This document shows positions 1-64,000 of a stretch of DNA of 64,000 nucleotides, one piece after another (positions within the stretch are counted from its first letter, which is position 1; the number at the start of each line of letters is the position of its first letter). Below the pieces are notes generated by a model. The model was not told the DNA's origin, did not search any database, and saw only the letters and a program-made list of their open reading frames with translations. Made by a program: the position numbers and the translations under genes. The stretch is from Polaribacter marinus (lineage in GTDB: Bacteria > Bacteroidota > Bacteroidia > Flavobacteriales > Flavobacteriaceae), in assembly GCF_022662535.1 (NCBI RefSeq), contig NZ_JAKQYM010000001.1:310001-374000 (forward strand), written 5' to 3'.

Positions 1-114
1 TTCTGTAGGTTGAGGTGTAATAATAATTTGATTATTTTCTCCTCCATCACTAGAGCAAGAACAAATTGTACAAAAAGCAAAAAGTATTTTTATAAAAGTA
101 GATTTTAGTTTCAT
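1..114 (-). CDS. lipoprotein, C-terminus outside the window
   Basis: Only the first 38 codons are inside the window, read leftward from an ATG at 112-114. They encode a short basic N-terminus, a hydrophobic core and then a run of Cys and Ser (TICSCSSDGG), a typical Bacteroidetes lipoprotein signal with Cys18 or Cys20 as the likely lipidated residue. The residues after that (N, Q, I, T, P) look like a low-complexity linker. The function cannot be told from this fragment. A box matching TAnnTTTG on the same strand at 261-268 could be its promoter, which would give a leader of about 140 bases. Confidence 0.75.
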   Translation of the reverse strand, partial: MKLKSTFIKILFAFCTICSCSSDGGENNQIIITPQPTE

Positions 115-260
115 CCTAATTAACTTTTTTATTTAGACTTGTAATTTCTTAAAAGGTTTAAAATCTTATATTTGAATGCAAATTAAGAAATATAATTTAG
201 TTGTTTTAAGGAAGAGATGCTTTTAGAAAATTTAATTTGGTATAGCTTGAAGTAATTAAC

Positions 261-268
261 CAAATATA
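261..268 (-). promoter_or_regulatory. possible -7 promoter box (TATATTTG) for the leftward lipoprotein
   Basis: The plus-strand bases CAAATATA read TATATTTG on the minus strand, which fits the Bacteroidetes sigma-ABfr -7 consensus TAnnTTTG. It is about 147 bases from the start codon, longer than other leaders in this window, and no clear -33 TTG was seen. A second TATATTTG on the plus strand at 167-174 has no gene directly after it. Confidence 0.3.
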
Positions 269-311
269 GGTAAATGCCTAAAAGTATCAATAGAATTCAT
301 TTTAAAAGCAC

Positions 312-319
312 TATTTTTG
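312..319 (+). promoter_or_regulatory. -7 promoter box (TATTTTTG) of rimO
   Basis: TATTTTTG matches TAnnTTTG exactly and lies 22 bases before the rimO ATG. No convincing -33 TTG was found, so this rests on the -7 box and its distance. Confidence 0.55.
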
Positions 320-341
320 CACCCGCTAAAATCAGAATACA

Positions 342-1694
342 ATGCGTACAAAAACCATCAAAAAAAATAAGATTAACGTTGTTACTTTAGGATGTTCTAA
401 AAACGTTTACGATAGTGAAGTGTTAATGGGACAGTTAAAAGCCAACGGAAAAAATGTTGTTCATGAAGATCCAGAAGATGATGGAAATATTGTTGTAATT
501 AATACCTGTGGATTTATAGGGAAAGCCAAAGAAGAATCTATTGATACGATTTTACATTATGCAAAAAGAAAAGAGGCTGGTGAAATTGATAAAGTTTTTG
601 TTTCTGGTTGTTTGAGTGAACGTTATAAACCAGATTTAGAGGCAGAAATTAAAAATGTAGATCAATATTTTGGAACACACGATTTACCAAATCTTTTACA
701 AGCATTAGAAGCAGATTATAAGCACGAGTTAATTGGAGAACGTTTAACTACAACGCCAAAACATTATGCATATTTAAAAATTGCAGAAGGTTGTGATAGA
801 CCTTGTTCATTTTGTGCAATTCCTTTAATGAGAGGAAAACACATTTCGACTCCTATTGAAGATATTGTTACAGAAGTAACAAAATTAGCAGCAAAAGGAA
901 TTAAAGAAGTAATGTTAATTGCTCAAGATTTAACGTATTACGGATTAGATATTTATAAAAAAAGAGCTTTAGCTCAATTACTTGAAGCTTTGGCAAAAGT
1001 TGAAGGAATTGAATGGATTCGTATGCATTATGCATTTCCTACAGGTTTTCCTATGGATGTTTTAGAAGTAATGAAACGCGAACCAAAAGTGTGTAATTAT
1101 TTAGATATTCCTTTACAACACATTAATACAGAGTTATTAAAGTCGATGAAACGTGGAACAACACACGAAAAAACGACTGCGTTAATTCACAAGTTTAGAG
1201 AAGCTGTACCAAAAATGGCAATTAGAACTACTTTAATTGTTGGTTATCCTGGAGAAACGGAAGAAATGTTTCAAGAATTAAAAGATTGGGTAGAAGAAAT
1301 GCGTTTTGAGCGTTTAGGTGCTTTTGAATATTCTCATGAAGAAAATACAGGTGCCTATGTTTTAGAAGATGATGTACCAGCAGAAGTAAAGTTTAAGAGA
1401 GTAAACGAAATTATGGAAATTCAATCTCAAATTTCTTGGGAGTTGAATCAAGAAAAAATTGGAAAAACATTCAGATGTTTGTTCGATAGAAAAGATGGAG
1501 AATATTTCTATGGAAGAACAGAATCGGATTCACCTGATGTAGATAATGATGTTATTGTAGACGCAAAAGAGCATTATATAAAAATTGGTGAGTTTATAGA
1601 TGTTAAAATTCACGAAGCTGGAGATTACGATTTGTATGGAACGCCAGTTAAAAAACAAGAAAAACCAGTTCCTTTAAATCAGAAAAGAAAATAA
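342..1694 (+). CDS. rimO: ribosomal protein S12 methylthiotransferase RimO
   Basis: Radical-SAM enzyme that adds a methylthio group to a conserved aspartate of ribosomal protein S12, using two 4Fe-4S clusters. The N-terminal domain of the methylthiotransferase family is recognisable (VTLGCSKNVYDSE), with cluster cysteines at about 18, 56 and 90. The radical-SAM motif CDRPCSFC is at residues 151-158, and a C-terminal TRAM-like segment covers roughly 370-450. The length (450 aa) is normal for RimO, and the LGCSKN start separates it from MiaB. It is a single-gene unit with its own promoter box and a strong terminator. Nothing looks unusual apart from the short Lys-rich extension before the first domain. 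Confidence 0.96.
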   Translation: MRTKTIKKNKINVVTLGCSKNVYDSEVLMGQLKANGKNVVHEDPEDDGNIVVINTCGFIGKAKEESIDTILHYAKRKEAGEIDKVFVSGCLSERYKPDLEAEIKNVDQYFGTHDLPNLLQALEADYKHELIGERLTTTPKHYAYLKIAEGCDRPCSFCAIPLMRGKHISTPIEDIVTEVTKLAAKGIKEVMLIAQDLTYYGLDIYKKRALAQLLEALAKVEGIEWIRMHYAFPTGFPMDVLEVMKREPKVCNYLDIPLQHINTELLKSMKRGTTHEKTTALIHKFREAVPKMAIRTTLIVGYPGETEEMFQELKDWVEEMRFERLGAFEYSHEENTGAYVLEDDVPAEVKFKRVNEIMEIQSQISWELNQEKIGKTFRCLFDRKDGEYFYGRTESDSPDVDNDVIVDAKEHYIKIGEFIDVKIHEAGDYDLYGTPVKKQEKPVPLNQKRK

Positions 1695-1700
1695 TTTTAA

Positions 1701-1729
1701 AAACCGCTCATTTGAGTGGTTTTTTTTTG
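1701..1729 (+). terminator. rho-independent terminator after rimO
   Basis: ACCGCTCA and TGAGTGGT pair around a two-base loop and are followed by nine or more T. It starts 6 bases after the rimO stop. Confidence 0.88.
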
Positions 1730-1786
1730 TTTTACAATTTCCTTAAGTGTTATTAAAACTTTGATTATGTATTATAAACTAACAAT

Positions 1787-1861
1787 TTGCGTTAGGGATT
1801 GCAATGACATCCTTTTTGTATTTTCGCAAAAAGATATAATGAAAAGCCCGTTAAAACGCCC
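1787..1861 (+). repeat. half-length relative of the 21.4-kb MITE-like repeat
   Basis: This 75-base intergenic stretch matches the reverse complement of the left half of the element at 21376-21600, block by block. It opens TTGCGTTAGGGATTG (there TTGCGTTAGCGATTG), then TGACATCCTTTTTG (identical), then AAAAAGATA and GAAAAGC, and ends in ACGCCC (there GTAACGCCC). Changes are scattered substitutions, as expected for an old dispersed copy. It fills most of the gap between the convergent genes rimO and the TPR regulator. Confidence 0.7.
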
Positions 1862-1877
1862 AAATATAAATCTACTT

Positions 1878-3470
1878 TTAAGAAGGTAAAGTATACTTAA
1901 AAGTTTCTTTTAAGTATTCTGAAAGATTGTAATCTTTCTCTTTTATGTTCAATTTATTCGCAATTCTATATCTCTTACTTTCTATAGACCTTACAGATTT
2001 GTTTACAAAAGCTGCAATTTCTTTACTTTTAAAATCCATAAATAAATAGTAGCATATTATTATTTCTGATGAGTTTAGTTCTGGGTGTTTTATAGACATT
2101 TGGTTAAAAAACTCTACATTAAGTTCATTTATTAAGTCTAAATGATTTTCTCCTTTTGCTAATAATACAGATGAATTATGATGAATTTCTTTATGAAGTT
2201 CTTGAATTCTATTCTTTTGCTCATTTATGGTTGTAATGGAAGAAATACTTTTAACTTCTTTTTTTATTTCAGCGATATAATTTTCTAATCCCTTAACCTT
2301 TACTTTTAGTTTTTCGTGATTATTTTGAAGAAACGAATACTCTTTTTTTCTTTTGGAAAATTCTTCAAATTTTTCTCTAATCTTGTTGTATTTAAAAATT
2401 ATAAAAACAACTAGGCCAACTAATAACGTAATAAAAAATATTAACCAATTTCGATTAAGGTGCTTTTTTTTAGTTTCAGTTTTTAAATTCTGGGCAGTTT
2501 CAAAGAGAGATTCATTAATATTAAAGCTTGCGTCTCTATTTTTTTCAATCAGACCTTCATTATAATGTTTTAAAGAATCTATATAATTATTTTTTGCCTC
2601 GTTATTATTATTTTTTTCATGATAAGTTATGTAGTTCTTAAAATGAGTTTCTTTATCAGAATTATTCATAGAACTACGCATTGCATCAACTTTTTTTAAA
2701 TAATGAAATGTTGAATCTAATTCTTCTCTACCTAAATGTAAATGCTGCATACAAATGTTTAGCGTAACTTTATGTGTTTTGTAAAGAGAAGAAGAAATTG
2801 TGGTATCACTTTCTAATTTTTTAAACTCTTTAAAATATTTTTTACGATTTAGATCATCATTTAAATGAATATAATTAGAGGTTAGCATAAATAAAGCATA
2901 CATATAATAAAAAGAGTCTTCTTTAATAGATTTATAATAGTCTAATTTAGGTATAAGAAGGGCGTTACTTTTTTTGTAGTTTTCACGATTAAACTCTGCA
3001 AAAGCTCTCATTTGCATTACATCTATGAGACCTTCTTTATTCTTGTCTAATGTGTAAAATTTTTCTGCTTTTTCTAAATAAATATATGCGATTGAATCTT
3101 TGTCTGTATTAAAAAAGTTGTAAAATAATTCGATACTTGCAGCACCAGCCATTTCATAATTTTTCTCTTTTTCTGCATATTTTAGAGAAAGTATATTATA
3201 ATGATACACTTCTGCATCATTATTTAAAAAGCTACTTATAGCTGCTTTATAATTATAGTATTCTGCAATATGCCCCTTAATATTATTTTCTAAAGGTTTT
3301 GGAATTGAGTCTAAAAATTGATTAGCAATACTTGGGAAATCATAAAATTTAACATCCGCAGAGTCAATATATCTTAAATATTTATTAGAACCTGGTTTTT
3401 GTGCATGTAGAGTGATGCTTAAAAATACAGCATTCAATAAAAGAAAAAGAGAAAGTTTTTTTGATTTCAA
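1878..3470 (-). CDS. membrane-spanning TPR regulator with C-terminal LuxR-type helix-turn-helix
   Basis: Predicted one-component transcription regulator of 530 aa. It has a Sec signal peptide (residues 1-23, ending LHAQ), TPR-like helical repeats at about 30-310, one membrane segment at about 340-360 (LIFFITLLVGLVVFIIF), a charged coiled coil at 365-440, and a C-terminal LuxR-type HTH (SKEIAAFVNKSVRSIESKRY). By this topology the TPR part is periplasmic and the HTH cytoplasmic, so it could sense something outside the inner membrane. The start is a TTG at 3470: it gives a complete signal peptide and no ATG or GTG is available. It is divergent from the T9SS propeller gene, with 185 bases between them, and resembles the regulator at 12214-13785. 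The ligand and targets are unknown. Confidence 0.82.
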   Translation of the reverse strand: MKSKKLSLFLLLNAVFLSITLHAQKPGSNKYLRYIDSADVKFYDFPSIANQFLDSIPKPLENNIKGHIAEYYNYKAAISSFLNNDAEVYHYNILSLKYAEKEKNYEMAGAASIELFYNFFNTDKDSIAYIYLEKAEKFYTLDKNKEGLIDVMQMRAFAEFNRENYKKSNALLIPKLDYYKSIKEDSFYYMYALFMLTSNYIHLNDDLNRKKYFKEFKKLESDTTISSSLYKTHKVTLNICMQHLHLGREELDSTFHYLKKVDAMRSSMNNSDKETHFKNYITYHEKNNNNEAKNNYIDSLKHYNEGLIEKNRDASFNINESLFETAQNLKTETKKKHLNRNWLIFFITLLVGLVVFIIFKYNKIREKFEEFSKRKKEYSFLQNNHEKLKVKVKGLENYIAEIKKEVKSISSITTINEQKNRIQELHKEIHHNSSVLLAKGENHLDLINELNVEFFNQMSIKHPELNSSEIIICYYLFMDFKSKEIAAFVNKSVRSIESKRYRIANKLNIKEKDYNLSEYLKETFKYTLPS

Positions 3471-3504
3471 AAATATAGAATTATAGAATTATTTTTATTA
3501 ATTC

Positions 3505-3512
3505 CAAAAATA
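3505..3512 (-). promoter_or_regulatory. -7 promoter box (TATTTTTG) for the TPR/LuxR regulator
   Basis: CAAAAATA on the plus strand reads TATTTTTG on the minus strand, about 34 bases before the TTG start at 3470. A second TATTTTTG at 3468-3475 overlaps the start codon itself and is less likely to be the promoter, because transcription would then begin inside the signal peptide. Confidence 0.4.
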
Positions 3513-3570
3513 GCGAAGGTTTTTTAATAAACAGTATTTAATTATTGAGACTTTTCATGTATTTTTTCTA

Positions 3571-3591
3571 TGTGAGTAGTTTGTGAGTAGT
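3571..3591 (+). promoter_or_regulatory. 10-bp direct repeat TGTGAGTAGT, candidate operator
   Basis: TGTGAGTAGT occurs at 3571-3580 and again at 3582-3591, giving an 11-base period (about one helical turn). It lies in the gap between the divergent regulator and propeller genes, 64 bases before the propeller ATG. A related AGTAGTT repeat with the same period is at 13890-13911, beside the second TPR/LuxR regulator. Confidence 0.5.
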
Positions 3592-3655
3592 CACTTTATA
3601 TTTCTCAGACTGCTTTTTGATTCATATTTGTATTACAATTAATTAATTGAATAAA

Positions 3656-6600
3656 ATGAAAAAAATAATACAAAAAACTAGCTTTTGCTTAATTGTACTT
3701 TTTTGTTTCCAAATAAACGGACAGAAATTAGATTACAAAACAGAAGCATTAAAAGAGAATAGTAATTTCTTTGAAATTGTAAAGAAAACTAGAAAACAAT
3801 TTTCAGATAAAAAATTACAATCTAGAGGGAAAGTTTCTAAAATGGAACATAAAGCATATAAACTTTTTGAACGTTGGGCTTGGATTTGGAAAGATAGAGT
3901 AAACCCAGATGGAACTTTTCCTAAAAACCAAGTTAATAAAAAAGATTATTTAAATGTATTAGAAAAAAACTCTAACACACAAGCTAGATCCTCTTCTACG
4001 ACCAAACCTTGGGTACAAATAGGCCCAACTGCAATTGTAGATGCAAATGGTAATGACGATTACCCAGGTCCTGGTAGAGTAGATGTTGTTGTTGTACATC
4101 CAACAAATTCTGATATAATGTACGTAGGTTCTACTTCTGGTGGTTTATGGAAAACTTTAGATGGTGGAACAAGTTGGGCTCCAAAAACTGATCATCTTGC
4201 AGGTTTGGGTGTTACAGATATATTATTAGATCCAGACAATGCAAATATTTTGTACATGGCTACTGGAGATAGAGATAGTTCTTACATTAGTTCTATTGGT
4301 TTATTCAAATCTACAGATGCTGGTGAAACATGGACATTATTAAATAATCTTTCTTTTTCTTTATCTGATAATGAATATATCAGAGACATTGCATTTGGAC
4401 GAAATCTAGATGGAACCATAAATTCATCAACAATATTCGCACTTACAAATGATCAAATAAGAAGATCTACAAATAGCGGAGTTGATTGGAGTAATATGAC
4501 AGTTGACTATGGAGGTTTTACCTATAGTGCTAAATTTCAATCAATAGTTTTTGATCCTAATGACGGGAATAAAGTAGTAGTTTCAGATTTATTTGGTGGC
4601 TTATATTATTCTACAAATGCTGGAGTTAACTTTAAAGTTCATCCTGCTTTTCCTGGAGGAGGAAGTCAAGAAATTTTAAGACTTGCTGCTACACCTGCAG
4701 ATAATCTTCATTTTTATGGAATAAAACAAAATGGTGTTTTTGTAAAATATCGTTTTGCTTTTACTGACGCTTCAGGAGATTTAATTTCTTCTACAACCAT
4801 AGCAGGTTTTAATTCTCAAGAAGGGTATATACAATGTATTGCTATTTCCCCAACAAATGCAAATCACATAATGGTTGGTGGTGTACAAGGTTGGAAATCT
4901 GCAAATAATGGAGGTTCTTTTACTTCTGTATTAAATGCGTATGATTTTCCACCACCTGCAGGTCAAATTCACGTTCATGCAGATCATCACTTTTTTTTAT
5001 TTACGAGTAATACTGAAATTATTAACGGAAATGATGCAGGTCTTAGAATGGGATCTTTTTCACCAACAACAGCAGCAGATTTTCCAGACAAATCTAGTGG
5101 ATTAATTATCACACAAATTTACAATATTGCTATTACACAAGGTTTAAATGGAGATGATTATATGATGGCAAACCAAGATAATGATGGTTTTTCTAAAATA
5201 TTAAAAGATGGAACTCAAAAATGGGTTGCTGCAGTAGCTGGAGATGGAACAGGAACAGGAATAGATATTGATGATCCTACTATTAGATATTTAGGAGGTA
5301 CAAATGGTCAATTAAGTAGAACTGATGATGGGTATGCAGGTGGTTATGCTTCCGCTACCAAAATTCTTCTTGAAGACAAAACAAACGCAGCATTTATTTC
5401 TCCATTAGCTTTGCATCCAACAGATGCTAATATAGTTTATGTAGGTCATGGAGATGTGAAAAGAACTGGAAATAAAGGTGGTAATACTGATCTTGAGGAT
5501 AATCCAGGAACTCCTGATAGTTTTGTTGCACTGAGTTCTGGCTTAACACATACTTCTTTTTTAGATGTTTCTTTAAATGGTTCGATTAGAATCTTCGCAA
5601 TTGGACAAATTGCAAGTGCATCTACTCTAAGGAGAAGTATAGATGATGGTGTAAATTGGACAACCATAGCAAGTCCAGCAGGTACCACGATTAACAGTGT
5701 ATATGCCGTGCCAAATACAAATGTAGTGTATGCAACAGCATCTGCTTATACAGATACAGAAAAAATATATAAAAGTGTAAATAATGGAAATACTTGGACT
5801 AATATTAGTGGTAATATGGATAATATTATCATGAAAAAAATAATTTTAGATCCAAATAAAAGCAAAGAGACTATATATGTAGCAACAGAATTAGGATTGT
5901 ATTATACAGATGATACAACAATACCAGCATCAACAAATTGGACAAAATTAGGAACAGGTTTACCAAACGTAATTGTTACAGATATTAAAGTTAGTAAAAA
6001 CAATGGAAACGTTTATGTAGGTACTTTTGGTAGAGGAATGTGGGTGTATGATGATCAAAAATATTTTGATAACACTGATCCAGCAAAAGTATATTGGTCA
6101 GATGCTTCTAGTTGGGAAGGTAGTACTTTACCTACTATAACAGATGATGTTTTTATAAAAGCAGCCGAAGAAGTAACTTTAGATTCTAATGGTGCGGTTG
6201 CAAAGTCTATAGAAATTGCAGATACTGGTCTTTTATATATTGAAAAAAATGCTGATTTAACAATTGAAGAGAATTTTGATTCTACTTCCGCAAATAGTGT
6301 TACAAACATATATTCAGATACAGACGATAGTGGTGCATTAATAGTAAAAGGAACTAGTACAGGTAAAGTAACTTACGTAAGAGGTGGTATTTTATCTGGT
6401 GTTCCAACAGCAGAAAAATGGAACTTGATATCATCTCCAGTTATTGGCCAAACGGTTAAAGTTTTTGCTGAAAACGTAGATAATATAATAAGAAACAATG
6501 GAGCTACACCAAAAAAATATGCAATTGGTAAATATAATGATGCAAATCCTGTAAATACAAAATGGGAATATTTCGATGAAAATGTTGGTGCTGCAGTAGA

Positions 6601-7696
6601 ATTTGAAAAAGGTATTGGGTATACAATATCTAGAGATGAAGATGGGCCAGTTTCTTTTACAGGAACACTACAAACAAGTTCTCTTAATGTAGATGCAGCA
6701 CATGATAAATGGGTTGCTGTTGGTAATCCTTTTACAGCATATTACCCTGCTAATAAAGTAAGCTCTGGAAACTTTATACTAGAAAATGATGCTAAACTAG
6801 CAGATGGTTCTGTACGTGTTTGGCAAGACAACCAAAGTAAATATGTAGCATACACAAATTTAGTTTCTGCCACATCTAAAGTACTAACTCCAGGACAAGG
6901 ATTTTTTATAAAAATGAAAGCTTCAGGAACTGATGAAATGCTTGCTTTTAATAGCGCTAATAGAGGTGCTAAAGCTTCTTTTACAGTAGATGAAAATACT
7001 TTTAATAGAGATTCAAATACTACACCTTACATAAAATTATATGTTGCTAAAGGAAATTTAAAAGTAAATGCTGATGTTATTTTCTCTGAAAATGCAACAG
7101 TAGGATTTGATGAAGGACAAGACATTGTTAATTTTGGTCATTCAGATTTCGATTTAACAACAAAATTGTTAGATAATTCTTCTGATAAATTTTACACAAT
7201 TCAGTCTATTCCAAGAGATAATTTTGAAAACCAAGTTATTTCTTTAAACCTTAACGGAAAAGAGAATGAAGTAATTACCTTTTCTTCGTTTAATAGTAAT
7301 CTAACTGATGGTTTAAAAGTCTTTTTAGAAGATAAAGAAACAAATAGTTTTTATGAATTGAGTGAAACAGAAAACCACACGTTAACATTAAGTAGTGATG
7401 CTAGTGGTTTTGGACGTTTCTTTATTCATTTTTCTAGAGAAGCATTAAGTGTAAATGATACAGATGTAACTAAAATACAAATTTACAATCAGAATAATTT
7501 CTTACAAATAAAAGGTGTTAATTCTGGTGTTCTAAAGATTGATTTATTTGATATCAATGGTAAAATCTTATTCAATCAAAAACAAAATGTAGAAAAGTTT
7601 AGCCCTGTTGATTTAACTCGTTTTTCAAAAGGTGTTTATCTGGTAAAAGTTACTTCAGAAAATAAATCTGCTACCAAAAAAATAATTATAAACTAA
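3656..7696 (+). CDS. T9SS-exported Asp-box beta-propeller protein
   Basis: Large secreted or surface protein (1346 aa). It has a Sec signal peptide (about 1-23, ending INGQ), then at roughly 115-800 a propeller region with Asp-box repeats such as LDGGTSW, TDAGETW, IDDGVNW and VNNGNTW, as in VPS10/sortilin-like and sialidase-type folds. A stalk follows (about 814-1260), and the C-terminus is a T9SS type A sorting domain (about 1270-1346: LFDINGKILF, GVYLVKV, KKIIIN). The stalk and sorting region are homologous to those of the ELWxxDGT protein at 36381-39383. The ATG at 3656 was chosen over a TTG three codons earlier. No catalytic sialidase residues could be assigned, so adhesion or glycan binding are only possibilities. 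A small gene follows after 18 bases. Confidence 0.88.
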   Translation: MKKIIQKTSFCLIVLFCFQINGQKLDYKTEALKENSNFFEIVKKTRKQFSDKKLQSRGKVSKMEHKAYKLFERWAWIWKDRVNPDGTFPKNQVNKKDYLNVLEKNSNTQARSSSTTKPWVQIGPTAIVDANGNDDYPGPGRVDVVVVHPTNSDIMYVGSTSGGLWKTLDGGTSWAPKTDHLAGLGVTDILLDPDNANILYMATGDRDSSYISSIGLFKSTDAGETWTLLNNLSFSLSDNEYIRDIAFGRNLDGTINSSTIFALTNDQIRRSTNSGVDWSNMTVDYGGFTYSAKFQSIVFDPNDGNKVVVSDLFGGLYYSTNAGVNFKVHPAFPGGGSQEILRLAATPADNLHFYGIKQNGVFVKYRFAFTDASGDLISSTTIAGFNSQEGYIQCIAISPTNANHIMVGGVQGWKSANNGGSFTSVLNAYDFPPPAGQIHVHADHHFFLFTSNTEIINGNDAGLRMGSFSPTTAADFPDKSSGLIITQIYNIAITQGLNGDDYMMANQDNDGFSKILKDGTQKWVAAVAGDGTGTGIDIDDPTIRYLGGTNGQLSRTDDGYAGGYASATKILLEDKTNAAFISPLALHPTDANIVYVGHGDVKRTGNKGGNTDLEDNPGTPDSFVALSSGLTHTSFLDVSLNGSIRIFAIGQIASASTLRRSIDDGVNWTTIASPAGTTINSVYAVPNTNVVYATASAYTDTEKIYKSVNNGNTWTNISGNMDNIIMKKIILDPNKSKETIYVATELGLYYTDDTTIPASTNWTKLGTGLPNVIVTDIKVSKNNGNVYVGTFGRGMWVYDDQKYFDNTDPAKVYWSDASSWEGSTLPTITDDVFIKAAEEVTLDSNGAVAKSIEIADTGLLYIEKNADLTIEENFDSTSANSVTNIYSDTDDSGALIVKGTSTGKVTYVRGGILSGVPTAEKWNLISSPVIGQTVKVFAENVDNIIRNNGATPKKYAIGKYNDANPVNTKWEYFDENVGAAVEFEKGIGYTISRDEDGPVSFTGTLQTSSLNVDAAHDKWVAVGNPFTAYYPANKVSSGNFILENDAKLADGSVRVWQDNQSKYVAYTNLVSATSKVLTPGQGFFIKMKASGTDEMLAFNSANRGAKASFTVDENTFNRDSNTTPYIKLYVAKGNLKVNADVIFSENATVGFDEGQDIVNFGHSDFDLTTKLLDNSSDKFYTIQSIPRDNFENQVISLNLNGKENEVITFSSFNSNLTDGLKVFLEDKETNSFYELSETENHTLTLSSDASGFGRFFIHFSREALSVNDTDVTKIQIYNQNNFLQIKGVNSGVLKIDLFDINGKILFNQKQNVEKFSPVDLTRFSKGVYLVKVTSENKSATKKIIIN

Positions 7697-7714
7697 GACC
7701 CTAATAATCATTTT

Positions 7715-7876
7715 ATGAGCATTAAAGACAAAAAGAATATCGATAGAAAAGAAGCTTTAAAAGAGATAGGGAGATACGGAAAGTATGCTGCTCTAACAGC
7801 TTTAGGAACTTATTTAATATTAAGTCCGCAAAAAGCACAAGCTGCTAGTCCAGAAAACCCAGGGACAGGGTTTTAA
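7715..7876 (+). CDS. 53-aa exported peptide precursor, function unknown
   Basis: A complete short gene, 18 bases after the T9SS propeller gene and ending just before a strong terminator, so probably cotranscribed with it. Residues 10-21 (DRKEALKEIGRY) resemble a Tat-type n-region with RK instead of RR. A hydrophobic stretch follows (ALTALGTYLIL) and then an AQA-A cleavage site at 43/44. Cleavage there would leave a ten-residue product, ASPENPGTGF. There is no folded domain. I do not recognise a named family. It could be a peptide signal, a modified-peptide precursor, or a remnant of a longer exported protein. The reading frame is supported by the signal-like architecture and position rather than by homology. 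Confidence 0.65.
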   Translation: MSIKDKKNIDRKEALKEIGRYGKYAALTALGTYLILSPQKAQAASPENPGTGF

Positions 7877-7881
7877 CCAAT

Positions 7882-7920
7882 AAAAAAACTCGATAATAGA
7901 AATGTTATCGAGTTTTTTTA
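7882..7920. terminator. bidirectional terminator between convergent genes
   Basis: ACTCGATAA and TTATCGAGT form a perfect stem with A-run and T-run flanks. It serves the 53-aa gene on the plus strand and the M14 peptidase gene on the minus strand. Confidence 0.9.
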
Positions 7921-7937
7921 TTTATCAATATTAGAAG

Positions 7938-10415
7938 TTATTTTAGCTTATCAGAATTTAATAAGAAAACTGCATTTGCTACAAACAGTTTTCCGTTTTC
8001 CCAAAAAGACCTAAATAAAGGATTGTCTACCATATAAATAATACTTCCTCTTCCTGTTTTTTGTTCTCCAAATAACAAAGATTCTGGTACATTTTTTACA
8101 GCTTTACTTCCTGCATAACCAGACACATTTTTAGTTTTACTATCAAAATAACCAACATTGAATCCTTCTTTTAAAAAGTTGTACGAGGTTCCACTTAGTT
8201 TTAAAGAAAAGTATTCTTTACCGTAACCAAAAGCTAATGGATGAGTATTGTCTAAGGTACTTTTAAAAATACTTCCTGTAATTAAATTTGCAACATTTTT
8301 TCGTTCTTTATTGGCATAAGGAGTTAGATTGACATCTTTTGTTGTCGTATTTGATTTTTTCTTTTTTAAAGAAAATCCGTCTTTATTGGCAAAACTATTT
8401 AAAGCATTTCCAATGGTAATTAAAGTACCTCCAGAACGCGTCCATTTTTTTATTTTATCTAAAGTAGTTTTTGTAAGTACGCTACCATAATATCCATTTG
8501 GTAAAATAATTACGTCGAATTTTGAAAAATCTAAATAGTTAAAATTTTCTGAGTTAATATTGGTTATTGGATAGTGTAATTGGGTTTCAAAGAAATGCCA
8601 AATTTCCCCAAAACTTAAAGAAGAAGTTCCTTTACCAGATAAAACAGCGATATTTTGTTTGTTGATTGGTTTTACAGATGAGGAACCAAAATCTAATCCA
8701 GCACTTACAAAACCAGAAGAAACTGAGGTTAAATTTCTTTTATGTTTGTTGGCAAGATCAATCAATTTATCATCAAAATGTGGATTTTTATTATCATTTC
8801 TTAAAATGATAAGTGTTCCTCTATCATAAGATTCTCCGCCAATAGAAAAAGGTTTTTCTGTAAACCTTGGTGTAATATTGTGTTGTAACAAATCTCCTAA
8901 AAAAGTAGCATCAACTAAACTGTTCCATTTAGAAAGGTAAGCGTATGCATTTTTATCAATACTATTCTTAGTAGTATTGATTATATTGTTCTTAGAAGAG
9001 TTAACTTTAGTTTTAGAGGCAATTGCTTCTAAGCCATAAGCATAAGGTAATGACCAAGCTGTGATGTCGTAAGTTAAAGAATCTGTTAATTTTGCATTTG
9101 GTTCAAAAAGAGCTTTAACCATTTTTCCTTTTGGTTGATCAGTATGAATTATCAAATCACTTTTTGTAATGGCTAATTTTCCTTCTTTTTGTGTACTGTA
9201 CAGAAAACCTTTTACTGTCCCTTTTTTTCCTTCTTCAAATCTAATTTCGTGGGTTTTTAGCAATTGTTTTAAACTATTTACCTTGTCTTCATTGCTGTTT
9301 TTTAAGACATAACTTTTATAGGTTAAAGAGCTGTTATTAAAATATTTTTTAAACTCACTATTTAACTTTTTGGCATTTTTAAATGAAATTTCTATGGTTG
9401 ACAAACCTGTTGTAAGGTGATGAATTGCTCTGTCTTTTAAAGTTAAAACTTCACCTTCATCAGTTTTAATTCCTAAACCAGCACGTCCATGACCTGCTTG
9501 CTCGTATGTCATTCCTATTGCTCCCATAAAAGTTGGATATGTATCTCCATAACTTGGATATAACAAATCAAAACTTTCTTTTGTAAAGTACAACCAACCT
9601 TCTTTGTCAAAATATTTAGCATGATTTTTCCCTATTTGAGTTTGAAAATCGAGCTGCCAATCAGAAATAATTTCATGAAAAGGTTCTGCAGCAGGCGCAA
9701 AATAATATGGACTATTAATACCTTGTTCGTGAAAATCTACATGAACATGCGGCATCCATTTATTATACATTTTTATTCTTTGTTGAGATTCTACCTGAGT
9801 TGCCCAAGCCCAATCTCTATTTAAGTCAAATAAATAATGGTTTGGTCTTCCAGATGGCCAAGGCTCTGAATGCTCTTTTGCTTCTTGAATTACATTATAA
9901 GGTGTGCTTTTTACTTGGTTATACCAATTGACATATCTGTCTCTTCCATCTGGATTTACACAAGGGTCTATAATAACAATAGTGTTTTTTAACCATGATT
10001 TCTTCTTTGTAACTAACTCATATAATGTTAACATAGAGGCTTCTGTACTAGAAGCTTCGTTTCCATGTACGTTATAACTTAGCCAAACAATAGCAATTTT
10101 GTTGTCAGAATTACCACTACTAATTCCCGCTTGAGAAAGATTAGATTTTCTAATGTTTTCTAGATGATCTATATTTTCTTTAGAAGAAATATAAGAAAGA
10201 TATAAAGGTCTATGCTCATAGGTTTCTCCATATTTTTCTAAGTTTACATTCGATAAGTTTTTGCTTATATATTTAAAATAATCAATAACTTTATGATGTC
10301 TTGTAAAACGAGAACCAATTTCATAACCTAAAAATTCTGAAGGAGATTTTATTTCTTGAGAGAAAATATTAGTTGCTATTAATAATACAACTATAAAAAA
10401 GGATTTAATTTTCAT
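7938..10415 (-). CDS. M14 zinc carboxypeptidase with C-terminal GATase-like domain
   Basis: Exported metallopeptidase of 825 aa with a signal peptide (1-20, ending IFSQ). The M14 fold is shown by the HxxE zinc motif (NVHGNEAS, His117 and Glu120), NPDGRDR at 154-160, and a distal zinc histidine in DFHEQG (about His229). The second half ends in a glutamine-amidotransferase-like domain (about 600-820: VIILPNGYYG, KKWTRSGGTLITIG), seen in large flavobacterial M14 enzymes and probably structural. It likely trims peptides in the periplasm or at the surface, but substrate preference cannot be read. A paralogue of nearly equal length (830 aa) lies at 52998-55490. It stands alone, convergent with the propeller unit. 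Confidence 0.9.
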   Translation of the reverse strand: MKIKSFFIVVLLIATNIFSQEIKSPSEFLGYEIGSRFTRHHKVIDYFKYISKNLSNVNLEKYGETYEHRPLYLSYISSKENIDHLENIRKSNLSQAGISSGNSDNKIAIVWLSYNVHGNEASSTEASMLTLYELVTKKKSWLKNTIVIIDPCVNPDGRDRYVNWYNQVKSTPYNVIQEAKEHSEPWPSGRPNHYLFDLNRDWAWATQVESQQRIKMYNKWMPHVHVDFHEQGINSPYYFAPAAEPFHEIISDWQLDFQTQIGKNHAKYFDKEGWLYFTKESFDLLYPSYGDTYPTFMGAIGMTYEQAGHGRAGLGIKTDEGEVLTLKDRAIHHLTTGLSTIEISFKNAKKLNSEFKKYFNNSSLTYKSYVLKNSNEDKVNSLKQLLKTHEIRFEEGKKGTVKGFLYSTQKEGKLAITKSDLIIHTDQPKGKMVKALFEPNAKLTDSLTYDITAWSLPYAYGLEAIASKTKVNSSKNNIINTTKNSIDKNAYAYLSKWNSLVDATFLGDLLQHNITPRFTEKPFSIGGESYDRGTLIILRNDNKNPHFDDKLIDLANKHKRNLTSVSSGFVSAGLDFGSSSVKPINKQNIAVLSGKGTSSLSFGEIWHFFETQLHYPITNINSENFNYLDFSKFDVIILPNGYYGSVLTKTTLDKIKKWTRSGGTLITIGNALNSFANKDGFSLKKKKSNTTTKDVNLTPYANKERKNVANLITGSIFKSTLDNTHPLAFGYGKEYFSLKLSGTSYNFLKEGFNVGYFDSKTKNVSGYAGSKAVKNVPESLLFGEQKTGRGSIIYMVDNPLFRSFWENGKLFVANAVFLLNSDKLK

Positions 10416-10611
10416 GTAAAATAGAGTTTGAAAACCAAAAGTAAGAATATATTTTTTTGTTTTTCAGTAGTTTGAATCTTTATCGTGTTAAAAGTTTGTT
10501 AGATTGAATTTAGCTTTACGACTAAGGGTAAATTATTCGTATTTTTATCAAAAATTAATTAAGCTACATGAATTCTATATTAGACTCTGATTGTTGCCAA
10601 AACGGTGCAAT

Positions 10612-12204
10612 ATGAAAGTAACACATATACCATTTCAAAAAACCGGATTTTTCTCTAAAACAATGATTGATTATTTAGAGCAAAAAGAATCTATACAACC
10701 ATTTTATAATAATTTCCCCGATTTAACAGGGTTTCATAACCAGATTGAAGAAAAACAGCAATCGTTTGGCTTACAAACTAGATTAACTTTGGTAAGTGCT
10801 TTAAAAAAGCAATATAAAGCTGTCAATATTTCAGAAGAAACTTTAGCGAATATAAATTTACTTAAACAACAGCAAACATTTACGGTAACAACAGGGCATC
10901 AATTAAATTTATTTACAGGACCACTGTATTTTTTATATAAAATAATTTCTACCATTAATTTATGCGAAGAGTTAACTTCTAAATTTCCGGAACAAAATTT
11001 TGTGCCTATTTATTGGATGGCGACAGAAGATCATGATTTTGATGAAATCAATTATTTTAATTTTAAAGGAAAAAAAGTAAAATGGAATAGAGAAGACGGG
11101 GGAGCTGTAGGTAGATTTTCTACGGAAGGTTTACAAGATGTTTTTGAAGTTTTTTCGAATCAATTAGGAAATTCTAAAAATGCGAATGAATTAAAAGAAT
11201 TATTTTTTAAAGGATATTTACATCACAACAATTTAGCAGATGCTACAAGGTATATTGCTAATGAATTGTTTGGGAAATATGGATTGGTAATTCTAGATGG
11301 AGATGATGTTGATTTAAAAAAAATATTTATCCCAATTGTTAAAGATGAGTTAGAACATAAGACTTCTTTTAAAGAAGTTTCTAAAACAATTACAGAATTA
11401 GAAAAAGCATACAAAATTCAAGTTAACCCTAGAGAAATAAACTTATTTTATTTAGGTGAAAATTTTCGTGAACGAATAATTTTTGAAGGTGGAATATACA
11501 AAGTAAATAATACAGGTATTACTTTTTCTAAAGAAGAAATTTTACAAGAAGTAGATAAAAACCCGTTAGCTTTTTCTCCAAATGTAATTATGAGACCATT
11601 GTATCAAGAAGTAATTTTACCCAACCTTTGTTATCTTGGAGGAGGTGGAGAAATTGCATATTGGTTAGAATTAAAAGCATATTTTGAAAAAGTAAAGATT
11701 CCATTTCCTATTTTACTATTGCGAAACTCTGTACAAGTTATTTCAGAAAAACAAGAAAGAAAACTTACAAATTTAGAAATTTCTTTAGAAGAAGTATTTT
11801 TAAATCAATTTGAATTATTATCTAAAAAGGTAATCGAGAATTCAGAAATTAAAGTCAATTTTAAAGAAAAAAGAAGTTATTTAGAACAATATTTTTTAGA
11901 GTTAAAAGAAGTTGCCAAAAAAACAGATGTTTCTTTTATAAACGCAGTAAATGCACAAGAAAAAAAACAAATTAATGGATTAGAGAATCTTGAAAAACGT
12001 TTGTTAAAAGCAGAAAAAAGAAGGCAAAAAGATTTAGTTGATAGAATTACAGAATTGCAAAATCAATTATTACCAAATCAAAGTTTAGAAGAAAGACAGC
12101 GTAATTTTTCTGAATATTATTTAGAGTATGGAGATTCTTTTATTGATGTTTTAAAATCTACTTTAAAACCAATGTTGTTAGAGTTTACGATAATAACTTT
12201 GTAA
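10612..12204 (+). CDS. bshC: bacillithiol biosynthesis cysteine-adding enzyme BshC
   Basis: Putative ligase for the last step of bacillithiol synthesis, adding cysteine to glucosamine-malate. The family start is clear (VTHIPFQKTGFFSKTMIDYL), as are the Rossmann-like core with TVTTGHQLNLFTGPLYFLYK and MATEDHDFDEINYF, and the long C-terminal coiled coil (about 400-510). At 530 aa from the ATG at 10612 the length is typical. An in-frame TTG pair at 10591 would add seven residues not expected for the family, so the ATG was preferred. The second TPR/LuxR regulator begins 10 bases after its stop. No other bacillithiol gene (bshA, bshB) is in the window. Confidence 0.93.
   Translation: MKVTHIPFQKTGFFSKTMIDYLEQKESIQPFYNNFPDLTGFHNQIEEKQQSFGLQTRLTLVSALKKQYKAVNISEETLANINLLKQQQTFTVTTGHQLNLFTGPLYFLYKIISTINLCEELTSKFPEQNFVPIYWMATEDHDFDEINYFNFKGKKVKWNREDGGAVGRFSTEGLQDVFEVFSNQLGNSKNANELKELFFKGYLHHNNLADATRYIANELFGKYGLVILDGDDVDLKKIFIPIVKDELEHKTSFKEVSKTITELEKAYKIQVNPREINLFYLGENFRERIIFEGGIYKVNNTGITFSKEEILQEVDKNPLAFSPNVIMRPLYQEVILPNLCYLGGGGEIAYWLELKAYFEKVKIPFPILLLRNSVQVISEKQERKLTNLEISLEEVFLNQFELLSKKVIENSEIKVNFKEKRSYLEQYFLELKEVAKKTDVSFINAVNAQEKKQINGLENLEKRLLKAEKRRQKDLVDRITELQNQLLPNQSLEERQRNFSEYYLEYGDSFIDVLKSTLKPMLLEFTIITL
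12194..12201 (+). promoter_or_regulatory. -7 promoter box (TAACTTTG) for the second TPR/LuxR regulator
   Basis: TAACTTTG fits TAnnTTTG and has a TTG 16 bases upstream (12175-12177). It lies inside the last codons of bshC. Transcription would begin near 12208, which favours the downstream TTG at 12238 as start codon, or the gene may also be read through from bshC. Confidence 0.4.
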
Positions 12205-12213
12205 ATTAGGCTT

Positions 12214-13785
12214 TTGTATTATTCTAAATTTTTAAAGTTGAATATTAAAGGGGCTTATTTATTTCTTATTATTTTAATTTTTTTTAATTGTTCTCATAAG
12301 AATAGCATTAATGAGATAACGATAGGTAACTTAGAAGAAAAAATTGACGAAGCATTTTTAGATTCAGAAATATATGATAAAACGGAGACTTTAATTCCTG
12401 TTTTATTTTTTATCGATAGAAACAATATTATTATCAAAGATTCATGTGTTTTAAGTAAAGTATATCATTTAAAGGCAATAAGAAATTATACTTTAAGTGA
12501 AACAGATAACCTTTTAGAAAACACAAAACAAGGAATTATTATAGCAGAAAAATGCGATAAATATGTTGTAAAAACTGCTCTTAATAACCTTTTAGGTATT
12601 TTCTTTCGTGGAAAGAAAGATTACAGATCAGCAATAAACTATTATAATAAAGCCATTTTTTATGGTGAAAAAAATAATGACAAACAATTTGTAGTAGATA
12701 CTTATTTTAGTCTTTGTCAGGTACATGCTAATAAAAAAGATTGGAATGACGTTTTAATAAATGCAGAAAAAGGAATTGCTGCCATTGAAAAAAGCAATTC
12801 AAAATTATCAAGATTAAAATATTTTCACACTTTTTTAGCGCAAGCTTATACAAATTTAGAAGAATATAATTTAGCAAAGATTCATTTATCAAATGCAATC
12901 GATCTTACAGAGAAATCTAGAAAGAGAAATGTTCCAGACGACATTTTAAAGTCATACAGGGCAATATATATAATTTATGCGGAATTAAATAAAAAACAAA
13001 ATAATTTTGATTTGGCTTATCAATTTATGAAATCTTCAGATTCATTACTTGTTTTAAAAAATCAAATAGAAAAAGAGAAAAACAGTATTTTTTTAAATAC
13101 GGAGTCTTCTCTAGAGAAAGAACTATTTAACACTAATAATAAAGTTATTTTTAACCATAAAATAATTATAATTGGAAGTATTCTATTTTTATTGATTAGT
13201 TTCTTTTTTATATTTAAAAGTCATCAATTTTCTAATAAACTGAAAAAGACTTTAAGTGAAAAAAAAGAATTAAATACAAAACTTCTGAGTAATTTTGATG
13301 CATTAGAAGAAACAAATAATGGATTAATAGCTAAAAATGAAGAGATAGCGTCTCTATTAAAATTTAATGAGCAAACATTATTAACAAAAACCTTAAAAAT
13401 TTCTAATTATAAAGATGCTGTTAATAATGTTATAAAAAATATAAATAAACTTATAGAGCAAAAAGAAAATATTAAAAGTGTAAAAATGCATTCTGTAAAT
13501 AGGTCTTTACAGCAAATTATTTCTGAAGAGGATTTTTGGATAGACTTTAAAATTCAGTTTAAAAAGAATAGACCAGAATTTTTCGATAAATTGTTAGAGA
13601 GATTACCAACTTTAACAGTAACAGAACAAAAACATTGTGCGTATATAGCTGTAAATTTAAAAAGTAAAGAAGTTGCAAATATTTTAAATTTATCACCAAG
13701 AAGTGTAGAAACTACGAGGTATAGAATTAAGAAAAAATTAAAAATTGAGAACGAAACTTTACAAGAATTCTTAAGTAAGTTGTAA
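12214..13785 (+). CDS. second TPR regulator with LuxR-type helix-turn-helix, lipoprotein-like N-terminus
   Basis: Paralogue in architecture of the regulator at 1878-3470, 523 aa. It has an N-terminal hydrophobic signal ending FFNCSHKNS (lipobox-like Cys about 26), TPR repeats at about 65-290 (YYNKAIFYGEKNND and similar), a membrane segment at about 311-330, a coiled coil at 340-400, and a C-terminal LuxR-type HTH (SKEVANILNLSPRSVETTRY). It would place sensing outside and DNA binding inside the inner membrane. Only TTG starts are available, at 12214 or 12238. The second fits the promoter box better and leaves a shorter signal. A hairpin follows the stop, then an AGTAGTT direct repeat. No T9SS target gene lies beside it, unlike the first copy. 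Confidence 0.8.
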   Translation: MYYSKFLKLNIKGAYLFLIILIFFNCSHKNSINEITIGNLEEKIDEAFLDSEIYDKTETLIPVLFFIDRNNIIIKDSCVLSKVYHLKAIRNYTLSETDNLLENTKQGIIIAEKCDKYVVKTALNNLLGIFFRGKKDYRSAINYYNKAIFYGEKNNDKQFVVDTYFSLCQVHANKKDWNDVLINAEKGIAAIEKSNSKLSRLKYFHTFLAQAYTNLEEYNLAKIHLSNAIDLTEKSRKRNVPDDILKSYRAIYIIYAELNKKQNNFDLAYQFMKSSDSLLVLKNQIEKEKNSIFLNTESSLEKELFNTNNKVIFNHKIIIIGSILFLLISFFFIFKSHQFSNKLKKTLSEKKELNTKLLSNFDALEETNNGLIAKNEEIASLLKFNEQTLLTKTLKISNYKDAVNNVIKNINKLIEQKENIKSVKMHSVNRSLQQIISEEDFWIDFKIQFKKNRPEFFDKLLERLPTLTVTEQKHCAYIAVNLKSKEVANILNLSPRSVETTRYRIKKKLKIENETLQEFLSKL

Positions 13786-13788
13786 AAT

Positions 13789-13823
13789 AAATGCCATTTT
13801 AAAGATATTCTAAAATGGCATTT
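13789..13823 (+). terminator. hairpin after the second TPR/LuxR regulator
   Basis: AAATGCCATTTTA and TAAAATGGCATTT form a perfect 13-bp stem 3 bases after the stop codon. The T-run after it is short, so termination is likely but not certain. Confidence 0.65.
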
Positions 13824-13889
13824 ATATAGAAAATTGGGGGAAATTAATATACACTCAAATTTAAGGAATCATATTGCTTTTTTTCGCAT

Positions 13890-13911
13890 ATGTAGTAGTT
13901 ATGTAGTATAG
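13890..13911 (+). promoter_or_regulatory. 11-bp-period direct repeat (ATGTAGTA), candidate operator
   Basis: ATGTAGTAGTT at 13890-13900 is followed directly by ATGTAGTATAG at 13901-13911. The half-site AGTAGTT and the 11-base period match the repeat at 3571-3591. In both places a CACTTT and then TATA follow within about 15 bases. Downstream there is only rlmF, 160 bases away, and an 18-codon hydrophobic frame at 13930-13986 that I do not call a gene. Confidence 0.4.
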
Positions 13912-14071
13912 GTAGCTACACTTTTTATAATGGATTATTATTTTATATTATTGATTTTTAGTGTTTTATGTTTTTTTTGTATGTGAAGTGTTTTTTTTGA
14001 GTTAAAAATAATTGAAGTAATTTTTAAAAGTGAATTTCACTTTAAAATAAACAAGAATTAAGATTGAATAG

Positions 14072-14926
14072 ATGAAAGATAAAGGTTTACATCCCAAAAA
14101 TAAATTTAAAAAAGGATATGATTTTGATACATTAATTAAACAAAATCCACTTTTAAAAGAATATGTTTCAGAAAATAAATATGGAGTTACAACCATTGAT
14201 TTTTTTGACCCAAAAGCAGTAAAAGAACTGAATAAAGCATTATTGTTTTCTTTTGAAAAAATTACTGTTTGGGGTTTTCCTGATGAAAATTTATGTCCGC
14301 CAATTCCTGGACGTTTAGATTATATTCATCATTTAGCAGATTTACTTTCATTAAAAGAAAATATAAAAATCCTTGATATTGGTACTGGGGCAACCTGTAT
14401 TTACCCGTTGTTAGGAGTTGCAGTATATGATTGGAATTTTGTAGCAACAGATATTGACTTAGATTCTCTAGATACCGCACAAGATATTATAGATGATAAT
14501 GGATTAGAATCAAAAATTGTATTACGTCAACAATTTGATGAAAACCATATTTTAAAAGGAATTTTAGAAGAAGGAGATTCTTTTTCAGCAACAATGTGTA
14601 ATCCACCTTTTTACAAATCTGCAGAAGAAGCACAAGGTGCTAATAGAAGAAAAACTAGAAATTTAGGAAATAACGCTGTTAGAAATTTTTCTGGAAATAA
14701 TAATGAATTGTGGTATGTTGGAGGAGAAAAAGCATTTCTTCATAATTATTTGTACGAGAGTTCTTTGTTTAAAGAGAAAAGTAAATGGTTTACAAGTCTA
14801 GTTTCTAAAAAGGAAAATGTTGAAAGTTTAGAGAAATCATCAAAAAAACTCGGAGCAAAAGAATTTAAAGTAATTCCAATGAGTCAAGGAAATAAAGTTA
14901 CAAGAATTGTTGCGTGGAGGTTTTAA
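14072..14926 (+). CDS. rlmF: 23S rRNA (adenine-1618-N6)-methyltransferase RlmF
   Basis: SAM-dependent methyltransferase that makes m6A at position 1618 of 23S rRNA. The family start (LHPKNKFKKGYDFDTLI), the SAM-binding strand ILDIGTGATCIYPLLG at about 108-123 and the catalytic NPPF of N6-adenine methylases (CNPPFYKSAEEA, near 178) are all present. The length of 284 aa is within the family range. Its stop overlaps the end of the convergent membrane-protein gene by 4 bases. The 286-base gap before it holds the hairpin and direct repeat described separately, with no clear promoter box of its own. Confidence 0.94.
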   Translation: MKDKGLHPKNKFKKGYDFDTLIKQNPLLKEYVSENKYGVTTIDFFDPKAVKELNKALLFSFEKITVWGFPDENLCPPIPGRLDYIHHLADLLSLKENIKILDIGTGATCIYPLLGVAVYDWNFVATDIDLDSLDTAQDIIDDNGLESKIVLRQQFDENHILKGILEEGDSFSATMCNPPFYKSAEEAQGANRRKTRNLGNNAVRNFSGNNNELWYVGGEKAFLHNYLYESSLFKEKSKWFTSLVSKKENVESLEKSSKKLGAKEFKVIPMSQGNKVTRIVAWRF

Positions 14927-15525
14927 TTATAAACAATATCTTCAATTTTAAATTTTTTACAAATAAAATGTAAAATTGTGTAAACTAACATATGTACAAA
15001 AACTAAACAAATGAAAGCATATAGAGGGACACCTAAAATTTGGTAGGGCCAATAATAAGTCCAAACACCTAAATATATTGTAATAACTTCACCAAATGCA
15101 GGTAAAACTATTGCTAATAAGATAGCTAACAAAATTTTATTTTTTGTGGTTTTAGATTTTAAAAAAGGTATTAAGTTGCGTTCTAATTTATACAAATAAT
15201 GAAAAGCAAGCATCCAAGCAAAAGGTAGCCAAAGGGGGAGTTCTCGTGTAACTTCGTGGTATTCCCAATATCCATTTGTTACTCCCCAAGTTTCACCAAC
15301 AATTCCACCAAAACCGGTTAATAGCATTCCTATTAGTAACAACCAATTTTTACTAGTTTTGGGTTTTATAATTTCTTTGTAAATATTATGAAATATTTTA
15401 AGAAGTAAAATACCTGCAATTACAGCATCGTATTTTTTTAAATAACCAATAAAAATACCTGCTATTATTAGTTTTATAAGTGATTTTACAATTTCTGTAA
15501 AAAAAAGTTTTTGGTTAGTAATCAT
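14923..15525 (-). CDS. multi-pass membrane protein, family not recognised
   Basis: A 200-aa hydrophobic protein with about five or six membrane segments. The most distinctive part is in the middle (residues about 70-115): GGIVGETWGVTNGYWEYHE, then LPLWLPFAWMLAFHYLY, rich in Trp, Glu and Tyr that could line a membrane pocket. The C-terminus has two more helices and a basic tail (CKKFKIEDIVYN). I do not recognise the family. Integral-membrane enzymes of lipid or carotenoid metabolism sometimes look like this, but there is no evidence beyond the general pattern. It is monocistronic and convergent with rlmF. Confidence 0.7.
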   Translation of the reverse strand: MITNQKLFFTEIVKSLIKLIIAGIFIGYLKKYDAVIAGILLLKIFHNIYKEIIKPKTSKNWLLLIGMLLTGFGGIVGETWGVTNGYWEYHEVTRELPLWLPFAWMLAFHYLYKLERNLIPFLKSKTTKNKILLAILLAIVLPAFGEVITIYLGVWTYYWPYQILGVPLYAFICLVFVHMLVYTILHFICKKFKIEDIVYN

Positions 15526-15627
15526 TTAGAAATTTATCTAACGATAAAAGTAATGATTTCTGTTATTAAATAATCAATCAAAAACTAAAAAGAATTGAGT
15601 TTGATAAAGATGCTTTTTTATAAAAAA

Positions 15628-15656
15628 AAAACCGAAGCAAAGTGCTTCGGTTTTTA
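15628..15656 (-). terminator. terminator of the BON-LysM gene
   Basis: On the minus strand AAACCGAAGCA pairs with TGCTTCGGTTT around a three-base loop and is followed by a run of nine T. It lies 20 bases after the stop of the BON-LysM gene. Confidence 0.88.
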
Positions 15657-15675
15657 AACTCTTTTTTAATATTTC

Positions 15676-16050
15676 TTATAAATTAGGAATCACTAATTCT
15701 TGACCAGGATGTATCACATCTGGGTTTTTTAAAATATTTGTATTTGCTTTAAAAATAGCTGTATATTTCATTGCATTTCCGTAATATTTTTTAGCTATTT
15801 TCCCTAAAGTTTCTCCACTTTTAACGGTATGATTTGCATAAACACTAGTATCGGCAACTTTAATGTCAGCTATAATATCTGTAGGGGTTTCTCCTCCATT
15901 TTTTTTTATTTCATCCCAAAGAAGGTTTTTTTCGTATTGATTCTTTGCTGTTCCAAGTATATGTAGTTTACCATTTTCTTCTTTTACATCACCATTTTGA
16001 ATATTTAATTCTTGTCCTAAGTTTAATACACTTTGATATTTCGTTTTCAT
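15676..16050 (-). CDS. BON-LysM peptidoglycan-binding protein
   Basis: A 124-aa protein with a BON-like N-terminal half (about 15-70: VKEENGKLHILGTAKNQYEKNLLW) and one LysM domain (about 74-123: HTVKSGETLGKIAKKYYGN, then HPGQELVIPNL). This is the YgaU/Kbp layout. There is no signal peptide, so like Kbp of E. coli it may be cytoplasmic and linked to potassium or stress responses; peptidoglycan contact is only assumed from the LysM domain. The name lysM is used loosely in databases, so no symbol is given. It is flanked by terminators on both sides and is a single-gene unit. Confidence 0.88.
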   Translation of the reverse strand: MKTKYQSVLNLGQELNIQNGDVKEENGKLHILGTAKNQYEKNLLWDEIKKNGGETPTDIIADIKVADTSVYANHTVKSGETLGKIAKKYYGNAMKYTAIFKANTNILKNPDVIHPGQELVIPNL

Positions 16051-16087
16051 ATTTATATTTTTATACTATTTTAGTATTTAAATGTAC

Positions 16088-16115
16088 AAAAAAACCGAAG
16101 TGATTCACTTCGATT
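16088..16115 (-). terminator. terminator of lpdA
   Basis: CGAAGTGA and TCACTTCG pair, with a run of seven T on the minus strand immediately after. It is 70 bases beyond the lpdA stop and upstream of the BON-LysM gene, separating the two. Confidence 0.75.
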
Positions 16116-16184
16116 TTCGATTAATGTATTGTTTCTATAGATGAAATTCTTTGTAAAGTACTCACAAATAACAAAAAAAGTTTT

Positions 16185-17573
16185 CTATAAGTGTATTACT
16201 TCGTCATAAGCATCTGCAACGGCTTCCATAACAGCTTCACTCATTGTTGGGTGAGGGTGAATTGTTTTTAAAACTTCATGACCAGTAGTTTCTAATTTAC
16301 GTCCTAAAACGGCTTCAGCAATCATGTCTGTAACACCAGCACCAATCATATGACAACCTAGCCATTCTCCATATTTAGCATCAAAAATTACTTTTACAAA
16401 ACCATCAGGAGTTCCTGCTGCTTTTGCTTTACCAGATGCAGAAAAAGGAAATTTACCAACCTTTAATTCGTAACCCGCTTCTTTTGCTTTTGCTTCTGTT
16501 AAACCAACAGATGCAATTTCTGGAGTAGCATAGGTACAACCAGGTACATTACCGTAATCTATAGGTTCTGTATGTAAACCAGCTAATTTTTCAACACAAG
16601 TAATTCCTTCTGCAGAAGCAACGTGTGCCAAAGCTTGTCCAGGAACCACATCACCAATAGCATAATAACCAGGTATGTTAGTTTGGTAAAAATCGTTTAC
16701 CAATATTTTATCTCTGTCAACAATAATTCCAACATCTTCTAAACCAATGTTTTCAATGTTAGATTTAATTCCAACTGCAGATAATAAAATATCAGCTGTT
16801 AAAGTTTCTTCTCCTTTTTTTGTTTTTACAGTTGCAACCACACCTTCACCAGAAGTATCAACTGACTCAACAGAAGAATTTGTCATTACTTTTATTCCTG
16901 CTTTTTTAATTGAACGTTCAAATTGTTTAGAAACATCAATATCTTCTACAGGAACTACATTTGGCATAAATTCTACAATAGTAACTTCTGTTCCCATTGA
17001 GTTGTAAAAATGAGCAAATTCAACACCAATTGCACCAGAACCCACAATAATCATAGATTTTGGTTGGCTTGGTAAGTTCATAGCTTGTCTATAACCAACT
17101 ACTTTTTTACCATCTTGTGGTAAATTAGGTAACTCTCTAGAACGTGCACCAGTTGCAATAATAATATTGTCTGCACTATATTCTGTTACCGTACCATCGG
17201 CAGCAGTAACATCTACTTTTTTACCCGTTTTTATTTTTCCAAAACCATCAATAATATCGATTTTATTTTTCTTCATTAAAAAGGCAACACCTTTACTCAT
17301 TCCATTTGCAACACCACGACTTCTTTTAATTACAGCTTCAAAATCTTTATCAATTGCTTCGGCTTTTAAGCCATATTGGTCTACATGTTTTAAATAATCG
17401 TAAACCTGTGCAGATTTTAACAATGCTTTTGTTGGGATGCATCCCCAGTTTAAGCAAATTCCACCTAAGTTTTCTTTTTCTACAATGGCAACTTTAAAGC
17501 CTAATTGTGAAGCTCTAATTCCTGTTACATATCCTCCAGGACCACTTCCTATGATAATGATGTCGTATTTCAT
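16185..17573 (-). CDS. lpdA: dihydrolipoyl dehydrogenase
   Basis: FAD enzyme (E3) that reoxidises dihydrolipoamide with NAD in pyruvate and 2-oxoglutarate dehydrogenase complexes. It has an N-terminal FAD-binding GSGPGGYVTGIRA, the redox disulphide GGICLNWGCIP with Cys40 and Cys45, an NAD-binding GSGAIGVEFA at about 180, and the C-terminal dimer active-site motif HPHPTMSE near 443. The length of 462 aa is standard. lipA, which makes the lipoyl cofactor, is 7 kb away at 24675. It has its own promoter box at 17612-17619 and terminator. Confidence 0.95.
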   Translation of the reverse strand: MKYDIIIIGSGPGGYVTGIRASQLGFKVAIVEKENLGGICLNWGCIPTKALLKSAQVYDYLKHVDQYGLKAEAIDKDFEAVIKRSRGVANGMSKGVAFLMKKNKIDIIDGFGKIKTGKKVDVTAADGTVTEYSADNIIIATGARSRELPNLPQDGKKVVGYRQAMNLPSQPKSMIIVGSGAIGVEFAHFYNSMGTEVTIVEFMPNVVPVEDIDVSKQFERSIKKAGIKVMTNSSVESVDTSGEGVVATVKTKKGEETLTADILLSAVGIKSNIENIGLEDVGIIVDRDKILVNDFYQTNIPGYYAIGDVVPGQALAHVASAEGITCVEKLAGLHTEPIDYGNVPGCTYATPEIASVGLTEAKAKEAGYELKVGKFPFSASGKAKAAGTPDGFVKVIFDAKYGEWLGCHMIGAGVTDMIAEAVLGRKLETTGHEVLKTIHPHPTMSEAVMEAVADAYDEVIHL

Positions 17574-17611
17574 CTTGTTGTTTGTTTATCTGTTTGTTGA
17601 TGTTGTTAATG

Positions 17612-17619
17612 CAAATTTA
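17612..17619 (-). promoter_or_regulatory. -7 promoter box (TAAATTTG) of lpdA
   Basis: CAAATTTA on the plus strand reads TAAATTTG on the minus strand, 39 bases before the lpdA ATG. It exactly fits TAnnTTTG. Confidence 0.5.
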
Positions 17620-17660
17620 ATCATTCTCCATAAATTTTTTTTAATCACATCAATGTTATT

Positions 17661-19436
17661 TTACATTCTTTCAGGAACTTGAATTCCTAGTAAAGAAAAT
17701 GCAGATTTTATGGTGTCTGCAACTTTCTTTGCTAATTGTACTCTAAAAACTTTTTTATCTTGATTTTCTTCACCCAAAATAGATACATTTTGATAAAAAG
17801 AATTAAATTCTTTTACTAAATCATATGTATAGTTTGCAATTATTGCTGGCGAATAATTGGCAGCAGCTTGTTGCACCGTTTCTGGATATAATTCTAATTG
17901 TTTTAACAATTCTTTTTCTTTATCATGTAAGTCTATGGTAACAGGTTTTGAATAATCAAAATCTGCTTTTCTAATGATAGATTGTATTCTTGCGTATGTG
18001 TATTGTATAAAAGGACCCGTGTTTCCCTGAAAATCTACAGAAGACTTTGGGTCGAATAAGATTCTTTTTTTAGGATCTACTTTCAAGATAAAGTATTTTA
18101 ATGCGCCTAAGCCAATTGTTTTGTATAATTCGTTTTTCTCATCATTAGAATACCCATCTAATTTCCCTAATTCTTCAGAAATTTCTTTGGCAGTTGTGGT
18201 CATTTCATCCATTAAATCATCAGCATCTACAACGGTTCCTTCTCTAGATTTCATTTTTCCAGATGGTAAATCTACCATCCCATAACTTAAGTGATGTAGT
18301 TGTTTTGCCCAATCGAAACCTAATTTTTTTAAGATTAAAAATAACACTTGGAAATGGTAATCTTGTTCATTACCAACAGTGTACACCATTCCGCCAACAT
18401 CAGGGAAATCTTTTACACGCTGAATAGCTGTACCGATATCTTGTGTCATATAGACAGCTGTTCCGTCTGAACGTAACACAATTTTTTCATCTAAGCCATC
18501 ATCTGTTAAATCGCACCAAACAGAGCCATCTTCTTTTTTGTAGAAAACGCCTTTTTCTAAGCCCTGTGCAACTACATCTTTTCCTAATAAATAAGTATTA
18601 CTTTCATAATATAAGGTGTCAAAATCTACTCCCATACTTTTGTAAGTAACATCAAAACCTGCATAAACCCATGAGTTCATCTCTTTCCAAAGAGCTACAA
18701 CTTTTTCGTCTCCAGCTTCCCATTTTAGTAGCATTTGTTGCGCTTCAATAAATAAAGGAGCTTCTTTTTTAGCCTCGTCTTCTGTTTTTCCTTCTGAAAT
18801 TAATTGAGCGATTTCTTTTTTATATTCTTGGTCGAATTTTACATAATAATTCCCAACCAATTTATCACCTTTTAATCCAGTAGATTGAGGAGTTTCTCCG
18901 TTTCCAAATTTTTCCCAAGCCAACATCGATTTACAGATATGAATTCCTCTGTCGTTAATAATCTGTGTTTTATAGACTTTTTTTCCTGCTGCTTTAATAA
19001 TTTCGGCAACAGAATAGCCTAATAAATTATTACGTACATGTCCTAAATGTAAAGGCTTGTTGGTGTTTGGTGATGAGTATTCTACCATCATTGCTTTTTC
19101 ATCCGCCTTTGGCGAAACAAAGCCATAAGTTGAATTTGAATAGATTGCATTGAAGAATTTAGTATAGAAAGTGTCATCAATAACTAGATTTAAAAATCCT
19201 TTTACTACATTGTAGTTGGTTACTTCGTCTATATTTTTTACAATGTAGCTTCCTAAATCTTCACCTATTTGAACAGGATTTCCTTTCTTGTATCGCAACA
19301 TAGGAAACACTACCACTGTAATATCTCCATCAAATTCTTTTCTAGTTGCTTGAAATTCTACAGATGGAATTTCTATATTGTATAAAGCTAAAAAACCTTC
19401 TTTTACTTTGGTTTCTATGATGTTTTGAATGTTCAT
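17661..19436 (-). CDS. argS: arginyl-tRNA synthetase
   Basis: Class Ia aminoacyl-tRNA synthetase charging tRNA-Arg, 591 aa. It has the Arg-specific N-terminal Add-1 domain (about 1-110), the HIGH-type motif HLGHVRNN at about 130, the KMSKS equivalent KMKSREGTVVD as usual for ArgRS, and a C-terminal DALR anticodon domain (about 470-591) ending LLGIQVPERM. The ATG at 19436 is the start. A longer frame beginning at a TTG (19460) is rejected because that TTG is part of the TAATTTTG promoter box. It reads away from the divergent zinc-cluster gene. Confidence 0.96.
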   Translation of the reverse strand: MNIQNIIETKVKEGFLALYNIEIPSVEFQATRKEFDGDITVVVFPMLRYKKGNPVQIGEDLGSYIVKNIDEVTNYNVVKGFLNLVIDDTFYTKFFNAIYSNSTYGFVSPKADEKAMMVEYSSPNTNKPLHLGHVRNNLLGYSVAEIIKAAGKKVYKTQIINDRGIHICKSMLAWEKFGNGETPQSTGLKGDKLVGNYYVKFDQEYKKEIAQLISEGKTEDEAKKEAPLFIEAQQMLLKWEAGDEKVVALWKEMNSWVYAGFDVTYKSMGVDFDTLYYESNTYLLGKDVVAQGLEKGVFYKKEDGSVWCDLTDDGLDEKIVLRSDGTAVYMTQDIGTAIQRVKDFPDVGGMVYTVGNEQDYHFQVLFLILKKLGFDWAKQLHHLSYGMVDLPSGKMKSREGTVVDADDLMDEMTTTAKEISEELGKLDGYSNDEKNELYKTIGLGALKYFILKVDPKKRILFDPKSSVDFQGNTGPFIQYTYARIQSIIRKADFDYSKPVTIDLHDKEKELLKQLELYPETVQQAAANYSPAIIANYTYDLVKEFNSFYQNVSILGEENQDKKVFRVQLAKKVADTIKSAFSLLGIQVPERM

Positions 19437-19457
19437 GTACTCTTGAAAATTGAAATG

Positions 19458-19465
19458 CAAAATTA
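19458..19465 (-). promoter_or_regulatory. -7 promoter box (TAATTTTG) of argS
   Basis: CAAAATTA reads TAATTTTG on the minus strand, 21 bases before the argS ATG at 19436. It decides the start: a TTG at 19458-19460 lies inside this box and would be upstream of the transcription start. Confidence 0.6.
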
Positions 19466-19512
19466 CATATTTTTATTTGTTTTTTTGAATGATTTTTGGT
19501 CAAGAATAATTG

Positions 19513-19520
19513 TATTTTTG
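19513..19520 (+). promoter_or_regulatory. -7 promoter box (TATTTTTG) of the zinc-cluster gene
   Basis: TATTTTTG ends 4 bases before the ATG at 19525. It favours this ATG over a TTG at 19510, which lies upstream of the box. Transcription starting about 7 bases after the box would give an almost leaderless message. Confidence 0.5.
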
Positions 19521-19524
19521 TACA

Positions 19525-20049
19525 ATGGAAAAACGCTTAGAACAACTCCCAAAATTAGCAGAAGAAGCTAAAAAAGATAGTAAGAAGTATTTTGCAAGAT
19601 TGAAGAAAAGAACTCCTAAAAATTTAGATTATGTAATGCAAGAATTACATGATGAAGAATTTGCAAAAACAGATTGTTTAGACTGTGGAAATTGTTGTAA
19701 AACTACGAGTCCTATTTTTACAGATAAAGATACAGAACGTATTTCTAAACATTTAAAAATGAAAGTTGCTGATTTTCAAAAACAATATTTAGAAAGAGAT
19801 GAAGATGATTTTATGGTATTAAAAACAGCTCCTTGTACTTTTTTTGATGAATCTGATAATTCATGTTTTATTTATAACGTTCGACCTAAAGCTTGTGCAG
19901 AATATCCACATACTAATAGAAGAAAGTTTATAGGAATTACTGATTTAACAATAGAAAATACAGCTATTTGTCCGGCAACATATAATATAGTTGAAGCGTT
20001 AAAAAAGCGTTTACCTTTAGAGTCTAACGTTAAGAAGAAAAGAAGTTAA
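19525..20049 (+). CDS. YkgJ-family cysteine-cluster protein
   Basis: A 174-aa cytoplasmic protein with the cysteine cluster DCLDCGNCCKT at about 52-62, followed by more cysteines (APCTFF, SCFIY, KACAEYPH, AICPAT). This is the zinc/iron-chelating YkgJ family. Its function in flavobacteria is not established; cluster binding of Zn or Fe-S is known only at family level. The N-terminus is a charged helix rich in Lys and Glu, and the C-terminus is basic. It lies between the divergent argS and the permease, which follows after 76 bases with its own promoter box. Confidence 0.85.
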   Translation: MEKRLEQLPKLAEEAKKDSKKYFARLKKRTPKNLDYVMQELHDEEFAKTDCLDCGNCCKTTSPIFTDKDTERISKHLKMKVADFQKQYLERDEDDFMVLKTAPCTFFDESDNSCFIYNVRPKACAEYPHTNRRKFIGITDLTIENTAICPATYNIVEALKKRLPLESNVKKKRS

Positions 20050-20093
20050 TTACTACAGCTTTCATTAGATATTCTTTAATAAGAATAAATATG

Positions 20094-20101
20094 TATTTTT
20101 G
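20094..20101 (+). promoter_or_regulatory. -7 promoter box (TATTTTTG) of the LolC/E-like permease
   Basis: TATTTTTG lies 24 bases before the TTG at 20126. The last three bases form an in-frame TTG (20099-20101) that should not be taken as the start codon. Confidence 0.55.
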
Positions 20102-20125
20102 AAAGGTATAAAACTTACATTTAAT

Positions 20126-21361
20126 TTGAACTACGAATTATTTATTGCAAAACGTATTATTGCGGGTAAAAAGTATAAGAATAGTATTTCATCGCCTATT
20201 ATAAAAATTGCTATTACTGCAATTGCGTTAGGAATCATTATTATGCTTATTGCTGTGGCAACTGGAGCTGGTTTGCAGTATAAAATTCGCGATAAAATGG
20301 CAGGTTTTCAAGGTCATGTTCAAATTACAAATTATGAAAATAATAACTCAAATATTTCTATTACAGCTATAAATAAAAATCAAGATTTTTATCCAGAGTT
20401 TTCTTCTGTTTCTGGTATTAAAAATGTACAAATTTTTGCTAATAAGGCTGGCCTTTTAAGAACAGAAACAGATTTTGAAGGGATTATCTTTAAAGGAGTA
20501 TCTACAGATTACGATTGGACTTTCTTTAAAGAATATTTGGTGGCTGGTAAAATCCCTAATTTTAACCAATTAAGAACAAAAGAAGTTTTATTGTCGCAAA
20601 CAATTGTCAATCGTTTACAATTAAAATTGAACGATACCATTTTAGCTACTTTTATAAAAAACAAAAATAGCAAGTGGCCTTCTAATAGAAAATATACGAT
20701 TGTAGGAATTTATAATTCTGGTTTTGCTGAGTTTGATAAGAATATGATGATTGGTGATCTTAGAGAAGTTCAAAAATTAAATAAATGGACAGAAAATGAA
20801 GTTGGTGGATTTGAAGTTTTACTAGATAATTTTGATAATATTGAAGAAAAGGGAGCAGAAATTTACAGTAATATTGGCGCAACTTTAAATAGTAAAACTA
20901 TTGTTGATAGATATCCTACCGTTTTTGAATGGATAAATCTTTTTGATAATAATGTTTGGTTTATCATAGCAATTATGATTCTTATCGCAGGAATAAATAT
21001 GATAACTGCTTTACTTGTTTTAATTCTAGAACGCGTACAAATGATTGGTATTTTAAAAGCTTTAGGAAGTCAAAATTCTAGTATTAGAAAAGTGTTTTTA
21101 TACAATGCCGCTTATTTAATTTTAAAAGGACTTTTATGGGGAAATATCATAGGGTTATCTATTATTGGGATACAACATTTCTTTAAAGTAATTACCTTAG
21201 ATCCAGAAACGTATTATGTATCTACAATGCCTGTTTATATCTCTATTGGTACAATTTTAGCTTTAAACGTTGGTACGCTTATTTTGTGTTTTTTAATGCT
21301 AATAATCCCTTCTTATATCATCACAAAAATCAATCCTTCAAAGTCAATTAAGTTTGCTTAA
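20126..21361 (+). CDS. LolC/E-like ABC transporter permease
   Basis: Inner-membrane permease of the lipoprotein-releasing (LolC/LolE, MacB/FtsX) type, 411 aa. It has one N-terminal membrane helix (about 24-48: ITAIALGIIIMLIAVATG), a long periplasmic domain (about 50-275), and three helices at the end (WFIIAIMILIAGINMITALL, then the LGSQNSSIRKVFL coupling loop). The family start in flavobacteria is close to NYELFIAKR, which fits a TTG start at 20126 rather than the earlier TTG inside the promoter box. The ATPase partner is not in the window. It likely moves lipoproteins from the inner membrane, but a MacB-like export role cannot be excluded. Confidence 0.85.
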   Translation: MNYELFIAKRIIAGKKYKNSISSPIIKIAITAIALGIIIMLIAVATGAGLQYKIRDKMAGFQGHVQITNYENNNSNISITAINKNQDFYPEFSSVSGIKNVQIFANKAGLLRTETDFEGIIFKGVSTDYDWTFFKEYLVAGKIPNFNQLRTKEVLLSQTIVNRLQLKLNDTILATFIKNKNSKWPSNRKYTIVGIYNSGFAEFDKNMMIGDLREVQKLNKWTENEVGGFEVLLDNFDNIEEKGAEIYSNIGATLNSKTIVDRYPTVFEWINLFDNNVWFIIAIMILIAGINMITALLVLILERVQMIGILKALGSQNSSIRKVFLYNAAYLILKGLLWGNIIGLSIIGIQHFFKVITLDPETYYVSTMPVYISIGTILALNVGTLILCFLMLIIPSYIITKINPSKSIKFA

Positions 21362-21375
21362 TCTTTCTTAGATAT

Positions 21376-21600
21376 GGGCGTTACCTAAAGGCCGCGCTTT
21401 TCGTTGTATCTTTTTTCCTTCCTCAAAAAGGATGTCACTACAATCGCTAACGCAACTTTTTGCTAACAATTAGTATTACAAAAAACACCTAGAATTTTTG
21501 CGTTAGCGATTGAATGGCATGTTTGAGCTCTTTTTTTGTTTGTTTTTTAGAAAACAAAAAAAAGCGAGTAATGAAAGCGCGACCTTTTTAGGTAACGCCC
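21376..21600. repeat. MITE-like element with nested inverted repeats
   Basis: A 225-base intergenic element. The outer inverted repeats begin with GGGCGTTACCTAAA (21376-21389) and end with TTTAGGTAACGCCC (21587-21600), and extend to about 27 bases each through GCGCTTT and AAAGCGC. Inside is a perfect 15-bp inverted pair, CAATCGCTAACGCAA (21441-21455) and TTGCGTTAGCGATTG (21498-21512). It has no coding potential. Its left half is related to 1787-1861. I recall similar GGGCGTT...AACGC repeats between genes in Bacteroidetes, but cannot check that here. It ends 10 bases before the promoter box of the next gene. Confidence 0.8.
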
Positions 21601-21610
21601 AAAAAATAAT

Positions 21611-21618
21611 TACCTTTG
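21611..21618 (+). promoter_or_regulatory. -7 promoter box (TACCTTTG) of the CBS-type enzyme
   Basis: TACCTTTG fits TAnnTTTG and lies 18 bases before the ATG at 21637. The matching -33 region would fall inside the right inverted repeat of the MITE-like element. Confidence 0.55.
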
Positions 21619-21636
21619 TAATTGTAAAATGAAGAA

Positions 21637-22995
21637 ATGAAATACGCAAAAAATATATTAGAAACTATTGGTAATACACCTTTGGTACAGTTAAATTCAG
21701 TAACAAAAGAAATTGATGCTCTAGTGTTGGCAAAGGTAGAAACCTTTAATCCTGGGAATTCTATAAAAGATAGAATGGCCTTAAAAATGATTGAAGATGC
21801 AGAAGCAGATGGTCGTTTACAACCTGGAGGAACGATTATAGAGGGAACATCTGGAAATACAGGGATGGGATTGGCTTTAGCTGCAATTATAAAAGGCTAC
21901 AAGTGTATTTTTGTAATATCAGACAAACAGTCTAAAGAAAAAATGGATATTTTACGTGCTGTAGGTGCAGAAGTAATTGTGTGTCCAACAAATGTAGAGC
22001 CAGAAGATCCAAGATCTTATTATTCAGTTTCTAAACGTTTGGGAGCAGAAACACCCAATTCTTGGTATGTAAATCAGTATGACAATCCAAGTAACGCTTT
22101 AACACATTATGAGCAAACAGGGCCAGAGATTTGGGAACAAACAGACGGTAAAATTACTCATTTTGTAGTTGGTGTAGGAACCGGAGGAACGATCTCTGGA
22201 ACTGCAAAATACTTAAAAGAGCAAAATCCGAATATTAAAATTTGGGGAATAGATACCTATGGTTCTGTATTTAAGAAATATCATGAAACAGGTATTTTTG
22301 ATGAGAATGAAATTTATCCATATATCACAGAAGGAATTGGAGAAGATATTTTACCTAAAAATGTAGATTTCTCTTTAATTGATGGATTTACAAAAGTAAC
22401 CGATAAAGATGCTGCCGTTTATACTAGAAAAATTGCCAAAGAAGAAGGTATTTTTGTTGGGAATTCTGCAGGATCTGCTGTAAAAGGAATGTTACAATTA
22501 AAAGAGCATTTTACAAAAGAAGATGTTGTTGTTGTATTATTTCATGATCATGGAAGTAGATATGTAGGTAAAATGTTTAATGACGATTGGATGCGTGATA
22601 GAGGTTTTTTAGAAGAAGATATTAAAACAGCAGAAGATTTAATTAAAAATCATAATGATAGCCCTTTGGTTGCCGCACAAACAGAAGAATTAGTTTCACA
22701 TGCCATTGAAAGAATGCGTGATTTTAAAATATCGCAAATTCCTATAAAAGATGTAAATGGTTTTGTAGGATCTATTGATGAATCTGTGTTATTGCATAAT
22801 TTTATAGCAGATAAAAATATTGGAGATAAACCCATTAAAGATATTATGGGAAAACCTTATCCTGTTGTAAAAAAATCTGCAAAATTAGAAGATATTTCTA
22901 AATTGATAACTAAAGAGAATCAAGCTGTTTTGGTTGATTTAGAAAATGGGAACCATCAAATTATAACAAAGTACGATATTATAAGTGCTATTTAA
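21637..22995 (+). CDS. PLP-dependent cystathionine beta-synthase with CBS-domain pair
   Basis: Fold-type II PLP enzyme, 452 aa. The catalytic domain (about 1-325) has the PLP lysine in NSIKDRMA (Lys44), the phosphate/substrate loop EGTSGNTG (70-76) and VGVGTGGTISGT for PLP phosphate. Two CBS domains (about 335-452) follow. This architecture is that of cystathionine beta-synthase, which joins serine and homocysteine, although a cysteine-synthase activity is possible. The CBS pair may bind an adenosyl ligand. It is a single-gene unit between the MITE-like element and a terminator. Confidence 0.9.
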   Translation: MKYAKNILETIGNTPLVQLNSVTKEIDALVLAKVETFNPGNSIKDRMALKMIEDAEADGRLQPGGTIIEGTSGNTGMGLALAAIIKGYKCIFVISDKQSKEKMDILRAVGAEVIVCPTNVEPEDPRSYYSVSKRLGAETPNSWYVNQYDNPSNALTHYEQTGPEIWEQTDGKITHFVVGVGTGGTISGTAKYLKEQNPNIKIWGIDTYGSVFKKYHETGIFDENEIYPYITEGIGEDILPKNVDFSLIDGFTKVTDKDAAVYTRKIAKEEGIFVGNSAGSAVKGMLQLKEHFTKEDVVVVLFHDHGSRYVGKMFNDDWMRDRGFLEEDIKTAEDLIKNHNDSPLVAAQTEELVSHAIERMRDFKISQIPIKDVNGFVGSIDESVLLHNFIADKNIGDKPIKDIMGKPYPVVKKSAKLEDISKLITKENQAVLVDLENGNHQIITKYDIISAI

Positions 22996-23022
22996 TAATA
23001 ATTTTTTTACATGCAATAATAG

Positions 23023-23050
23023 AAACCATCTCAATTGAGGTGGTTTTTTA
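23023..23050 (+). terminator. terminator after the CBS-type enzyme
   Basis: AACCATCTCAA and TTGAGGTGGTT pair and are followed by T6. The stem is almost the same sequence as the terminator at 24411-24440. Confidence 0.88.
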
Positions 23051-23096
23051 GTTTTACAAATTTTGCTACCTTTATAAAAATATCAAACTTTATAAA

Positions 23097-24380
23097 ATGA
23101 AATACCTAAAAATCTTAGTGCTACTTTTAGTAGTATCTTCTTGTAAGAAAACCGAAGTAAAACCGGAAGACAATTTGGCCAAAGCTAAAGAAATTCACAA
23201 ACGTGTTATGACTCTTGATACTCATGTAGATATAAACGTTTCTAATTTTACAGATTCTATCAATTATACACAAAAATTAGAGAATCAAGTAAATCTACCA
23301 AATATGGAAGCTGGCGGTTTAGATGTTGCTTTTTTTATTGTTTATACAGGGCAAGGAGAATTAAATGAAGAAGGTTATAAGAAGGCTTACAAAAATGCTA
23401 TGAGTAAGTTTGAAGCTATTCATAAGTTAACAAAAGAAATTGCGCCAGATAGAATTGGGTTGGCTGTGACTTCTAAAGAAGCCAGAGATATTTATGCTTC
23501 AGGAAAAAAAGTAGCTATGATTGGTGTAGAAAATGCTTATCCTTTAGGAACAGATATTTCTAGAGTAAAACAATTCTATGATTTAGGAGCAAGATATATG
23601 AGTCTTTCTCATAATGGTCACAGTCAGTTTTGTGATTCTAATACAGGAGAAAAAGATAGTATTTGGTTGCACAATGGTGTAAGTGATTTAGGGAAAGAAG
23701 TCATTAAAGAGATGAATAAATGGGGAATGATGATTGATGTTTCTCATCCTTCAAAAAAATCTATGAAAGATATGATAGAATTATCTAAAGCGCCAATTAT
23801 AGCATCACATTCATCTGCAAGAGCTTTATGTAATCATAGCAGAAATTTAGATGATGAGCAATTAGAATGGATGAAAAAAAATGGAGGAGTTGTGCAAACG
23901 GTTGCTTTTAGTTCTTATGTAAACACAGAAAAAGATAAAATTTATAAAGAAGAACTAAATAAGATTATAAAAAAGTTAGCAGAAAAAGAAAGATTAGAAT
24001 TAAGTTCTAGAGCAGAAATTAGAAAAATGAATAGTAGTAAAAAAACAAATTTTATTGCTACTTATAAAAGATTATCTAAAGAAGCAAAAAAATTAATGAA
24101 ATCATCTAATACTTCTCCAGTAAATGTTGCTGATTATGTAGATCACATAGACTATTTAGTAGAAAAAATGGGGATTGATCATGTTGGTATTAGTTCAGAT
24201 TTTGATGGTGGTGGAGGTGTAGAAGGTTGGAATGACGCTTCTGAAACGTTAAACGTTACTTTAGAATTAGTAAAACGAGGTTATACAGAAAAACAAATAG
24301 CCCAACTTTGGAATGGTAATTTATTACGTGTTTTAGATGAAGTTGAAAAAGTTGCTAAAGAAATTCAATCTCAAGAATAA
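23097..24380 (+). CDS. membrane dipeptidase (M19) lipoprotein
   Basis: Zinc dipeptidase of the renal dipeptidase family, 427 aa. The signal ends VVSSCKKTE with a lipobox Cys at about 16. Zinc-site motifs are present: TLDTHVDINV (HxD), GVENAYPLG (bridging Glu), SHNGHSQF, DVSHPSKKS, SHSSARALCNHSRNLDD and HVGISSDFDGGGG. It would hydrolyse dipeptides at the periplasmic or outer-membrane face. An inserted Lys/Glu-rich helix (about 285-340) is usual for Bacteroidetes members. The upstream TACCTTTA, close to but not matching the -7 box, may be its promoter. Terminators stand on both sides. Confidence 0.92.
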   Translation: MKYLKILVLLLVVSSCKKTEVKPEDNLAKAKEIHKRVMTLDTHVDINVSNFTDSINYTQKLENQVNLPNMEAGGLDVAFFIVYTGQGELNEEGYKKAYKNAMSKFEAIHKLTKEIAPDRIGLAVTSKEARDIYASGKKVAMIGVENAYPLGTDISRVKQFYDLGARYMSLSHNGHSQFCDSNTGEKDSIWLHNGVSDLGKEVIKEMNKWGMMIDVSHPSKKSMKDMIELSKAPIIASHSSARALCNHSRNLDDEQLEWMKKNGGVVQTVAFSSYVNTEKDKIYKEELNKIIKKLAEKERLELSSRAEIRKMNSSKKTNFIATYKRLSKEAKKLMKSSNTSPVNVADYVDHIDYLVEKMGIDHVGISSDFDGGGGVEGWNDASETLNVTLELVKRGYTEKQIAQLWNGNLLRVLDEVEKVAKEIQSQE

Positions 24381-24410
24381 CGATTCAACTATTTTTTTAG
24401 AATAAAACGA

Positions 24411-24440
24411 AAAAACCATCTCAATAGAGATGGTTTTTTT
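24411..24440 (+). terminator. terminator after the M19 dipeptidase
   Basis: AACCATCTC and GAGATGGTT pair around AATA and are followed by T7. The remaining bases to 24580 hold no supported gene; only a 28-codon frame at 24468-24554. Confidence 0.88.
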
Positions 24441-24578
24441 AACTAACTAATTCAAATAATTTACACAATGAAAACAGTTTACAACGTTGTCTTCAATCTT
24501 ACTTTTACAAGTATTGTGCCAAAGTATAATATTCTTCATATAAATGTTAAATGAATGTGATTTTTATATTTTTTTAAC

Positions 24579-24608
24579 AAAAAAACGATTCTAATTAAAG
24601 AATCGTTA
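24579..24608 (-). terminator. terminator of lipA
   Basis: AACGATTC and GAATCGTT pair, and on the minus strand the stem is followed by T7. It lies about 70 bases after the lipA stop. Confidence 0.75.
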
Positions 24609-24674
24609 ATTTTTATTGATTTTCACTATTGATAAATCTTGTTTAAAGTTAAAAACTTATCACCCTAAAGCTGT

Positions 24675-25544
24675 TTATTTTGCATGTTTGTGCGCTTTGT
24701 AAGAAGAACGAACTAAAGCGCCACTTTCTACATACATAAACCCCATTTCTAAGCCTAAAGTTTCGTATTTCTTAAATTGATCTGGAGTAATAAATTCTTT
24801 TACAGGTAAATGTTTTTTAGAAGGTTGTAAATACTGACCAATAGTAATAATATCGCAATTTACTGCGCGTAAATCTTTCATGGTTTGTATTACCTCTTCT
24901 TCAGTTTCACCCAAACCTAACATTAAACCAGTTTTGGTACGCATTCCATTTTCTTTTAAGTATTTTAAAACACCTAAGCTTCTATCGTATTTTGCTTGAA
25001 TTCTAACCTCTCTAGTTAATCTTCTCACAGTTTCCATATTGTGAGAAACAACTTCTGGATGTACTTCTATAATTCTATCTATTTGTTTTGTGTTTCCTTG
25101 AAAATCGGGAATTAAAGTTTCTAAAGTTGTAGTTGGGTTTGCTCTACGAATAGCATCAACAGTTTCTGCCCAAATTATAGAGCCTCCATCTTTTAAATCA
25201 TCTCTATCTACAGAAGTAATTACAGCGTGTTTAATACTCATAATTTTAATAGAACGAGCCACTTTTTCGGGTTCATCCCATTCTACGGTTTCTGGTCTTC
25301 CTGTTTTTACACCACAAAACCCACAAGAACGTGTGCAAATGTTTCCTAGAATCATAAACGTTGCAGTTCCTTCTCCCCAACATTCCCCCATATTAGGGCA
25401 ACTTCCACTTGTACAAATAGTGTTTAATTTATACTTGTCTACTAAACCTCTTAATTCCGTGTATTTCTTACCAACGGGTAATTTTACGCGTAACCATTTT
25501 GGTTTTTTGGGTCTTTCTGGAAGTATTACTGAATTTTCTGACAT
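24675..25544 (-). CDS. lipA: lipoyl synthase
   Basis: Radical-SAM enzyme that inserts two sulphur atoms into octanoyl chains to make the lipoyl cofactor. The auxiliary cluster cysteines are in [12 protein letters not shown] (Cys44, Cys49, Cys55), the radical-SAM cluster in CTRSCGFC (Cys70, Cys74, Cys77), and the C-terminal RSSY motif ([10 protein letters not shown]) supplies the serine ligand of the auxiliary cluster. At 289 aa it is standard. It has its own promoter box at 25563-25570 and terminator, and works with lpdA in the 2-oxoacid dehydrogenase system. Confidence 0.97.
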
Positions 25545-25562
25545 TCACTTAAAATTGAGTTG

Positions 25563-25570
25563 CAAATTTA
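25563..25570 (-). promoter_or_regulatory. -7 promoter box (TAAATTTG) of lipA
   Basis: CAAATTTA on the plus strand is TAAATTTG on the minus strand, 18 bases before the lipA ATG. Confidence 0.55.
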
Positions 25571-25646
25571 CAAAGAAAACTTTAGAATATTTTAATAGAA
25601 CCTTTTAGAAATGAATTAGTATTTTAGAGTTTTATAAAATAAAAAT

Positions 25647-26786
25647 ATGAAGAGCTTTAAAACGATACAAATCATTACTTTACTATTGTTTATAGTCATT
25701 GTAAGTTGTAAAAAAGAATCAAAAAATAAAGTTTTAATTAATGAAAATAAAAAGGATTTGGAAATTTTAGTAGGCACTTATACAAAAGAAAAAAGCAAAG
25801 GGGTTTATAAATTGCAAATGAACTCTAACACAGGTGAATTCCAAAAGGAAGTACTTGTTGCAGAATTATCAAATCCGTCTTATTTAACTACTTCTAAAAA
25901 CAATGAATTTGTTTATGTGATTCAAGAGAATGATCCAGGTACTATTGTAAGTTTTAAATGGAATAAAGATAAAACAGAGTTAGTTCAACTTTCTACTTTG
26001 CCTACAAATGGGAAACATCCTTGTTATGTATCTTTAAATTCGGATGAAAATTTAGTGGCTGTAGGGAATTACTCTTCAGGAAATATATCTGTTTATAATG
26101 TTAGTAATAAAGGTGTTTTTAATTCATCTATACAAACAAAAAAACATGAAGGAAAGGGAACAATTTTGCCTAATCAAGAAAACCCGCATGCTCATTGTAC
26201 CACATTTTATAATAACAAATTTCTCTATGCTGTAGATTTAGGGATTGATGAAATTCTATGTTATCCTATACACAATAGTATTTTGGAGAATAAAAAAACA
26301 GCATTAAAAACAGATAGTGGAGATGGGCCAAGACATCTTGTTTTTCATTCAACAAAAAAAATAGCGTACCTTATTAATGAGTTTTCAAATTCAATTATTG
26401 TTTCTAAAATAAACGAAGCAACTGGTGTTTTTAATAGAATTCAAAAAATAAGCACTTTACCAAAAGATTTTATAGGTAAGAGTTTTTCTGCTGATATTCA
26501 TCTTTCTAAAGATGGCAACTTTTTATATGCTTCTAATCGAGGACATAATTCTATAGCAACGTTCTCTGTAACTAATGAAGGGAAACTAACTTTAATCAAT
26601 CATATTTCTACGGGGGGAAATTGGCCGAGAAATTTTGCCCTATCAAAAGATAATAAATTTTTAGTAGTAGCAAACCAAAAAAGTAACAATATTGTAGTTT
26701 TTAAAAGAGATAAGGAAAAGGGAACATTAAAGAGTACAGAACATGAAATTGAAATTTCTATTCCGGTATTTTTAAAGTTTTTATAG
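25647..26786 (+). CDS. lactonase-family beta-propeller lipoprotein
   Basis: A 379-aa lipoprotein (signal ends IVIVSCKKESK, Cys about 21) with the seven-bladed propeller of the 6-phosphogluconolactonase YbhE type. Typical pieces are LVGTYTKEKSKGVYKL at the start, NGKHPCYVSLNSDENLVAVGNYSSGNISVY, ENPHAHCTTF (an acid/His motif), DSGDGPRHLVFH, HLSKDGNFLYASNRGHNSIATF and NWPRNFALS. An outer-membrane-facing lipoprotein is unlikely to act on cytoplasmic 6-phosphogluconolactone, so its lactone or sugar substrate is unknown. It converges on the Nramp-like gene with a 6-base overlap. Confidence 0.85.
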   Translation: MKSFKTIQIITLLLFIVIVSCKKESKNKVLINENKKDLEILVGTYTKEKSKGVYKLQMNSNTGEFQKEVLVAELSNPSYLTTSKNNEFVYVIQENDPGTIVSFKWNKDKTELVQLSTLPTNGKHPCYVSLNSDENLVAVGNYSSGNISVYNVSNKGVFNSSIQTKKHEGKGTILPNQENPHAHCTTFYNNKFLYAVDLGIDEILCYPIHNSILENKKTALKTDSGDGPRHLVFHSTKKIAYLINEFSNSIIVSKINEATGVFNRIQKISTLPKDFIGKSFSADIHLSKDGNFLYASNRGHNSIATFSVTNEGKLTLINHISTGGNWPRNFALSKDNKFLVVANQKSNNIVVFKRDKEKGTLKSTEHEIEISIPVFLKFL

Positions 26787-28001
26787 GCTCGTTAAAAACC
26801 AAATACTAAAACTTATTAAAAACAAGATACCAACAATACTTAATATTTTTAAAGGAAGGCTTGGTTGATATTCTTTTGGTGTATGTTTTCCTGTAATTAA
26901 AATATAGTTAAAAATGGCATAAAAAGGTGCCGTTAAAAAAGATAAAATAGTTGCAGTTTTTATTAGAATTCCCATGTTTTTCATAAAGTACTTTAAGATG
27001 ATAATGGTGCCAATAAATAAGAAAATAATCCAAAACCAATAATTAAATTTTGTTTTTTTGTTAAACAATAAATTGGTAGTTTTTGTCATAGCTCTAGGAG
27101 AAGCATCTAATGTGGTTATGGTTGTACTAAACATTGTAGTAAAAGCTGCAATTCCAATAAAAATATAAGAAAATTCGCCTAAATTTTTAGTGTATAATTT
27201 TATAAGTTGTGAAGCAAAAATACTTCCTTTACTTGAAAAAGTTTCCCCAGATTTATACATTACTAAGGCTCCTAAAAGGACAAAGCAAATTCCTAAAATT
27301 AAAGTACCAATATAGCCAACGTTAAAATCAAAGATTGCGTCTTTTGGTTTTATTTTTACAAATGTATTTTTACTTTTTTCAACAGTCCAAATAGAATGCC
27401 AAATAGAAATATCTAAAGAGGTAGGCATCCATCCTAAAAAAGCAATTAAAAAAGTAATTTCTACAGATCCTGAAGGTAAAATTTGAATTACATCAAATAC
27501 TTCTTTAGAACTAAATAAGGCAACAGATACTGCTGTTATTGTACTAATTGTTAAGATAATAATTATGTATTTCATTAAGTTATCTAACAACTTGTATTTT
27601 CCTACGACAAGAATAATGAGACTAATAAACATCAATATCGTAGACCATAGCACCAAATCATTGGTAAACCCAAAAAGTTGCGATGCCAATCCAGCGGTAA
27701 CTATTGTAACGGCTGCTTGTATGGTAAACATTGTCGCAAAATTTAAAATGTAATAGCTTAATAAAACCCATTTCCCTAATTTTTTATAACCGTCTAATAA
27801 GGTTTCACCGGTTGCAGCAGCATAACGAGGGCCAAATTGAAAAAAGGGATACTTAAACAAATGCACTAATAATAATGCCCAAATTAATCCAAAACCAAAT
27901 TCAGCACCAGCTCTAGTAGATTGTACTAAATGAGAAACGCCAATTGCTGCTCCTGCAAATAATAAACCTGGACCTAAAGATTGTAGGAATGATTTTTTCA
28001 T
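26781..28001 (-). CDS. Nramp-like transporter lacking the DPGN metal motif
   Basis: Eleven-helix membrane protein (406 aa) with the Nramp/LeuT-fold start SLGPGLLFAGAAIGVSHLVQ and RAGAEFGFGLIWALL. Canonical Nramps have DPGN at this point in helix 1; here the residues are GVSH. In helix 6 the usual MPH is replaced (LGWMPTSLDISIWHS). The fold assignment is good, but the substrate is open: a divalent metal transporter with changed selectivity, or something else. It is last in a minus-strand operon, 2 bases after an ECF sigma gene. Confidence 0.82.
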   Translation of the reverse strand: MKKSFLQSLGPGLLFAGAAIGVSHLVQSTRAGAEFGFGLIWALLLVHLFKYPFFQFGPRYAAATGETLLDGYKKLGKWVLLSYYILNFATMFTIQAAVTIVTAGLASQLFGFTNDLVLWSTILMFISLIILVVGKYKLLDNLMKYIIIILTISTITAVSVALFSSKEVFDVIQILPSGSVEITFLIAFLGWMPTSLDISIWHSIWTVEKSKNTFVKIKPKDAIFDFNVGYIGTLILGICFVLLGALVMYKSGETFSSKGSIFASQLIKLYTKNLGEFSYIFIGIAAFTTMFSTTITTLDASPRAMTKTTNLLFNKKTKFNYWFWIIFLFIGTIIILKYFMKNMGILIKTATILSFLTAPFYAIFNYILITGKHTPKEYQPSLPLKILSIVGILFLISFSIWFLTSL

Positions 28002-28003
28002 TT

Positions 28004-28585
28004 TTAAGATTTCTTAATAATCTCTGCTAATAACTTTCTTGCTCGTAAAAGTTTTACTTTTACGTTGTTCATTGGTTCCTTAATTTGTTCTGAAATTTCT
28101 TTGTAAGATAATTCTTGAAAATAACGTAACTGAATAACTTCTTGATATTTAGGTTTTAATTGTTTTATATCTTTTAACAATTTTGCTAAATTTTGTTCTC
28201 TAATAATTTTGTCTTCTGGAGTGGGACTTTCATCAATTACTAGGTATACTTTTTCTTCTTGTTCTTTAGTAGTTTCTATAGAAATAGAAATATTTTTTTT
28301 TCGTAATAAATCAATATGAACATTTTTAGAAATGGTAATTAACCAAGTTTTAAAAACAAATTTTTCATCAAAAGTATTTATTTTATCGAATGCTTTAGAG
28401 AATGTTTGTATGGTAATATCCTCTGCATCATTTTCACTTTTGGTTCTTTTTAATTGATAGTTAAAAACGTCTGCCCAATAAGTATCTAATAAAAACCGAA
28501 AAGCAGATTGATTACCAGTTTTAGCTTTAGATATATTAATTTCTAGTTTTTTATTCTTTATTTCCAATGATTGGGTTTTGACCAT
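28004..28585 (-). CDS. ECF-type RNA polymerase sigma factor (first of two)
   Basis: Sigma-70 family protein of 193 aa with region 2 (about 25-95: LLDTYWADVFNYQLKRTKSENDAED as two segments, then FKTWLITISKNVHIDLLRKK) and region 4 (about 135-190: LKPKYQEVIQLRYFQELSYKEIS, then VKVKLLRARKLL). Its start lies 28 bases inside the end of the glycosyltransferase gene, so the two are probably translationally coupled. No anti-sigma gene is adjacent, which is unusual for ECF factors. The operon runs: small Cys-rich membrane protein, glycosyltransferase, this sigma factor, Nramp-like transporter. Confidence 0.93.
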   Translation of the reverse strand: MVKTQSLEIKNKKLEINISKAKTGNQSAFRFLLDTYWADVFNYQLKRTKSENDAEDITIQTFSKAFDKINTFDEKFVFKTWLITISKNVHIDLLRKKNISISIETTKEQEEKVYLVIDESPTPEDKIIREQNLAKLLKDIKQLKPKYQEVIQLRYFQELSYKEISEQIKEPMNNVKVKLLRARKLLAEIIKKS

Positions 28586-29661
28586 AAATTATTGATAAAT
28601 ATACTAAATTGAAATAACAATAAACCAATTTCTAAAAAGGGCAAAAAATAAATAATTTGTGATTCTTTTAGTTTTCTAGCAGAAAAACCAATGACTATAA
28701 ATTGAATTAAATAATAAGAAAGTACTATTGGTAAAATAATTTTCCAAGGATAAAAAAAGAAAAGTATGGGAGCCAAAACAAAGAAAAATACTTTAGAAAT
28801 AAAGAACAATCCTAAAAAGAACTTATGTTTGGTTTTATAATGTTTTGCTGTAGAAATATGTCTACGTTTTTGACGAGACCACTCTTTAAACGACTTAGGA
28901 GCTTCAGAAATGGTAAAACTATCTTCTGAAGTACAAAATGTTGTGTTTTCTTTATTGGATGCATCTTGTATAAATAAATCGTCATCACCAGATCTAACCT
29001 GTATGTGGTTTATAAATCCTTTTACATTAAAAAACTCGGATCTATGATAGGCTAAATTACGACCTACTCCCATGTAAGGAGAGCCTATTTTTGCATAACT
29101 AAAATATTGTATTGCTGTTAGTAAGGTTTCGAAACGGATAAATAAGTTGACCAATTTTTTTTCTTTTTGATACTTTCCATATCCTAGAACAATAGTTTTT
29201 TTATGTGTAAAACTCTTAGACATTTCACGAATCCAATTTTTAGAAACGGGTTTACAATCTGCATCTGTAAATAATAAATGTTCGTATTTAGCTGCTTTAA
29301 TGCCTAATGTTAAGGCATATTTTTTGTTTCCCCAAAAAGCTTCAATATTTTCTACATCAATTATTTTAATATTAGAATTTTTTTCTTTAAAAAATTTCAT
29401 AACCTCAGAAGTTTCATCTGAAGAAGCATCATTTATTAAAATAACTTGGTAAGTAGCATAATCTTGCTCTAAAATTGAAGGAAGGAATTTTTGTAAATTT
29501 TCTGCTTCATTTTTAGCACAAATAATTACAGAAATAGAAATTTCTGAAGAATTCTTTTTTTCTTTTTTATTGTCTAAAAGAAAAGTAGAGAAAGCTAAAT
29601 AATAAATTATTTGAATAACTGTAAATGCTACAAATAAGTAGAAAAGTACAGGTATAATCAT
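28558..29661 (-). CDS. membrane-anchored family 2 glycosyltransferase
   Basis: A 367-aa protein with an N-terminal membrane helix (about 5-28), a GT2 domain (about 38-270: ISVIICAKNEAENLQ, ILINDASSDETSE, LLFTDADCKP as the DxD, and QKRRH as a QxxRW-like motif SRQKRRH), and two or three C-terminal helices (about 275-350). It resembles processive or membrane-coupled glycosyltransferases acting on a lipid or polysaccharide acceptor. The acceptor is unknown. It overlaps the downstream ECF sigma gene and follows the small Cys-rich gene by 16 bases. Confidence 0.9.
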   Translation of the reverse strand: MIIPVLFYLFVAFTVIQIIYYLAFSTFLLDNKKEKKNSSEISISVIICAKNEAENLQKFLPSILEQDYATYQVILINDASSDETSEVMKFFKEKNSNIKIIDVENIEAFWGNKKYALTLGIKAAKYEHLLFTDADCKPVSKNWIREMSKSFTHKKTIVLGYGKYQKEKKLVNLFIRFETLLTAIQYFSYAKIGSPYMGVGRNLAYHRSEFFNVKGFINHIQVRSGDDDLFIQDASNKENTTFCTSEDSFTISEAPKSFKEWSRQKRRHISTAKHYKTKHKFFLGLFFISKVFFFVLAPILFFFYPWKIILPIVLSYYLIQFIVIGFSARKLKESQIIYFLPFLEIGLLLFQFSIFINNLWSKPNHWK

Positions 29662-29677
29662 TTAATTAAAAAAGAGA

Positions 29678-29881
29678 TTAATTATGTTCTGGTTCCGAAC
29701 AATTGTCAAATTGATCTGGTGTTTTTCCACAAAAACCACAAGATTCTCCAGTTTTATTTAACATCGGGTTTTGACTTGCACAAGTTCCTGCAAATTTACC
29801 ATCTTTTTTAGCCCAAATTTTTATAGTAATACCTGCAATAGCAAGTGCTAATAAACCTAAAGTAAGCAATAATAATTTCAT
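29678..29881 (-). CDS. small Cys-rich membrane protein (67 aa)
   Basis: First gene of the minus-strand operon. It has one N-terminal membrane helix (about 3-22) and a short external or cytoplasmic part with four conserved-looking cysteines: GTCASQNP, ESCGFCGK and FDNCSEP. Similar small proteins annotated only as membrane or secreted protein are common in Flavobacteriia. A metal or redox site is plausible from the CxxC. The function is unknown. A promoter box lies 18 bases upstream. Confidence 0.85.
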   Translation of the reverse strand: MKLLLLTLGLLALAIAGITIKIWAKKDGKFAGTCASQNPMLNKTGESCGFCGKTPDQFDNCSEPEHN

Positions 29882-29898
29882 AAAAAGTAATTGTATTG

Positions 29899-29906
29899 CA
29901 AAGATA
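29899..29906 (-). promoter_or_regulatory. -7 promoter box (TATCTTTG) of the sigma/transporter operon
   Basis: CAAAGATA on the plus strand reads TATCTTTG on the minus strand. It sits 17 bases before the first ATG of the four-gene operon ending at 26781. Confidence 0.6.
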
Positions 29907-30024
29907 CATATTCTTATTTTCTCATTAAAAAATCTACAGTAAATATTTATAGGGTGACTTTTTTTATTTATTAGTGTCGTAATACTGATATCAACTAAAC
30001 TTTGTTAATTATAAATTTTATATT

Positions 30025-30711
30025 ATGAAAAAATATTTTGCTGAATTATTTGGAACTTTCTGGTTGGTTTTTGGAGGATGTGGTAGTGCAATTTTTGCTG
30101 CTGGTTTTCCCGAACTTGGAATTGGTTTTGTAGGAGTAGCTCTTGCATTTGGTTTAACTGTTTTAACAATGGCATATGCTGTTGGACATATTTCTGGAGG
30201 ACATTTTAATCCTGCAGTTTCTTTTGGTCTTTGGGCAGGAGGTAAGTTTGCTGCAAAAGAATTATTGCCTTATATTTTATCGCAGTTAATAGGTGCTATT
30301 TTAGCTGCAAGTGCTTTGTATTTAATTGTTTCAGGTAAAGAAGGTTTTGAAACTATTGGCGGTTTTGCTGCAAATGGTTATGCAGAATTATCTCCCGATA
30401 AATATTCTATGCAGTCTGCTTTTGTGGCAGAATTTTTATTAACAATGTTCTTTTTATTGATTATTTTAGGAAGTACAAATGAAAGAGCTCCTAAAGGATT
30501 TGCGCCAATTGCTATTGGTTTAGGTTTAACATTAATTCACTTAATTAGCATTCCTATTACTAATACTTCTGTAAACCCTGCGCGTTCTATGAGTCAAGCA
30601 ATTTTTGCAGGAGGAGAATATTTAACACAATCTTGGTTGTTTTGTGCGGCTCCAATTGCAGGCGCAATAGTTGCTGGTTTAATACATAAAGCATTGTTTG
30701 ATAAAGCATAA
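30025..30711 (+). CDS. aqpZ: aquaporin Z
   Basis: Six-helix water channel, 228 aa. The two NPA half-helices are present: [11 protein letters not shown] at about 60-70 and [11 protein letters not shown] at about 184-194. The family start [19 protein letters not shown] is typical of AqpZ, with the residues after the second NPA (Arg) consistent with a water rather than glycerol pore. It is monocistronic, divergent from the minus-strand operon and followed by a strong terminator. Confidence 0.95.
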
Positions 30712-30733
30712 ATTTGCTTCAAATCTTAATTAG

Positions 30734-30769
30734 AAACCAGATAACTTTATTGTTTATCTGGTTTTTTTG
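30734..30769 (+). terminator. terminator of aqpZ
   Basis: AACCAGATAA and TTATCTGGTT pair and are followed by T7. Confidence 0.9.
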
Positions 30770-30797
30770 TATGTTTACTTTTTGATAAAAAAATCCA

Positions 30798-31376
30798 TTG
30801 AACGAAGAAAATTTTATTATAGAATTACAATTGGGCAAACAAAGTGCTTTTAGTCAGCTTTTAGATGATTATCAACAAAAAGTGTTTGCCACCTGTATTT
30901 CTTTTATTCCTAATAAAGAAGATGCAGAAGATGTTGCACAAGAAGTTTTTTTAGAGGTATTTAAGTCAATACACAAGTTTAAAGGAGATGCTAAATTATC
31001 TACGTGGATTTATAAAATTGCGACCAATAAATGTTTAGAATTTATTAGAAAAAAAAACACCAAAAAAAGATTTGCTTTTATGCAAACTATCTTAGGAAAT
31101 GAAATTCCTTTTGACAAAACAAATTATTTTACAGAAGTAAATCACCCAGGAATTTTATTAGAGAATAAAGAAAAATCAGCAATAATTTTTAAAGCAATTA
31201 ACACTTTGCCAGAAAGCCAAAGAGTTATTTTTACTTTGGCTAAAATCGATGGAAAGAGTTATCAAGAAATTGTAGAAATTACAGGAAAAAGTTTATCATC
31301 AGTAGAGTCTATAATGTTTAGAGCAAAGAAAAAATTACAAGAGAAATTAGAAAATTTTTATAAATCTAATAATTAA
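30798..31376 (+). CDS. ECF-type RNA polymerase sigma factor (second), head of an envelope gene cluster
   Basis: Sigma-70 family protein of 192 aa with region 2 (about 10-85: DDYQQKVFATCISFIPNKEDAEDVAQEVF in parts, then STWIYKIATNKCLEFIRKK) and region 4 (about 130-190: TLPESQRVIFTLAKIDGKSY, SSVESIMFRAKKKLQ). It must start at the TTG at 30798, because an in-frame stop lies 12 bases upstream and no other start precedes region 2. The next gene encodes a one-helix protein likely to be its anti-sigma factor, and a shared promoter-like element follows the stop directly. The cluster it heads extends to about 36.2 kb. Confidence 0.94.
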   Translation: MNEENFIIELQLGKQSAFSQLLDDYQQKVFATCISFIPNKEDAEDVAQEVFLEVFKSIHKFKGDAKLSTWIYKIATNKCLEFIRKKNTKKRFAFMQTILGNEIPFDKTNYFTEVNHPGILLENKEKSAIIFKAINTLPESQRVIFTLAKIDGKSYQEIVEITGKSLSSVESIMFRAKKKLQEKLENFYKSNN

Positions 31377-31406
31377 CGCAAGTTTTTAAAAGTATTGGCA
31401 TCTAAA
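31377..31406 (+). promoter_or_regulatory. candidate ECF promoter P1
   Basis: Starts right after the sigma stop codon. It contains CGCAAGTTT at 31377-31385 and CATCTAAA at 31399-31406, 34 bases before the ATG at 31440. It matches P2 at 32317-32346 in 25 of 30 positions with identical spacing. This also shows that the TTG at 31395, inside the element, is not the start of the next gene. Confidence 0.55.
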
Positions 31407-31439
31407 GACTTAGGGAATTATTTTGTAAACGAAATAAAA

Positions 31440-31754
31440 ATGGAGAATAAAAAAATAAATCAAAAAGTAGAAAATACCTTTAAGGTATTAGATGCTATAG
31501 AGAAGGTAGAGGTAGACCATTTTTTTAAGCATAAAGTTTTGCAAAAACTAAATGCAGAAAAAGAAGTAAAGAAAGTAGTTTTTTCATGGTTTACTCCTCA
31601 ATTACAGTTGGTAACACTATGTGTTGTTTTATTACTAAATGTTAGCGCCATTTTTTATGCATTTTCTTCATCAGAAACAACGGTTAGTTCAGATATAGAA
31701 ATATTTGCGGAAGAATACTCTTTACAATCTAGCAGTAGTTCAATTTTAAATTAA
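31440..31754 (+). CDS. single-helix membrane protein, likely anti-sigma factor
   Basis: A 104-aa protein starting at ATG 31440. It has a cytoplasmic N-terminal part (about 1-57) rich in Lys and Glu with helix-forming segments (VENTFKVLDAIEKVEVDHFF), one membrane helix (about 60-82: LQLVTLCVVLLLNVSAIFYAF), and a short Ser-rich external tail. Its position directly after an ECF sigma gene, and a sigma-facing N-terminus with a single helix, are typical for anti-sigma factors. It has no recognised zinc motif, so the role is an inference. The Spy-like gene follows 5 bases later. Confidence 0.72.
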   Translation: MENKKINQKVENTFKVLDAIEKVEVDHFFKHKVLQKLNAEKEVKKVVFSWFTPQLQLVTLCVVLLLNVSAIFYAFSSSETTVSSDIEIFAEEYSLQSSSSSILN

Positions 31755-31759
31755 AAGTT

Positions 31760-32245
31760 ATGAAATCAAAATTACTTCCAATTTTATTAGTCTTATTAAT
31801 TTTTTTAAATGCAGTTTTAATTTTTATGTTGCTGACTAAGCCTCATGAAAAACCACAACATCGTCAAGAAGGAAATTTTTTAATAGAGAGATTACAATTT
31901 AATGATGATCAAAAAGAGCAATTTAGGGAGTTAGACAAAACTCATAGAGAATTTATGATGAATTTTGAAAATCAAATTAGAAAAAATAAAGATGTTTTAT
32001 TTAATTCTTTTTCTAAAGAAAATTTTAATTCAGATTCAATTATAAGTACCATTAGCGTTTTACAGGCTAAAAAAGATACAGAGCTGTATAGATTCTTTAG
32101 TAAGGTAAGAAAAATATGTACAAAAAAACAGGTAAAAGTATTTGATGATATCATTAATGAAGCTCTTAAAGGGAGTGAAAGACCTCCAGTTAATGAAAGA
32201 GGTCCTAGGCTAAGAAACGAAGGGATGCCACCTCCACCTAGATAA
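31760..32245 (+). CDS. Spy/CpxP-like periplasmic sensor or chaperone, membrane-anchored
   Basis: A 161-aa protein with an N-terminal signal anchor (about 4-25) and a helical periplasmic part (about 38-140) with a Spy/LTxxQ-like pattern (RLQFNDDQKEQFRELDK, FSKVRKICTKKQVKVFDDI). It ends in a Pro/Arg-rich tail (ERGPRLRNEGMPPPPR). Such proteins near ECF systems bind unfolded proteins or metals and tune the anti-sigma factor; here that is inferred. It is cotranscribed with the anti-sigma candidate and followed by a terminator. Confidence 0.78.
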   Translation: MKSKLLPILLVLLIFLNAVLIFMLLTKPHEKPQHRQEGNFLIERLQFNDDQKEQFRELDKTHREFMMNFENQIRKNKDVLFNSFSKENFNSDSIISTISVLQAKKDTELYRFFSKVRKICTKKQVKVFDDIINEALKGSERPPVNERGPRLRNEGMPPPPR

Positions 32246-32263
32246 TATTTATCATGTTTTTAT

Positions 32264-32297
32264 AAACCCTATTTCAATCAAGAAATAGGGTTTTTTG
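32264..32297 (+). terminator. terminator after the Spy-like gene
   Basis: AAACCCTATTTC and GAAATAGGGTTT form a perfect stem followed by T6. It isolates the next unit, which has its own element P2. Confidence 0.9.
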
Positions 32298-32316
32298 TTA
32301 AAGTAAAGTTAACGTG

Positions 32317-32346
32317 CGCAAGTTTATAAAAATGCTAGCATCTAAA
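32317..32346 (+). promoter_or_regulatory. candidate ECF promoter P2
   Basis: Contains CGCAAGTTT at 32317-32325 and CATCTAAA at 32339-32346, 27 bases before the EF-hand ATG. Spacing between the two blocks equals that in P1 at 31377-31406. It stands after a terminator, as expected for an independent promoter. Confidence 0.6.
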
Positions 32347-32373
32347 TTTATATAAACAAAAACATATAAAAAA

Positions 32374-32667
32374 ATGAAAAAATTAACAAACAAAATTTTA
32401 GCAGTACTAGCATTAGGTTTATTCGTTTCAACATCATCATTTGCCCAAAAAGAAGGAAATGGAAAAAGACCAGAAGGACCACCATCAATAAAACAAATCC
32501 TTAAAGATTTAGATACAGATAAAGATGGAAAAATTTCTTTAAAAGAAGCTAAAGGTCCATTAAAAAAAGATTTTAAAAAAATAGATACAAATAACGATGG
32601 TTTTATTTCTAAAAAAGAGATTAAAAATGCTCCTAAACCCGAAAAAAGAGAAAGACCTAGAAATTAA
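32374..32667 (+). CDS. exported EF-hand protein
   Basis: A 97-aa secreted protein with a signal peptide (about 1-24, ending SSFAQ) and two EF-hand loops. The first, DTDKDGKISLKE at about 47-58, is canonical; the second, DTNNDGFISKKE at about 73-84, also is. They should bind calcium. The rest is rich in Lys, Pro and Arg. It is the first gene after P2, and the CotH-like gene follows 31 bases later, so the two are likely cotranscribed. Confidence 0.9.
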   Translation: MKKLTNKILAVLALGLFVSTSSFAQKEGNGKRPEGPPSIKQILKDLDTDKDGKISLKEAKGPLKKDFKKIDTNNDGFISKKEIKNAPKPEKRERPRN

Positions 32668-32698
32668 AAAATTAAAAACGAACTAATTATAGAAGTTT

Positions 32699-34129
32699 AT
32701 GAAGAATTTTAAAACCATTCTATTTTCAACACTTATAGTATTTACTTTATATTCTTGCGCAACCGATGAAATCGCCGATGTTGTAGAAGAATTAGAAGAT
32801 CAAAATGTAATTATTGATGATACAGAATTTACTGCCACAGATTGGACAGTTGATACTCATAGTAAAGATGCGGATCCAAATTTTGAAGAGGTATTCAAGG
32901 ATAATACCGTAAAAAGATTAGACCTTGTTGTAACATCAGAAAGATGGCAAACAATGTTAAACAATATGGAAAGCCTTTATGGAACATTCGGCGGAACTTC
33001 AGGAGGCCCAGGAGGTCCTGGAACAGGAGGTGCAACAACAGAAGTAGATGAAAACCCAATTTTTGTTCCTGCAGAAGTGTTTTATCAGAATAAAGAATGG
33101 TACCGTGTTGGTATTCGTTTTAAAGGAAATTCAAGTTTACAATCTAGTTGGCAAGCAGGAATTTTAAAATTATCTTTTAAATTAGATTTTGATGAATTTG
33201 AAGATGATTATCCGCAAATAAAAAATCAACGTTTTTATGGATTTAAAAAATTAAGTCTTAAAAATAATTACGATGATAAATCGATGTTAAGAGAAAAAGT
33301 GGCTACAGATGTTTTTAGAAATGCTGGATTAGCAGCTTCACATACTGCTTTTTATACAGTATATGTAGATCATGGAAATGGGCCCGAATATTTTGGGGTA
33401 TATACATTAGTTGAAGAAGTTGATGATACTGTTATAGATACTCAATTTTCTGATGATGATGGAAATTTATACAAGCCCGATGGAGATGCAGCCTCTTTTG
33501 CAAGTGGAACTTATAATGAAGATGAGTATGTAAAGAAAACCAATGAAGATGAAGCAGACTTTTCTGATGTGTCTGATTTATATTCAATACTACATAATGC
33601 AACAAGAACTACAGATCCTGCAACTTGGAGAACAAACTTAGAGGCGGTTTTTGATACAGATGTATTTTTAAAATATTTAGCAGTAAATACAGTTGTTCAA
33701 AATTGGGATACATACGGAAGAATGACGCATAATTATTTTTTATATAACAATCCGGATACCAGTAAATTAACGTGGATTCCTTGGGATAATAATGAAGCAT
33801 TGCAAACAGGGAAAATGGGAGGTTCTTTACCTTTAGATTTTTCGGGATTAAATGCCACACAATGGCCAATAATAGGTTATTTATATCAGGATGAAGAATA
33901 CAAAGCAAAATATGATACATACGTACAAGAAGTAATAGATGATGCTTTTAATGAAACTACAATATAAGCATTATATACAAATTATGCGGCATTAATAGAA
34001 TCTTATGCAACATCAGAAATTCCGGGATATTCATTTTTAAATAATAGTTCAGAATTTCAATCAGCAGTAAGCCAATTAAAAAGTCATGTTGCGGCAAGAA
34101 AAGTAGCTGTAGAAGATTATTTAGATTAA
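32699..34129 (+). pseudogene. CotH kinase-like lipoprotein interrupted by an in-frame stop
   Basis: The reading frame runs from the ATG at 32699 to a TAA at 33965-33967 (422 codons) and then continues without a shift for another 53 codons to a second TAA at 34127-34129. The second part (ALYTNYAALIESYATSE) looks like the normal C-terminus of CotH-family proteins, so the first stop is probably a nonsense change or a sequencing error. The signal ends LYSCATDE (lipobox Cys about 19). CotH-like kinase features are upstream of the stop: VGIRFKGNSSL, FKKLSLKNNYDDKSMLREK, YFGVYTLVEEVD and WIPWDNNEAL near 360. A truncated protein might therefore still be active. A Gly/Pro-rich insert is at about 98-117. 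Confidence 0.85.
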
Positions 34130-34182
34130 CAAAGTGAAAACAAAATTTAAAGTGGTTTGATTTTAAATGCTTTGTAAGAAAT

Positions 34183-34211
34183 TGCGATTTTTTTTAATAA
34201 AGCCATCTAAA
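34183..34211 (+). promoter_or_regulatory. weaker candidate ECF promoter P3
   Basis: TTGCGATTTTTTTTAAT followed by CATCTAAA at 34204-34211, 29 bases before the YHYH ATG. The downstream block is the same as in P1 and P2; the upstream block is only partly conserved and shifted by about one base. Confidence 0.35.
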
Positions 34212-34240
34212 TAAAAAACAATAACAAAAAACACAAAGAA

Positions 34241-35005
34241 ATGAAAAATCAATTTATAAAAACATTAAGCATTTTAGCTATTTTATTTACTGTAATAATA
34301 GCATGTAGCTCATCATCAGATATTGAAGAAGAGTTAGAAGAAACAACAGGGACTTTACACAATGCTTTTGCAGATTTTGACACAGCAGAAACAGACATAT
34401 ATTTGCAGGGATCTAATGTAGTTATAGAAACAACAGGAAACCCAAATCATACAACACCATATTGGGGTTCAGGACATGCAAAATATGTAGCACCAACCGT
34501 AACATCAGAAGCAGAAATGACACCAAGTTTAATTCCGGGGTATGATGCAGCTGCAAGTTTAACGGTGTCTCAACATCCTAGTTTGGCAAGTAGTACTACA
34601 AACACATCTTTAGGAGCTATTGGGATTGCTGTAAGTGGAGCAGCTATTTTTAATGACCAAGAAGGAAACGGAGCTTTAGATCAAGCAGCAGGAAGTTTAG
34701 ATTATACAGGAGGTCATATTGGACCGCAAGAATATCATTATCATTTAGAACCAAGAGCTTGGACAAATGATGATGAAAATTTGGTAGGTATAATTTCTGA
34801 TGGATTTTTTATCTACGGAAGAAAATGTAATTCAACAGGAACTTACCCTACGGACTTAGATGCTTCTGGAGGACATACAAGTACTACACAGCACACAGAT
34901 TCTGCAGAATATCATTATCATATTATTAATGATTTATATTCAACGACAGGGAGTTATATTGTTTTTGCAGGACCATATAAAGGAACACCCAATGCAATTA
35001 ATTAA
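34241..35005 (+). CDS. YHYH-domain lipoprotein
   Basis: A 254-aa lipoprotein (signal ends VIIACSSSSD, Cys about 22) with the YHYH domain, named for its repeated motif, seen here as QEYHYHLEP at about 165-173 and AEYHYHIIN near 225. The domain also carries LVGIISDGFFIYGRKC. The function of the family is not established; the histidines suggest metal or proton chemistry at the surface. It shares 14 bases with the next gene, so translation is likely coupled. It belongs to the ECF-linked cluster. Confidence 0.9.
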   Translation: MKNQFIKTLSILAILFTVIIACSSSSDIEEELEETTGTLHNAFADFDTAETDIYLQGSNVVIETTGNPNHTTPYWGSGHAKYVAPTVTSEAEMTPSLIPGYDAAASLTVSQHPSLASSTTNTSLGAIGIAVSGAAIFNDQEGNGALDQAAGSLDYTGGHIGPQEYHYHLEPRAWTNDDENLVGIISDGFFIYGRKCNSTGTYPTDLDASGGHTSTTQHTDSAEYHYHIINDLYSTTGSYIVFAGPYKGTPNAIN

Positions 35006-35603
35006 GGTTTTTTATATACTTGTTCTTTTTAGTTTTAGTAGTTGTAAACAAGCAGCTACTAAAGCTAATTTAAATGTGATAAATGAAGAAAAAATTAAAA
35101 CCATTTTAGTTGATAAAAATCAGCTTAAATTAATTCCTGAAAAAGGACAATGGTTTTATAAAAAACAACCTTTTAATGGTTTTGCTGTAGTTTATTTTTC
35201 AGATGGAAGCATTGCAGAAAAAACAGGTTTTTTTAATGGAAAAAAACAAGGAGTTTCTAATAAATGGTTTCAAGATGGTACTCTTCAAAAAACATCTTAT
35301 TACCAACAAAATAAGTTAAATGGAATTGTTAAAGTTTGGTGGAAAAGTGGAGCAATTGCATCTGAATATAATTATACAGATGGAGTAAAACATGGGGTTC
35401 AACAGCGATGGTACTCCAGTGGTCAATTAGCAAAGAAAAGAAATTTAAACAAAGGGAAAGAAGAAGGAATGCAGCAAGCATGGTTAGAAAATGGTAAGAT
35501 TTATGTGAATTATGAAGCTAAAAATGGAAGAATTTTTGGAATGAACCGAGCAAATCTATGTTATAAATTAAATAAAGAAGAAGTACAATATGAAAGTAAA
35601 TAA
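34992..35603 (+). CDS. MORN-type (YwqK-like) repeat lipoprotein
   Basis: A 203-aa lipoprotein. The start at ATG 34992 gives a clean signal (QLIKVFYILVLFSFSSCKQA, Cys about 18) and overlaps the YHYH gene by 14 bases in another frame. The body has four or five MORN-like repeats of the kind seen in YwqK proteins (FSDGSIAEKTGFFNGKKQG, FQDGTLQKTSYYQQNKLNG, WKSGAIASEYNYTDGVKHG, YSSGQLAKKRNLNKGKEEG). The role is unknown; YwqK is sometimes labelled an antitoxin, but nothing here supports that. It also overlaps the SCO gene by 14 bases. Confidence 0.85.
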   Translation: MQLIKVFYILVLFSFSSCKQAATKANLNVINEEKIKTILVDKNQLKLIPEKGQWFYKKQPFNGFAVVYFSDGSIAEKTGFFNGKKQGVSNKWFQDGTLQKTSYYQQNKLNGIVKVWWKSGAIASEYNYTDGVKHGVQQRWYSSGQLAKKRNLNKGKEEGMQQAWLENGKIYVNYEAKNGRIFGMNRANLCYKLNKEEVQYESK

Positions 35604-36249
35604 TATTTTTTATGTTTTTATCTTTCTTTTGATGTGTTGTAAAACAAATCAAAAAAAAGAAGAAACAAGCAGGGTAGATGCTTTGCCTTATTTTAATGAA
35701 GCATCATTTACACCAAAATGGATTTCACCTACAAGTAAAGAATTAACTAGCTTTCATAGAATTCCAGATTTTAATCTTGTAAATCAGAATGGGGAAACAG
35801 TAACTCAGAAGACCTTTGAGAATAAAATTTATGTTGCTGATTTCTTTTTTACAACTTGTCCAGGTATTTGCCCGATGATGACAAGCAATATGTATAAAAT
35901 TCAAGAAGAGTTTAAAAATGATAACGACGTTTTGTTATTGTCACATTCTGTGACTCCAGAAAAAGATTCGGTCGTAAAACTTAAAGAATATGCTTTAGAA
36001 AAAAAGATAGATGATAAAAAATGGCATTTAGTTACTGGTGATAGAAAGCAAATTTATGATTTAGGAAGACAGTTTTATTTTGTAGAAGAAAACTTAGGAG
36101 AACCGTTAGGTATTGATGATTTTTTACACACAGAAAATTTTGTATTGATAGATAAAAACAAACACATTAGAGGTATTTATAATGGACTTAATAGAGCTTC
36201 AATTGCTCAATTAATAGTAGATATTAAAGCATTGAAAAATGAAAAGTAA
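35590..36249 (+). CDS. SCO1/SenC-family copper protein
   Basis: A 219-aa thioredoxin-fold lipoprotein (signal ends LLMCCKTNQ). The copper-binding motif is TTCPGICP (Cys90 and Cys94) with the distal histidine in LHTENFVLID at about 180. SCO proteins carry copper or reductant to cytochrome oxidase, or work in copper/thiol stress. Its place at the end of a YHYH-MORN operon, away from oxidase genes, points to the second kind of role. It is the last gene of the ECF-linked cluster; the following 130 bases hold no supported feature. Confidence 0.92.
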   Translation: MKVNNIFYVFIFLLMCCKTNQKKEETSRVDALPYFNEASFTPKWISPTSKELTSFHRIPDFNLVNQNGETVTQKTFENKIYVADFFFTTCPGICPMMTSNMYKIQEEFKNDNDVLLLSHSVTPEKDSVVKLKEYALEKKIDDKKWHLVTGDRKQIYDLGRQFYFVEENLGEPLGIDDFLHTENFVLIDKNKHIRGIYNGLNRASIAQLIVDIKALKNEK

Positions 36250-36380
36250 AATTTTTACAGCGCTATAAATAGAAAATATTTTAGTAATTTTTAACTTGAA
36301 ACATTTAGTTAAATTTCTATTTCTTCAGCATTACTTTACTGTAATATTATTTATTTACATTATTTATGCCTTTCTTGTTA

Positions 36381-39300
36381 TTATTCTAAAATGATTTTCT
36401 TAGTTAAATTTCCTGATTCAGTTTGTAGTTTTACAATGTAAAAACCTGCCGCTAATTTTGGTAAATTAATATCTTGAACTCCATTGGCACTAAAATAGCT
36501 GTCAAGTACTTGTTTTCCTAGAATATTAAATAAAGTAAAAGTTGTTTTTCCTTGAGGTAGCCCCATTATTCTAATTGTAGATACATTTGTTTTAAAAATA
36601 TTTACCGTAGATAAAGTGTTGTTTTTTATGCTTAAAACAGTTGGCGTTGTGTGTATGTAAAATCTACCAATTTCGTTAATAGCACTTTCTAACATAATTG
36701 TGTATTCGCTATTTGTTTTATTTAAATGTGTAAAAGAATTGAGCATTCTGTCTTCTAAATACACATTGATGTCATTTGGTAAATTTGTTGCATTTACAGA
36801 AAATGTAAGTGTAGTATTTTCATTAGCTTTTAACCCTACTGGAACAATCATAGATTCGTAATTTTCTGGAGGTAAAGATTGTAATGCAATATTTGTTGTG
36901 TTACTATTATCTAATAAGCGTGTATAAATAGAAAAATCAGAAGTAATTCCATTAAATAACCCTGCATCATACCCTGGGTCTAAGCCAGTGGTTGTACCTG
37001 CTATGTATTTTATTTCTGTGGATTTTGTTTCCGTTCCGTTAGATACTGATAAAAGTATTTTAGCTATGCTATTTGTTGTACTTCTTAAAAATAAGTTTTC
37101 TGGTTGATGTTTTTGCATTTCCTCTAAAATGGTAATGTTGCCACCATCTTCTTTAGAAGCAATAAAAAATCCTTGTCCTGGTGTAATATATTTGTTCCCG
37201 TCGGTTGTTTTATTAATAACGTCATAAGAATTTTTTACAGGGTTCCAAAAATACAAACCAACAAATAAGGGATCCATATGTGCTTCATTTTGTGTTATAA
37301 AATTATTAGTTGCATCTGCATCGTTATTTATAGCAATAAAAGAAGGATATGGATTTCCAATCAAGTTCCATTTATTTTCAACTCCTGTTCCTGAAATTCC
37401 TAAGGAGATAGGGTATTCTAAATCATCTGTTTTTAAAGTTCCTTTAAACGGAATTATTCCGTCTGTAGAGCGTAAAACAGAATAACCATTTCCAGAATTC
37501 ATTACCTCAGATGAACTTGTGTTAAAATAAGTCCAAGGATTTCCATCAACTGAATTTTGGTATAAAGCCAACCCTTTTCTGTTATCTCCAGAACCATCAG
37601 CTAAAGAACCATTTGTAATAATATCTTCAACATTTTCTCCAAAAACAGGTGATGAAATTAAATGCCAAGGTTTAAAATCTGGTTCTGGGGCAGTATCAAT
37701 ACCAGTAACATATCTGTTATAAGTAATGTTACCTGAAGATGAATCATTAACAATTAAAGAACCGCTAGATGTTGCATTAGAATAGATATTTAGAGTTCCT
37801 GTATCTGCAAATAAATTTCCTTTTGCAGTCATTGATTTTCCTGCGTTTATATTTAATGTTCCTAAAAGATGTAAATCTATAATTTCTAAATTTTCAATAT
37901 TTATATTTACTGTTTTACCAACAGGGATTTCAACATCATCATTCGCAATTGGTACTACACCAAAACTCCAATTTTCATTTGTATTCCAGTTACCAGATGC
38001 TGCTGTAAATGTGTTTGGGTATGATAGTTTGTAGTTTTTATAACCTGTCAATCCAAAAGCCCTAAAAAAAAGTTTTTCTTTAAATTTTATAAAGTTATCA
38101 GGAGATGAAGAAGAACCAATGTTAATATCTTGTTTTAATATAGTCCCTGCAGTTGTGCCGTCAGACTCCCAAAGTTCTTTTCCGTTTACGCCATCATCTG
38201 CATCAAAATACAATTTTCCTTTGTACTCATTTATATACAGAATATGTGAGGTCATAGCTCCGGGTCTTATGTCTTTTACAAGTACAGTACCATCTTCAGT
38301 TCCATCTGTTTTCCATAGTTCGTGTCCTGTATTACCATTGTCTGCTGTAAAAAATAAAACGCCATTAAATTCTATAAATTTACTTGGACTAGAATGAGTG
38401 TTACCTGGATTTGTGTTGATGTGTTTTAAAAGAATTGTACCTTCTGTTGTACCATCAGAAACCCATAGTTCACTACCATTTCCATCATTCGCCGAAAAAT
38501 ATAAATTTCCATTATAAGTTATCAAGTCTTGAGGATAAGAGTCGTTTTTTCCAGGTTTTATATCTTTTACAAGTACTGTTCCAGCTTCTGTACCGTCTGT
38601 TTTCCATAATTCTCTACCTGTATTTGTAGGTTCGAATGCTTGGAAATATATTTCTCCGTTGTAAACGGTTAGGTATTTGGGGTTAGAGTGAGACCCACCA
38701 ACACCTGTATAAATATCTTTAACAAGAACTGTTCCAGCTTCTGTTCCATCCGTTTTCCAAAGTTCTTTACCTGAATCATCATTTGCAGTAAAATAAAATT
38801 CATTATTTAAAATAACAGAATAAAAACCTGATGGTTCATAAGAACTAAAACTTCCAGGTCTTATGTTTTTTAAAATTTTTGTGCCAAGTTCAGTACCATC
38901 TGATTCCCATAATTCACTACCATTTATCCCATCATTTGCAAAGAAAATTAATTTTCCTTTAAAAGAATTTAATTCATATATATATGATTGTTGGTTGTTA
39001 TTATTTATGTTTTTTACAAGTACTGTTCCAGCTTCTGTACCATCTGTTTTCCAAAGTTCTGTACCATTAACACCATCATTTGCTGTAAAGAACAAAAGGT
39101 TTCCTACAACAGTAAAATTGCTTGGAGATGAATCTGAGATTCCAGGGTTAATGTCTTTAACAAGTGAAGTTCCTAAAGTTGTTCCATCTGTTTTCCATAA
39201 TTCTTTTCCATTTATGTTATCATACCCAGACGTAAAAATGTAATCTTTAAATATTGTGTAATTATACGAAGTCAAACTAAAACTTACATCTTCACTTGGG

Positions 39301-39383
39301 TTATTAAAAAAAGAAACATTCTGAGAAAAGGCTGTGTTTCCTAATAGTAAAAATAGGAAAGAAATTAATATCGCATTTTTCAT
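36381..39383 (-). CDS. T9SS-exported ELWxxDGT-repeat protein
   Basis: A 1000-aa surface or secreted protein. It has a signal peptide (about 1-20, ending NTAFSQ), then eight ELWxxDGT repeats at about 60-440 (ELWKTDGTEAGTVLV, ELWESDGTELGTKIL and variants), likely folded as a propeller. A stalk follows (about 461-915), then a T9SS type A sorting domain (about 925-1000, ending TKKIILE). The stalk (for example WHLISSPV, WNLIGNPYPSF, GQGFFI and GRFYIH) is homologous to that of the protein at 3656-7696. It is immediately downstream of the LytTR two-component genes on the same strand, with a direct-repeat element in the 98-base gap. Confidence 0.92.
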   Translation of the reverse strand: MKNAILISFLFLLLGNTAFSQNVSFFNNPSEDVSFSLTSYNYTIFKDYIFTSGYDNINGKELWKTDGTTLGTSLVKDINPGISDSSPSNFTVVGNLLFFTANDGVNGTELWKTDGTEAGTVLVKNINNNNQQSYIYELNSFKGKLIFFANDGINGSELWESDGTELGTKILKNIRPGSFSSYEPSGFYSVILNNEFYFTANDDSGKELWKTDGTEAGTVLVKDIYTGVGGSHSNPKYLTVYNGEIYFQAFEPTNTGRELWKTDGTEAGTVLVKDIKPGKNDSYPQDLITYNGNLYFSANDGNGSELWVSDGTTEGTILLKHINTNPGNTHSSPSKFIEFNGVLFFTADNGNTGHELWKTDGTEDGTVLVKDIRPGAMTSHILYINEYKGKLYFDADDGVNGKELWESDGTTAGTILKQDINIGSSSSPDNFIKFKEKLFFRAFGLTGYKNYKLSYPNTFTAASGNWNTNENWSFGVVPIANDDVEIPVGKTVNINIENLEIIDLHLLGTLNINAGKSMTAKGNLFADTGTLNIYSNATSSGSLIVNDSSSGNITYNRYVTGIDTAPEPDFKPWHLISSPVFGENVEDIITNGSLADGSGDNRKGLALYQNSVDGNPWTYFNTSSSEVMNSGNGYSVLRSTDGIIPFKGTLKTDDLEYPISLGISGTGVENKWNLIGNPYPSFIAINNDADATNNFITQNEAHMDPLFVGLYFWNPVKNSYDVINKTTDGNKYITPGQGFFIASKEDGGNITILEEMQKHQPENLFLRSTTNSIAKILLSVSNGTETKSTEIKYIAGTTTGLDPGYDAGLFNGITSDFSIYTRLLDNSNTTNIALQSLPPENYESMIVPVGLKANENTTLTFSVNATNLPNDINVYLEDRMLNSFTHLNKTNSEYTIMLESAINEIGRFYIHTTPTVLSIKNNTLSTVNIFKTNVSTIRIMGLPQGKTTFTLFNILGKQVLDSYFSANGVQDINLPKLAAGFYIVKLQTESGNLTKKIILE

Positions 39384-39445
39384 AGTTGTGTGCTTTAAGA
39401 GAATACATCAAACTTATGATTGCATATTAATAAAAAATAATAAAC

Positions 39446-39476
39446 TTAGTGAAATGGGTTTTTTTTTAGTGAAATG
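39446..39476 (-). promoter_or_regulatory. 11-bp direct repeat, candidate LytTR operator
   Basis: On the plus strand TTAGTGAAATG occurs at 39446-39456 and 39466-39476; on the coding strand this reads CATTTCACTAA twice. The 20-base period puts both halves on one face of the helix, as known for LytTR-family operators. It lies 63 bases upstream of the ELWxxDGT start codon and 6 bases after the regulator's stop. Confidence 0.5.
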
Positions 39477-39481
39477 ACTTT

Positions 39482-40168
39482 TTAAATTTCATTCATAAAA
39501 GAGATTAATGCCTCTTTTCTTGCTCTACTTAAAGCAACTTCAAATTCATGAATCACAACAGTATGATTGCTTATGCTTTTAATTTTTTGCGTGTTTACCC
39601 AATAAGAACGATGTACCATAAAAAAATGATTTCCTTTTAATTGCTCACGAGTTTTCTTTAAAGTATGTGGAACCAGTAACTTTTTTTCTGCAGTTTGTAT
39701 ATAGCAATAATTATCAAAAGCTTCTAAAAAAAGAATGTCGTTTTCTGGAATTATATGAACATAACCATCTGTTTTGATTGTTAATTTATTTCCGTTTTTA
39801 GATAAATATTGTTGCCAAACAACACTAATGCTACTCCATAAACCTGTATCTGTAAAAGGTTTTACAATATAGCCTAATGGTTTTGTTTTACTAACTTCTA
39901 ATAAAGTTAAAGGATCTGTTTGCGATGTGAGGTAAAAATAGGGGAGTTGTTGTTGATCTAAAACTTTAGCAAATTCAACTCCAGAGACACTATCACCTAA
40001 TTGAATATCGATTAAACACAAATCTGGTTTTTCTAAGTAAAATAATTCTTCTGCTGCAGTAACCGTTTCTGCAATACCAATTACGTGAAATCCTTTTGCT
40101 TCTAGAGCATATTGAATATTTAAAGAAATAAAAGGGTCATCTTCAATAATCAATAATTTATGCTTCAT
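39482..40168 (-). CDS. LytTR-family response regulator
   Basis: A 228-aa regulator with a receiver domain (about 1-115: LLIIEDDPFIS, phosphoacceptor Asp54 in LCLIDIQLGD, Lys101 in YIVKPF) and a LytTR DNA-binding domain (about 125-225: ILFLEAFDNYCYIQT, HTLKKTREQL, FFMVHRSYWVN). The ATG at 40168 was chosen over two upstream TTG codons. It overlaps the kinase gene by 11 bases, so the two are one operon, and the ELWxxDGT gene is downstream. Confidence 0.94.
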   Translation of the reverse strand: MKHKLLIIEDDPFISLNIQYALEAKGFHVIGIAETVTAAEELFYLEKPDLCLIDIQLGDSVSGVEFAKVLDQQQLPYFYLTSQTDPLTLLEVSKTKPLGYIVKPFTDTGLWSSISVVWQQYLSKNGNKLTIKTDGYVHIIPENDILFLEAFDNYCYIQTAEKKLLVPHTLKKTREQLKGNHFFMVHRSYWVNTQKIKSISNHTVVIHEFEVALSRARKEALISFMNEI

Positions 40169-41894
40169 TATCAACAAAAGGTATTTCTAGGTGAATTGAA
40201 TAGTTATTTTGATTTTCTGGTAATTTACTAGCTTTTAGTCGTTTAATTAAAATTGCGATTAATTCAGATCCATATCCTGATTTTGTAGAGATTTCTTTTG
40301 TGTTGTTTCCATTATCAAACATTTTAAAATCTAAAATTTTATCTAATTTATTAATTTGTATTGTAATGGTTTTATTTTCAAAATCTTTACTCCAAGCGTG
40401 TTTTATGCTATTTGTGGCTAATTCATTTATAAGTAATCCAATAGAAGTTGCGATGTCTATATTTACATTAATTGAAACAATGTTTTGGTCAATTTTAATT
40501 TGTGATACTTCGTATGAGCGCGTTATTTCTGTTATTAAATCTTTAACGTAAATTTTTAAATCGATGCCAAGAATGTTTTCTTTTGCGTATAATTGTTGAT
40601 GCAGAATAATCATAGAATTTACTCTTTGTACAGCGTTTTCTAGAGCTTTTACTGCACCTTCAGCTTTACTGCCTCTTGCTTGTAGTTTTAACAAACTACT
40701 CACCATTTGAAAACTATTTTTAACACGATGATGTGTTTCTCTTAGCAACATGTTTCGTTGCTTTAAAGTTGTTTCTAATAATTTTTTACTGGCAATTAGC
40801 TGTTTCCTTTTTTGTGCATTTTTGTATAAAGAAAAGATTACAATACATAATATTAGGAAAGATAAAGAGGTAAGTAATAACCAAAAATTTCGTTTTTCAA
40901 TTTCTGACTTTATTTGCGCATCTTTTTTTACAGTTTGATATTTTATTTCTGCATCTACAATGCCTGTATCATATTTTTTTTCAAAAAGTTTTTCATTAAC
41001 TTCAATTAAACTATCTTTATATATATTGGACTTTTTGTAGTCTTCTAGAAAATGAAGGGCATTTGAAATTGTACTATAATAGTGTTTTTTATCATTTAAA
41101 GATGTAAGGTTTTGGAAACTTTTTTTGAACACTGAAATATAATCTGTAACATTCTTTTTGTTATTAATTTCAATAGAGTTTTCAATAATTCCCTGATATA
41201 ATCTTCGATATTTTTTGTTACCTTTTATTGAATCTGTTTCAATAGCTTCTTTATAAAGCGCAATAGCTTCTTTGTATTTTTGCTGCTTACTTAGATTGCC
41301 TGCTAATCCCGATTTTACAAGTACAAGTCCCCAAGGATATAGTTTATTCGTTTTTAAAATAGCTTTAAATATTTTATTAGCTTCATCAAATTTATTTAAA
41401 TCACCTAGAATAATTGCTAAATTTAGCATAGTGCCACTTTTTATTCGAGAATCTTCTGGACTATGGTCTACTGCATTTTGAGCATAAATTACTGCTCTTT
41501 TAAAATCTTTCGTTCTTACATATAATGAGCTTAATCCACTATATAGCATTGGTAAAAAATCTATATAGTGTGCTTCTGCTAGTGAAATGGCCTTTAAATA
41601 GGCATTTGCTGCTTCTTTATAGTTGTTTTTTACTTGTTCTAAGTATAAACCTTTTACTTCTAAATTAAGAATTTCTCCTCGTTTGGAATTGTTTTTTTTA
41701 GCATAAGCAATTCCTTTGTTAGCGTAAAACAAAGCGCTATCACTTTCAGAGTTTATAAAACTATATGCTTTGTTTGAAATTGCTCTTGCAATAGAATCTG
41801 TTTTTGTTGGTTCTTTTTCTTGCCCATGAGTATTGGTTTGAAAAAAACACAAAAGAAGTAATACTATTGTTTGTATTGGTTTGGTAATAGCCAT
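40158..41894 (-). CDS. TPR-containing sensor histidine kinase (HisKA_2 type)
   Basis: A 578-aa kinase. It has a signal peptide (about 1-24, ending NTHGQ), periplasmic TPR repeats (about 35-300), a membrane helix at about 337-355 (LLLTSLSFLILCIVIFSLY), the HisKA_2/HWE-type phosphoacceptor ETHHRVKNSFQMVSSLLKL (His near 390), and an HATPase_c domain (about 470-575: LINELATNSIKHAW for the N-box, FDNGN and GYGSELI for the G-boxes). The phosphorylated partner is almost certainly the overlapping LytTR regulator. The sensor layout (signal, TPR, membrane helix, output) is like that of the two TPR/LuxR proteins. Confidence 0.93.
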   Translation of the reverse strand: MAITKPIQTIVLLLLCFFQTNTHGQEKEPTKTDSIARAISNKAYSFINSESDSALFYANKGIAYAKKNNSKRGEILNLEVKGLYLEQVKNNYKEAANAYLKAISLAEAHYIDFLPMLYSGLSSLYVRTKDFKRAVIYAQNAVDHSPEDSRIKSGTMLNLAIILGDLNKFDEANKIFKAILKTNKLYPWGLVLVKSGLAGNLSKQQKYKEAIALYKEAIETDSIKGNKKYRRLYQGIIENSIEINNKKNVTDYISVFKKSFQNLTSLNDKKHYYSTISNALHFLEDYKKSNIYKDSLIEVNEKLFEKKYDTGIVDAEIKYQTVKKDAQIKSEIEKRNFWLLLTSLSFLILCIVIFSLYKNAQKRKQLIASKKLLETTLKQRNMLLRETHHRVKNSFQMVSSLLKLQARGSKAEGAVKALENAVQRVNSMIILHQQLYAKENILGIDLKIYVKDLITEITRSYEVSQIKIDQNIVSINVNIDIATSIGLLINELATNSIKHAWSKDFENKTITIQINKLDKILDFKMFDNGNNTKEISTKSGYGSELIAILIKRLKASKLPENQNNYSIHLEIPFVDNEA

Positions 41895-41954
41895 GTACTA
41901 TATTTAAGTATAGAATTTAGTACAATATAGCAATTATTTTAAGATGAATTTTAA

Positions 41955-42962
41955 CTAAATGATATTCACTTCAATTTCTAAAGCAATTTCAAATTTTTCA
42001 AAAACTATTTTTTTGATTTCTTTTGCTAATTGATAGATTTCCATTCCCGATGCATTTCCGTAATTTACAAGAACCAAAGCTTGTTTTTCATGTACGCCAT
42101 AATTACCAAAACGTTTCCCTTTAAAGCCAGCTTGTTCTATCAACCAACCAGCAGGAACTTTAACTTCTGTTTCGGAAATTGTATAACTTGGTATGTTTGG
42201 AAAAATTTCTTGTAGTTTTATAAAATGCGATTTTAAAATTACCGGATTTTTAAAGAAGCTACCGCTGTTTCCAATTTTTTTAGGATCGGGTAATTTACTT
42301 TTTCTAATTGCAATTACAGCGTCAGAAATATCTTTTAGAGTAGGGTTTGTTATTTTTTTTGAGTTTAATTCAGACTCAATTGCTCCGTAAGAAGAGTTTA
42401 ACTGATGATTTTTTTTTGTTAATTGAAAACTTACTGAAGTAATGATATATTTACCTTTTACTTTATTCTTAAAGATAGAGTTTCTATAGCCAAAATTGCA
42501 CTCATGATTAGAAAAAGAAGCTAATTTTCCAGTTTTAATTTCAAGCGCTTCAACTTTTGTAATAGTATCTTTTACTTCAGTTCCATAAGCACCAATATTC
42601 TGAATAGGGCAGGTACCAACATTTCCAGGAATCAAGGATAAATTTTCTATCCCCCCATAATTGTTTTCTACACACCACAAAACAAATTCGTGCCAATTTT
42701 CTCCTGCATTTACGGTCAAATAAACAGAATTATCATTTTCTCTGTCAATAGAAATCCCTTTAAAATTTAGATGTACTACTAATTTATCTATATCCTTTGT
42801 GAGCAACATATTGCTTCCTCCAGAAATTAAGAAAATATCTTTTTCAACTTTTAAAAGTTGTTGTAATTGATAAACAGAATCAACAGAAATAAAACGTTTG
42901 GCATTTACAGAAATACCAAACGTATTATAATTTTTTAACGATATGTTTTCTAAAATTTCCAA
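41955..42962 (-). CDS. murB: UDP-N-acetylenolpyruvoylglucosamine reductase
   Basis: FAD enzyme of peptidoglycan precursor synthesis, 335 aa, type I. It has the start ISLKNYNTFGI, the FAD-binding ISGGSNMLL near 47-55, NIGAYGTEVKD, the catalytic loop GNSGSFFKNPV near 230 and a C-terminal domain with LVNYGNASG. The start codon is a TTG at 42960-42962 that follows the aminotransferase stop codon directly (TAATTG). No ATG is available near the expected N-terminus, and the sequence aligns well from this TTG. It is translated right after, and probably coupled to, the aminotransferase gene. Confidence 0.94.
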   Translation of the reverse strand: MEILENISLKNYNTFGISVNAKRFISVDSVYQLQQLLKVEKDIFLISGGSNMLLTKDIDKLVVHLNFKGISIDRENDNSVYLTVNAGENWHEFVLWCVENNYGGIENLSLIPGNVGTCPIQNIGAYGTEVKDTITKVEALEIKTGKLASFSNHECNFGYRNSIFKNKVKGKYIITSVSFQLTKKNHQLNSSYGAIESELNSKKITNPTLKDISDAVIAIRKSKLPDPKKIGNSGSFFKNPVILKSHFIKLQEIFPNIPSYTISETEVKVPAGWLIEQAGFKGKRFGNYGVHEKQALVLVNYGNASGMEIYQLAKEIKKIVFEKFEIALEIEVNII

Positions 42963-44153
42963 TTAATATTGGTATACTTTTAAAGCTTCTTCTAAAATAT
43001 GAATAGCTTTTAATAAACTCTCTTCGTTTAGTACATATGCAATTCTTATTTGGTTTAATCCTACTCCTGGAGTAGAGTAAAAACCTGCAGCTGGTGCCAC
43101 CATAATTGTTTCTCCATCTACATCAAAAGACTCTAGAAGCCATTGTGCAAAATGATCAGAATTTTTAATAGGCAATTCTACAATGCAATAAAAAGCTCCT
43201 TTAGGTTTTGCAACCTTTACCCCTTCTATTTTTTGCAGTCCTTCAATTAAAGTATTTCTTCTTTTTACATATTCTTCTTTTACTTCATCAAAATAACTTT
43301 GTGGAGTATCTAAAGCTGCTTCGGAAGCAATTTGTGCTAAAGTTGGCGGACTTAATCTTGCTTGTGCAAATTTTAAAACTGTTTTTATAAGCTCTTTGTT
43401 TCTAGAAACTAAACAACCAATTCTTGCGCCACACATGCTATATCTTTTAGACACAGAATCTATTACAATGGTATTGTCATTAATGCCTTCTTCTTGTAAA
43501 ATAGAATAATGTTCTATTCCGTCATAGGCAAATTCTCTATAAACTTCATCTGCAATTAAAAATAAATCGTGCTTTTTTACAATGGCAGCAAGCTTTTTAA
43601 TTTCTTCTTTGCTATACAAGTATCCTGTAGGATTTCCTGGGTTACAAATTAAAATGGCTTTTGTTTTTGGTGTAATTAATTTTTCAAACTCTTCAATAGG
43701 AGGTAAGGCAAAATTATCTTCAATTTTAGAAATTACAGGAACAATTTTTACGCCAGAAGCAGTAGAAAATCCATTGTAATTAGCATAAAAAGGTTCTGGA
43801 ATAATGACTTCATCATCAATATCCATGATACTACCAAAAGCAAACAATAAAGCTTCAGATCCCCCTGTAGTTACAATAATATCATCATGTTTTACATGAA
43901 TATTGTGTTTACTATAATAGTTGGCAATTTTGGTTCTGTATTTTTCCGATCCTTCGGATCTTGTATAAGAAATAATTTTTAAATCGTGTGCCGTAACTGC
44001 TTCTAAAGCTACTTCAGGCGTTTTAATGTCTGGTTGACCTATATTTAAATGATATACAGTTTTCCCTTGTTTGTAAGCTATTTCTGCATAAGGAACCAAT
44101 TTCCTAATAGGAGACTCTGGCATTTGAATTCCTTTCTTAGATATTGAAGGCAT
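42963..44153 (-). CDS. PLP-dependent aminotransferase (class I/II)
   Basis: A 396-aa aspartate-aminotransferase-like enzyme. It has LNIGQPDIKTPEVA at about 37-50, the substrate loop TRSEGSEKYR, the cofactor-binding TTGGSEALLFAF (91-102) and ICNPGNPTG (about 169-177), the PLP lysine in DSVSKRYSMCG (about Lys235), and the C-terminal RIAYVLNEE with the carboxylate-binding Arg. Substrate specificity (aspartate or aromatic) cannot be settled. murB follows with no gap. A 12-bp palindrome TGCAAATTTGCA at 44178-44189 overlaps the probable promoter region. Confidence 0.92.
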   Translation of the reverse strand: MPSISKKGIQMPESPIRKLVPYAEIAYKQGKTVYHLNIGQPDIKTPEVALEAVTAHDLKIISYTRSEGSEKYRTKIANYYSKHNIHVKHDDIIVTTGGSEALLFAFGSIMDIDDEVIIPEPFYANYNGFSTASGVKIVPVISKIEDNFALPPIEEFEKLITPKTKAILICNPGNPTGYLYSKEEIKKLAAIVKKHDLFLIADEVYREFAYDGIEHYSILQEEGINDNTIVIDSVSKRYSMCGARIGCLVSRNKELIKTVLKFAQARLSPPTLAQIASEAALDTPQSYFDEVKEEYVKRRNTLIEGLQKIEGVKVAKPKGAFYCIVELPIKNSDHFAQWLLESFDVDGETIMVAPAAGFYSTPGVGLNQIRIAYVLNEESLLKAIHILEEALKVYQY

Positions 44154-44177
44154 ATTTATTTTATATTAAGTTTAGTC

Positions 44178-44189
44178 TGCAAATTTGCA
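44178..44189. promoter_or_regulatory. 12-bp palindrome upstream of the aminotransferase
   Basis: TGCAAATTTGCA reads the same on both strands and lies 25 bases before the aminotransferase ATG, where a -7 promoter box would be. It may be a repressor site or chance in A+T-rich DNA. Confidence 0.25.
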
Positions 44190-44304
44190 AAATATTTTTT
44201 GGATTAAATGCTCTTAAATCAAGAAAGTTTATAATACTATATTTTGTTAAATTGATAATAAAAGGTATGAAAAAATCGTATATTCATAAAATAATTTTAA
44301 ATTT

Positions 44305-45651
44305 TTGAAAAGAAAAACATTACATATTGTTTTTATTCTCCTTTTGATTTCTTTTACAATGAATTCTCAATTGGGATTTCATTTTAAAAAATCAGCTGTA
44401 ATAAAGCAAAAAATAGATTTTAAATTAATTAATAATTTAATAGTAATTCCAATAGAAATTAATGGCAAAGAATTGTCTTTTATTTTAGATACAGGTGTTA
44501 ATAAAACAATTTTATTTAGTCTTTCAAAGAATGATAGTGTTGGGCTTAAAGATGTAAAGAAAGTTAAATTACAAGGCTTAGGTAAAGGAAACCCTGTAGA
44601 TGCTTTATTGTCAAAAAACAATAACCTTAGAATAAACAATATCTTTAGTACTAATGAAACTGTTTATGTTATTTTAAGAGATTATTTTGATTTGTCGAGT
44701 AAAATGGGAACAACTATCCATGGAATTATAGGGTATAATTTGTTAAAAAATCTAATTTTAAAAATAAACTATAATTCAAAAAAAATTACCTTTTATAATC
44801 CTAAAAAATTTAACTATAAAAATTGTAGAAAGTGTGAAATTTTTCCTTTGGAGTTTTATAGAAAGAAACCATATATAGATGTTCAGGTTCAATTAGATAC
44901 TGTTGGTAATACTGTAACGGATGTAAAAATGTTGATAGATTCTGGAGGAAGTGATGCAATTTGGTTATTTGAAGGCACTAAAGAAACAATTCAAACACCA
45001 ATATTATTTTTTAATGATATTTTAGGTGAAGGATTAAGTGGCTTTATTTATGGAAATAGAAGTAGAATACCAAAAATGAAAATAGGAAGCTTTGTTATAG
45101 AGAAACCTACGGTTTCTTTTTTAGATTCTCTATCAACAAGAAATGCTAGAAATTTTAGTAAAAGAAATGGAAGTATTGGAGGGAATATTTTAAAGAGATT
45201 TAAAGTTTGGATAGATTATCCTAACAAAAAAATTACCTTGAAAAAAAGTGCTTCACTAAAAGGCGGATTTAATTATAACATGAGTGGTTTAGATGTGGTT
45301 TACAACGGTAATAAACTTGTAAAAATAAAAGACGATACAAAAATTATTAGTTATTCAAAAGGGGACTTTACTTCAACAAGTAGTAAAACTATTTCTTTTA
45401 CTACAAATTATAGTTTTAAATTTTTACCATCCTATAAAGTAGATAAAGTTATAAACGGATCTGTTGCCGATATCGCAGGTATTAAGTCTGGTGATATTAT
45501 TTTAAAAATAAATGGAACTTCTGCTCACGATTTAAAATTAAATGATATCATTCACAAATTTCAAGAAAAAGATGGAAAAAAAATAAAGATAGAAATTAAA
45601 AGAGGAAGAGAAGTTTTAAAGTTTAATTTTCGTTTAAAAAAACGAATTTAA
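44305..45651 (+). CDS. exported retropepsin-like aspartyl protease with PDZ domain
   Basis: A 448-aa protein. It has a signal peptide (about 1-21), two aspartyl-protease-like lobes with FILDTGVNKT at about 53-62 and MLIDSGGSD at about 210-218, and a C-terminal PDZ domain (about 370-445: VDKVINGSVADIAGIKSGDIIL). The two D(T/S)G motifs in one chain suggest a duplicated, single-chain active site. It would act in the periplasm or outer membrane. The start is a TTG at 44305; an ATG at 44268 is out of frame. Its end overlaps the convergent DUF1573 gene by 4 bases. Confidence 0.85.
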   Translation: MKRKTLHIVFILLLISFTMNSQLGFHFKKSAVIKQKIDFKLINNLIVIPIEINGKELSFILDTGVNKTILFSLSKNDSVGLKDVKKVKLQGLGKGNPVDALLSKNNNLRINNIFSTNETVYVILRDYFDLSSKMGTTIHGIIGYNLLKNLILKINYNSKKITFYNPKKFNYKNCRKCEIFPLEFYRKKPYIDVQVQLDTVGNTVTDVKMLIDSGGSDAIWLFEGTKETIQTPILFFNDILGEGLSGFIYGNRSRIPKMKIGSFVIEKPTVSFLDSLSTRNARNFSKRNGSIGGNILKRFKVWIDYPNKKITLKKSASLKGGFNYNMSGLDVVYNGNKLVKIKDDTKIISYSKGDFTSTSSKTISFTTNYSFKFLPSYKVDKVINGSVADIAGIKSGDIILKINGTSAHDLKLNDIIHKFQEKDGKKIKIEIKRGREVLKFNFRLKKRI

Positions 45652-46052
45652 CTATCAGAAAGTATACTTTTTTCTTTCATTAAAGAAATTCCTTTACTAA
45701 CATATCCTTTAATTTTCACAACCTTTCTAGGGGTTTTTGCGTTCGAAAAAATAGTAATTTGTTTAGAAAAACCACCAACTCTTTTCGTGTCATAAGAAAC
45801 TTTAATTTCTCCTTTTTCACCAGGCATTATAGGGTTTTCTGGTTTTTTAGGTACTGTACAACCACATGATGATTGTATGTTTTTTATAATTAAAGGTTGA
45901 TCACCAATATTTGTAAAAATAAAAGTTCTTTCTCCGTTAGAATCTTTTGCGATTTTTCCATAATTAATCGTTTCGTTTTTAAATTGAAATTCTTGAGCAT
46001 GAACTGTAAAAGAAAATAAAAATAAAACGAAAATAGATGTAAAGCTTTTCAT
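45648..46052 (-). CDS. DUF1573 exported protein
   Basis: A 134-aa protein with a signal peptide (about 1-19, ending TVHAQ) and one Ig-like DUF1573 domain, marked by NYGKIAKDSNGERTFIFTN, the SSCGCTVP motif at about 62-69 and PGEKGEIKVSYDT. The family is widespread in Bacteroidetes and of unknown function; the paired cysteines may form a disulphide. It is monocistronic and convergent with the protease gene, and divergent from valS. Confidence 0.9.
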   Translation of the reverse strand: MKSFTSIFVLFLFSFTVHAQEFQFKNETINYGKIAKDSNGERTFIFTNIGDQPLIIKNIQSSCGCTVPKKPENPIMPGEKGEIKVSYDTKRVGGFSKQITIFSNAKTPRKVVKIKGYVSKGISLMKEKSILSDS

Positions 46053-46139
46053 AATTAAATGATTTATAGTGTAAAATTATAACTTATTTTTTGTTTTAAA
46101 AAATCAACTACTAATTTTCTCTACAAAAATAGATAATTG

Positions 46140-46147
46140 TATTTTTG
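46140..46147 (+). promoter_or_regulatory. -7 promoter box (TATTTTTG) of valS
   Basis: TATTTTTG lies 30 bases before the ATG at 46178. The TTG at 46145 is part of this box and is therefore rejected as the valS start. Confidence 0.55.
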
Positions 46148-46177
46148 CTAACTATATTTCAAAAACTATTCCAAAGT

Positions 46178-48814
46178 ATGACAATTCCATCTAAATATGA
46201 TGCAAGCCAAGTAGAAGGTAAATGGTATGACTACTGGATGAAAAATAACTATTTTCATTCTACTCCAGACGAAAGAGAACCTTATACAATTGTAATTCCT
46301 CCACCAAACGTTACCGGAGTTTTACATATGGGGCATATGTTGAATAACACAATTCAAGATGTATTAATAAGACGTGCACGTTTATTAGGTAAAAATGCTT
46401 GTTGGGTTCCTGGTACAGATCACGCATCTATTGCAACTGAAGCAAAAGTTGTTGCTAAATTAAAGGAACAAGGAATTAGTAAAAGCGATTTAACGCGTGA
46501 AGAGTTTTTACAACATGCTTTTGATTGGAAAGATGAATATGGAGGAATTATTTTAGAACAATTAAAAAAGTTAGGAGCTTCTTGTGATTGGGAAAGAACT
46601 GCTTTTACCATGGATCCAGAAATGTCTGAATCTGTAATTAAAGTTTTTGTTGATTTATATAACAAAGGCTTAATTTATAGAGGTTACAGAATGGTAAACT
46701 GGGATCCTGAAGCTAAAACAACACTTTCGGATGAAGAAGTAATTCATGAAGAAAGACAAGGCAACTTGTATTATTTAGAATATAAAATTGAAGGATCGGA
46801 AGATACTTTAACCATTGCAACAACTCGTCCAGAAACTATTTTTGGTGATACAGCAATTTGTATCAACCCAAATGACGAGCGTTTTACGCATTTAAAAGGT
46901 AAAAAAGCAATTGTTCCTTTAAGCGGAAGAGTAATTCCTATTATTGAGGATGAATATGTAGATTTAGAATTCGGTACAGGTTGTTTAAAAGTAACGCCTG
47001 CACACGATGAAAATGATAAGAATTTAGGAGATAAGCATAATTTAGAGGTTATCGATATTTTTAATGAGGATGCAACTTTAAATTCTTTTGGATTACATTA
47101 TCAAGGAAAAGATCGTTTTGTAGTTCGTAAAGAAGTTGCTCAAGAATTAGAAGAAAAAGGGATTTTAGTAAAGACTGAAGTTCACACTCATAAAGTAGGA
47201 ACCTCAGAAAGAACCAAAGCCGTTATAGAACCTCGATTATCTGATCAATGGTTTTTAAAGATGAAGGATTTAGCGCAACCTGCAATTGATGCAGTTTTGG
47301 GTGAAGATGCAGAAATCAATTTATATCCTAAGAAATTTGAAAATACCTACCGTCATTGGATGGAAAATGTACGTGATTGGAATATTTCTCGTCAACTTTG
47401 GTGGGGACAACAAATTCCTGCGTATTTCTACGGAGATGGAAAAGAAGATTTTGTAGTTGCTGAGAATATTGAGAAAGCTCTTGAGCTTGCGAAAGAGAAA
47501 ACTAATAACCAACAACTAACAACTAACAACTTGCGTCAGGATTCTGACGCACTGGATACTTGGTTTTCTTCTTGGTTGTGGCCAATGTCTGTTTTCGACG
47601 GAATTAGAAATCCAGAAAACGAAGAAATTAAATATTATTATCCAACAAACGATTTAGTTACCGGGCCAGATATTTTATTTTTCTGGGTAGCAAGAATGAT
47701 TGTTGCAGGGTATGAATACAAAGACGAAAAACCTTTCCAAAATGTTTATTTAACTGGTTTAGTTCGAGATAAACAAAGACGAAAAATGTCTAAATCTTTA
47801 GGAAACTCGCCAGATGCTTTAAAATTAATTGATGATTATGGAGCAGATGGAGTAAGAGTTGGATTGTTATTAAGTTCTGCAGCCGGTAACGATTTAATGT
47901 TCGATGAAGATTTATGTCAGCAAGGAAAAGGATTTGCCAATAAAATTTGGAATGCCTTTCGTTTGATAAAAGGTTGGGAAGTTGATGCAACTTTACCACA
48001 ACCAGAAACCTCTAAAATTGGTTTAAAATGGTACGAAGCGAAGTTTCAAAAAACGTTAACAGAAATAGAAGATCATTTCTCTAAATACCGTTTGTCGGAT
48101 GCTTTAATGGCTATTTATAAACTAATTAATGACGATTTTTCTTCATGGTTATTAGAGATTGTAAAACCTGCTTACCAGCAACCGATAGACAAAACTACGT
48201 TTGATGCAATTATTGAAGTTTTAGAAAATAACTTAAAAGTATTGCATCCATTTATGCCTTTTTTATCGGAAGATATTTGGCAATATATTGCTGATAGAAC
48301 GCCAGAAGAAGCCTTGATTATTGAGAAATATCCAGTAATAAAAGATTTTGATGCACAAATTATTGCTGATTTTGAATTTGCAACAGATGTCGTATCAGGA
48401 TTAAGAACCATCAGAAAAGATAAAAACATTTCTTTTAAAGATGCTGTAGAGTTATTTGTAATTGATAATGAAAAGAACTTAAAAGAGTTTGATGCTGTTA
48501 TTCAAAAGTTAACAAATACTTCAACAATTAATTATGTTTCAGAAAAAGTAGAAGGTGCTTCTTTTAGAGTAAAATCTAACGAATATTTTGTGCCAATTTC
48601 TATAGAGAATATAGATGTTGAGGCTGAAATTAAAAAGTTAGAAGGCGAGTTAAAAAGAGCAGAAGGTTTCTTGTTCGGAATTACAAAGAAGTTATCTAAT
48701 GAGCGTTTTGTATCAAATGCACCAGAGCAAGTTATTACTTTAGAACGTAAAAAAGAAGCAGATACAATTGCTAAAATTGATACTATAAAAAGTAGTTTGA
48801 AATCACTTAAATAA
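46178..48814 (+). CDS. valS: valyl-tRNA synthetase
   Basis: Class Ia synthetase, 878 aa, charging tRNA-Val. It has the HIGH motif VLHMGHML at about 48-55, the editing domain (about 190-340: [15 protein letters not shown]), the KMSKS motif [10 protein letters not shown] at about 535, an anticodon domain (about 600-740) and a C-terminal coiled coil (about 810-878). A low-complexity insert ([10 protein letters not shown], coded by AACTAACAAC-type repeats at about 47500-47530) precedes [14 protein letters not shown]. The ATG at 46178 is supported by the promoter box. Confidence 0.97.
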
Positions 48815-48915
48815 ATAATGGTTTACAAAATATTTGTAAAATCATAAAAAGAAGATGATATATAATATTTTAAAAAAAAAATTGTTTATACACTATAACT
48901 ATTAAAATATAAATA

Positions 48916-49785
48916 ATGAAAAAATTAATTATTCCAATTACAATTTTGTCTTTATTAATGACTTCTTGTGTTTCAAAAAAGAAGTATGCTAGTTTAGAAA
49001 CTCAGTTTAATGAAACAAAAGGAACTCTTCAAAAAACTACTTTAGAAAAAGAAGAGTTAGAAACAAAGTTTGCAAAAATTGAACAAAGAGTAGCAAATTA
49101 TAACAAAAAAATAAATTCTTTAAAAAGTGATAATGTTACTTTGCAAAAAGAGAACGATGTTAAATTAGATATGGTTGGTAATGCAGCTGTTATTTCTAAT
49201 ATAACAAGAAAAAGAATGAATGAAACTTTAGCAAAAGTAGATCCTGCAGTTGTTGCCAAAGCAAAAACATTAAAAGATTCTTTGAATATTGCAATTTCGT
49301 ATAATTTAAAAAATAAGATCAATACTTCTGATTTAGCTACTTCTGATGATTTAAATATAGATATAGACCAAACAGTTGTAATGATATCTATTTCGGACAA
49401 ATTATTATTTAATACAGCAAGTTATCAGGTAAAACAAGGTGCTTATTCATTAATTGAAAAACTTGCCAATGTTATAAAATCTGAACCAAGTATGGACGTA
49501 ATGATTGAAGGTCATACAGATTCTAGAACTATAAGCAATATTGCAGTACAAGACAATTGGGATTTAAGTGTAAAAAGAGCAACTTCTATTGTTCGACTTT
49601 TAGAGAAAAAGTATAAAATTGAGGGAAGTAGATTAATTGCTTCTGGTAGAGGTAGTACGGTTCCTTTAGTTGATAATAATTCGGAAGAAAATAGAGCAAA
49701 AAATAGAAGAACTAGAATTGTGATTTTACCAAATTTAGATAAGTTTTTTGCTTTATTAGCAAATGAAGAACTTGCAGAAAAATAA
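48916..49785 (+). CDS. OmpA-family lipoprotein
   Basis: A 289-aa lipoprotein (signal ends LLMTSCVSKK, Cys about 18). It has a helical region with coiled-coil pattern (about 25-65), a linker, and an OmpA C-terminal peptidoglycan-binding domain (about 155-275: LLFNTASYQVKQGAYSLIEKLA, IEGHTDSRTI, DLSVKRATSIVRLL, GRGSTVPLVDNNSEENRAKNRRT in parts). It likely ties the outer membrane to the cell wall. It is alone between valS and a bidirectional terminator. Confidence 0.93.
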   Translation: MKKLIIPITILSLLMTSCVSKKKYASLETQFNETKGTLQKTTLEKEELETKFAKIEQRVANYNKKINSLKSDNVTLQKENDVKLDMVGNAAVISNITRKRMNETLAKVDPAVVAKAKTLKDSLNIAISYNLKNKINTSDLATSDDLNIDIDQTVVMISISDKLLFNTASYQVKQGAYSLIEKLANVIKSEPSMDVMIEGHTDSRTISNIAVQDNWDLSVKRATSIVRLLEKKYKIEGSRLIASGRGSTVPLVDNNSEENRAKNRRTRIVILPNLDKFFALLANEELAEK

Positions 49786-49806
49786 AATAAAAATATTGTT
49801 TTAATA

Positions 49807-49839
49807 AAAAAAGCTCCTTTATAAAGGAGCTTTTTTTTT
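49807..49839. terminator. bidirectional terminator
   Basis: AAGCTCCTTTATAAAGGAGC is a near-perfect hairpin with A-run before and nine T after. It serves the OmpA gene and the convergent oxidoreductase gene. Confidence 0.92.
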
Positions 49840-49842
49840 GTT

Positions 49843-52740
49843 TTATGATAATGCTTCTTTTAATATTGTAATTGGATGTTTCGCAATACGTTTTGTTCCA
49901 TCAAAAATTTGATGTCTACAACTTGTACCCGCTGCAGCAATTTCTGTATCGGTATTACAATTTCTTATTTTAGAAAATAAAGTATCTTCTCCAATTTGCA
50001 TACTTACTTTATAATGTTCTTTTTCATATCCAAAAGAACCCGCCATTCCACAGCAGCCAGTATTTAGAATTGTTACTGTATAATTCTCTGGTATGTTTAA
50101 TATTTGAAAACTAGAATGTGTTCCAGACAATGCTTTTTGATGACAGTGTCCGTGGACTTTTAAGGTTTTAGGTTTTTTTGTAAAAAAACTTTTATTAATG
50201 TTTTCTTTTTCTAGTTCTTTTGCTAAAAATTCTTCGAAAGTAAATGTGTTTTCTGCAATTTTTTCCGCAGATTTTTTATCATCTGCCAAACGAATATATT
50301 CATCTCTAAAAGTTAAAATTGCTGAAGGTTCAATCCCAATTAACGGAGTTTCATCAGAAATTAAATCTTTAAAAATTGTGATGTTTTTGTTGCAAATTTC
50401 TTTGGCTTCTTTTAAAAAACCTTTTGAAATATGACTTCTACCACTTTCGTCGTGAGAGATTGATTTTATCTCGTAGCCCAATCTTTCTAATAGAATTACA
50501 GCGTCTTTTCCAATTTCGGCATCATAAAAATTGGTGAACTCATCATTAAATAAATAAACCGCTTTTTTAGAAGGTATAAATTGATGTTTTTTAAGCCAAT
50601 TTTCTAACGTTTGTTTTGCTAATTTTGGAACGGAACGTTCGGTTGCAACACCCATTATTTTTTTTGCAAATTTGGTATTGGTTAGAAAGTTAGTAATTGT
50701 AGGGAATTTACTTCCTAATCTATTGTATTTAGCATTGTTTGCAAACAAATTACTTCTAAAAGAATATCCATTTGTTTCTTGATATTGATATAGGAATTCT
50801 GCTTTTAAAGAAGCAACATCTACATTACTCGGACATTCAGAAGCACAAGCTTTACAGCTTAAACAAAGGTCAAAAACTTCTTTTAATTCTTGATGATTAA
50901 ATTTGTTTGTTTCCTCAGAATTGGTAAGAAACTCACGCAAAGTATTTGCTCTTGCCCTTGTGGTGTCTTTTTCATTTTTAGTAGCTCTATAGCTAGGACA
51001 CATTGTTCCTCCGGCAGAAACTGTTTTTCTACAATCTCCAGAACCATTACACTTTTCGGCTAATTTTAAAATACCTTCGCTTTCAGAAAAATCTTGAATG
51101 GTTTTTATTTCGGGTTCTTTTCTATCAATTTCATAACGTAGGCTTTTGTCCATTAGAAAAGCATCTGTTATTTTTCCTTGATTAAATATGTTATGAGGAT
51201 CAAATGCTTTTTTTATTCTTCTTAATAATTGATAATTTTCTTCTCCAATCATTAAAGGAATAAATTCTGCACGTACAATTCCGTCTCCGTGTTCTCCACT
51301 AAAAGAACCTTTGTATTTTTTAACTAATTCAGCAGTTTCTGTTGTGATTTTTCTAAACAATACAACATCTTCTGATTTTTTTAAATTTAAGATTGGGCGT
51401 AAATGTAATTCTCCTGCACCGGCATGGGCATAATAGACTGCGTTTTGCTGATATTTATCCATGATTTTGGTGAATTCTATGATATAACTTGGCAAGTCTT
51501 CTAAAGCTACTGCTGTGTCTTCTATACAAGCAACGGCCTTCATATCTCCAATCATATTTCCCAGTAATCCTAATCCTGCTTTACGTAAATAATGGACTTT
51601 TGCAATATCTTCTCCATATACTTTTGGGTGATGATAACCAAAATTGTTTTTTTCTAAATCTGCAATTAAATTATTAGCTAAAACTTCTGTTTCCTCAATA
51701 GAGTTTGAAGAAACTTCTAACATTAATATCGCTGCTGGGTCACCTTGTAAAAAGAATCTGTTTTTTGCTTGTTCTCTGTTACTTTTTGTACAATCTAAAA
51801 TGGTTTTATCCATTAGTTCACAATTGTATAAGTTGTGTTTCATTGCCGTAACAGTAGCAATTAAGCTCTCATTAATACTTGCAAAATGAGAACAAACCAT
51901 AATACTTTTTTGTGGAGGTAAATTGTTTAACTGTAAGGTTATTGATGTAGAAAAAGCTAAAGTACCTTCGCTTCCCGACAAGAATTTAGCAACGTTTATG
52001 GTTGGTGAATTGCCTCCAAATAAATCAGACTTTAAGAATTCATCAACAGCATATCCTGTATTTCGTCTATGAATAGTTTCTTTTGGAAACTGTTCCTTAA
52101 TTTCTTGCTGATGTTTTTTTGAAGAAAGTTCTTCAAAAATAGATTTGTAAATTTTACCTTCTAAAGAATTTTCTTTTGTTTTTTGAATGAATTCTTCCGA
52201 TGTGATTTCTTTAAATGTAGCTTTGCTACCATCACTTAAAATAGTATCAATAGCTACTACTTTATCTCGTGTAACTCCATATTTAATAGATGTACTTCCG
52301 GATGAATTGTTGCCTACCATTCCACCAATCATACATCTATTAGATGTTGAAGTGTTTGGGCCAAAAAATAATCCAAAAGGTTTTAAAAAAATATTTAACT
52401 CGTCTCTGACAACCCCGGGTTGTAAGGTAATTGTTTTGGCTTGCTCATCGAATTCTAAAACATTTGTAAAATGTATAGAAACATCAACTACAATTCCATC
52501 ACCAACACATTGTCCTGCTAAAGAAGTTCCTGCAGTTCTTGGGATTAATGTAATGTTGTTTTTAGTAGCAAAATCTATTAGTACTTTAATGTCTTTTTCA
52601 TCTTTTGGAAAAGCAACTGCTAACGGAATTTTTCTATACACAGAAGCATCTGTAGCATATAGAGTTTTATGTAAACTGTCAAAAAGTACATCTCCAGAAA
52701 GTGAGTTGTGTAGAGTTTCTAAAGTAGAATTATCGATCAT
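49843..52740 (-). CDS. FAD-linked oxidase and Fe-S protein fusion (D-lactate/glycolate dehydrogenase type)
   Basis: A 965-aa fusion. The N-terminal FAD-binding domain (about 35-220: PRTAGTSLAGQCVGDGIVVD) and FAD-oxidase C domain (about 230-540) resemble GlcD/Dld. The C-terminal part has two Fe-S motifs (CNGSGDCRK with a distal C-P, then CLSCKACASECPSN near 645), a GlcF-like cysteine-rich region with HCHQKAL and CCGMAGSFGYE at about 885-895. The reaction is probably oxidation of a 2-hydroxy acid (D-lactate, glycolate or 2-hydroxyglutarate) with electrons passed to the quinone pool; the substrate is not fixed by sequence. It is monocistronic. Confidence 0.92.
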   Translation of the reverse strand: MIDNSTLETLHNSLSGDVLFDSLHKTLYATDASVYRKIPLAVAFPKDEKDIKVLIDFATKNNITLIPRTAGTSLAGQCVGDGIVVDVSIHFTNVLEFDEQAKTITLQPGVVRDELNIFLKPFGLFFGPNTSTSNRCMIGGMVGNNSSGSTSIKYGVTRDKVVAIDTILSDGSKATFKEITSEEFIQKTKENSLEGKIYKSIFEELSSKKHQQEIKEQFPKETIHRRNTGYAVDEFLKSDLFGGNSPTINVAKFLSGSEGTLAFSTSITLQLNNLPPQKSIMVCSHFASINESLIATVTAMKHNLYNCELMDKTILDCTKSNREQAKNRFFLQGDPAAILMLEVSSNSIEETEVLANNLIADLEKNNFGYHHPKVYGEDIAKVHYLRKAGLGLLGNMIGDMKAVACIEDTAVALEDLPSYIIEFTKIMDKYQQNAVYYAHAGAGELHLRPILNLKKSEDVVLFRKITTETAELVKKYKGSFSGEHGDGIVRAEFIPLMIGEENYQLLRRIKKAFDPHNIFNQGKITDAFLMDKSLRYEIDRKEPEIKTIQDFSESEGILKLAEKCNGSGDCRKTVSAGGTMCPSYRATKNEKDTTRARANTLREFLTNSEETNKFNHQELKEVFDLCLSCKACASECPSNVDVASLKAEFLYQYQETNGYSFRSNLFANNAKYNRLGSKFPTITNFLTNTKFAKKIMGVATERSVPKLAKQTLENWLKKHQFIPSKKAVYLFNDEFTNFYDAEIGKDAVILLERLGYEIKSISHDESGRSHISKGFLKEAKEICNKNITIFKDLISDETPLIGIEPSAILTFRDEYIRLADDKKSAEKIAENTFTFEEFLAKELEKENINKSFFTKKPKTLKVHGHCHQKALSGTHSSFQILNIPENYTVTILNTGCCGMAGSFGYEKEHYKVSMQIGEDTLFSKIRNCNTDTEIAAAGTSCRHQIFDGTKRIAKHPITILKEALS

Positions 52741-52964
52741 TTTTATAAATGGAATAAATTTTCATAACAAATATCTGAATAAAAATATCATTAAAAGAAA
52801 ATAGCGAAGATCATTCTATATTTTTATAGATTATTTAATTTTTGAATAGGAAAATTAAGAATTCAAAATTAAATACATTTTTAGAAAAAAAAACTTTACG
52901 TTTTTGTTTGTTTGAAGTTTCTCAAATCAAAAGTTAAAATCTAAAAAATAACTTCTCAAATTCT

Positions 52965-52972
52965 TATATTTG
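52965..52972 (+). promoter_or_regulatory. -7 promoter box (TATATTTG) of the second M14 peptidase
   Basis: TATATTTG fits TAnnTTTG and is 25 bases before the ATG at 52998. The rest of the 257-base gap from 52741 holds no other feature I can support. Confidence 0.55.
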
Positions 52973-52997
52973 TTTCATAACCAAACTTAAATCTCAG

Positions 52998-55490
52998 ATG
53001 AAAAAAATAGTATTAATTTTCTTATTTGTCTCTATTTCAATTTCTGCTCAAAAAGTAGCTTTATCTTATTATTTACCTAATAATGTTACTTACAATAAAA
53101 ATATTCCAACACCAAAATCTGTAATTGGTCATGAAGTAGGTGAGTGGCATATTACGCATGATAAGTTGGTAGAATACATGAAAGTTTTAGCAGCTGCTTC
53201 TGATCGTATTTCTATTGAAACAAGAGGGAAAACCTACGAAGACAGACCACTAGTTTTACTAACGATTACATCGGCAAAAAATCATAAAAACATAGAGAAT
53301 ATTAGAAAAAAACATATTGATGCAACCAATGATGCTACTTTGGATGTTTCTGATAACCCTATTGTTGTTTATCAAGGTTTTTCTATTCATGGAAATGAAC
53401 CAAGTGGGTCTAATGCTGCTTTGGCTGTTGCTTATTATTTAGCGGCTGCAGAAGGAATTGATGACTTATTAAATAATGTTGTTATTTTATTTGACCCTTC
53501 GTTTAACCCTGATGGTTTACAACGTTTTGCATATTGGGCTAATACCAACAAAAGTAAAAACATTAATCCTGATCCTAATGATAGAGAGTATACAGAAATC
53601 TGGCCAAGAGGAAGAACCAATCATTATCAGTTTGATATGAATAGAGATTGGCTACCTGTACAACTTCCAGAAAGCAAAGTTAGAATTGCTAGTTTTCATA
53701 AATGGTTGCCAAATATTTTAACAGATCATCATGAAATGGGAAGCAATGCTAGTTTCTTTTTTCAACCAGGAATTCCATCAAGAACTAATCCTTTAACACC
53801 ACAATTAAATCAAGATTTAACTAAAGAAATAGGAACTTATCATGCCAAAGCATTAGATAAAATTGGTTCTTTGTATTATTCAGAAGAAAATTATGATGAT
53901 TTTTATTACGGTAAAGGTTCTACGTTTCCGGATATTAATGGAAGTATAGGGATTTTGTTTGAACAAGCTAGTTCTAGAGGACATGCACAAGAAACAATTA
54001 ATGGAGTTTTAACTTTTCCTTTTACCATCAGAAATCAGTTTACAGCAGCTCTATCTACATTAGAAGCAGCCAAAAATATGCGGGTAAAAATTTTAAAATA
54101 TCAACAAGATTTTTACAAAGAGTCTAGAAATACAGGTGAAAAAAAGGCCATTGTTTTTGGTGATGAAAAAGACGCTGCAAAAAGTTATCTTTTGGCTGAA
54201 GTTTTAAAGCGTCATCAAATAAGAATACACGAAGTAAAATCTGATTTTACTAAGAACGGAAAAACCTTTAAAAAAGGATATAGCTATGTGGTGCCAATGA
54301 ATCAAAAAAACCAACGCTTGGTAAAAGCTATGTTTGATGTAAGAACAACGTTTAAAGATAGTTTGTTTTATGATGTTTCTGCGTGGACTTTCAATTACGC
54401 TTTTGGTGTTGATTATGCAGAGAATATTTCGATTTCTAAAGCTGGTAATGAAATTCATCAATTAAAAAGACAACCTGGAAATGTATCTTTTAAAAGTAAT
54501 TACGGCTATTTAATGCCATGGAATGATTATTATACTCCTAAGGCTTTAAATAGTATATTACAAAAAGGGATACGAGCAAAAGTTTCTATGAAAAATTTTA
54601 AAAATGGGGAAAATTCTTATGATTATGGAACCATTTTTATTCCTGTTCAAAATCAAGAATTAAATTCGGTAGAATTGTATCAATTTTTAGAAAATGTAGC
54701 CCAAGAAAGTCATTTAAAAATTAATGGTGTTACAACAGGGTTAAATGATGGAATTGATTTAGGAAGTAGAAATTTTAGCAATATTAGAAAGCAAAAAATA
54801 GCTATGCTAGTTGGAAACGGAATTACCGGGAATGATTCTGGAGAAATTTGGCATTTGTTAGATCAACGTTTTGATATGCAATTGACTCGTTTAGATATGA
54901 GTTATTTTTCTAGAGTTGATATTAGTAAATATTCTACAATTATTATTCCTAGCAGTTATAACTTAGGAAATAGTGTTGAAGAAAAACTGAGGTCTTGGGT
55001 AAGAAATGGAGGTGTTTTAATTGGTTATAAGAATACAGCAAGATGGTTGGCAAGTAAAAAGTTTATTAATTTGCAGTTTGAAAAAACAAAAAATGAAGCT
55101 ATTAAGGGAGTCTCTTTTGAAAACCGTTCATTAAAATCGGGAGCGCAAGTAATTGGTGGTGCTATTTTTGAAGCAAAAATTGACAGATCTCATCCAATAA
55201 ATTTTGGATATAAAAATGATAAAATAGCGATATTTAGGAATTCTACCATGTTTATAAAAGCAGATAAACACAGTTACAATAATCCTATTCAATATACTTC
55301 AAATCCTTTATTAAGCGGTTATATTTCTAAAGAAAATGCCAAAGTAATTAAAAATACGGTTCCTTTTAAAGTTCAAAGAATGGGTAGAGGAAAGGTCATT
55401 GTATTTACAGATAATACAAATTTTAGAGCATTTTGGTTTGGAACAAATAAGTTACTTATGAATGCTATTTTCTTTGGAGATAAGATGTAA
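52998..55490 (+). CDS. second M14 zinc carboxypeptidase with GATase-like domain
   Basis: Paralogue of the gene at 7938-10415, 830 aa. It has a signal peptide (about 1-18), the M14 zinc motif SIHGNEPS (His131, Glu134), NPDGLQRF near 170, the catalytic RGRTNHYQFDMNRDW region, a third zinc ligand in TDHHEMG (about His245) and a catalytic Glu in LFEQASSRG. The C-terminal GATase-like part (about 590-820) includes IIIPSSYNLG and RSWVRNGGVLIGY. The two enzymes differ around the active site (for example HEQG versus HEMG), so they may cleave different peptides. It has its own promoter box. Confidence 0.9.
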   Translation: MKKIVLIFLFVSISISAQKVALSYYLPNNVTYNKNIPTPKSVIGHEVGEWHITHDKLVEYMKVLAAASDRISIETRGKTYEDRPLVLLTITSAKNHKNIENIRKKHIDATNDATLDVSDNPIVVYQGFSIHGNEPSGSNAALAVAYYLAAAEGIDDLLNNVVILFDPSFNPDGLQRFAYWANTNKSKNINPDPNDREYTEIWPRGRTNHYQFDMNRDWLPVQLPESKVRIASFHKWLPNILTDHHEMGSNASFFFQPGIPSRTNPLTPQLNQDLTKEIGTYHAKALDKIGSLYYSEENYDDFYYGKGSTFPDINGSIGILFEQASSRGHAQETINGVLTFPFTIRNQFTAALSTLEAAKNMRVKILKYQQDFYKESRNTGEKKAIVFGDEKDAAKSYLLAEVLKRHQIRIHEVKSDFTKNGKTFKKGYSYVVPMNQKNQRLVKAMFDVRTTFKDSLFYDVSAWTFNYAFGVDYAENISISKAGNEIHQLKRQPGNVSFKSNYGYLMPWNDYYTPKALNSILQKGIRAKVSMKNFKNGENSYDYGTIFIPVQNQELNSVELYQFLENVAQESHLKINGVTTGLNDGIDLGSRNFSNIRKQKIAMLVGNGITGNDSGEIWHLLDQRFDMQLTRLDMSYFSRVDISKYSTIIIPSSYNLGNSVEEKLRSWVRNGGVLIGYKNTARWLASKKFINLQFEKTKNEAIKGVSFENRSLKSGAQVIGGAIFEAKIDRSHPINFGYKNDKIAIFRNSTMFIKADKHSYNNPIQYTSNPLLSGYISKENAKVIKNTVPFKVQRMGRGKVIVFTDNTNFRAFWFGTNKLLMNAIFFGDKM

Positions 55491-55599
55491 GCTTTTTAAA
55501 ATAGAAATTTTGAAATATTGAGGTTTTATAACTTAGTTTAAGTTTTGTAACAAAAAATGTAGTTAAGCGTCTTATTTATATAACCAACCAAATATATAA

Positions 55600-55758
55600 A
55601 TGAGTTTATTTAGAGTTTTATTAGCTATTATTTTTCCTCCATTATCTGTTATAGGAAAAGGATGTGGTTCATTCTTTATTATTTTTCTATTAACACTTTG
55701 TGGATGGATTCCTGGAGTGATAGGAGCCTTGGTAATTTTAAACAATCCTAAGAACTAA
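55600..55758 (+). CDS. YqaE/Pmp3-family small membrane protein
   Basis: A 52-aa, two-helix membrane peptide of the Pmp3 family (SLFRVLLAIIFPPLSVIGKG, then LLTLCGWIPGVIGALVIL). In yeast and plants Pmp3 proteins affect membrane potential and salt tolerance; the bacterial role is not well known. The family pattern, with PPLSV and the GWIPG turn, is clear despite the small size. The stop overlaps the end of csaA by 4 bases. Confidence 0.9.
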   Translation: MSLFRVLLAIIFPPLSVIGKGCGSFFIIFLLTLCGWIPGVIGALVILNNPKN

Positions 55759-56093
55759 GAAACTTGTTCTCCGTTTTTTATGTTTTTAGAAGCTTGTAGT
55801 AAAACTACGTTTCCATCTGTATTATAAACACCTAAAACTAAACATTCGCTTATAAAGTTGGCAATTTGCCTCGATTTAAAATTTACAATTACTGAAACTT
55901 GTTTATTTAACAGTTCTTTTTTTGTGTATAAATCTGTTATTTGTGCACTCGATTTTTTGATTCCTAAGCTACCAAAATCAATGGTTAATTGATATGCAGG
56001 TTTTTTAGCTTTTGGAAAATCATTTACTTCTATAATTGTACCAATTCTAATATCAACTTTTAAAAAGTCTTCAAATGTAATTTCATTAGTCAT
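55755..56093 (-). CDS. csaA: CsaA-type tRNA-binding protein
   Basis: A 112-aa single-domain OB-fold protein. It has the family start FEDFLKVDIRIGTIIEV, FPKAKKPAYQLTIDFG, the SSAQIT turn and FISECLVLGV. CsaA binds tRNA and has been reported to assist protein export in Bacillus. Here there is no operon evidence for a role beyond tRNA binding. It is 2 bases after the Mpo1-like gene and likely cotranscribed with it. Confidence 0.93.
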   Translation of the reverse strand: MTNEITFEDFLKVDIRIGTIIEVNDFPKAKKPAYQLTIDFGSLGIKKSSAQITDLYTKKELLNKQVSVIVNFKSRQIANFISECLVLGVYNTDGNVVLLQASKNIKNGEQVS

Positions 56094-56095
56094 TA

Positions 56096-56563
56096 TTATC
56101 GTTTCTTTTTAGCTATTTTTTGAATCACCCAAAGAGGACCAATTAACAAAAATTGTAAATCTTTTATAAATGAGGGTTTTTTACCTTCTACTTTATGTCC
56201 ATAAAACTGACCAATCCATGCTACAACAAAAAGGGCCAAAGAAAACCACAGGAGATTAAAGTGTTTTTGAATCCAATGATTTCCAATAATAGAGATCAAA
56301 ATTAAAAAACACATTTCTACAAAGTACCAAAAACCTAATCTTAAATAAAAACCAAAAGCAATAAGGACTCCAAAGACAAAACCCCAATTTTCAAAAAATG
56401 GGTTATATAATTCAAATGAAGTTAAAAAACTTGGAGGAATACTCATTAGCAAACCAATGACACTAAAAAAGATTGCAGGAACACAGATATAGTGAATTGT
56501 TTGGTTGGTTTTATTTTGATGACTTACGGCGTAATCATCAAACCATTGTTGTGCAGTTTTCAT
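56096..56563 (-). CDS. Mpo1-like (DUF962) membrane protein
   Basis: A 155-aa protein with four membrane helices and the Mpo1 family start WFDDYAVSHQNKTNQTIHYICVP, containing the conserved histidines. Yeast Mpo1 is an iron dioxygenase of 2-hydroxy fatty acids; whether the bacterial member does the same is not known. The histidines at about 15 and 24, and HKVEGKKPS further on, are candidate iron ligands. It is first in a two-gene unit with csaA. Confidence 0.85.
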   Translation of the reverse strand: MKTAQQWFDDYAVSHQNKTNQTIHYICVPAIFFSVIGLLMSIPPSFLTSFELYNPFFENWGFVFGVLIAFGFYLRLGFWYFVEMCFLILISIIGNHWIQKHFNLLWFSLALFVVAWIGQFYGHKVEGKKPSFIKDLQFLLIGPLWVIQKIAKKKR

Positions 56564-56645
56564 GTATTAAATTTAGAGTTCTAAAGATATACATTATTTG
56601 TAATTTTTTCTAATTCATTAGGAATCTTATTTTAAGTTTAATCAT

Positions 56646-56678
56646 AAAAAAAACTCTCGTATTTCGAGAGTTTTTTTT
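56646..56678 (-). terminator. terminator of the cyclophilin-FKBP gene
   Basis: ACTCTCG and CGAGAGT pair with A-runs and T-runs of eight on both sides. It is 23 bases after the minus-strand gene's stop. Confidence 0.88.
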
Positions 56679-56700
56679 ATTTGTAATATTTATAAATAGA

Positions 56701-57630
56701 TTATTTAACATCCATTAATTCTACATCAAAGATAAGTGTAGCATTTGGAGGAATAACTCCACCAGCACCAGCTTCTCCGTAAGCTAAGTTAGAAGGGATT
56801 ACAAAACGAGCTTTATCGCCCACTTTTAATAATTGAATACCTTCATCCCAACCAGCAATTACTTGACCTACACCCACATTAAAATCGATAGGTTGTTTTC
56901 TTTTGTAAGAAGAATCAAAAACGGTTCCGTCTAATAATTGTCCTTTATAGTGTACAGAAACCCCTGCGCCTTTTGTAGCTTGTTTACCTGTTCCATTTTG
57001 TATAATTTGATAACGCAAACCGCTTGCTGTTTCATCATAACCAGCAGCAACAGAATCTAATAATTCTTTTTGTTTTGCTTTTTCTTCAGCTTCGCGTTTT
57101 TCTCTTGAACCTTCAAAAGTTCTAAAAGCTTCTACTGCATTAAATTTTTCGGCTGCATCACCAACTCTAATGATTTCTACTTTCATATCATCACCTTGTG
57201 CAACAGCATCCACTACGTCTTGTCCTTCTATAACTGATCCAAAAACGGTGTGTTTACCATCTAACCATGGCGTAGGGATATGAGTAATATAAAATTGACT
57301 TCCGTTGGTAGCTGGACCAGAATTAGCCATTGCTAATTTACCTGGAGTATCGTGTTTTAATTCAGGATGAAATTCATCATCAAACTTATAACCAGGGTTT
57401 CCTGTTCCTGTTCCTTGTGGACATCCACCTTGAATCATAAACTCTGGAATTACTCTATGAAATTTTAATCCGTCATAATATGGGCTTCCTTGTTCTTTTA
57501 CAGAATTTTCTAAATTACCTTCTGCTAGCGCAACAAAATTACCAACAGTTCCTGGAGTTTTTTCTTCTTCTAATTTTACTAAAATTTCACCCTTTGGAGT
57601 GGTGAATTTTGCATATATTCCGTTTTTCAT
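56701..57630 (-). CDS. cyclophilin-FKBP fusion peptidyl-prolyl isomerase
   Basis: A 309-aa cytoplasmic protein with two different prolyl isomerase domains. The N-terminal cyclophilin domain (about 1-170) has KFHRVIPEFMIQGGCPQGTGTG, MANSGPATNGSQFYI and LDGKHTVFG. A Glu/Lys-rich linker (about 172-200) joins it to a C-terminal FKBP domain (about 205-309: VSVHYKGQLLDGTVFDSSY, VIAGWDEGIQLLKVGDKA, AYGEAGAGGVIPPNATL). Active-site residues of both domains (Arg, Phe, Gln in the first; Tyr, Asp, Trp in the second) appear intact. There is no signal peptide. Confidence 0.94.
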   Translation of the reverse strand: MKNGIYAKFTTPKGEILVKLEEEKTPGTVGNFVALAEGNLENSVKEQGSPYYDGLKFHRVIPEFMIQGGCPQGTGTGNPGYKFDDEFHPELKHDTPGKLAMANSGPATNGSQFYITHIPTPWLDGKHTVFGSVIEGQDVVDAVAQGDDMKVEIIRVGDAAEKFNAVEAFRTFEGSREKREAEEKAKQKELLDSVAAGYDETASGLRYQIIQNGTGKQATKGAGVSVHYKGQLLDGTVFDSSYKRKQPIDFNVGVGQVIAGWDEGIQLLKVGDKARFVIPSNLAYGEAGAGGVIPPNATLIFDVELMDVK

Positions 57631-57686
57631 TTTCTAATTATTTAATCGTTTTATATGAGGCTATTCTAAATTGTTATCAGAATAAA

Positions 57687-59246
57687 TTATTTTCCGTTTA
57701 AAATGGATAAACCGTAGTTTACACCAATATTTATATTTGTTGAATTTACATTTCCAAAAGGAGAAACCATTTGTCCTCCTGAAATATTAAAAGACAAATC
57801 GTTATTTAGATGATAATTGAGACCTGCTATAGGTCTAACTAAAATTCCTTCTCCAGAATCTACTCTTCCTCCACCAGCAACACCAGCAGCTAATTCTAGA
57901 AAAGCAGAAAATTTATCATTTAAGAATTTATTACTTTTTATTCCTAGACCAAAAATTCCGTGTGCATAACCACCCGATTCTCCTTCGTATGCAAAAGAAG
58001 CTTCTCCTGCAATATAAAATCTGTGATTTAAGTCGTATTGAATTTTTAAGGCTATTAATTGTAAATCGCTATCTGGAATTCCAAATTTTGCAACATCAAA
58101 ATAGCTTTGATTTTGTATACCAATTTGTATTCCTTGAGTTTTTAATTCTGTGATTTGTTTTCCTGTAAAAGGATCTTCTATTCCTCCACTTAAACCATAA
58201 TATTTTATACTAAAACCAGCAGTATATGCTTCAAAGGTACCTCCAATAGATCTATGATAACCTCCATGAGCACTTAAACCAAACTTTTCTGTTAATTTTA
58301 CGTCAAATCCTGCGCTAGGATACATTGTCAATCCATTTTCAGGGTAAATTCTTCCTCCAGCAGCTCCAATTCCCATTTTAGCAAAAAAGTTGACATACTT
58401 GGTTTCTATAAAGTTATTTCCAACTCCAAAAAATAGATCCATAAAACCAGCAGTTAATCCGCTATACATGGCATCTACATGTGCGTAAATAAAAGTGTTG
58501 CTTGTTAAATATTTTTGATACTCAAATCCAATAATACTTAAAGTATTTGTTATAGGTTTATAACTAGGTGTTGTACTTGCATCTGTTCTTGAATCACCGG
58601 TAGGAAAAAAGTAGTCAAATGTTACTTGTTGTACACTCTTAACAGCAGGATTTTTCCAGAATATATCATTGGATGCATTATTTAAAGTGAATGTTTTTTG
58701 AGCATTTTCATAAGAACTTGTTCTTACTAAAGTTGGAATTTCTATAAAAAATGAAACATTATCGTTTTTTTGAATTCCTGTAAAAAAGTTTACATAACCA
58801 TATTGAACTCCAAAAGAATATCCTTTTTTCTTGTATTGTAAACCTGCACTAGGGTAAATAATACCTCCTCCGTTAACAAGTGATCTAAAACCACCACCGC
58901 CACCAAAATGTACATTTGCATCAAAATAAAGGTTTTTATAAATTTTTTTATTTACTCCTAAATTTACTCCAAGAGTAAATAAACCTCCTTGATCTCCGGT
59001 AATTGCAGTATGAAATCCTAAGCCAGTATATAACCAATCATTTAATGGAATATTATAGTTTAATCCAATAAATCCCATTGTAGGGTCTAAGGTATATCCA
59101 ACTTGTTCGTCTGGTTGGTAGACTAAAATGTAACTTAATCTAATATTATTTTTAAGTTCTTTTCCGTTTAATTCTGATAAGTCATAAGTTTGAGAATAGT
59201 TGTTTAAACTAAAAAGAGTAACAAAAAATAATAACAATTTTTTCAT
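57687..59246 (-). CDS. outer-membrane beta-barrel protein with three internal repeats
   Basis: A 519-aa exported protein (signal about 1-18, ending NNYSQ). The body consists of three copies of a unit of about 160-180 aa, each with amphipathic strands and a Gly-rich turn: GGGGGFRSLVNGGGIIYPSA (115-134), GAAGGRIYPENGLTMYPSAG (294-313) and GVAGGGRVDSGEGILVRPIA (455-474). I do not recognise a family. Three linked barrel halves, or one barrel of about 24 strands, are both possible. It lies 5 bases after prfC and is likely cotranscribed with it. Confidence 0.75.
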   Translation of the reverse strand: MKKLLLFFVTLFSLNNYSQTYDLSELNGKELKNNIRLSYILVYQPDEQVGYTLDPTMGFIGLNYNIPLNDWLYTGLGFHTAITGDQGGLFTLGVNLGVNKKIYKNLYFDANVHFGGGGGFRSLVNGGGIIYPSAGLQYKKKGYSFGVQYGYVNFFTGIQKNDNVSFFIEIPTLVRTSSYENAQKTFTLNNASNDIFWKNPAVKSVQQVTFDYFFPTGDSRTDASTTPSYKPITNTLSIIGFEYQKYLTSNTFIYAHVDAMYSGLTAGFMDLFFGVGNNFIETKYVNFFAKMGIGAAGGRIYPENGLTMYPSAGFDVKLTEKFGLSAHGGYHRSIGGTFEAYTAGFSIKYYGLSGGIEDPFTGKQITELKTQGIQIGIQNQSYFDVAKFGIPDSDLQLIALKIQYDLNHRFYIAGEASFAYEGESGGYAHGIFGLGIKSNKFLNDKFSAFLELAAGVAGGGRVDSGEGILVRPIAGLNYHLNNDLSFNISGGQMVSPFGNVNSTNINIGVNYGLSILNGK

Positions 59247-59251
59247 AATTT

Positions 59252-60844
59252 CTAATTTTTAAACTCACTAGTAAAATGCAATTTTACAGTTGGGTATTTA
59301 CTTTGTGTCATTTGAATAGTAAAAGCAGAATCAGCCAAAAAGACTAATTGACCTTGTTTGTCTTTTGCTAAGTATCGTTGTTTTACACGTTTAAATTCTT
59401 TGAACTCACCGTTTTTGATATCTTCAGGTTCTACCCAACAGGCTTTATGTACTTGTAAGTTTTCATAGGTACATTTTGCACCATATTCGTGTTCTAATCG
59501 ATATTGAATTACTTCGTATTGTAAAGCACCAACGGTACCAACAACCTTACGTCCATTCATGTCTAAGGTAAATAATTGTGCAACACCTTCATCCATTAAT
59601 TGATCTAAACCTTTGTATAATTGTTTAGATTTCATAGGATCAGCATTGTTTACATAACGGAAATGTTCTGGAGAAAAACTTGGTATTCCTTTAAAGTTTA
59701 ATACTTCTCCTTCAGTTAAAGTGTCCCCAATTTTAAAGTTTCCAGTATCATGAATTCCCACAATGTCTCCAGGAAAAGATTCATCTACAATTTCTTTTTT
59801 TTCTGCAAAAAAGGCATTTGGACTCGAAAATTTTACTTTTTTACCATTTCTAACATGTAAATATGGAGAGTTTCTTTTGAAGGTTCCCGAGACAATTTTT
59901 ATAAAAGCCAATCGATCTCTGTGCTTAGGATCCATATTTGCATGGATTTTAAACACAAAACCTGTCATTTTTGTTTCTTTAGAATCTACTAAGCGTTCTT
60001 CTGCTTTTTTAGGTTGTGGTGATGGGGCAATTTCGATAAAAGCATCTAACAATTCTTTAACACCGAAGTTATTTAAAGCAGATCCAAAGAATACAGGTTG
60101 GAGCGAACCTCTCAGGTATTCTTCTCTGTCAAATTCTGGATAAACTTCGCTTATCAACTCTATTTCTTCACGTAAAGTATTAGCGGCAGTTTCTCCAACT
60201 ATTTTGTCTAATTCAGGGTTTGATAAATCATCAAATTGAACACCATCCGAAATAGTTGTTTTATTATCTCCAGAAAAAAGGTTCAATTTTTTTTCCCAAA
60301 TATTGTAAATTCCTTTAAAATCATATCCCATACCAATAGGGAAACTCATTGGTGTAACTCGTAAACCTAGTTTCTGTTCTACTTCGTCTAATAAATCAAA
60401 AGCATCTTTTCCTTCTCTATCTAACTTGTTGATAAAAACCAACATAGGGATACTTCTCATTCGACAAACTTCAACTAATTTTTCTGTTTGTGGTTCAACC
60501 CCTTTGGCAACATCAATTACAACAATAACACTATCTACAGCAGTTAAAGTTCTAAAAGTATCTTCTGCAAAATCTTTATGCCCTGGAGTATCTAAAATGT
60601 TTATTTTTTTGTCTTTGTAAATAAAGGCTAAAACAGAAGTAGCTACAGAAATTCCACGTTGACGTTCAATTTCCATAAAATCGGAAGTTGCTCCTTTTTT
60701 AATTTTATTATTCTTTACAGCTCCAGCTTCTTGTATGGCCCCACCAAATAATAATAATTTTTCTGTTAAAGTAGTTTTACCAGCATCTGGATGTGAAATG
60801 ATACCAAATGTTCTTCTACGTTCTATTTCCTTTAAAAAACTCAT
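59252..60844 (-). CDS. prfC: peptide chain release factor 3
   Basis: Translational GTPase that recycles RF1 and RF2, 530 aa. It has the G1 loop GIISHPDAGKTTL (12-24), the RF3-specific GAVKNNKIKKGATSDFMEIE region, G2 RGISVATSV, G3 DTPGHKDF, G4 NKLDREG, then EF-G-like domains II and III, ending FTSEFKN. Its length and the SDFMEIERQRGIS sequence separate it from EF-G and TypA. It has its own promoter box at 60862-60869 and is the first gene of the unit with the barrel protein. Confidence 0.97.
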   Translation of the reverse strand: MSFLKEIERRRTFGIISHPDAGKTTLTEKLLLFGGAIQEAGAVKNNKIKKGATSDFMEIERQRGISVATSVLAFIYKDKKINILDTPGHKDFAEDTFRTLTAVDSVIVVIDVAKGVEPQTEKLVEVCRMRSIPMLVFINKLDREGKDAFDLLDEVEQKLGLRVTPMSFPIGMGYDFKGIYNIWEKKLNLFSGDNKTTISDGVQFDDLSNPELDKIVGETAANTLREEIELISEVYPEFDREEYLRGSLQPVFFGSALNNFGVKELLDAFIEIAPSPQPKKAEERLVDSKETKMTGFVFKIHANMDPKHRDRLAFIKIVSGTFKRNSPYLHVRNGKKVKFSSPNAFFAEKKEIVDESFPGDIVGIHDTGNFKIGDTLTEGEVLNFKGIPSFSPEHFRYVNNADPMKSKQLYKGLDQLMDEGVAQLFTLDMNGRKVVGTVGALQYEVIQYRLEHEYGAKCTYENLQVHKACWVEPEDIKNGEFKEFKRVKQRYLAKDKQGQLVFLADSAFTIQMTQSKYPTVKLHFTSEFKN

Positions 60845-60861
60845 CTACAAATTTTGAGGTG

Positions 60862-60869
60862 CAAAGATA
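60862..60869 (-). promoter_or_regulatory. -7 promoter box (TATCTTTG) of prfC
   Basis: CAAAGATA on the plus strand reads TATCTTTG on the minus strand, 17 bases before the prfC ATG. Confidence 0.55.
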
Positions 60870-60888
60870 GGTTTTACAAAGAGAATTA

Positions 60889-61587
60889 TCAATCTAAAAT
60901 TTCAATGGTCATATTTATATCATCAATAGGCCATTCGTCTACACCAACTTTAACTTTAGAGATTTTATCCATAACATCAAAACCAGAGACTACTTCACCA
61001 AAAACGGTATGTTCATTATCTAAGTGATGAGCACCACTTCTTTTATGTACCATATAAAATTCAAATGGACTTGATAATTTATTTGGATTTTTTTCCCATT
61101 GTCTTGCTGCAGCTAAAGCACCGTATTTATGTGTTCTGTTTTTTCTGAATTCGGGTTTCATTAAATAATTACCATATTTTCTTCGTTGTTTTTGTGTGTA
61201 CATATTGTCAGAATTTCCACCCTGAATCACAAAGTTTTTTGCAACTCTATAAATAACAGTTGTATTAAAGTATTTAATTTTTGTTAGAAAAATAAAATTA
61301 GCTCTGTGTACCGGAACATCTTCGTACAAACGCAATTTTATATTTCCAAATTTTGTTTTTATAACGACTTTTGTTTCTGGGTTTTGTTTTCCGTATTCTA
61401 ACAAAAAAGCTTCTGTATTATCTTTATTTAAACTATCCCAAGGTTTAACTATTTTTTTTTCTTTCTTTTTTTTAAGATCTTTTTTCGTCTCAATTTTAAG
61501 CGTATTTTTTTCTACTTTTCTTTCTTTACTACATTGATAAAAAGAAATTAATGTTAAAAAAATGAGTATTTTAAAGAAAGTTTTCAC
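60889..61587 (-). CDS. cyclophilin-type peptidyl-prolyl isomerase lipoprotein
   Basis: A 232-aa lipoprotein (signal ends LISFYQCSKE, Cys about 20), with a Lys-rich linker and a divergent cyclophilin domain (about 75-232: TKFGNIKLRLYEDVPVHRAN, VIYRVAKNFVIQGGNSDN, LAAARQWEKNPNKLSSPFEF and NEHTVFGEVVSGFDVMDKI). It has a GTG start; no ATG fits the signal. The family's usual active-site FxMANxGP is altered, with AAARQ in its place, so activity is uncertain. It is the second cyclophilin-type protein within 5 kb. Confidence 0.88.
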   Translation of the reverse strand: MKTFFKILIFLTLISFYQCSKERKVEKNTLKIETKKDLKKKKEKKIVKPWDSLNKDNTEAFLLEYGKQNPETKVVIKTKFGNIKLRLYEDVPVHRANFIFLTKIKYFNTTVIYRVAKNFVIQGGNSDNMYTQKQRRKYGNYLMKPEFRKNRTHKYGALAAARQWEKNPNKLSSPFEFYMVHKRSGAHHLDNEHTVFGEVVSGFDVMDKISKVKVGVDEWPIDDINMTIEILD

Positions 61588-61696
61588 GGTTTGTGTTTGG
61601 TTTTTTAGAACCTCAAATATAATTCATCAAAATAAAAGAATAGAAAATTCTGATCACTTTATAATAAAATTAAGTTTTAAAGCTATTTGATTGCAT

Positions 61697-61704
61697 TATA
61701 TTTG
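61697..61704 (+). promoter_or_regulatory. -7 promoter box (TATATTTG) of the idi operon
   Basis: TATATTTG fits TAnnTTTG and lies 5 bases before the ATG of idi at 61710, so the message would be nearly leaderless. Confidence 0.55.
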
Positions 61705-61709
61705 CAATT

Positions 61710-62228
61710 ATGGAAGAACAAGTTGTTTTAGTTGATAAAAATGACAACCAATTGGGATTAATGCCTAAAATGGAAGCACATGAAAGAGCAGTACTGCATA
61801 GAGCTTTTTCTGTCTTTATATTTAATAAAAAAGGAGAACTAATGTTGCAACAAAGAGCTGCGCATAAATACCATTCTCCCTTATTATGGACAAATACTTG
61901 CTGTTCTCATCAAAGGAATGGAGAAAGTAATTTAGATGCAGGTAAACGAAGATTACAAGAAGAAATGGGCTTTACAACCGATTTAAAAGAAGTGTTTTCT
62001 TTTGTTTATAAAGCTCCTTTTGATAATGGACTAACAGAGCATGAGTTAGATCATGTGATGATTGGTTATTTTGATGAAAGCCCAATACTTAACAAAGAAG
62101 AGGTAGAAGACTTTAAATGGATGTTGTTGGAAGACGTAAAACTTGATATGGAGAAAAATCCATCAGTTTATACAGAATGGTTTAAAATTATATTTGATAA
62201 ATCTTTTGAAAAATTAAGAAATGCCTAG
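61710..62228 (+). CDS. idi: isopentenyl-diphosphate delta-isomerase (type 1)
   Basis: Nudix-fold enzyme that interconverts IPP and DMAPP for isoprenoids, 172 aa. It has the conserved WTNTCCSHQRNGES with the catalytic Cys at about 69, GKRRLQEEMGF as the Nudix-like segment, TEHELDHVMIGY with the catalytic Glu at about 111, and HRAFSVFIFN for metal ligands. The length is typical. It is the first gene of a likely operon with queD, whose ATG lies 8 bases before its stop, then manA and kdsB. Confidence 0.96.
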   Translation: MEEQVVLVDKNDNQLGLMPKMEAHERAVLHRAFSVFIFNKKGELMLQQRAAHKYHSPLLWTNTCCSHQRNGESNLDAGKRRLQEEMGFTTDLKEVFSFVYKAPFDNGLTEHELDHVMIGYFDESPILNKEEVEDFKWMLLEDVKLDMEKNPSVYTEWFKIIFDKSFEKLRNA

Positions 62229-62634
62229 AGTAACCGTACATAGAAAAGCACATTTTAATGCAGCTCATAGATTGCATAGAAAAGATTGGTCTGTAGAAAA
62301 GAATTTTGAAGTTTTTGGGAAATGCAGTAATCCTAATTACCATGGACATAATTATGAATTAGTTGTTTCTGTTACAGGAGAAATAGACAAGGAAACTGGA
62401 TTTGTAATGGATTTGGCTATTTTAAGAAGATTGATAAAATCAGAAATAGAAGAGACTTTAGATCATAAAAATTTGAATGTAGAGGTTGACGAATTTAAAG
62501 ACTTGAATCCTACTGCAGAAAACATTTCTGTAGTTATTTATAATAAACTAAGAGAAAAAATTAGCCAGGATTTAGAATTATCTATAAAGTTATATGAAAC
62601 TCCTCGTAATTTTGTAACTTATTCAGGAGAATAA
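62221..62634 (+). CDS. queD: 6-carboxytetrahydropterin synthase-like enzyme (QueD/PTPS)
   Basis: A 137-aa T-fold enzyme of queuosine or pterin synthesis. It has the zinc histidines in HFNAAHRL (about 12-19) and YHGHNYEL (about 41-47), the catalytic Cys in FGKCSNPNY at about 36, and the acid in LDHKNLN with PTAENISVVIYNKL. The overlap of 8 bases with idi suggests coupled translation. Whether the product goes to queuosine or folate cannot be told from this gene alone. Confidence 0.92.
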   Translation: MPRVTVHRKAHFNAAHRLHRKDWSVEKNFEVFGKCSNPNYHGHNYELVVSVTGEIDKETGFVMDLAILRRLIKSEIEETLDHKNLNVEVDEFKDLNPTAENISVVIYNKLREKISQDLELSIKLYETPRNFVTYSGE

Positions 62635-62643
62635 AGAAAAATA

Positions 62644-63615
62644 ATGAAGCAACTATTAAAGTTTCAACCCATTCTAAAAGATAAAATTTGGGGGGGAGAA
62701 AAACTAATCTCTCTTTTAAATAAAAAATCAAATAGAAAAGATATTGGAGAAAGTTGGGAAATTTCTGATGTAGAAGGAGATACTTCTGTGGTTGTGAATG
62801 GAAAATTATCAGGAAAAGATTTAAAACAACTTATTTTAGAGTTTAAGTCTGATTTAGTAGGTCATAAGGTTTATCAACATTTTGGAGAAAAATTCCCAAT
62901 TTTAATTAAGTTTATAGATGCTAAAGATGCACTAAGTATTCAATTGCATCCTAATGACGATTTAGCTAAAAAACGCCATAATTCATTTGGAAAAACAGAA
63001 ATGTGGTATGTAATGCAAGCAGATAAAAAAGCCAATTTAATTGTTGGTTTTCAAAAAGAAATTACATCAACAGAATATTTAGAACATTTAAAAAATAAAA
63101 CGTTGTTAGATGTTTTAAATGTAGATGAAGTCAATAAAGGCGATGTTTACTTTATTCCATCGGGAAGAGTACATGCAATAGGTGCTGGAGTTTTATTGGC
63201 GGAAATTCAACAAACATCTAATATTACGTACAGAATTTACGATTGGGATAGACCAAATCCTGATGGAACGTTTAGAGAACTACATACAGAAGAAGCAATT
63301 GATGCTATAGATTATTCAGCTCAAAATTCTTACAAGTCAGTATATTCTAAAGAAGAAAATACTCCTTCAGAAATTGTTTCTTGCCCATATTTTACAACAA
63401 ATGTTTTACCAATAAAAGGCAAGATATCTATCAATCATAATAATAAAGATAGTTTTGTGATTTATATGTGCGTAGAAGGTAGTGTAACGTTTCACTATGA
63501 TAATCAAACAGAAAAACTAGAAATGGGTGAAACCATTTTAGTGCCTGCTTGTATTAAAGCAATTGAGATTTTTTCTGAAGAAAAATCAGAATTATTAGAA
63601 GTGTATATTAAATAA
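62644..63615 (+). CDS. manA: mannose-6-phosphate isomerase (class I)
   Basis: Zinc enzyme interconverting fructose-6-phosphate and mannose-6-phosphate, 323 aa. It has [15 protein letters not shown] at the start, the zinc ligands in IQLHPNDD (about 98-105) and KTEMWYVM (about 119-126), and the active-site region [21 protein letters not shown]. It supplies mannose for glycans. It lies 9 bases after queD and 5 bases before kdsB, so all four genes probably form one operon. Confidence 0.95.
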
Positions 63616-63620
63616 TATTT

Positions 63621-64000
63621 ATGAAAATAATTGCAATGATTCCTGCACGTTATAGTGCTAGTCGTTTTCCAGGGAAGTTAATGAAAGACTTAGGAGGGAA
63701 ACCTGTAATTCTAAGAACTTATGAAGCAGCTTTAACAACCAATTTGTTTGATGATGTTTTTATAGTAACGGATTCTGATGTTATTTTTAAGACCATTGAA
63801 AGTGCAGGAGGGAAAGCAATTATGAGTAAAAAGGAACACGAATGTGGCTCTGATAGAATTGCAGAAGCTGTTGAAAATATAGAAGCTGATATTGTTATAA
63901 ATGTACAAGGAGATGAGCCTTTTATTGATGCCATTTCTCTTACTAAATTAATTGATGTTTTTAAAAAAGACAGCAAATATGAAATAGATTTAGCTTCTTT
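63621..64000 (+). CDS. kdsB: 3-deoxy-manno-octulosonate cytidylyltransferase, 3' end outside the window
   Basis: The first 126 codons of CMP-Kdo synthetase, which activates Kdo for lipopolysaccharide. The nucleotide-binding [13 protein letters not shown] (7-19), the family sequence [16 protein letters not shown] and the metal-binding VQGDEPFID (about 101-109) are all present. The gene continues past 64000. It follows manA by 5 bases in the same operon. Confidence 0.95.

Follow-up and report, generated by a model that had tools for sequence, protein, structure and literature searches.

Two promoter-like elements behind an ECF sigma factor gene of Polaribacter marinus as probable promoters of putative anti-sigma, sensor and effector genes

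We found two nearly identical 30-bp elements behind an ECF sigma factor gene in the window (the whole stretch of Polaribacter marinus DNA that was analysed, 64,000 nucleotides), and conclude, with a probability of nearly 0.9, that they are -35/-10 promoters of that adjacent sigma factor; one would drive genes for a putative anti-sigma factor and a putative sensor and the other EF-hand and CotH-kinase genes, in a loop whose feedback would be negative only. The motif, its spacing, orientation, position and conservation, and its co-occurrence with the sigma gene, were seen directly. The first-pass annotation had read the elements as an ECF factor's own promoters, and the fixed spacer, the orientation, the position and the co-occurrence with the adjacent sigma gene argue for that reading at the level of sequence.

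Results

The two elements and their matches in the same genome

Element 1 (31377-31406, forward strand) stands directly 3' of the sigma stop codon and 5' of the anti-sigma gene, with a -35-like box GCAAGTTT (31378-31385), a 13-nt spacer and a -10-like box CATCTAAA (31399-31406); element 2 (32317-32346, forward strand) stands 5' of the EF-hand and CotH genes and carries the same two boxes, again 13 nt apart, at 32318-32325 and 32339-32346. A repeat search returned exactly two copies, 30 nt long, identical at 25 of 30 positions and 940 nt apart from start to start, in agreement with the likeness and common spacing described in the first-pass annotation; the likeness ends at the 30-nt boundary. 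That annotation had also counted 34 and 27 bases to the start codons, of which the second figure stands (element 2 to the ATG of the EF-hand gene, 32346 to 32374) and the first is corrected to 33 (element 1 to the ATG of the anti-sigma gene, 31406 to 31440). A terminator-like intrinsic hairpin (32264-32293, forward strand), the probable end of the first transcript, finishes 23 nt 5' of element 2, which had indeed been placed just after a terminator. When the 2-kb region was simulated 100 times with a first-order Markov model, the closest pair of 30-mers agreed at 21-24 positions and never at 25; taken alone, the 25/30 pair is modestly unlikely to be a product of chance, and the deciding evidence for the elements is genome-wide and comparative rather than the likeness of the pair.

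A motif scan of the 3.39-Mb genome, a check proposed along with the first reading, gave two exact matches to GCAAGTTT-N13-CATCTAAA, and these are elements 1 and 2. There were in addition two one-mismatch sites (L003 and L004) and nine two-mismatch sites; at up to three mismatches the scan was mostly noise (123 matches, versus 92 for the reversed pattern). L003 lies 31 nt 5' of the ATG of a second CotH-kinase gene (CotH 2e-46, Pfam). Sigma-70-type promoters showed no excess in a scan of the region (19 found versus 23.1 expected). Beyond what the first-pass annotation contained, element 1 would serve the anti-sigma gene, the sigma gene itself here lacks such a site, the third gene appears CnrX-like, and the distant CotH gene also has a site.

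The other one-mismatch site, L004 (C46:154912, minus strand, CGTCTAAA), was considered as a regulon member driving a small RNA and was dropped, because a copy of the RNA in G131, a genome without the sigma factor, follows a similar GTAAG..GTCT box; the L004 promoter probably belongs to another sigma factor. The RNA-like element (C46:154830-154940 in the same genome, minus strand) consists of a 5' hairpin, a core CTTTTTCATAGCAATTTTCCC and a terminator. It was located at 1501-1529 of L004 and in L185, with copies in L186-L214, and occurs in all 36 same-genus genomes searched, with 1 to 14 matches in each (E up to 0.01). Among 34 copies, a TAnnTTTG box precedes 17, an ECF-like G[TC]AAG..[CG]GTCT box precedes 10, and 7 are preceded by neither, with none preceded by both. 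Identity with Flavo-1 was rejected: in L190, the Flavo-1 match (2238-2320) and the RNA copy (1534-1552) are separated by about 0.7 kb. The RNA copies in L185 and L190 reached no Rfam gathering score. Such a multicopy small RNA, as yet without a name and preceded by two classes of promoter, would be worth a study of its own.

Conservation of the motif in related sigma loci

The set of relatives comprised the best 80 of 148 sigma-encoding loci (827,512 bases). Within these best 80 of 148 loci we found 241 sense matches with up to two mismatches (98 exact, 108 with one and 35 with two), as compared to a single antisense match and none for the reversed pattern on the sense strand; by spacer length, there were 3, 3, 241, 9 and 8 matches at 11, 12, 13, 14 and 15 nt, respectively. 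Their consensus, again from the best 80 of 148, is C[G/A]CAAGTTT-N13-CATCTAAA. A site lies 3' of the sigma stop codon in 79 of the best 80 of 148 loci, the exception (L059) being cut by a contig end, and in 62 of the 80 it begins 1 nt past the stop. The median distance from site end to start codon is 10-33 nt by gene class in the best 80 of 148 loci; for EF-hand, YHYH and CotH genes the medians are 26-33 nt. Selection at two mismatches biases box identities, leaving only the spacer identities informative; the mean pairwise spacer identity was 39% in 133 downstream sites and 60% in 79 post-sigma sites of the best 80 of 148 loci, a divergence from which it follows that mainly the boxes have been kept. 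Two boxes at a fixed spacing and at a proper distance from genes would be predicted of ECF-type promoters, and this is the pattern found.

The sigma gene and its upstream region

The ECF sigma factor gene (30798-31376, forward strand) begins with TTG and encodes 192 aa, in which only regions 2 and 4 are found (Sigma70_r2 at 22-87, 4e-17; Sigma70_r4_2 at 130-180, 9e-16; both above cut-off), as in ECF factors (group 4 sigma-70) generally, whose length is about 190 aa; its best sequence relatives in the PDB are sigma-E, sigma-H and SigW factors. TTG occupies the aligned start in 67 of 78 sigma relatives from the best 80 of 148 loci, the remaining 11 being mostly loci whose match begins after residue 1, and one could envision that this conserved weak start keeps sigma levels low.

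In the 400 nt 5' of the sigma gene, the best match to the promoter motif has 4 mismatches and lies inside an aquaporin gene. Among relatives, a sigma-upstream site is present in 29 of the best 80 of 148 loci (19 exact, 8 with one mismatch and 2 with two), and in the other 51 of these 80 the best upstream match has 4 to 7 mismatches, the best for the reversed pattern being 5; because the gene caller accepted only ATG starts, it failed to link 27 of the 29 upstream sites with the sigma gene, which starts with TTG. The upstream site occurs in none of the 22 rows of the window's clade (mostly Polaribacter) in the sigma tree. On that tree, of 81 sigma proteins and with bootstrap values that are not fully settled, the upstream-site label changes 6 times, of which at least 3 changes are forced by well supported branches. 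Positive autoregulation, usual in ECF sigma factors but not obligatory, thus appears to be absent from the window's locus. The near-universal presence of the promoter on the anti-sigma side, set against its presence on the sigma side in 29 of the best 80 of 148 loci, suggests that negative feedback has been kept and that positive feedback is optional.

A different candidate promoter element, GTATGTTTACTTTTT (30769-30783, forward strand), perhaps of a housekeeping type, lies 5' of the sigma gene and is conserved in the clade: with up to two mismatches it is found 23-31 nt 5' of the sigma start in 15 of 21 clade loci, with an exact copy in the window, and in 0 of the 59 loci outside the clade among the best 80 of 148. 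It would read as a TAnnTTTG-like box, and it may be a promoter standing in for autoregulation.

The anti-sigma candidate and the CnrX-like protein

We regard the 104-aa product of the next gene (31440-31754, forward strand) as a putative anti-sigma factor from its position and from its two short N-terminal helices and one long membrane-type helix, modelled at 3-18, 29-40 and 53-92 (pLDDT 70, pTM 0.29). Relatives of it are found in 78 of the best 80 of 148 loci. It has no match in Pfam or NCBIfam, and among PDB sequences it matches neither CnrY nor any other anti-sigma factor.

The following gene (31760-32245, forward strand) encodes a membrane-anchored CnrX/Spy-like protein of 161 aa, a putative periplasmic sensor, so designated from a weak Metal_resist match (PF13801, E 5e-4, below its cut-off) and from a fold match. 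Its AlphaFold2 model, built with 49 sequences, has a pLDDT of 85 and a first helix at 5-26. The eight best structural matches in the PDB are all CnrX (Z 10.9-12.2, e.g., 101 of 106 residues); Salmonella VirG-like, Spy, NccX, CpxP and ZraP come next, and unrelated helical proteins appear from Z 8.7-9 downward. In helical bundles such Z values can reflect a common arrangement and are not proof. Foldseek likewise gave CnrX a probability of 1.00 at E 0.02-0.08, with no match at E 0.001, and CnrX is absent from the 16 PDB sequence matches of the protein, the best of which is Spy (6e-4). At the level of the fold, the model thus predicts a helical hairpin of the CnrX/Spy/CpxP type. The metal ligands of CnrX, in part as given in PDB titles, are a His pair, E63, H119 and M123. 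They are not evidently kept in the window's sensor, whose conserved H62 and M66 lie elsewhere as judged by range offset rather than by residue-level superposition.

Downstream genes and the predicted regulon

Behind element 2, all on the forward strand, are genes for a secreted two-EF-hand protein of 97 aa (32374-32667; EF-hand_1 3e-12), a CotH-kinase lipoprotein (32699-33967; CotH 3e-65) and a YHYH-domain lipoprotein (34241-35005; YHYH 3e-12); MORN and SCO1 proteins were also found by domain search of the neighbourhood. The CotH-kinase frame has a TAA at 33965-33967 and is then open to 34129; this could mean truncation or decay of the gene, or an error in sequencing at that base. A possible degenerate third site, GCGATTTT-N12-CATCTAAA, lies 5' of the YHYH gene (34184-34211, forward strand) and is weak when taken alone, with a 12-nt spacer and two mismatches in its -35 box.

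As classified with the ATG-only caller, the gene 3' of the 241 sites in the best 80 of 148 loci encodes the anti-sigma protein in 76 cases, an EF-hand protein in 63, a YHYH protein in 40, a CotH protein in 15, the sigma factor in 2 and the sensor in 1, with 20 unclassified and 24 sites followed by none. In sigma-encoding genomes there are, L004 apart, 19 sites away from the sigma locus, of which 11 lie 16-170 nt 5' of an ATG gene, another 6 overlap with long open frames, one (L175) seems coding by eye and one (L174) is ambiguous; the seven in coding frames (6 long, 1 by eye) are probably due to chance. Eight of the 11 products were searched against Pfam and 7 had a match: sulfatase (L166), MauG-type peroxidase (L169), LVIVD (L170), PAP2 (L172), YHYH (L180), MbnP (L182) and CotH (L184, in the same genome as the window); the eighth, a small Cys protein (L176), had no Pfam match. 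By eye, L165 is like L166 (in another genus), L177 is CotH-like and L173 is of the TonB type.

SCO1 (present in 34 of the best 80 of 148 loci), MbnP (at one site) and the MauG-type peroxidase (at one site by Pfam and in two loci by blastp) hinted at a copper theme, which was not retained: because sulfatase, PAP2, LVIVD and VTC genes also lie 3' of sites, no single theme emerges for the regulon. The proteins with a VTC domain (polyphosphate polymerase type) are encoded 3' of sites in two Algibacter loci, L088 (7336-8082) and L097, near EF-hand genes, with Pfam run on L088 only.

Co-occurrence of sites and sigma factor across genomes

In a sample of the family, the sigma factor (E up to 1e-50) is encoded in 25 of 199 genomes, and exact sites (CATCTAAA or CGTCTAAA) are found in 19 of 199, with 40 matches versus 1 for the control. 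Such sites are present in 18 of 25 sigma genomes versus 1 of 174 others in the family (Fisher p 5e-19), and in a sample of the genus (58 genomes) exact RCAAGTTT sites are present in 18 of 18 sigma genomes versus 2 of 40 others (p 4e-13), p values that ignore relatedness among genomes that are not independent and so overstate the certainty. The lone sigma-less family genome with an exact site (G113) has one site, which overlaps a 349-codon open frame. The sigma-less genus genomes with exact sites are G227 (two sites, 950 nt apart) and G277 (one site); the G227 assembly is 53% complete, and the sigma gene may be missing from it.

Allowing up to one mismatch, the family's sigma genomes contain 92 sites in 25 of 25 (reversed control 8), and 40 sigma-less genomes chosen of 174 contain 12 sites in 8 of 40 (control 10). 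At one mismatch in the genus, 45 of 58 genomes have a match, so that presence alone no longer separates the two groups; the counts still do, at 103 sites versus 44 control matches in the 18 sigma genomes and 44 versus 47 in the 40 sigma-less ones.

Among 295 genomes of the class, an anti-sigma profile matched in 11, all but one of which lie outside the family. Nine distant loci with anti-sigma relatives (families f17, f26, f36, f50 and f60) have a sigma-like ORF in 8 cases and a sensor-like ORF in 8, and contain six sense matches to CAAGTTT-N13-C[AGT]TCTAA, with none for the same pair of boxes at spacers of 9-12 or 14-18 nt or in antisense. With up to two mismatches, 7 of these nine have a site either where the sigma and anti-sigma genes meet or immediately 5' of the latter; in L221 and L223 there is none at either place at that threshold. 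In other families, some relatives carry CGTCTAA variants (L216, L219 and L223).

Discussion

Taken together, these observations can be arranged in a simple regulatory scheme, for which we infer recognition of the elements by the adjacent sigma factor, the anti-sigma and sensor roles, release by a signal, and feedback. The adjacent ECF sigma factor (30798-31376) would recognise elements 1 and 2, transcribing the anti-sigma and CnrX/Spy-like sensor genes from element 1 as far as the hairpin at 32264-32293, and the EF-hand and CotH genes, perhaps together with genes beyond, from element 2; the second CotH gene, at a distant chromosomal position, would be driven by a third site. At rest, the sigma factor would be held by the anti-sigma factor until released by a signal in the periplasm, which the CnrX-like protein would probably sense; the freed sigma factor would then make the effectors and more of its own inhibitor, a negative feedback through element 1. 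Transcription of the sigma gene itself would in the window's clade probably be basal and from another promoter, and because this gene has no promoter of its own type in the clade, the loop would be negative only.

The principal alternative is that a different sigma factor uses the elements and that the adjacent one is incidental. A candidate is at hand in the other ECF sigma gene (28004-28585, minus strand), since the two ECF genes are within 2.3 kb of each other here, ECF regulons can overlap, and a related [CG]GTCT box is found in G131, a genome without a sigma factor of the adjacent type. However, 56 of 58 genus genomes carry this other ECF gene, and exact sites follow instead the second sigma gene (18 of 18 versus 2 of 40), which is found in 18 of the 58 and in all 18 lies within about 3.3 kb of the first; moreover, a site is tied to the end of the second sigma gene in 79 of the best 80 of 148 loci. 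We thus consider use by another sigma factor improbable.

Still less probable, in our judgement, is that a DNA-binding regulator, such as a repeat-binding activator, uses the elements as operators and that they are not promoter boxes. Conserved boxes paired at a fixed spacing can also form an operator, but the strict orientation (241 sense matches versus 1 antisense in the best 80 of 148 loci), the ECF -35/-10 shape of the boxes and their median position 26-33 nt before EF-hand, YHYH and CotH starts argue against it, as does the observation that the two boxes are, by eye, not inverted repeats of each other; among the genes mapped near sites, which were seed-like ORFs, there is no regulator other than the sigma and anti-sigma factors. 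That the likeness of the elements reflects chance or a duplicated repeat has in its favor their AT-rich composition and the closeness of the simulated best pairs (21-24 of 30) to 25, yet the similarity stops at the element edge, the spacers of relatives average only 39% (downstream sites) and 60% (post-sigma sites) pairwise identity (best 80 of 148 loci), and the site is kept in 79 of those 80 loci and in other families, so we give this explanation almost no credence. The reading that we prefer is accordingly that of promoters of the adjacent sigma factor.

ECF sigma factors with promoters of their own are a known kind of system, and among the listed titles and abstracts of open-licence papers we found no description of this promoter class, arrangement or regulon. 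The closest solved relatives of the adjacent sigma factor are of the RpoE/SigW type (sigma-E factor 1or7, 3e-26), CnrH being only a middling relative (3e-9). RpoE/SigW-type -35/-10 boxes have the same general shape as the window's elements; the window's clade differs in that its sigma gene lacks a promoter of its own type. Classical ECF features, as listed in a review, include AAC at -35, CGT at -10 and positive autoregulation (PMC8103513), and the window's boxes (GCAAGTTT at -35, CATCTAAA at -10, consensus CAAGTTT) depart from the classical AAC and CGT. In the same bacterial family, a study of Flavobacterium psychrophilum describes SM6, an ECF-type promoter class obtained by 5'-end sequencing, with a CGT -10 box, whose genes include one sigma/anti-sigma pair and several type IX secretion genes, and remarks that more ECF-controlled starts may await discovery (PMC9723704); SM6 and, probably, the motif described here are ECF-type promoter classes.

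In its arrangement, the window's system looks like a Bacteroidota analogue of CnrY-CnrX-CnrH, as judged from the models. Like CnrYXH/CnrCBA of Cupriavidus metallidurans, it has an ECF sigma factor (the counterpart of CnrH), a small membrane anti-sigma candidate with two short N-terminal helices (in our model), a protein anchored in the membrane and modelled closest to CnrX, and a pair of ECF-type promoters that precede the anti-sigma gene and the effector genes, respectively. The cnr system responds to Ni/Co, and its CnrY is a class II anti-sigma factor. In the literature on cnr, CnrY is reported to consist of two helices wrapping CnrH (PMC7406223), and it is reported that non-RpoD promoters precede cnrY and cnrC, with starts 24 and 25 nt upstream, alongside an RpoD-dependent basal promoter (PMC9045368). 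The two systems differ in gene order, which is sigma-antisigma-sensor in the window, with the sigma gene outside the first transcript, as compared to Y-X-H in cnr, and in their effectors, which are EF-hand, CotH and YHYH proteins in the window and a transenvelope efflux pump in cnr.

The motif provides an exact handle on the regulon and predicts genes, transcript starts and a sensor. It would tie CotH, EF-hand and YHYH proteins, for which we know of no joint role in Bacteroidota, to one signal pathway, and would offer a natural case in which negative feedback through an anti-sigma factor has been fixed and positive feedback has come and gone. We suggest, tentatively and with rather more doubt than confidence, a wider picture in which a CnrX-like Bacteroidota signalling system with its own promoter class and optional positive autoregulation controls a secreted EF-hand/CotH-kinase/YHYH/SCO1 module, joined in some genera by MbnP, MauG-type peroxidase and sulfatase genes. 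Such a module, if true, would point to the handling of a metal (copper or calcium) at the cell envelope.
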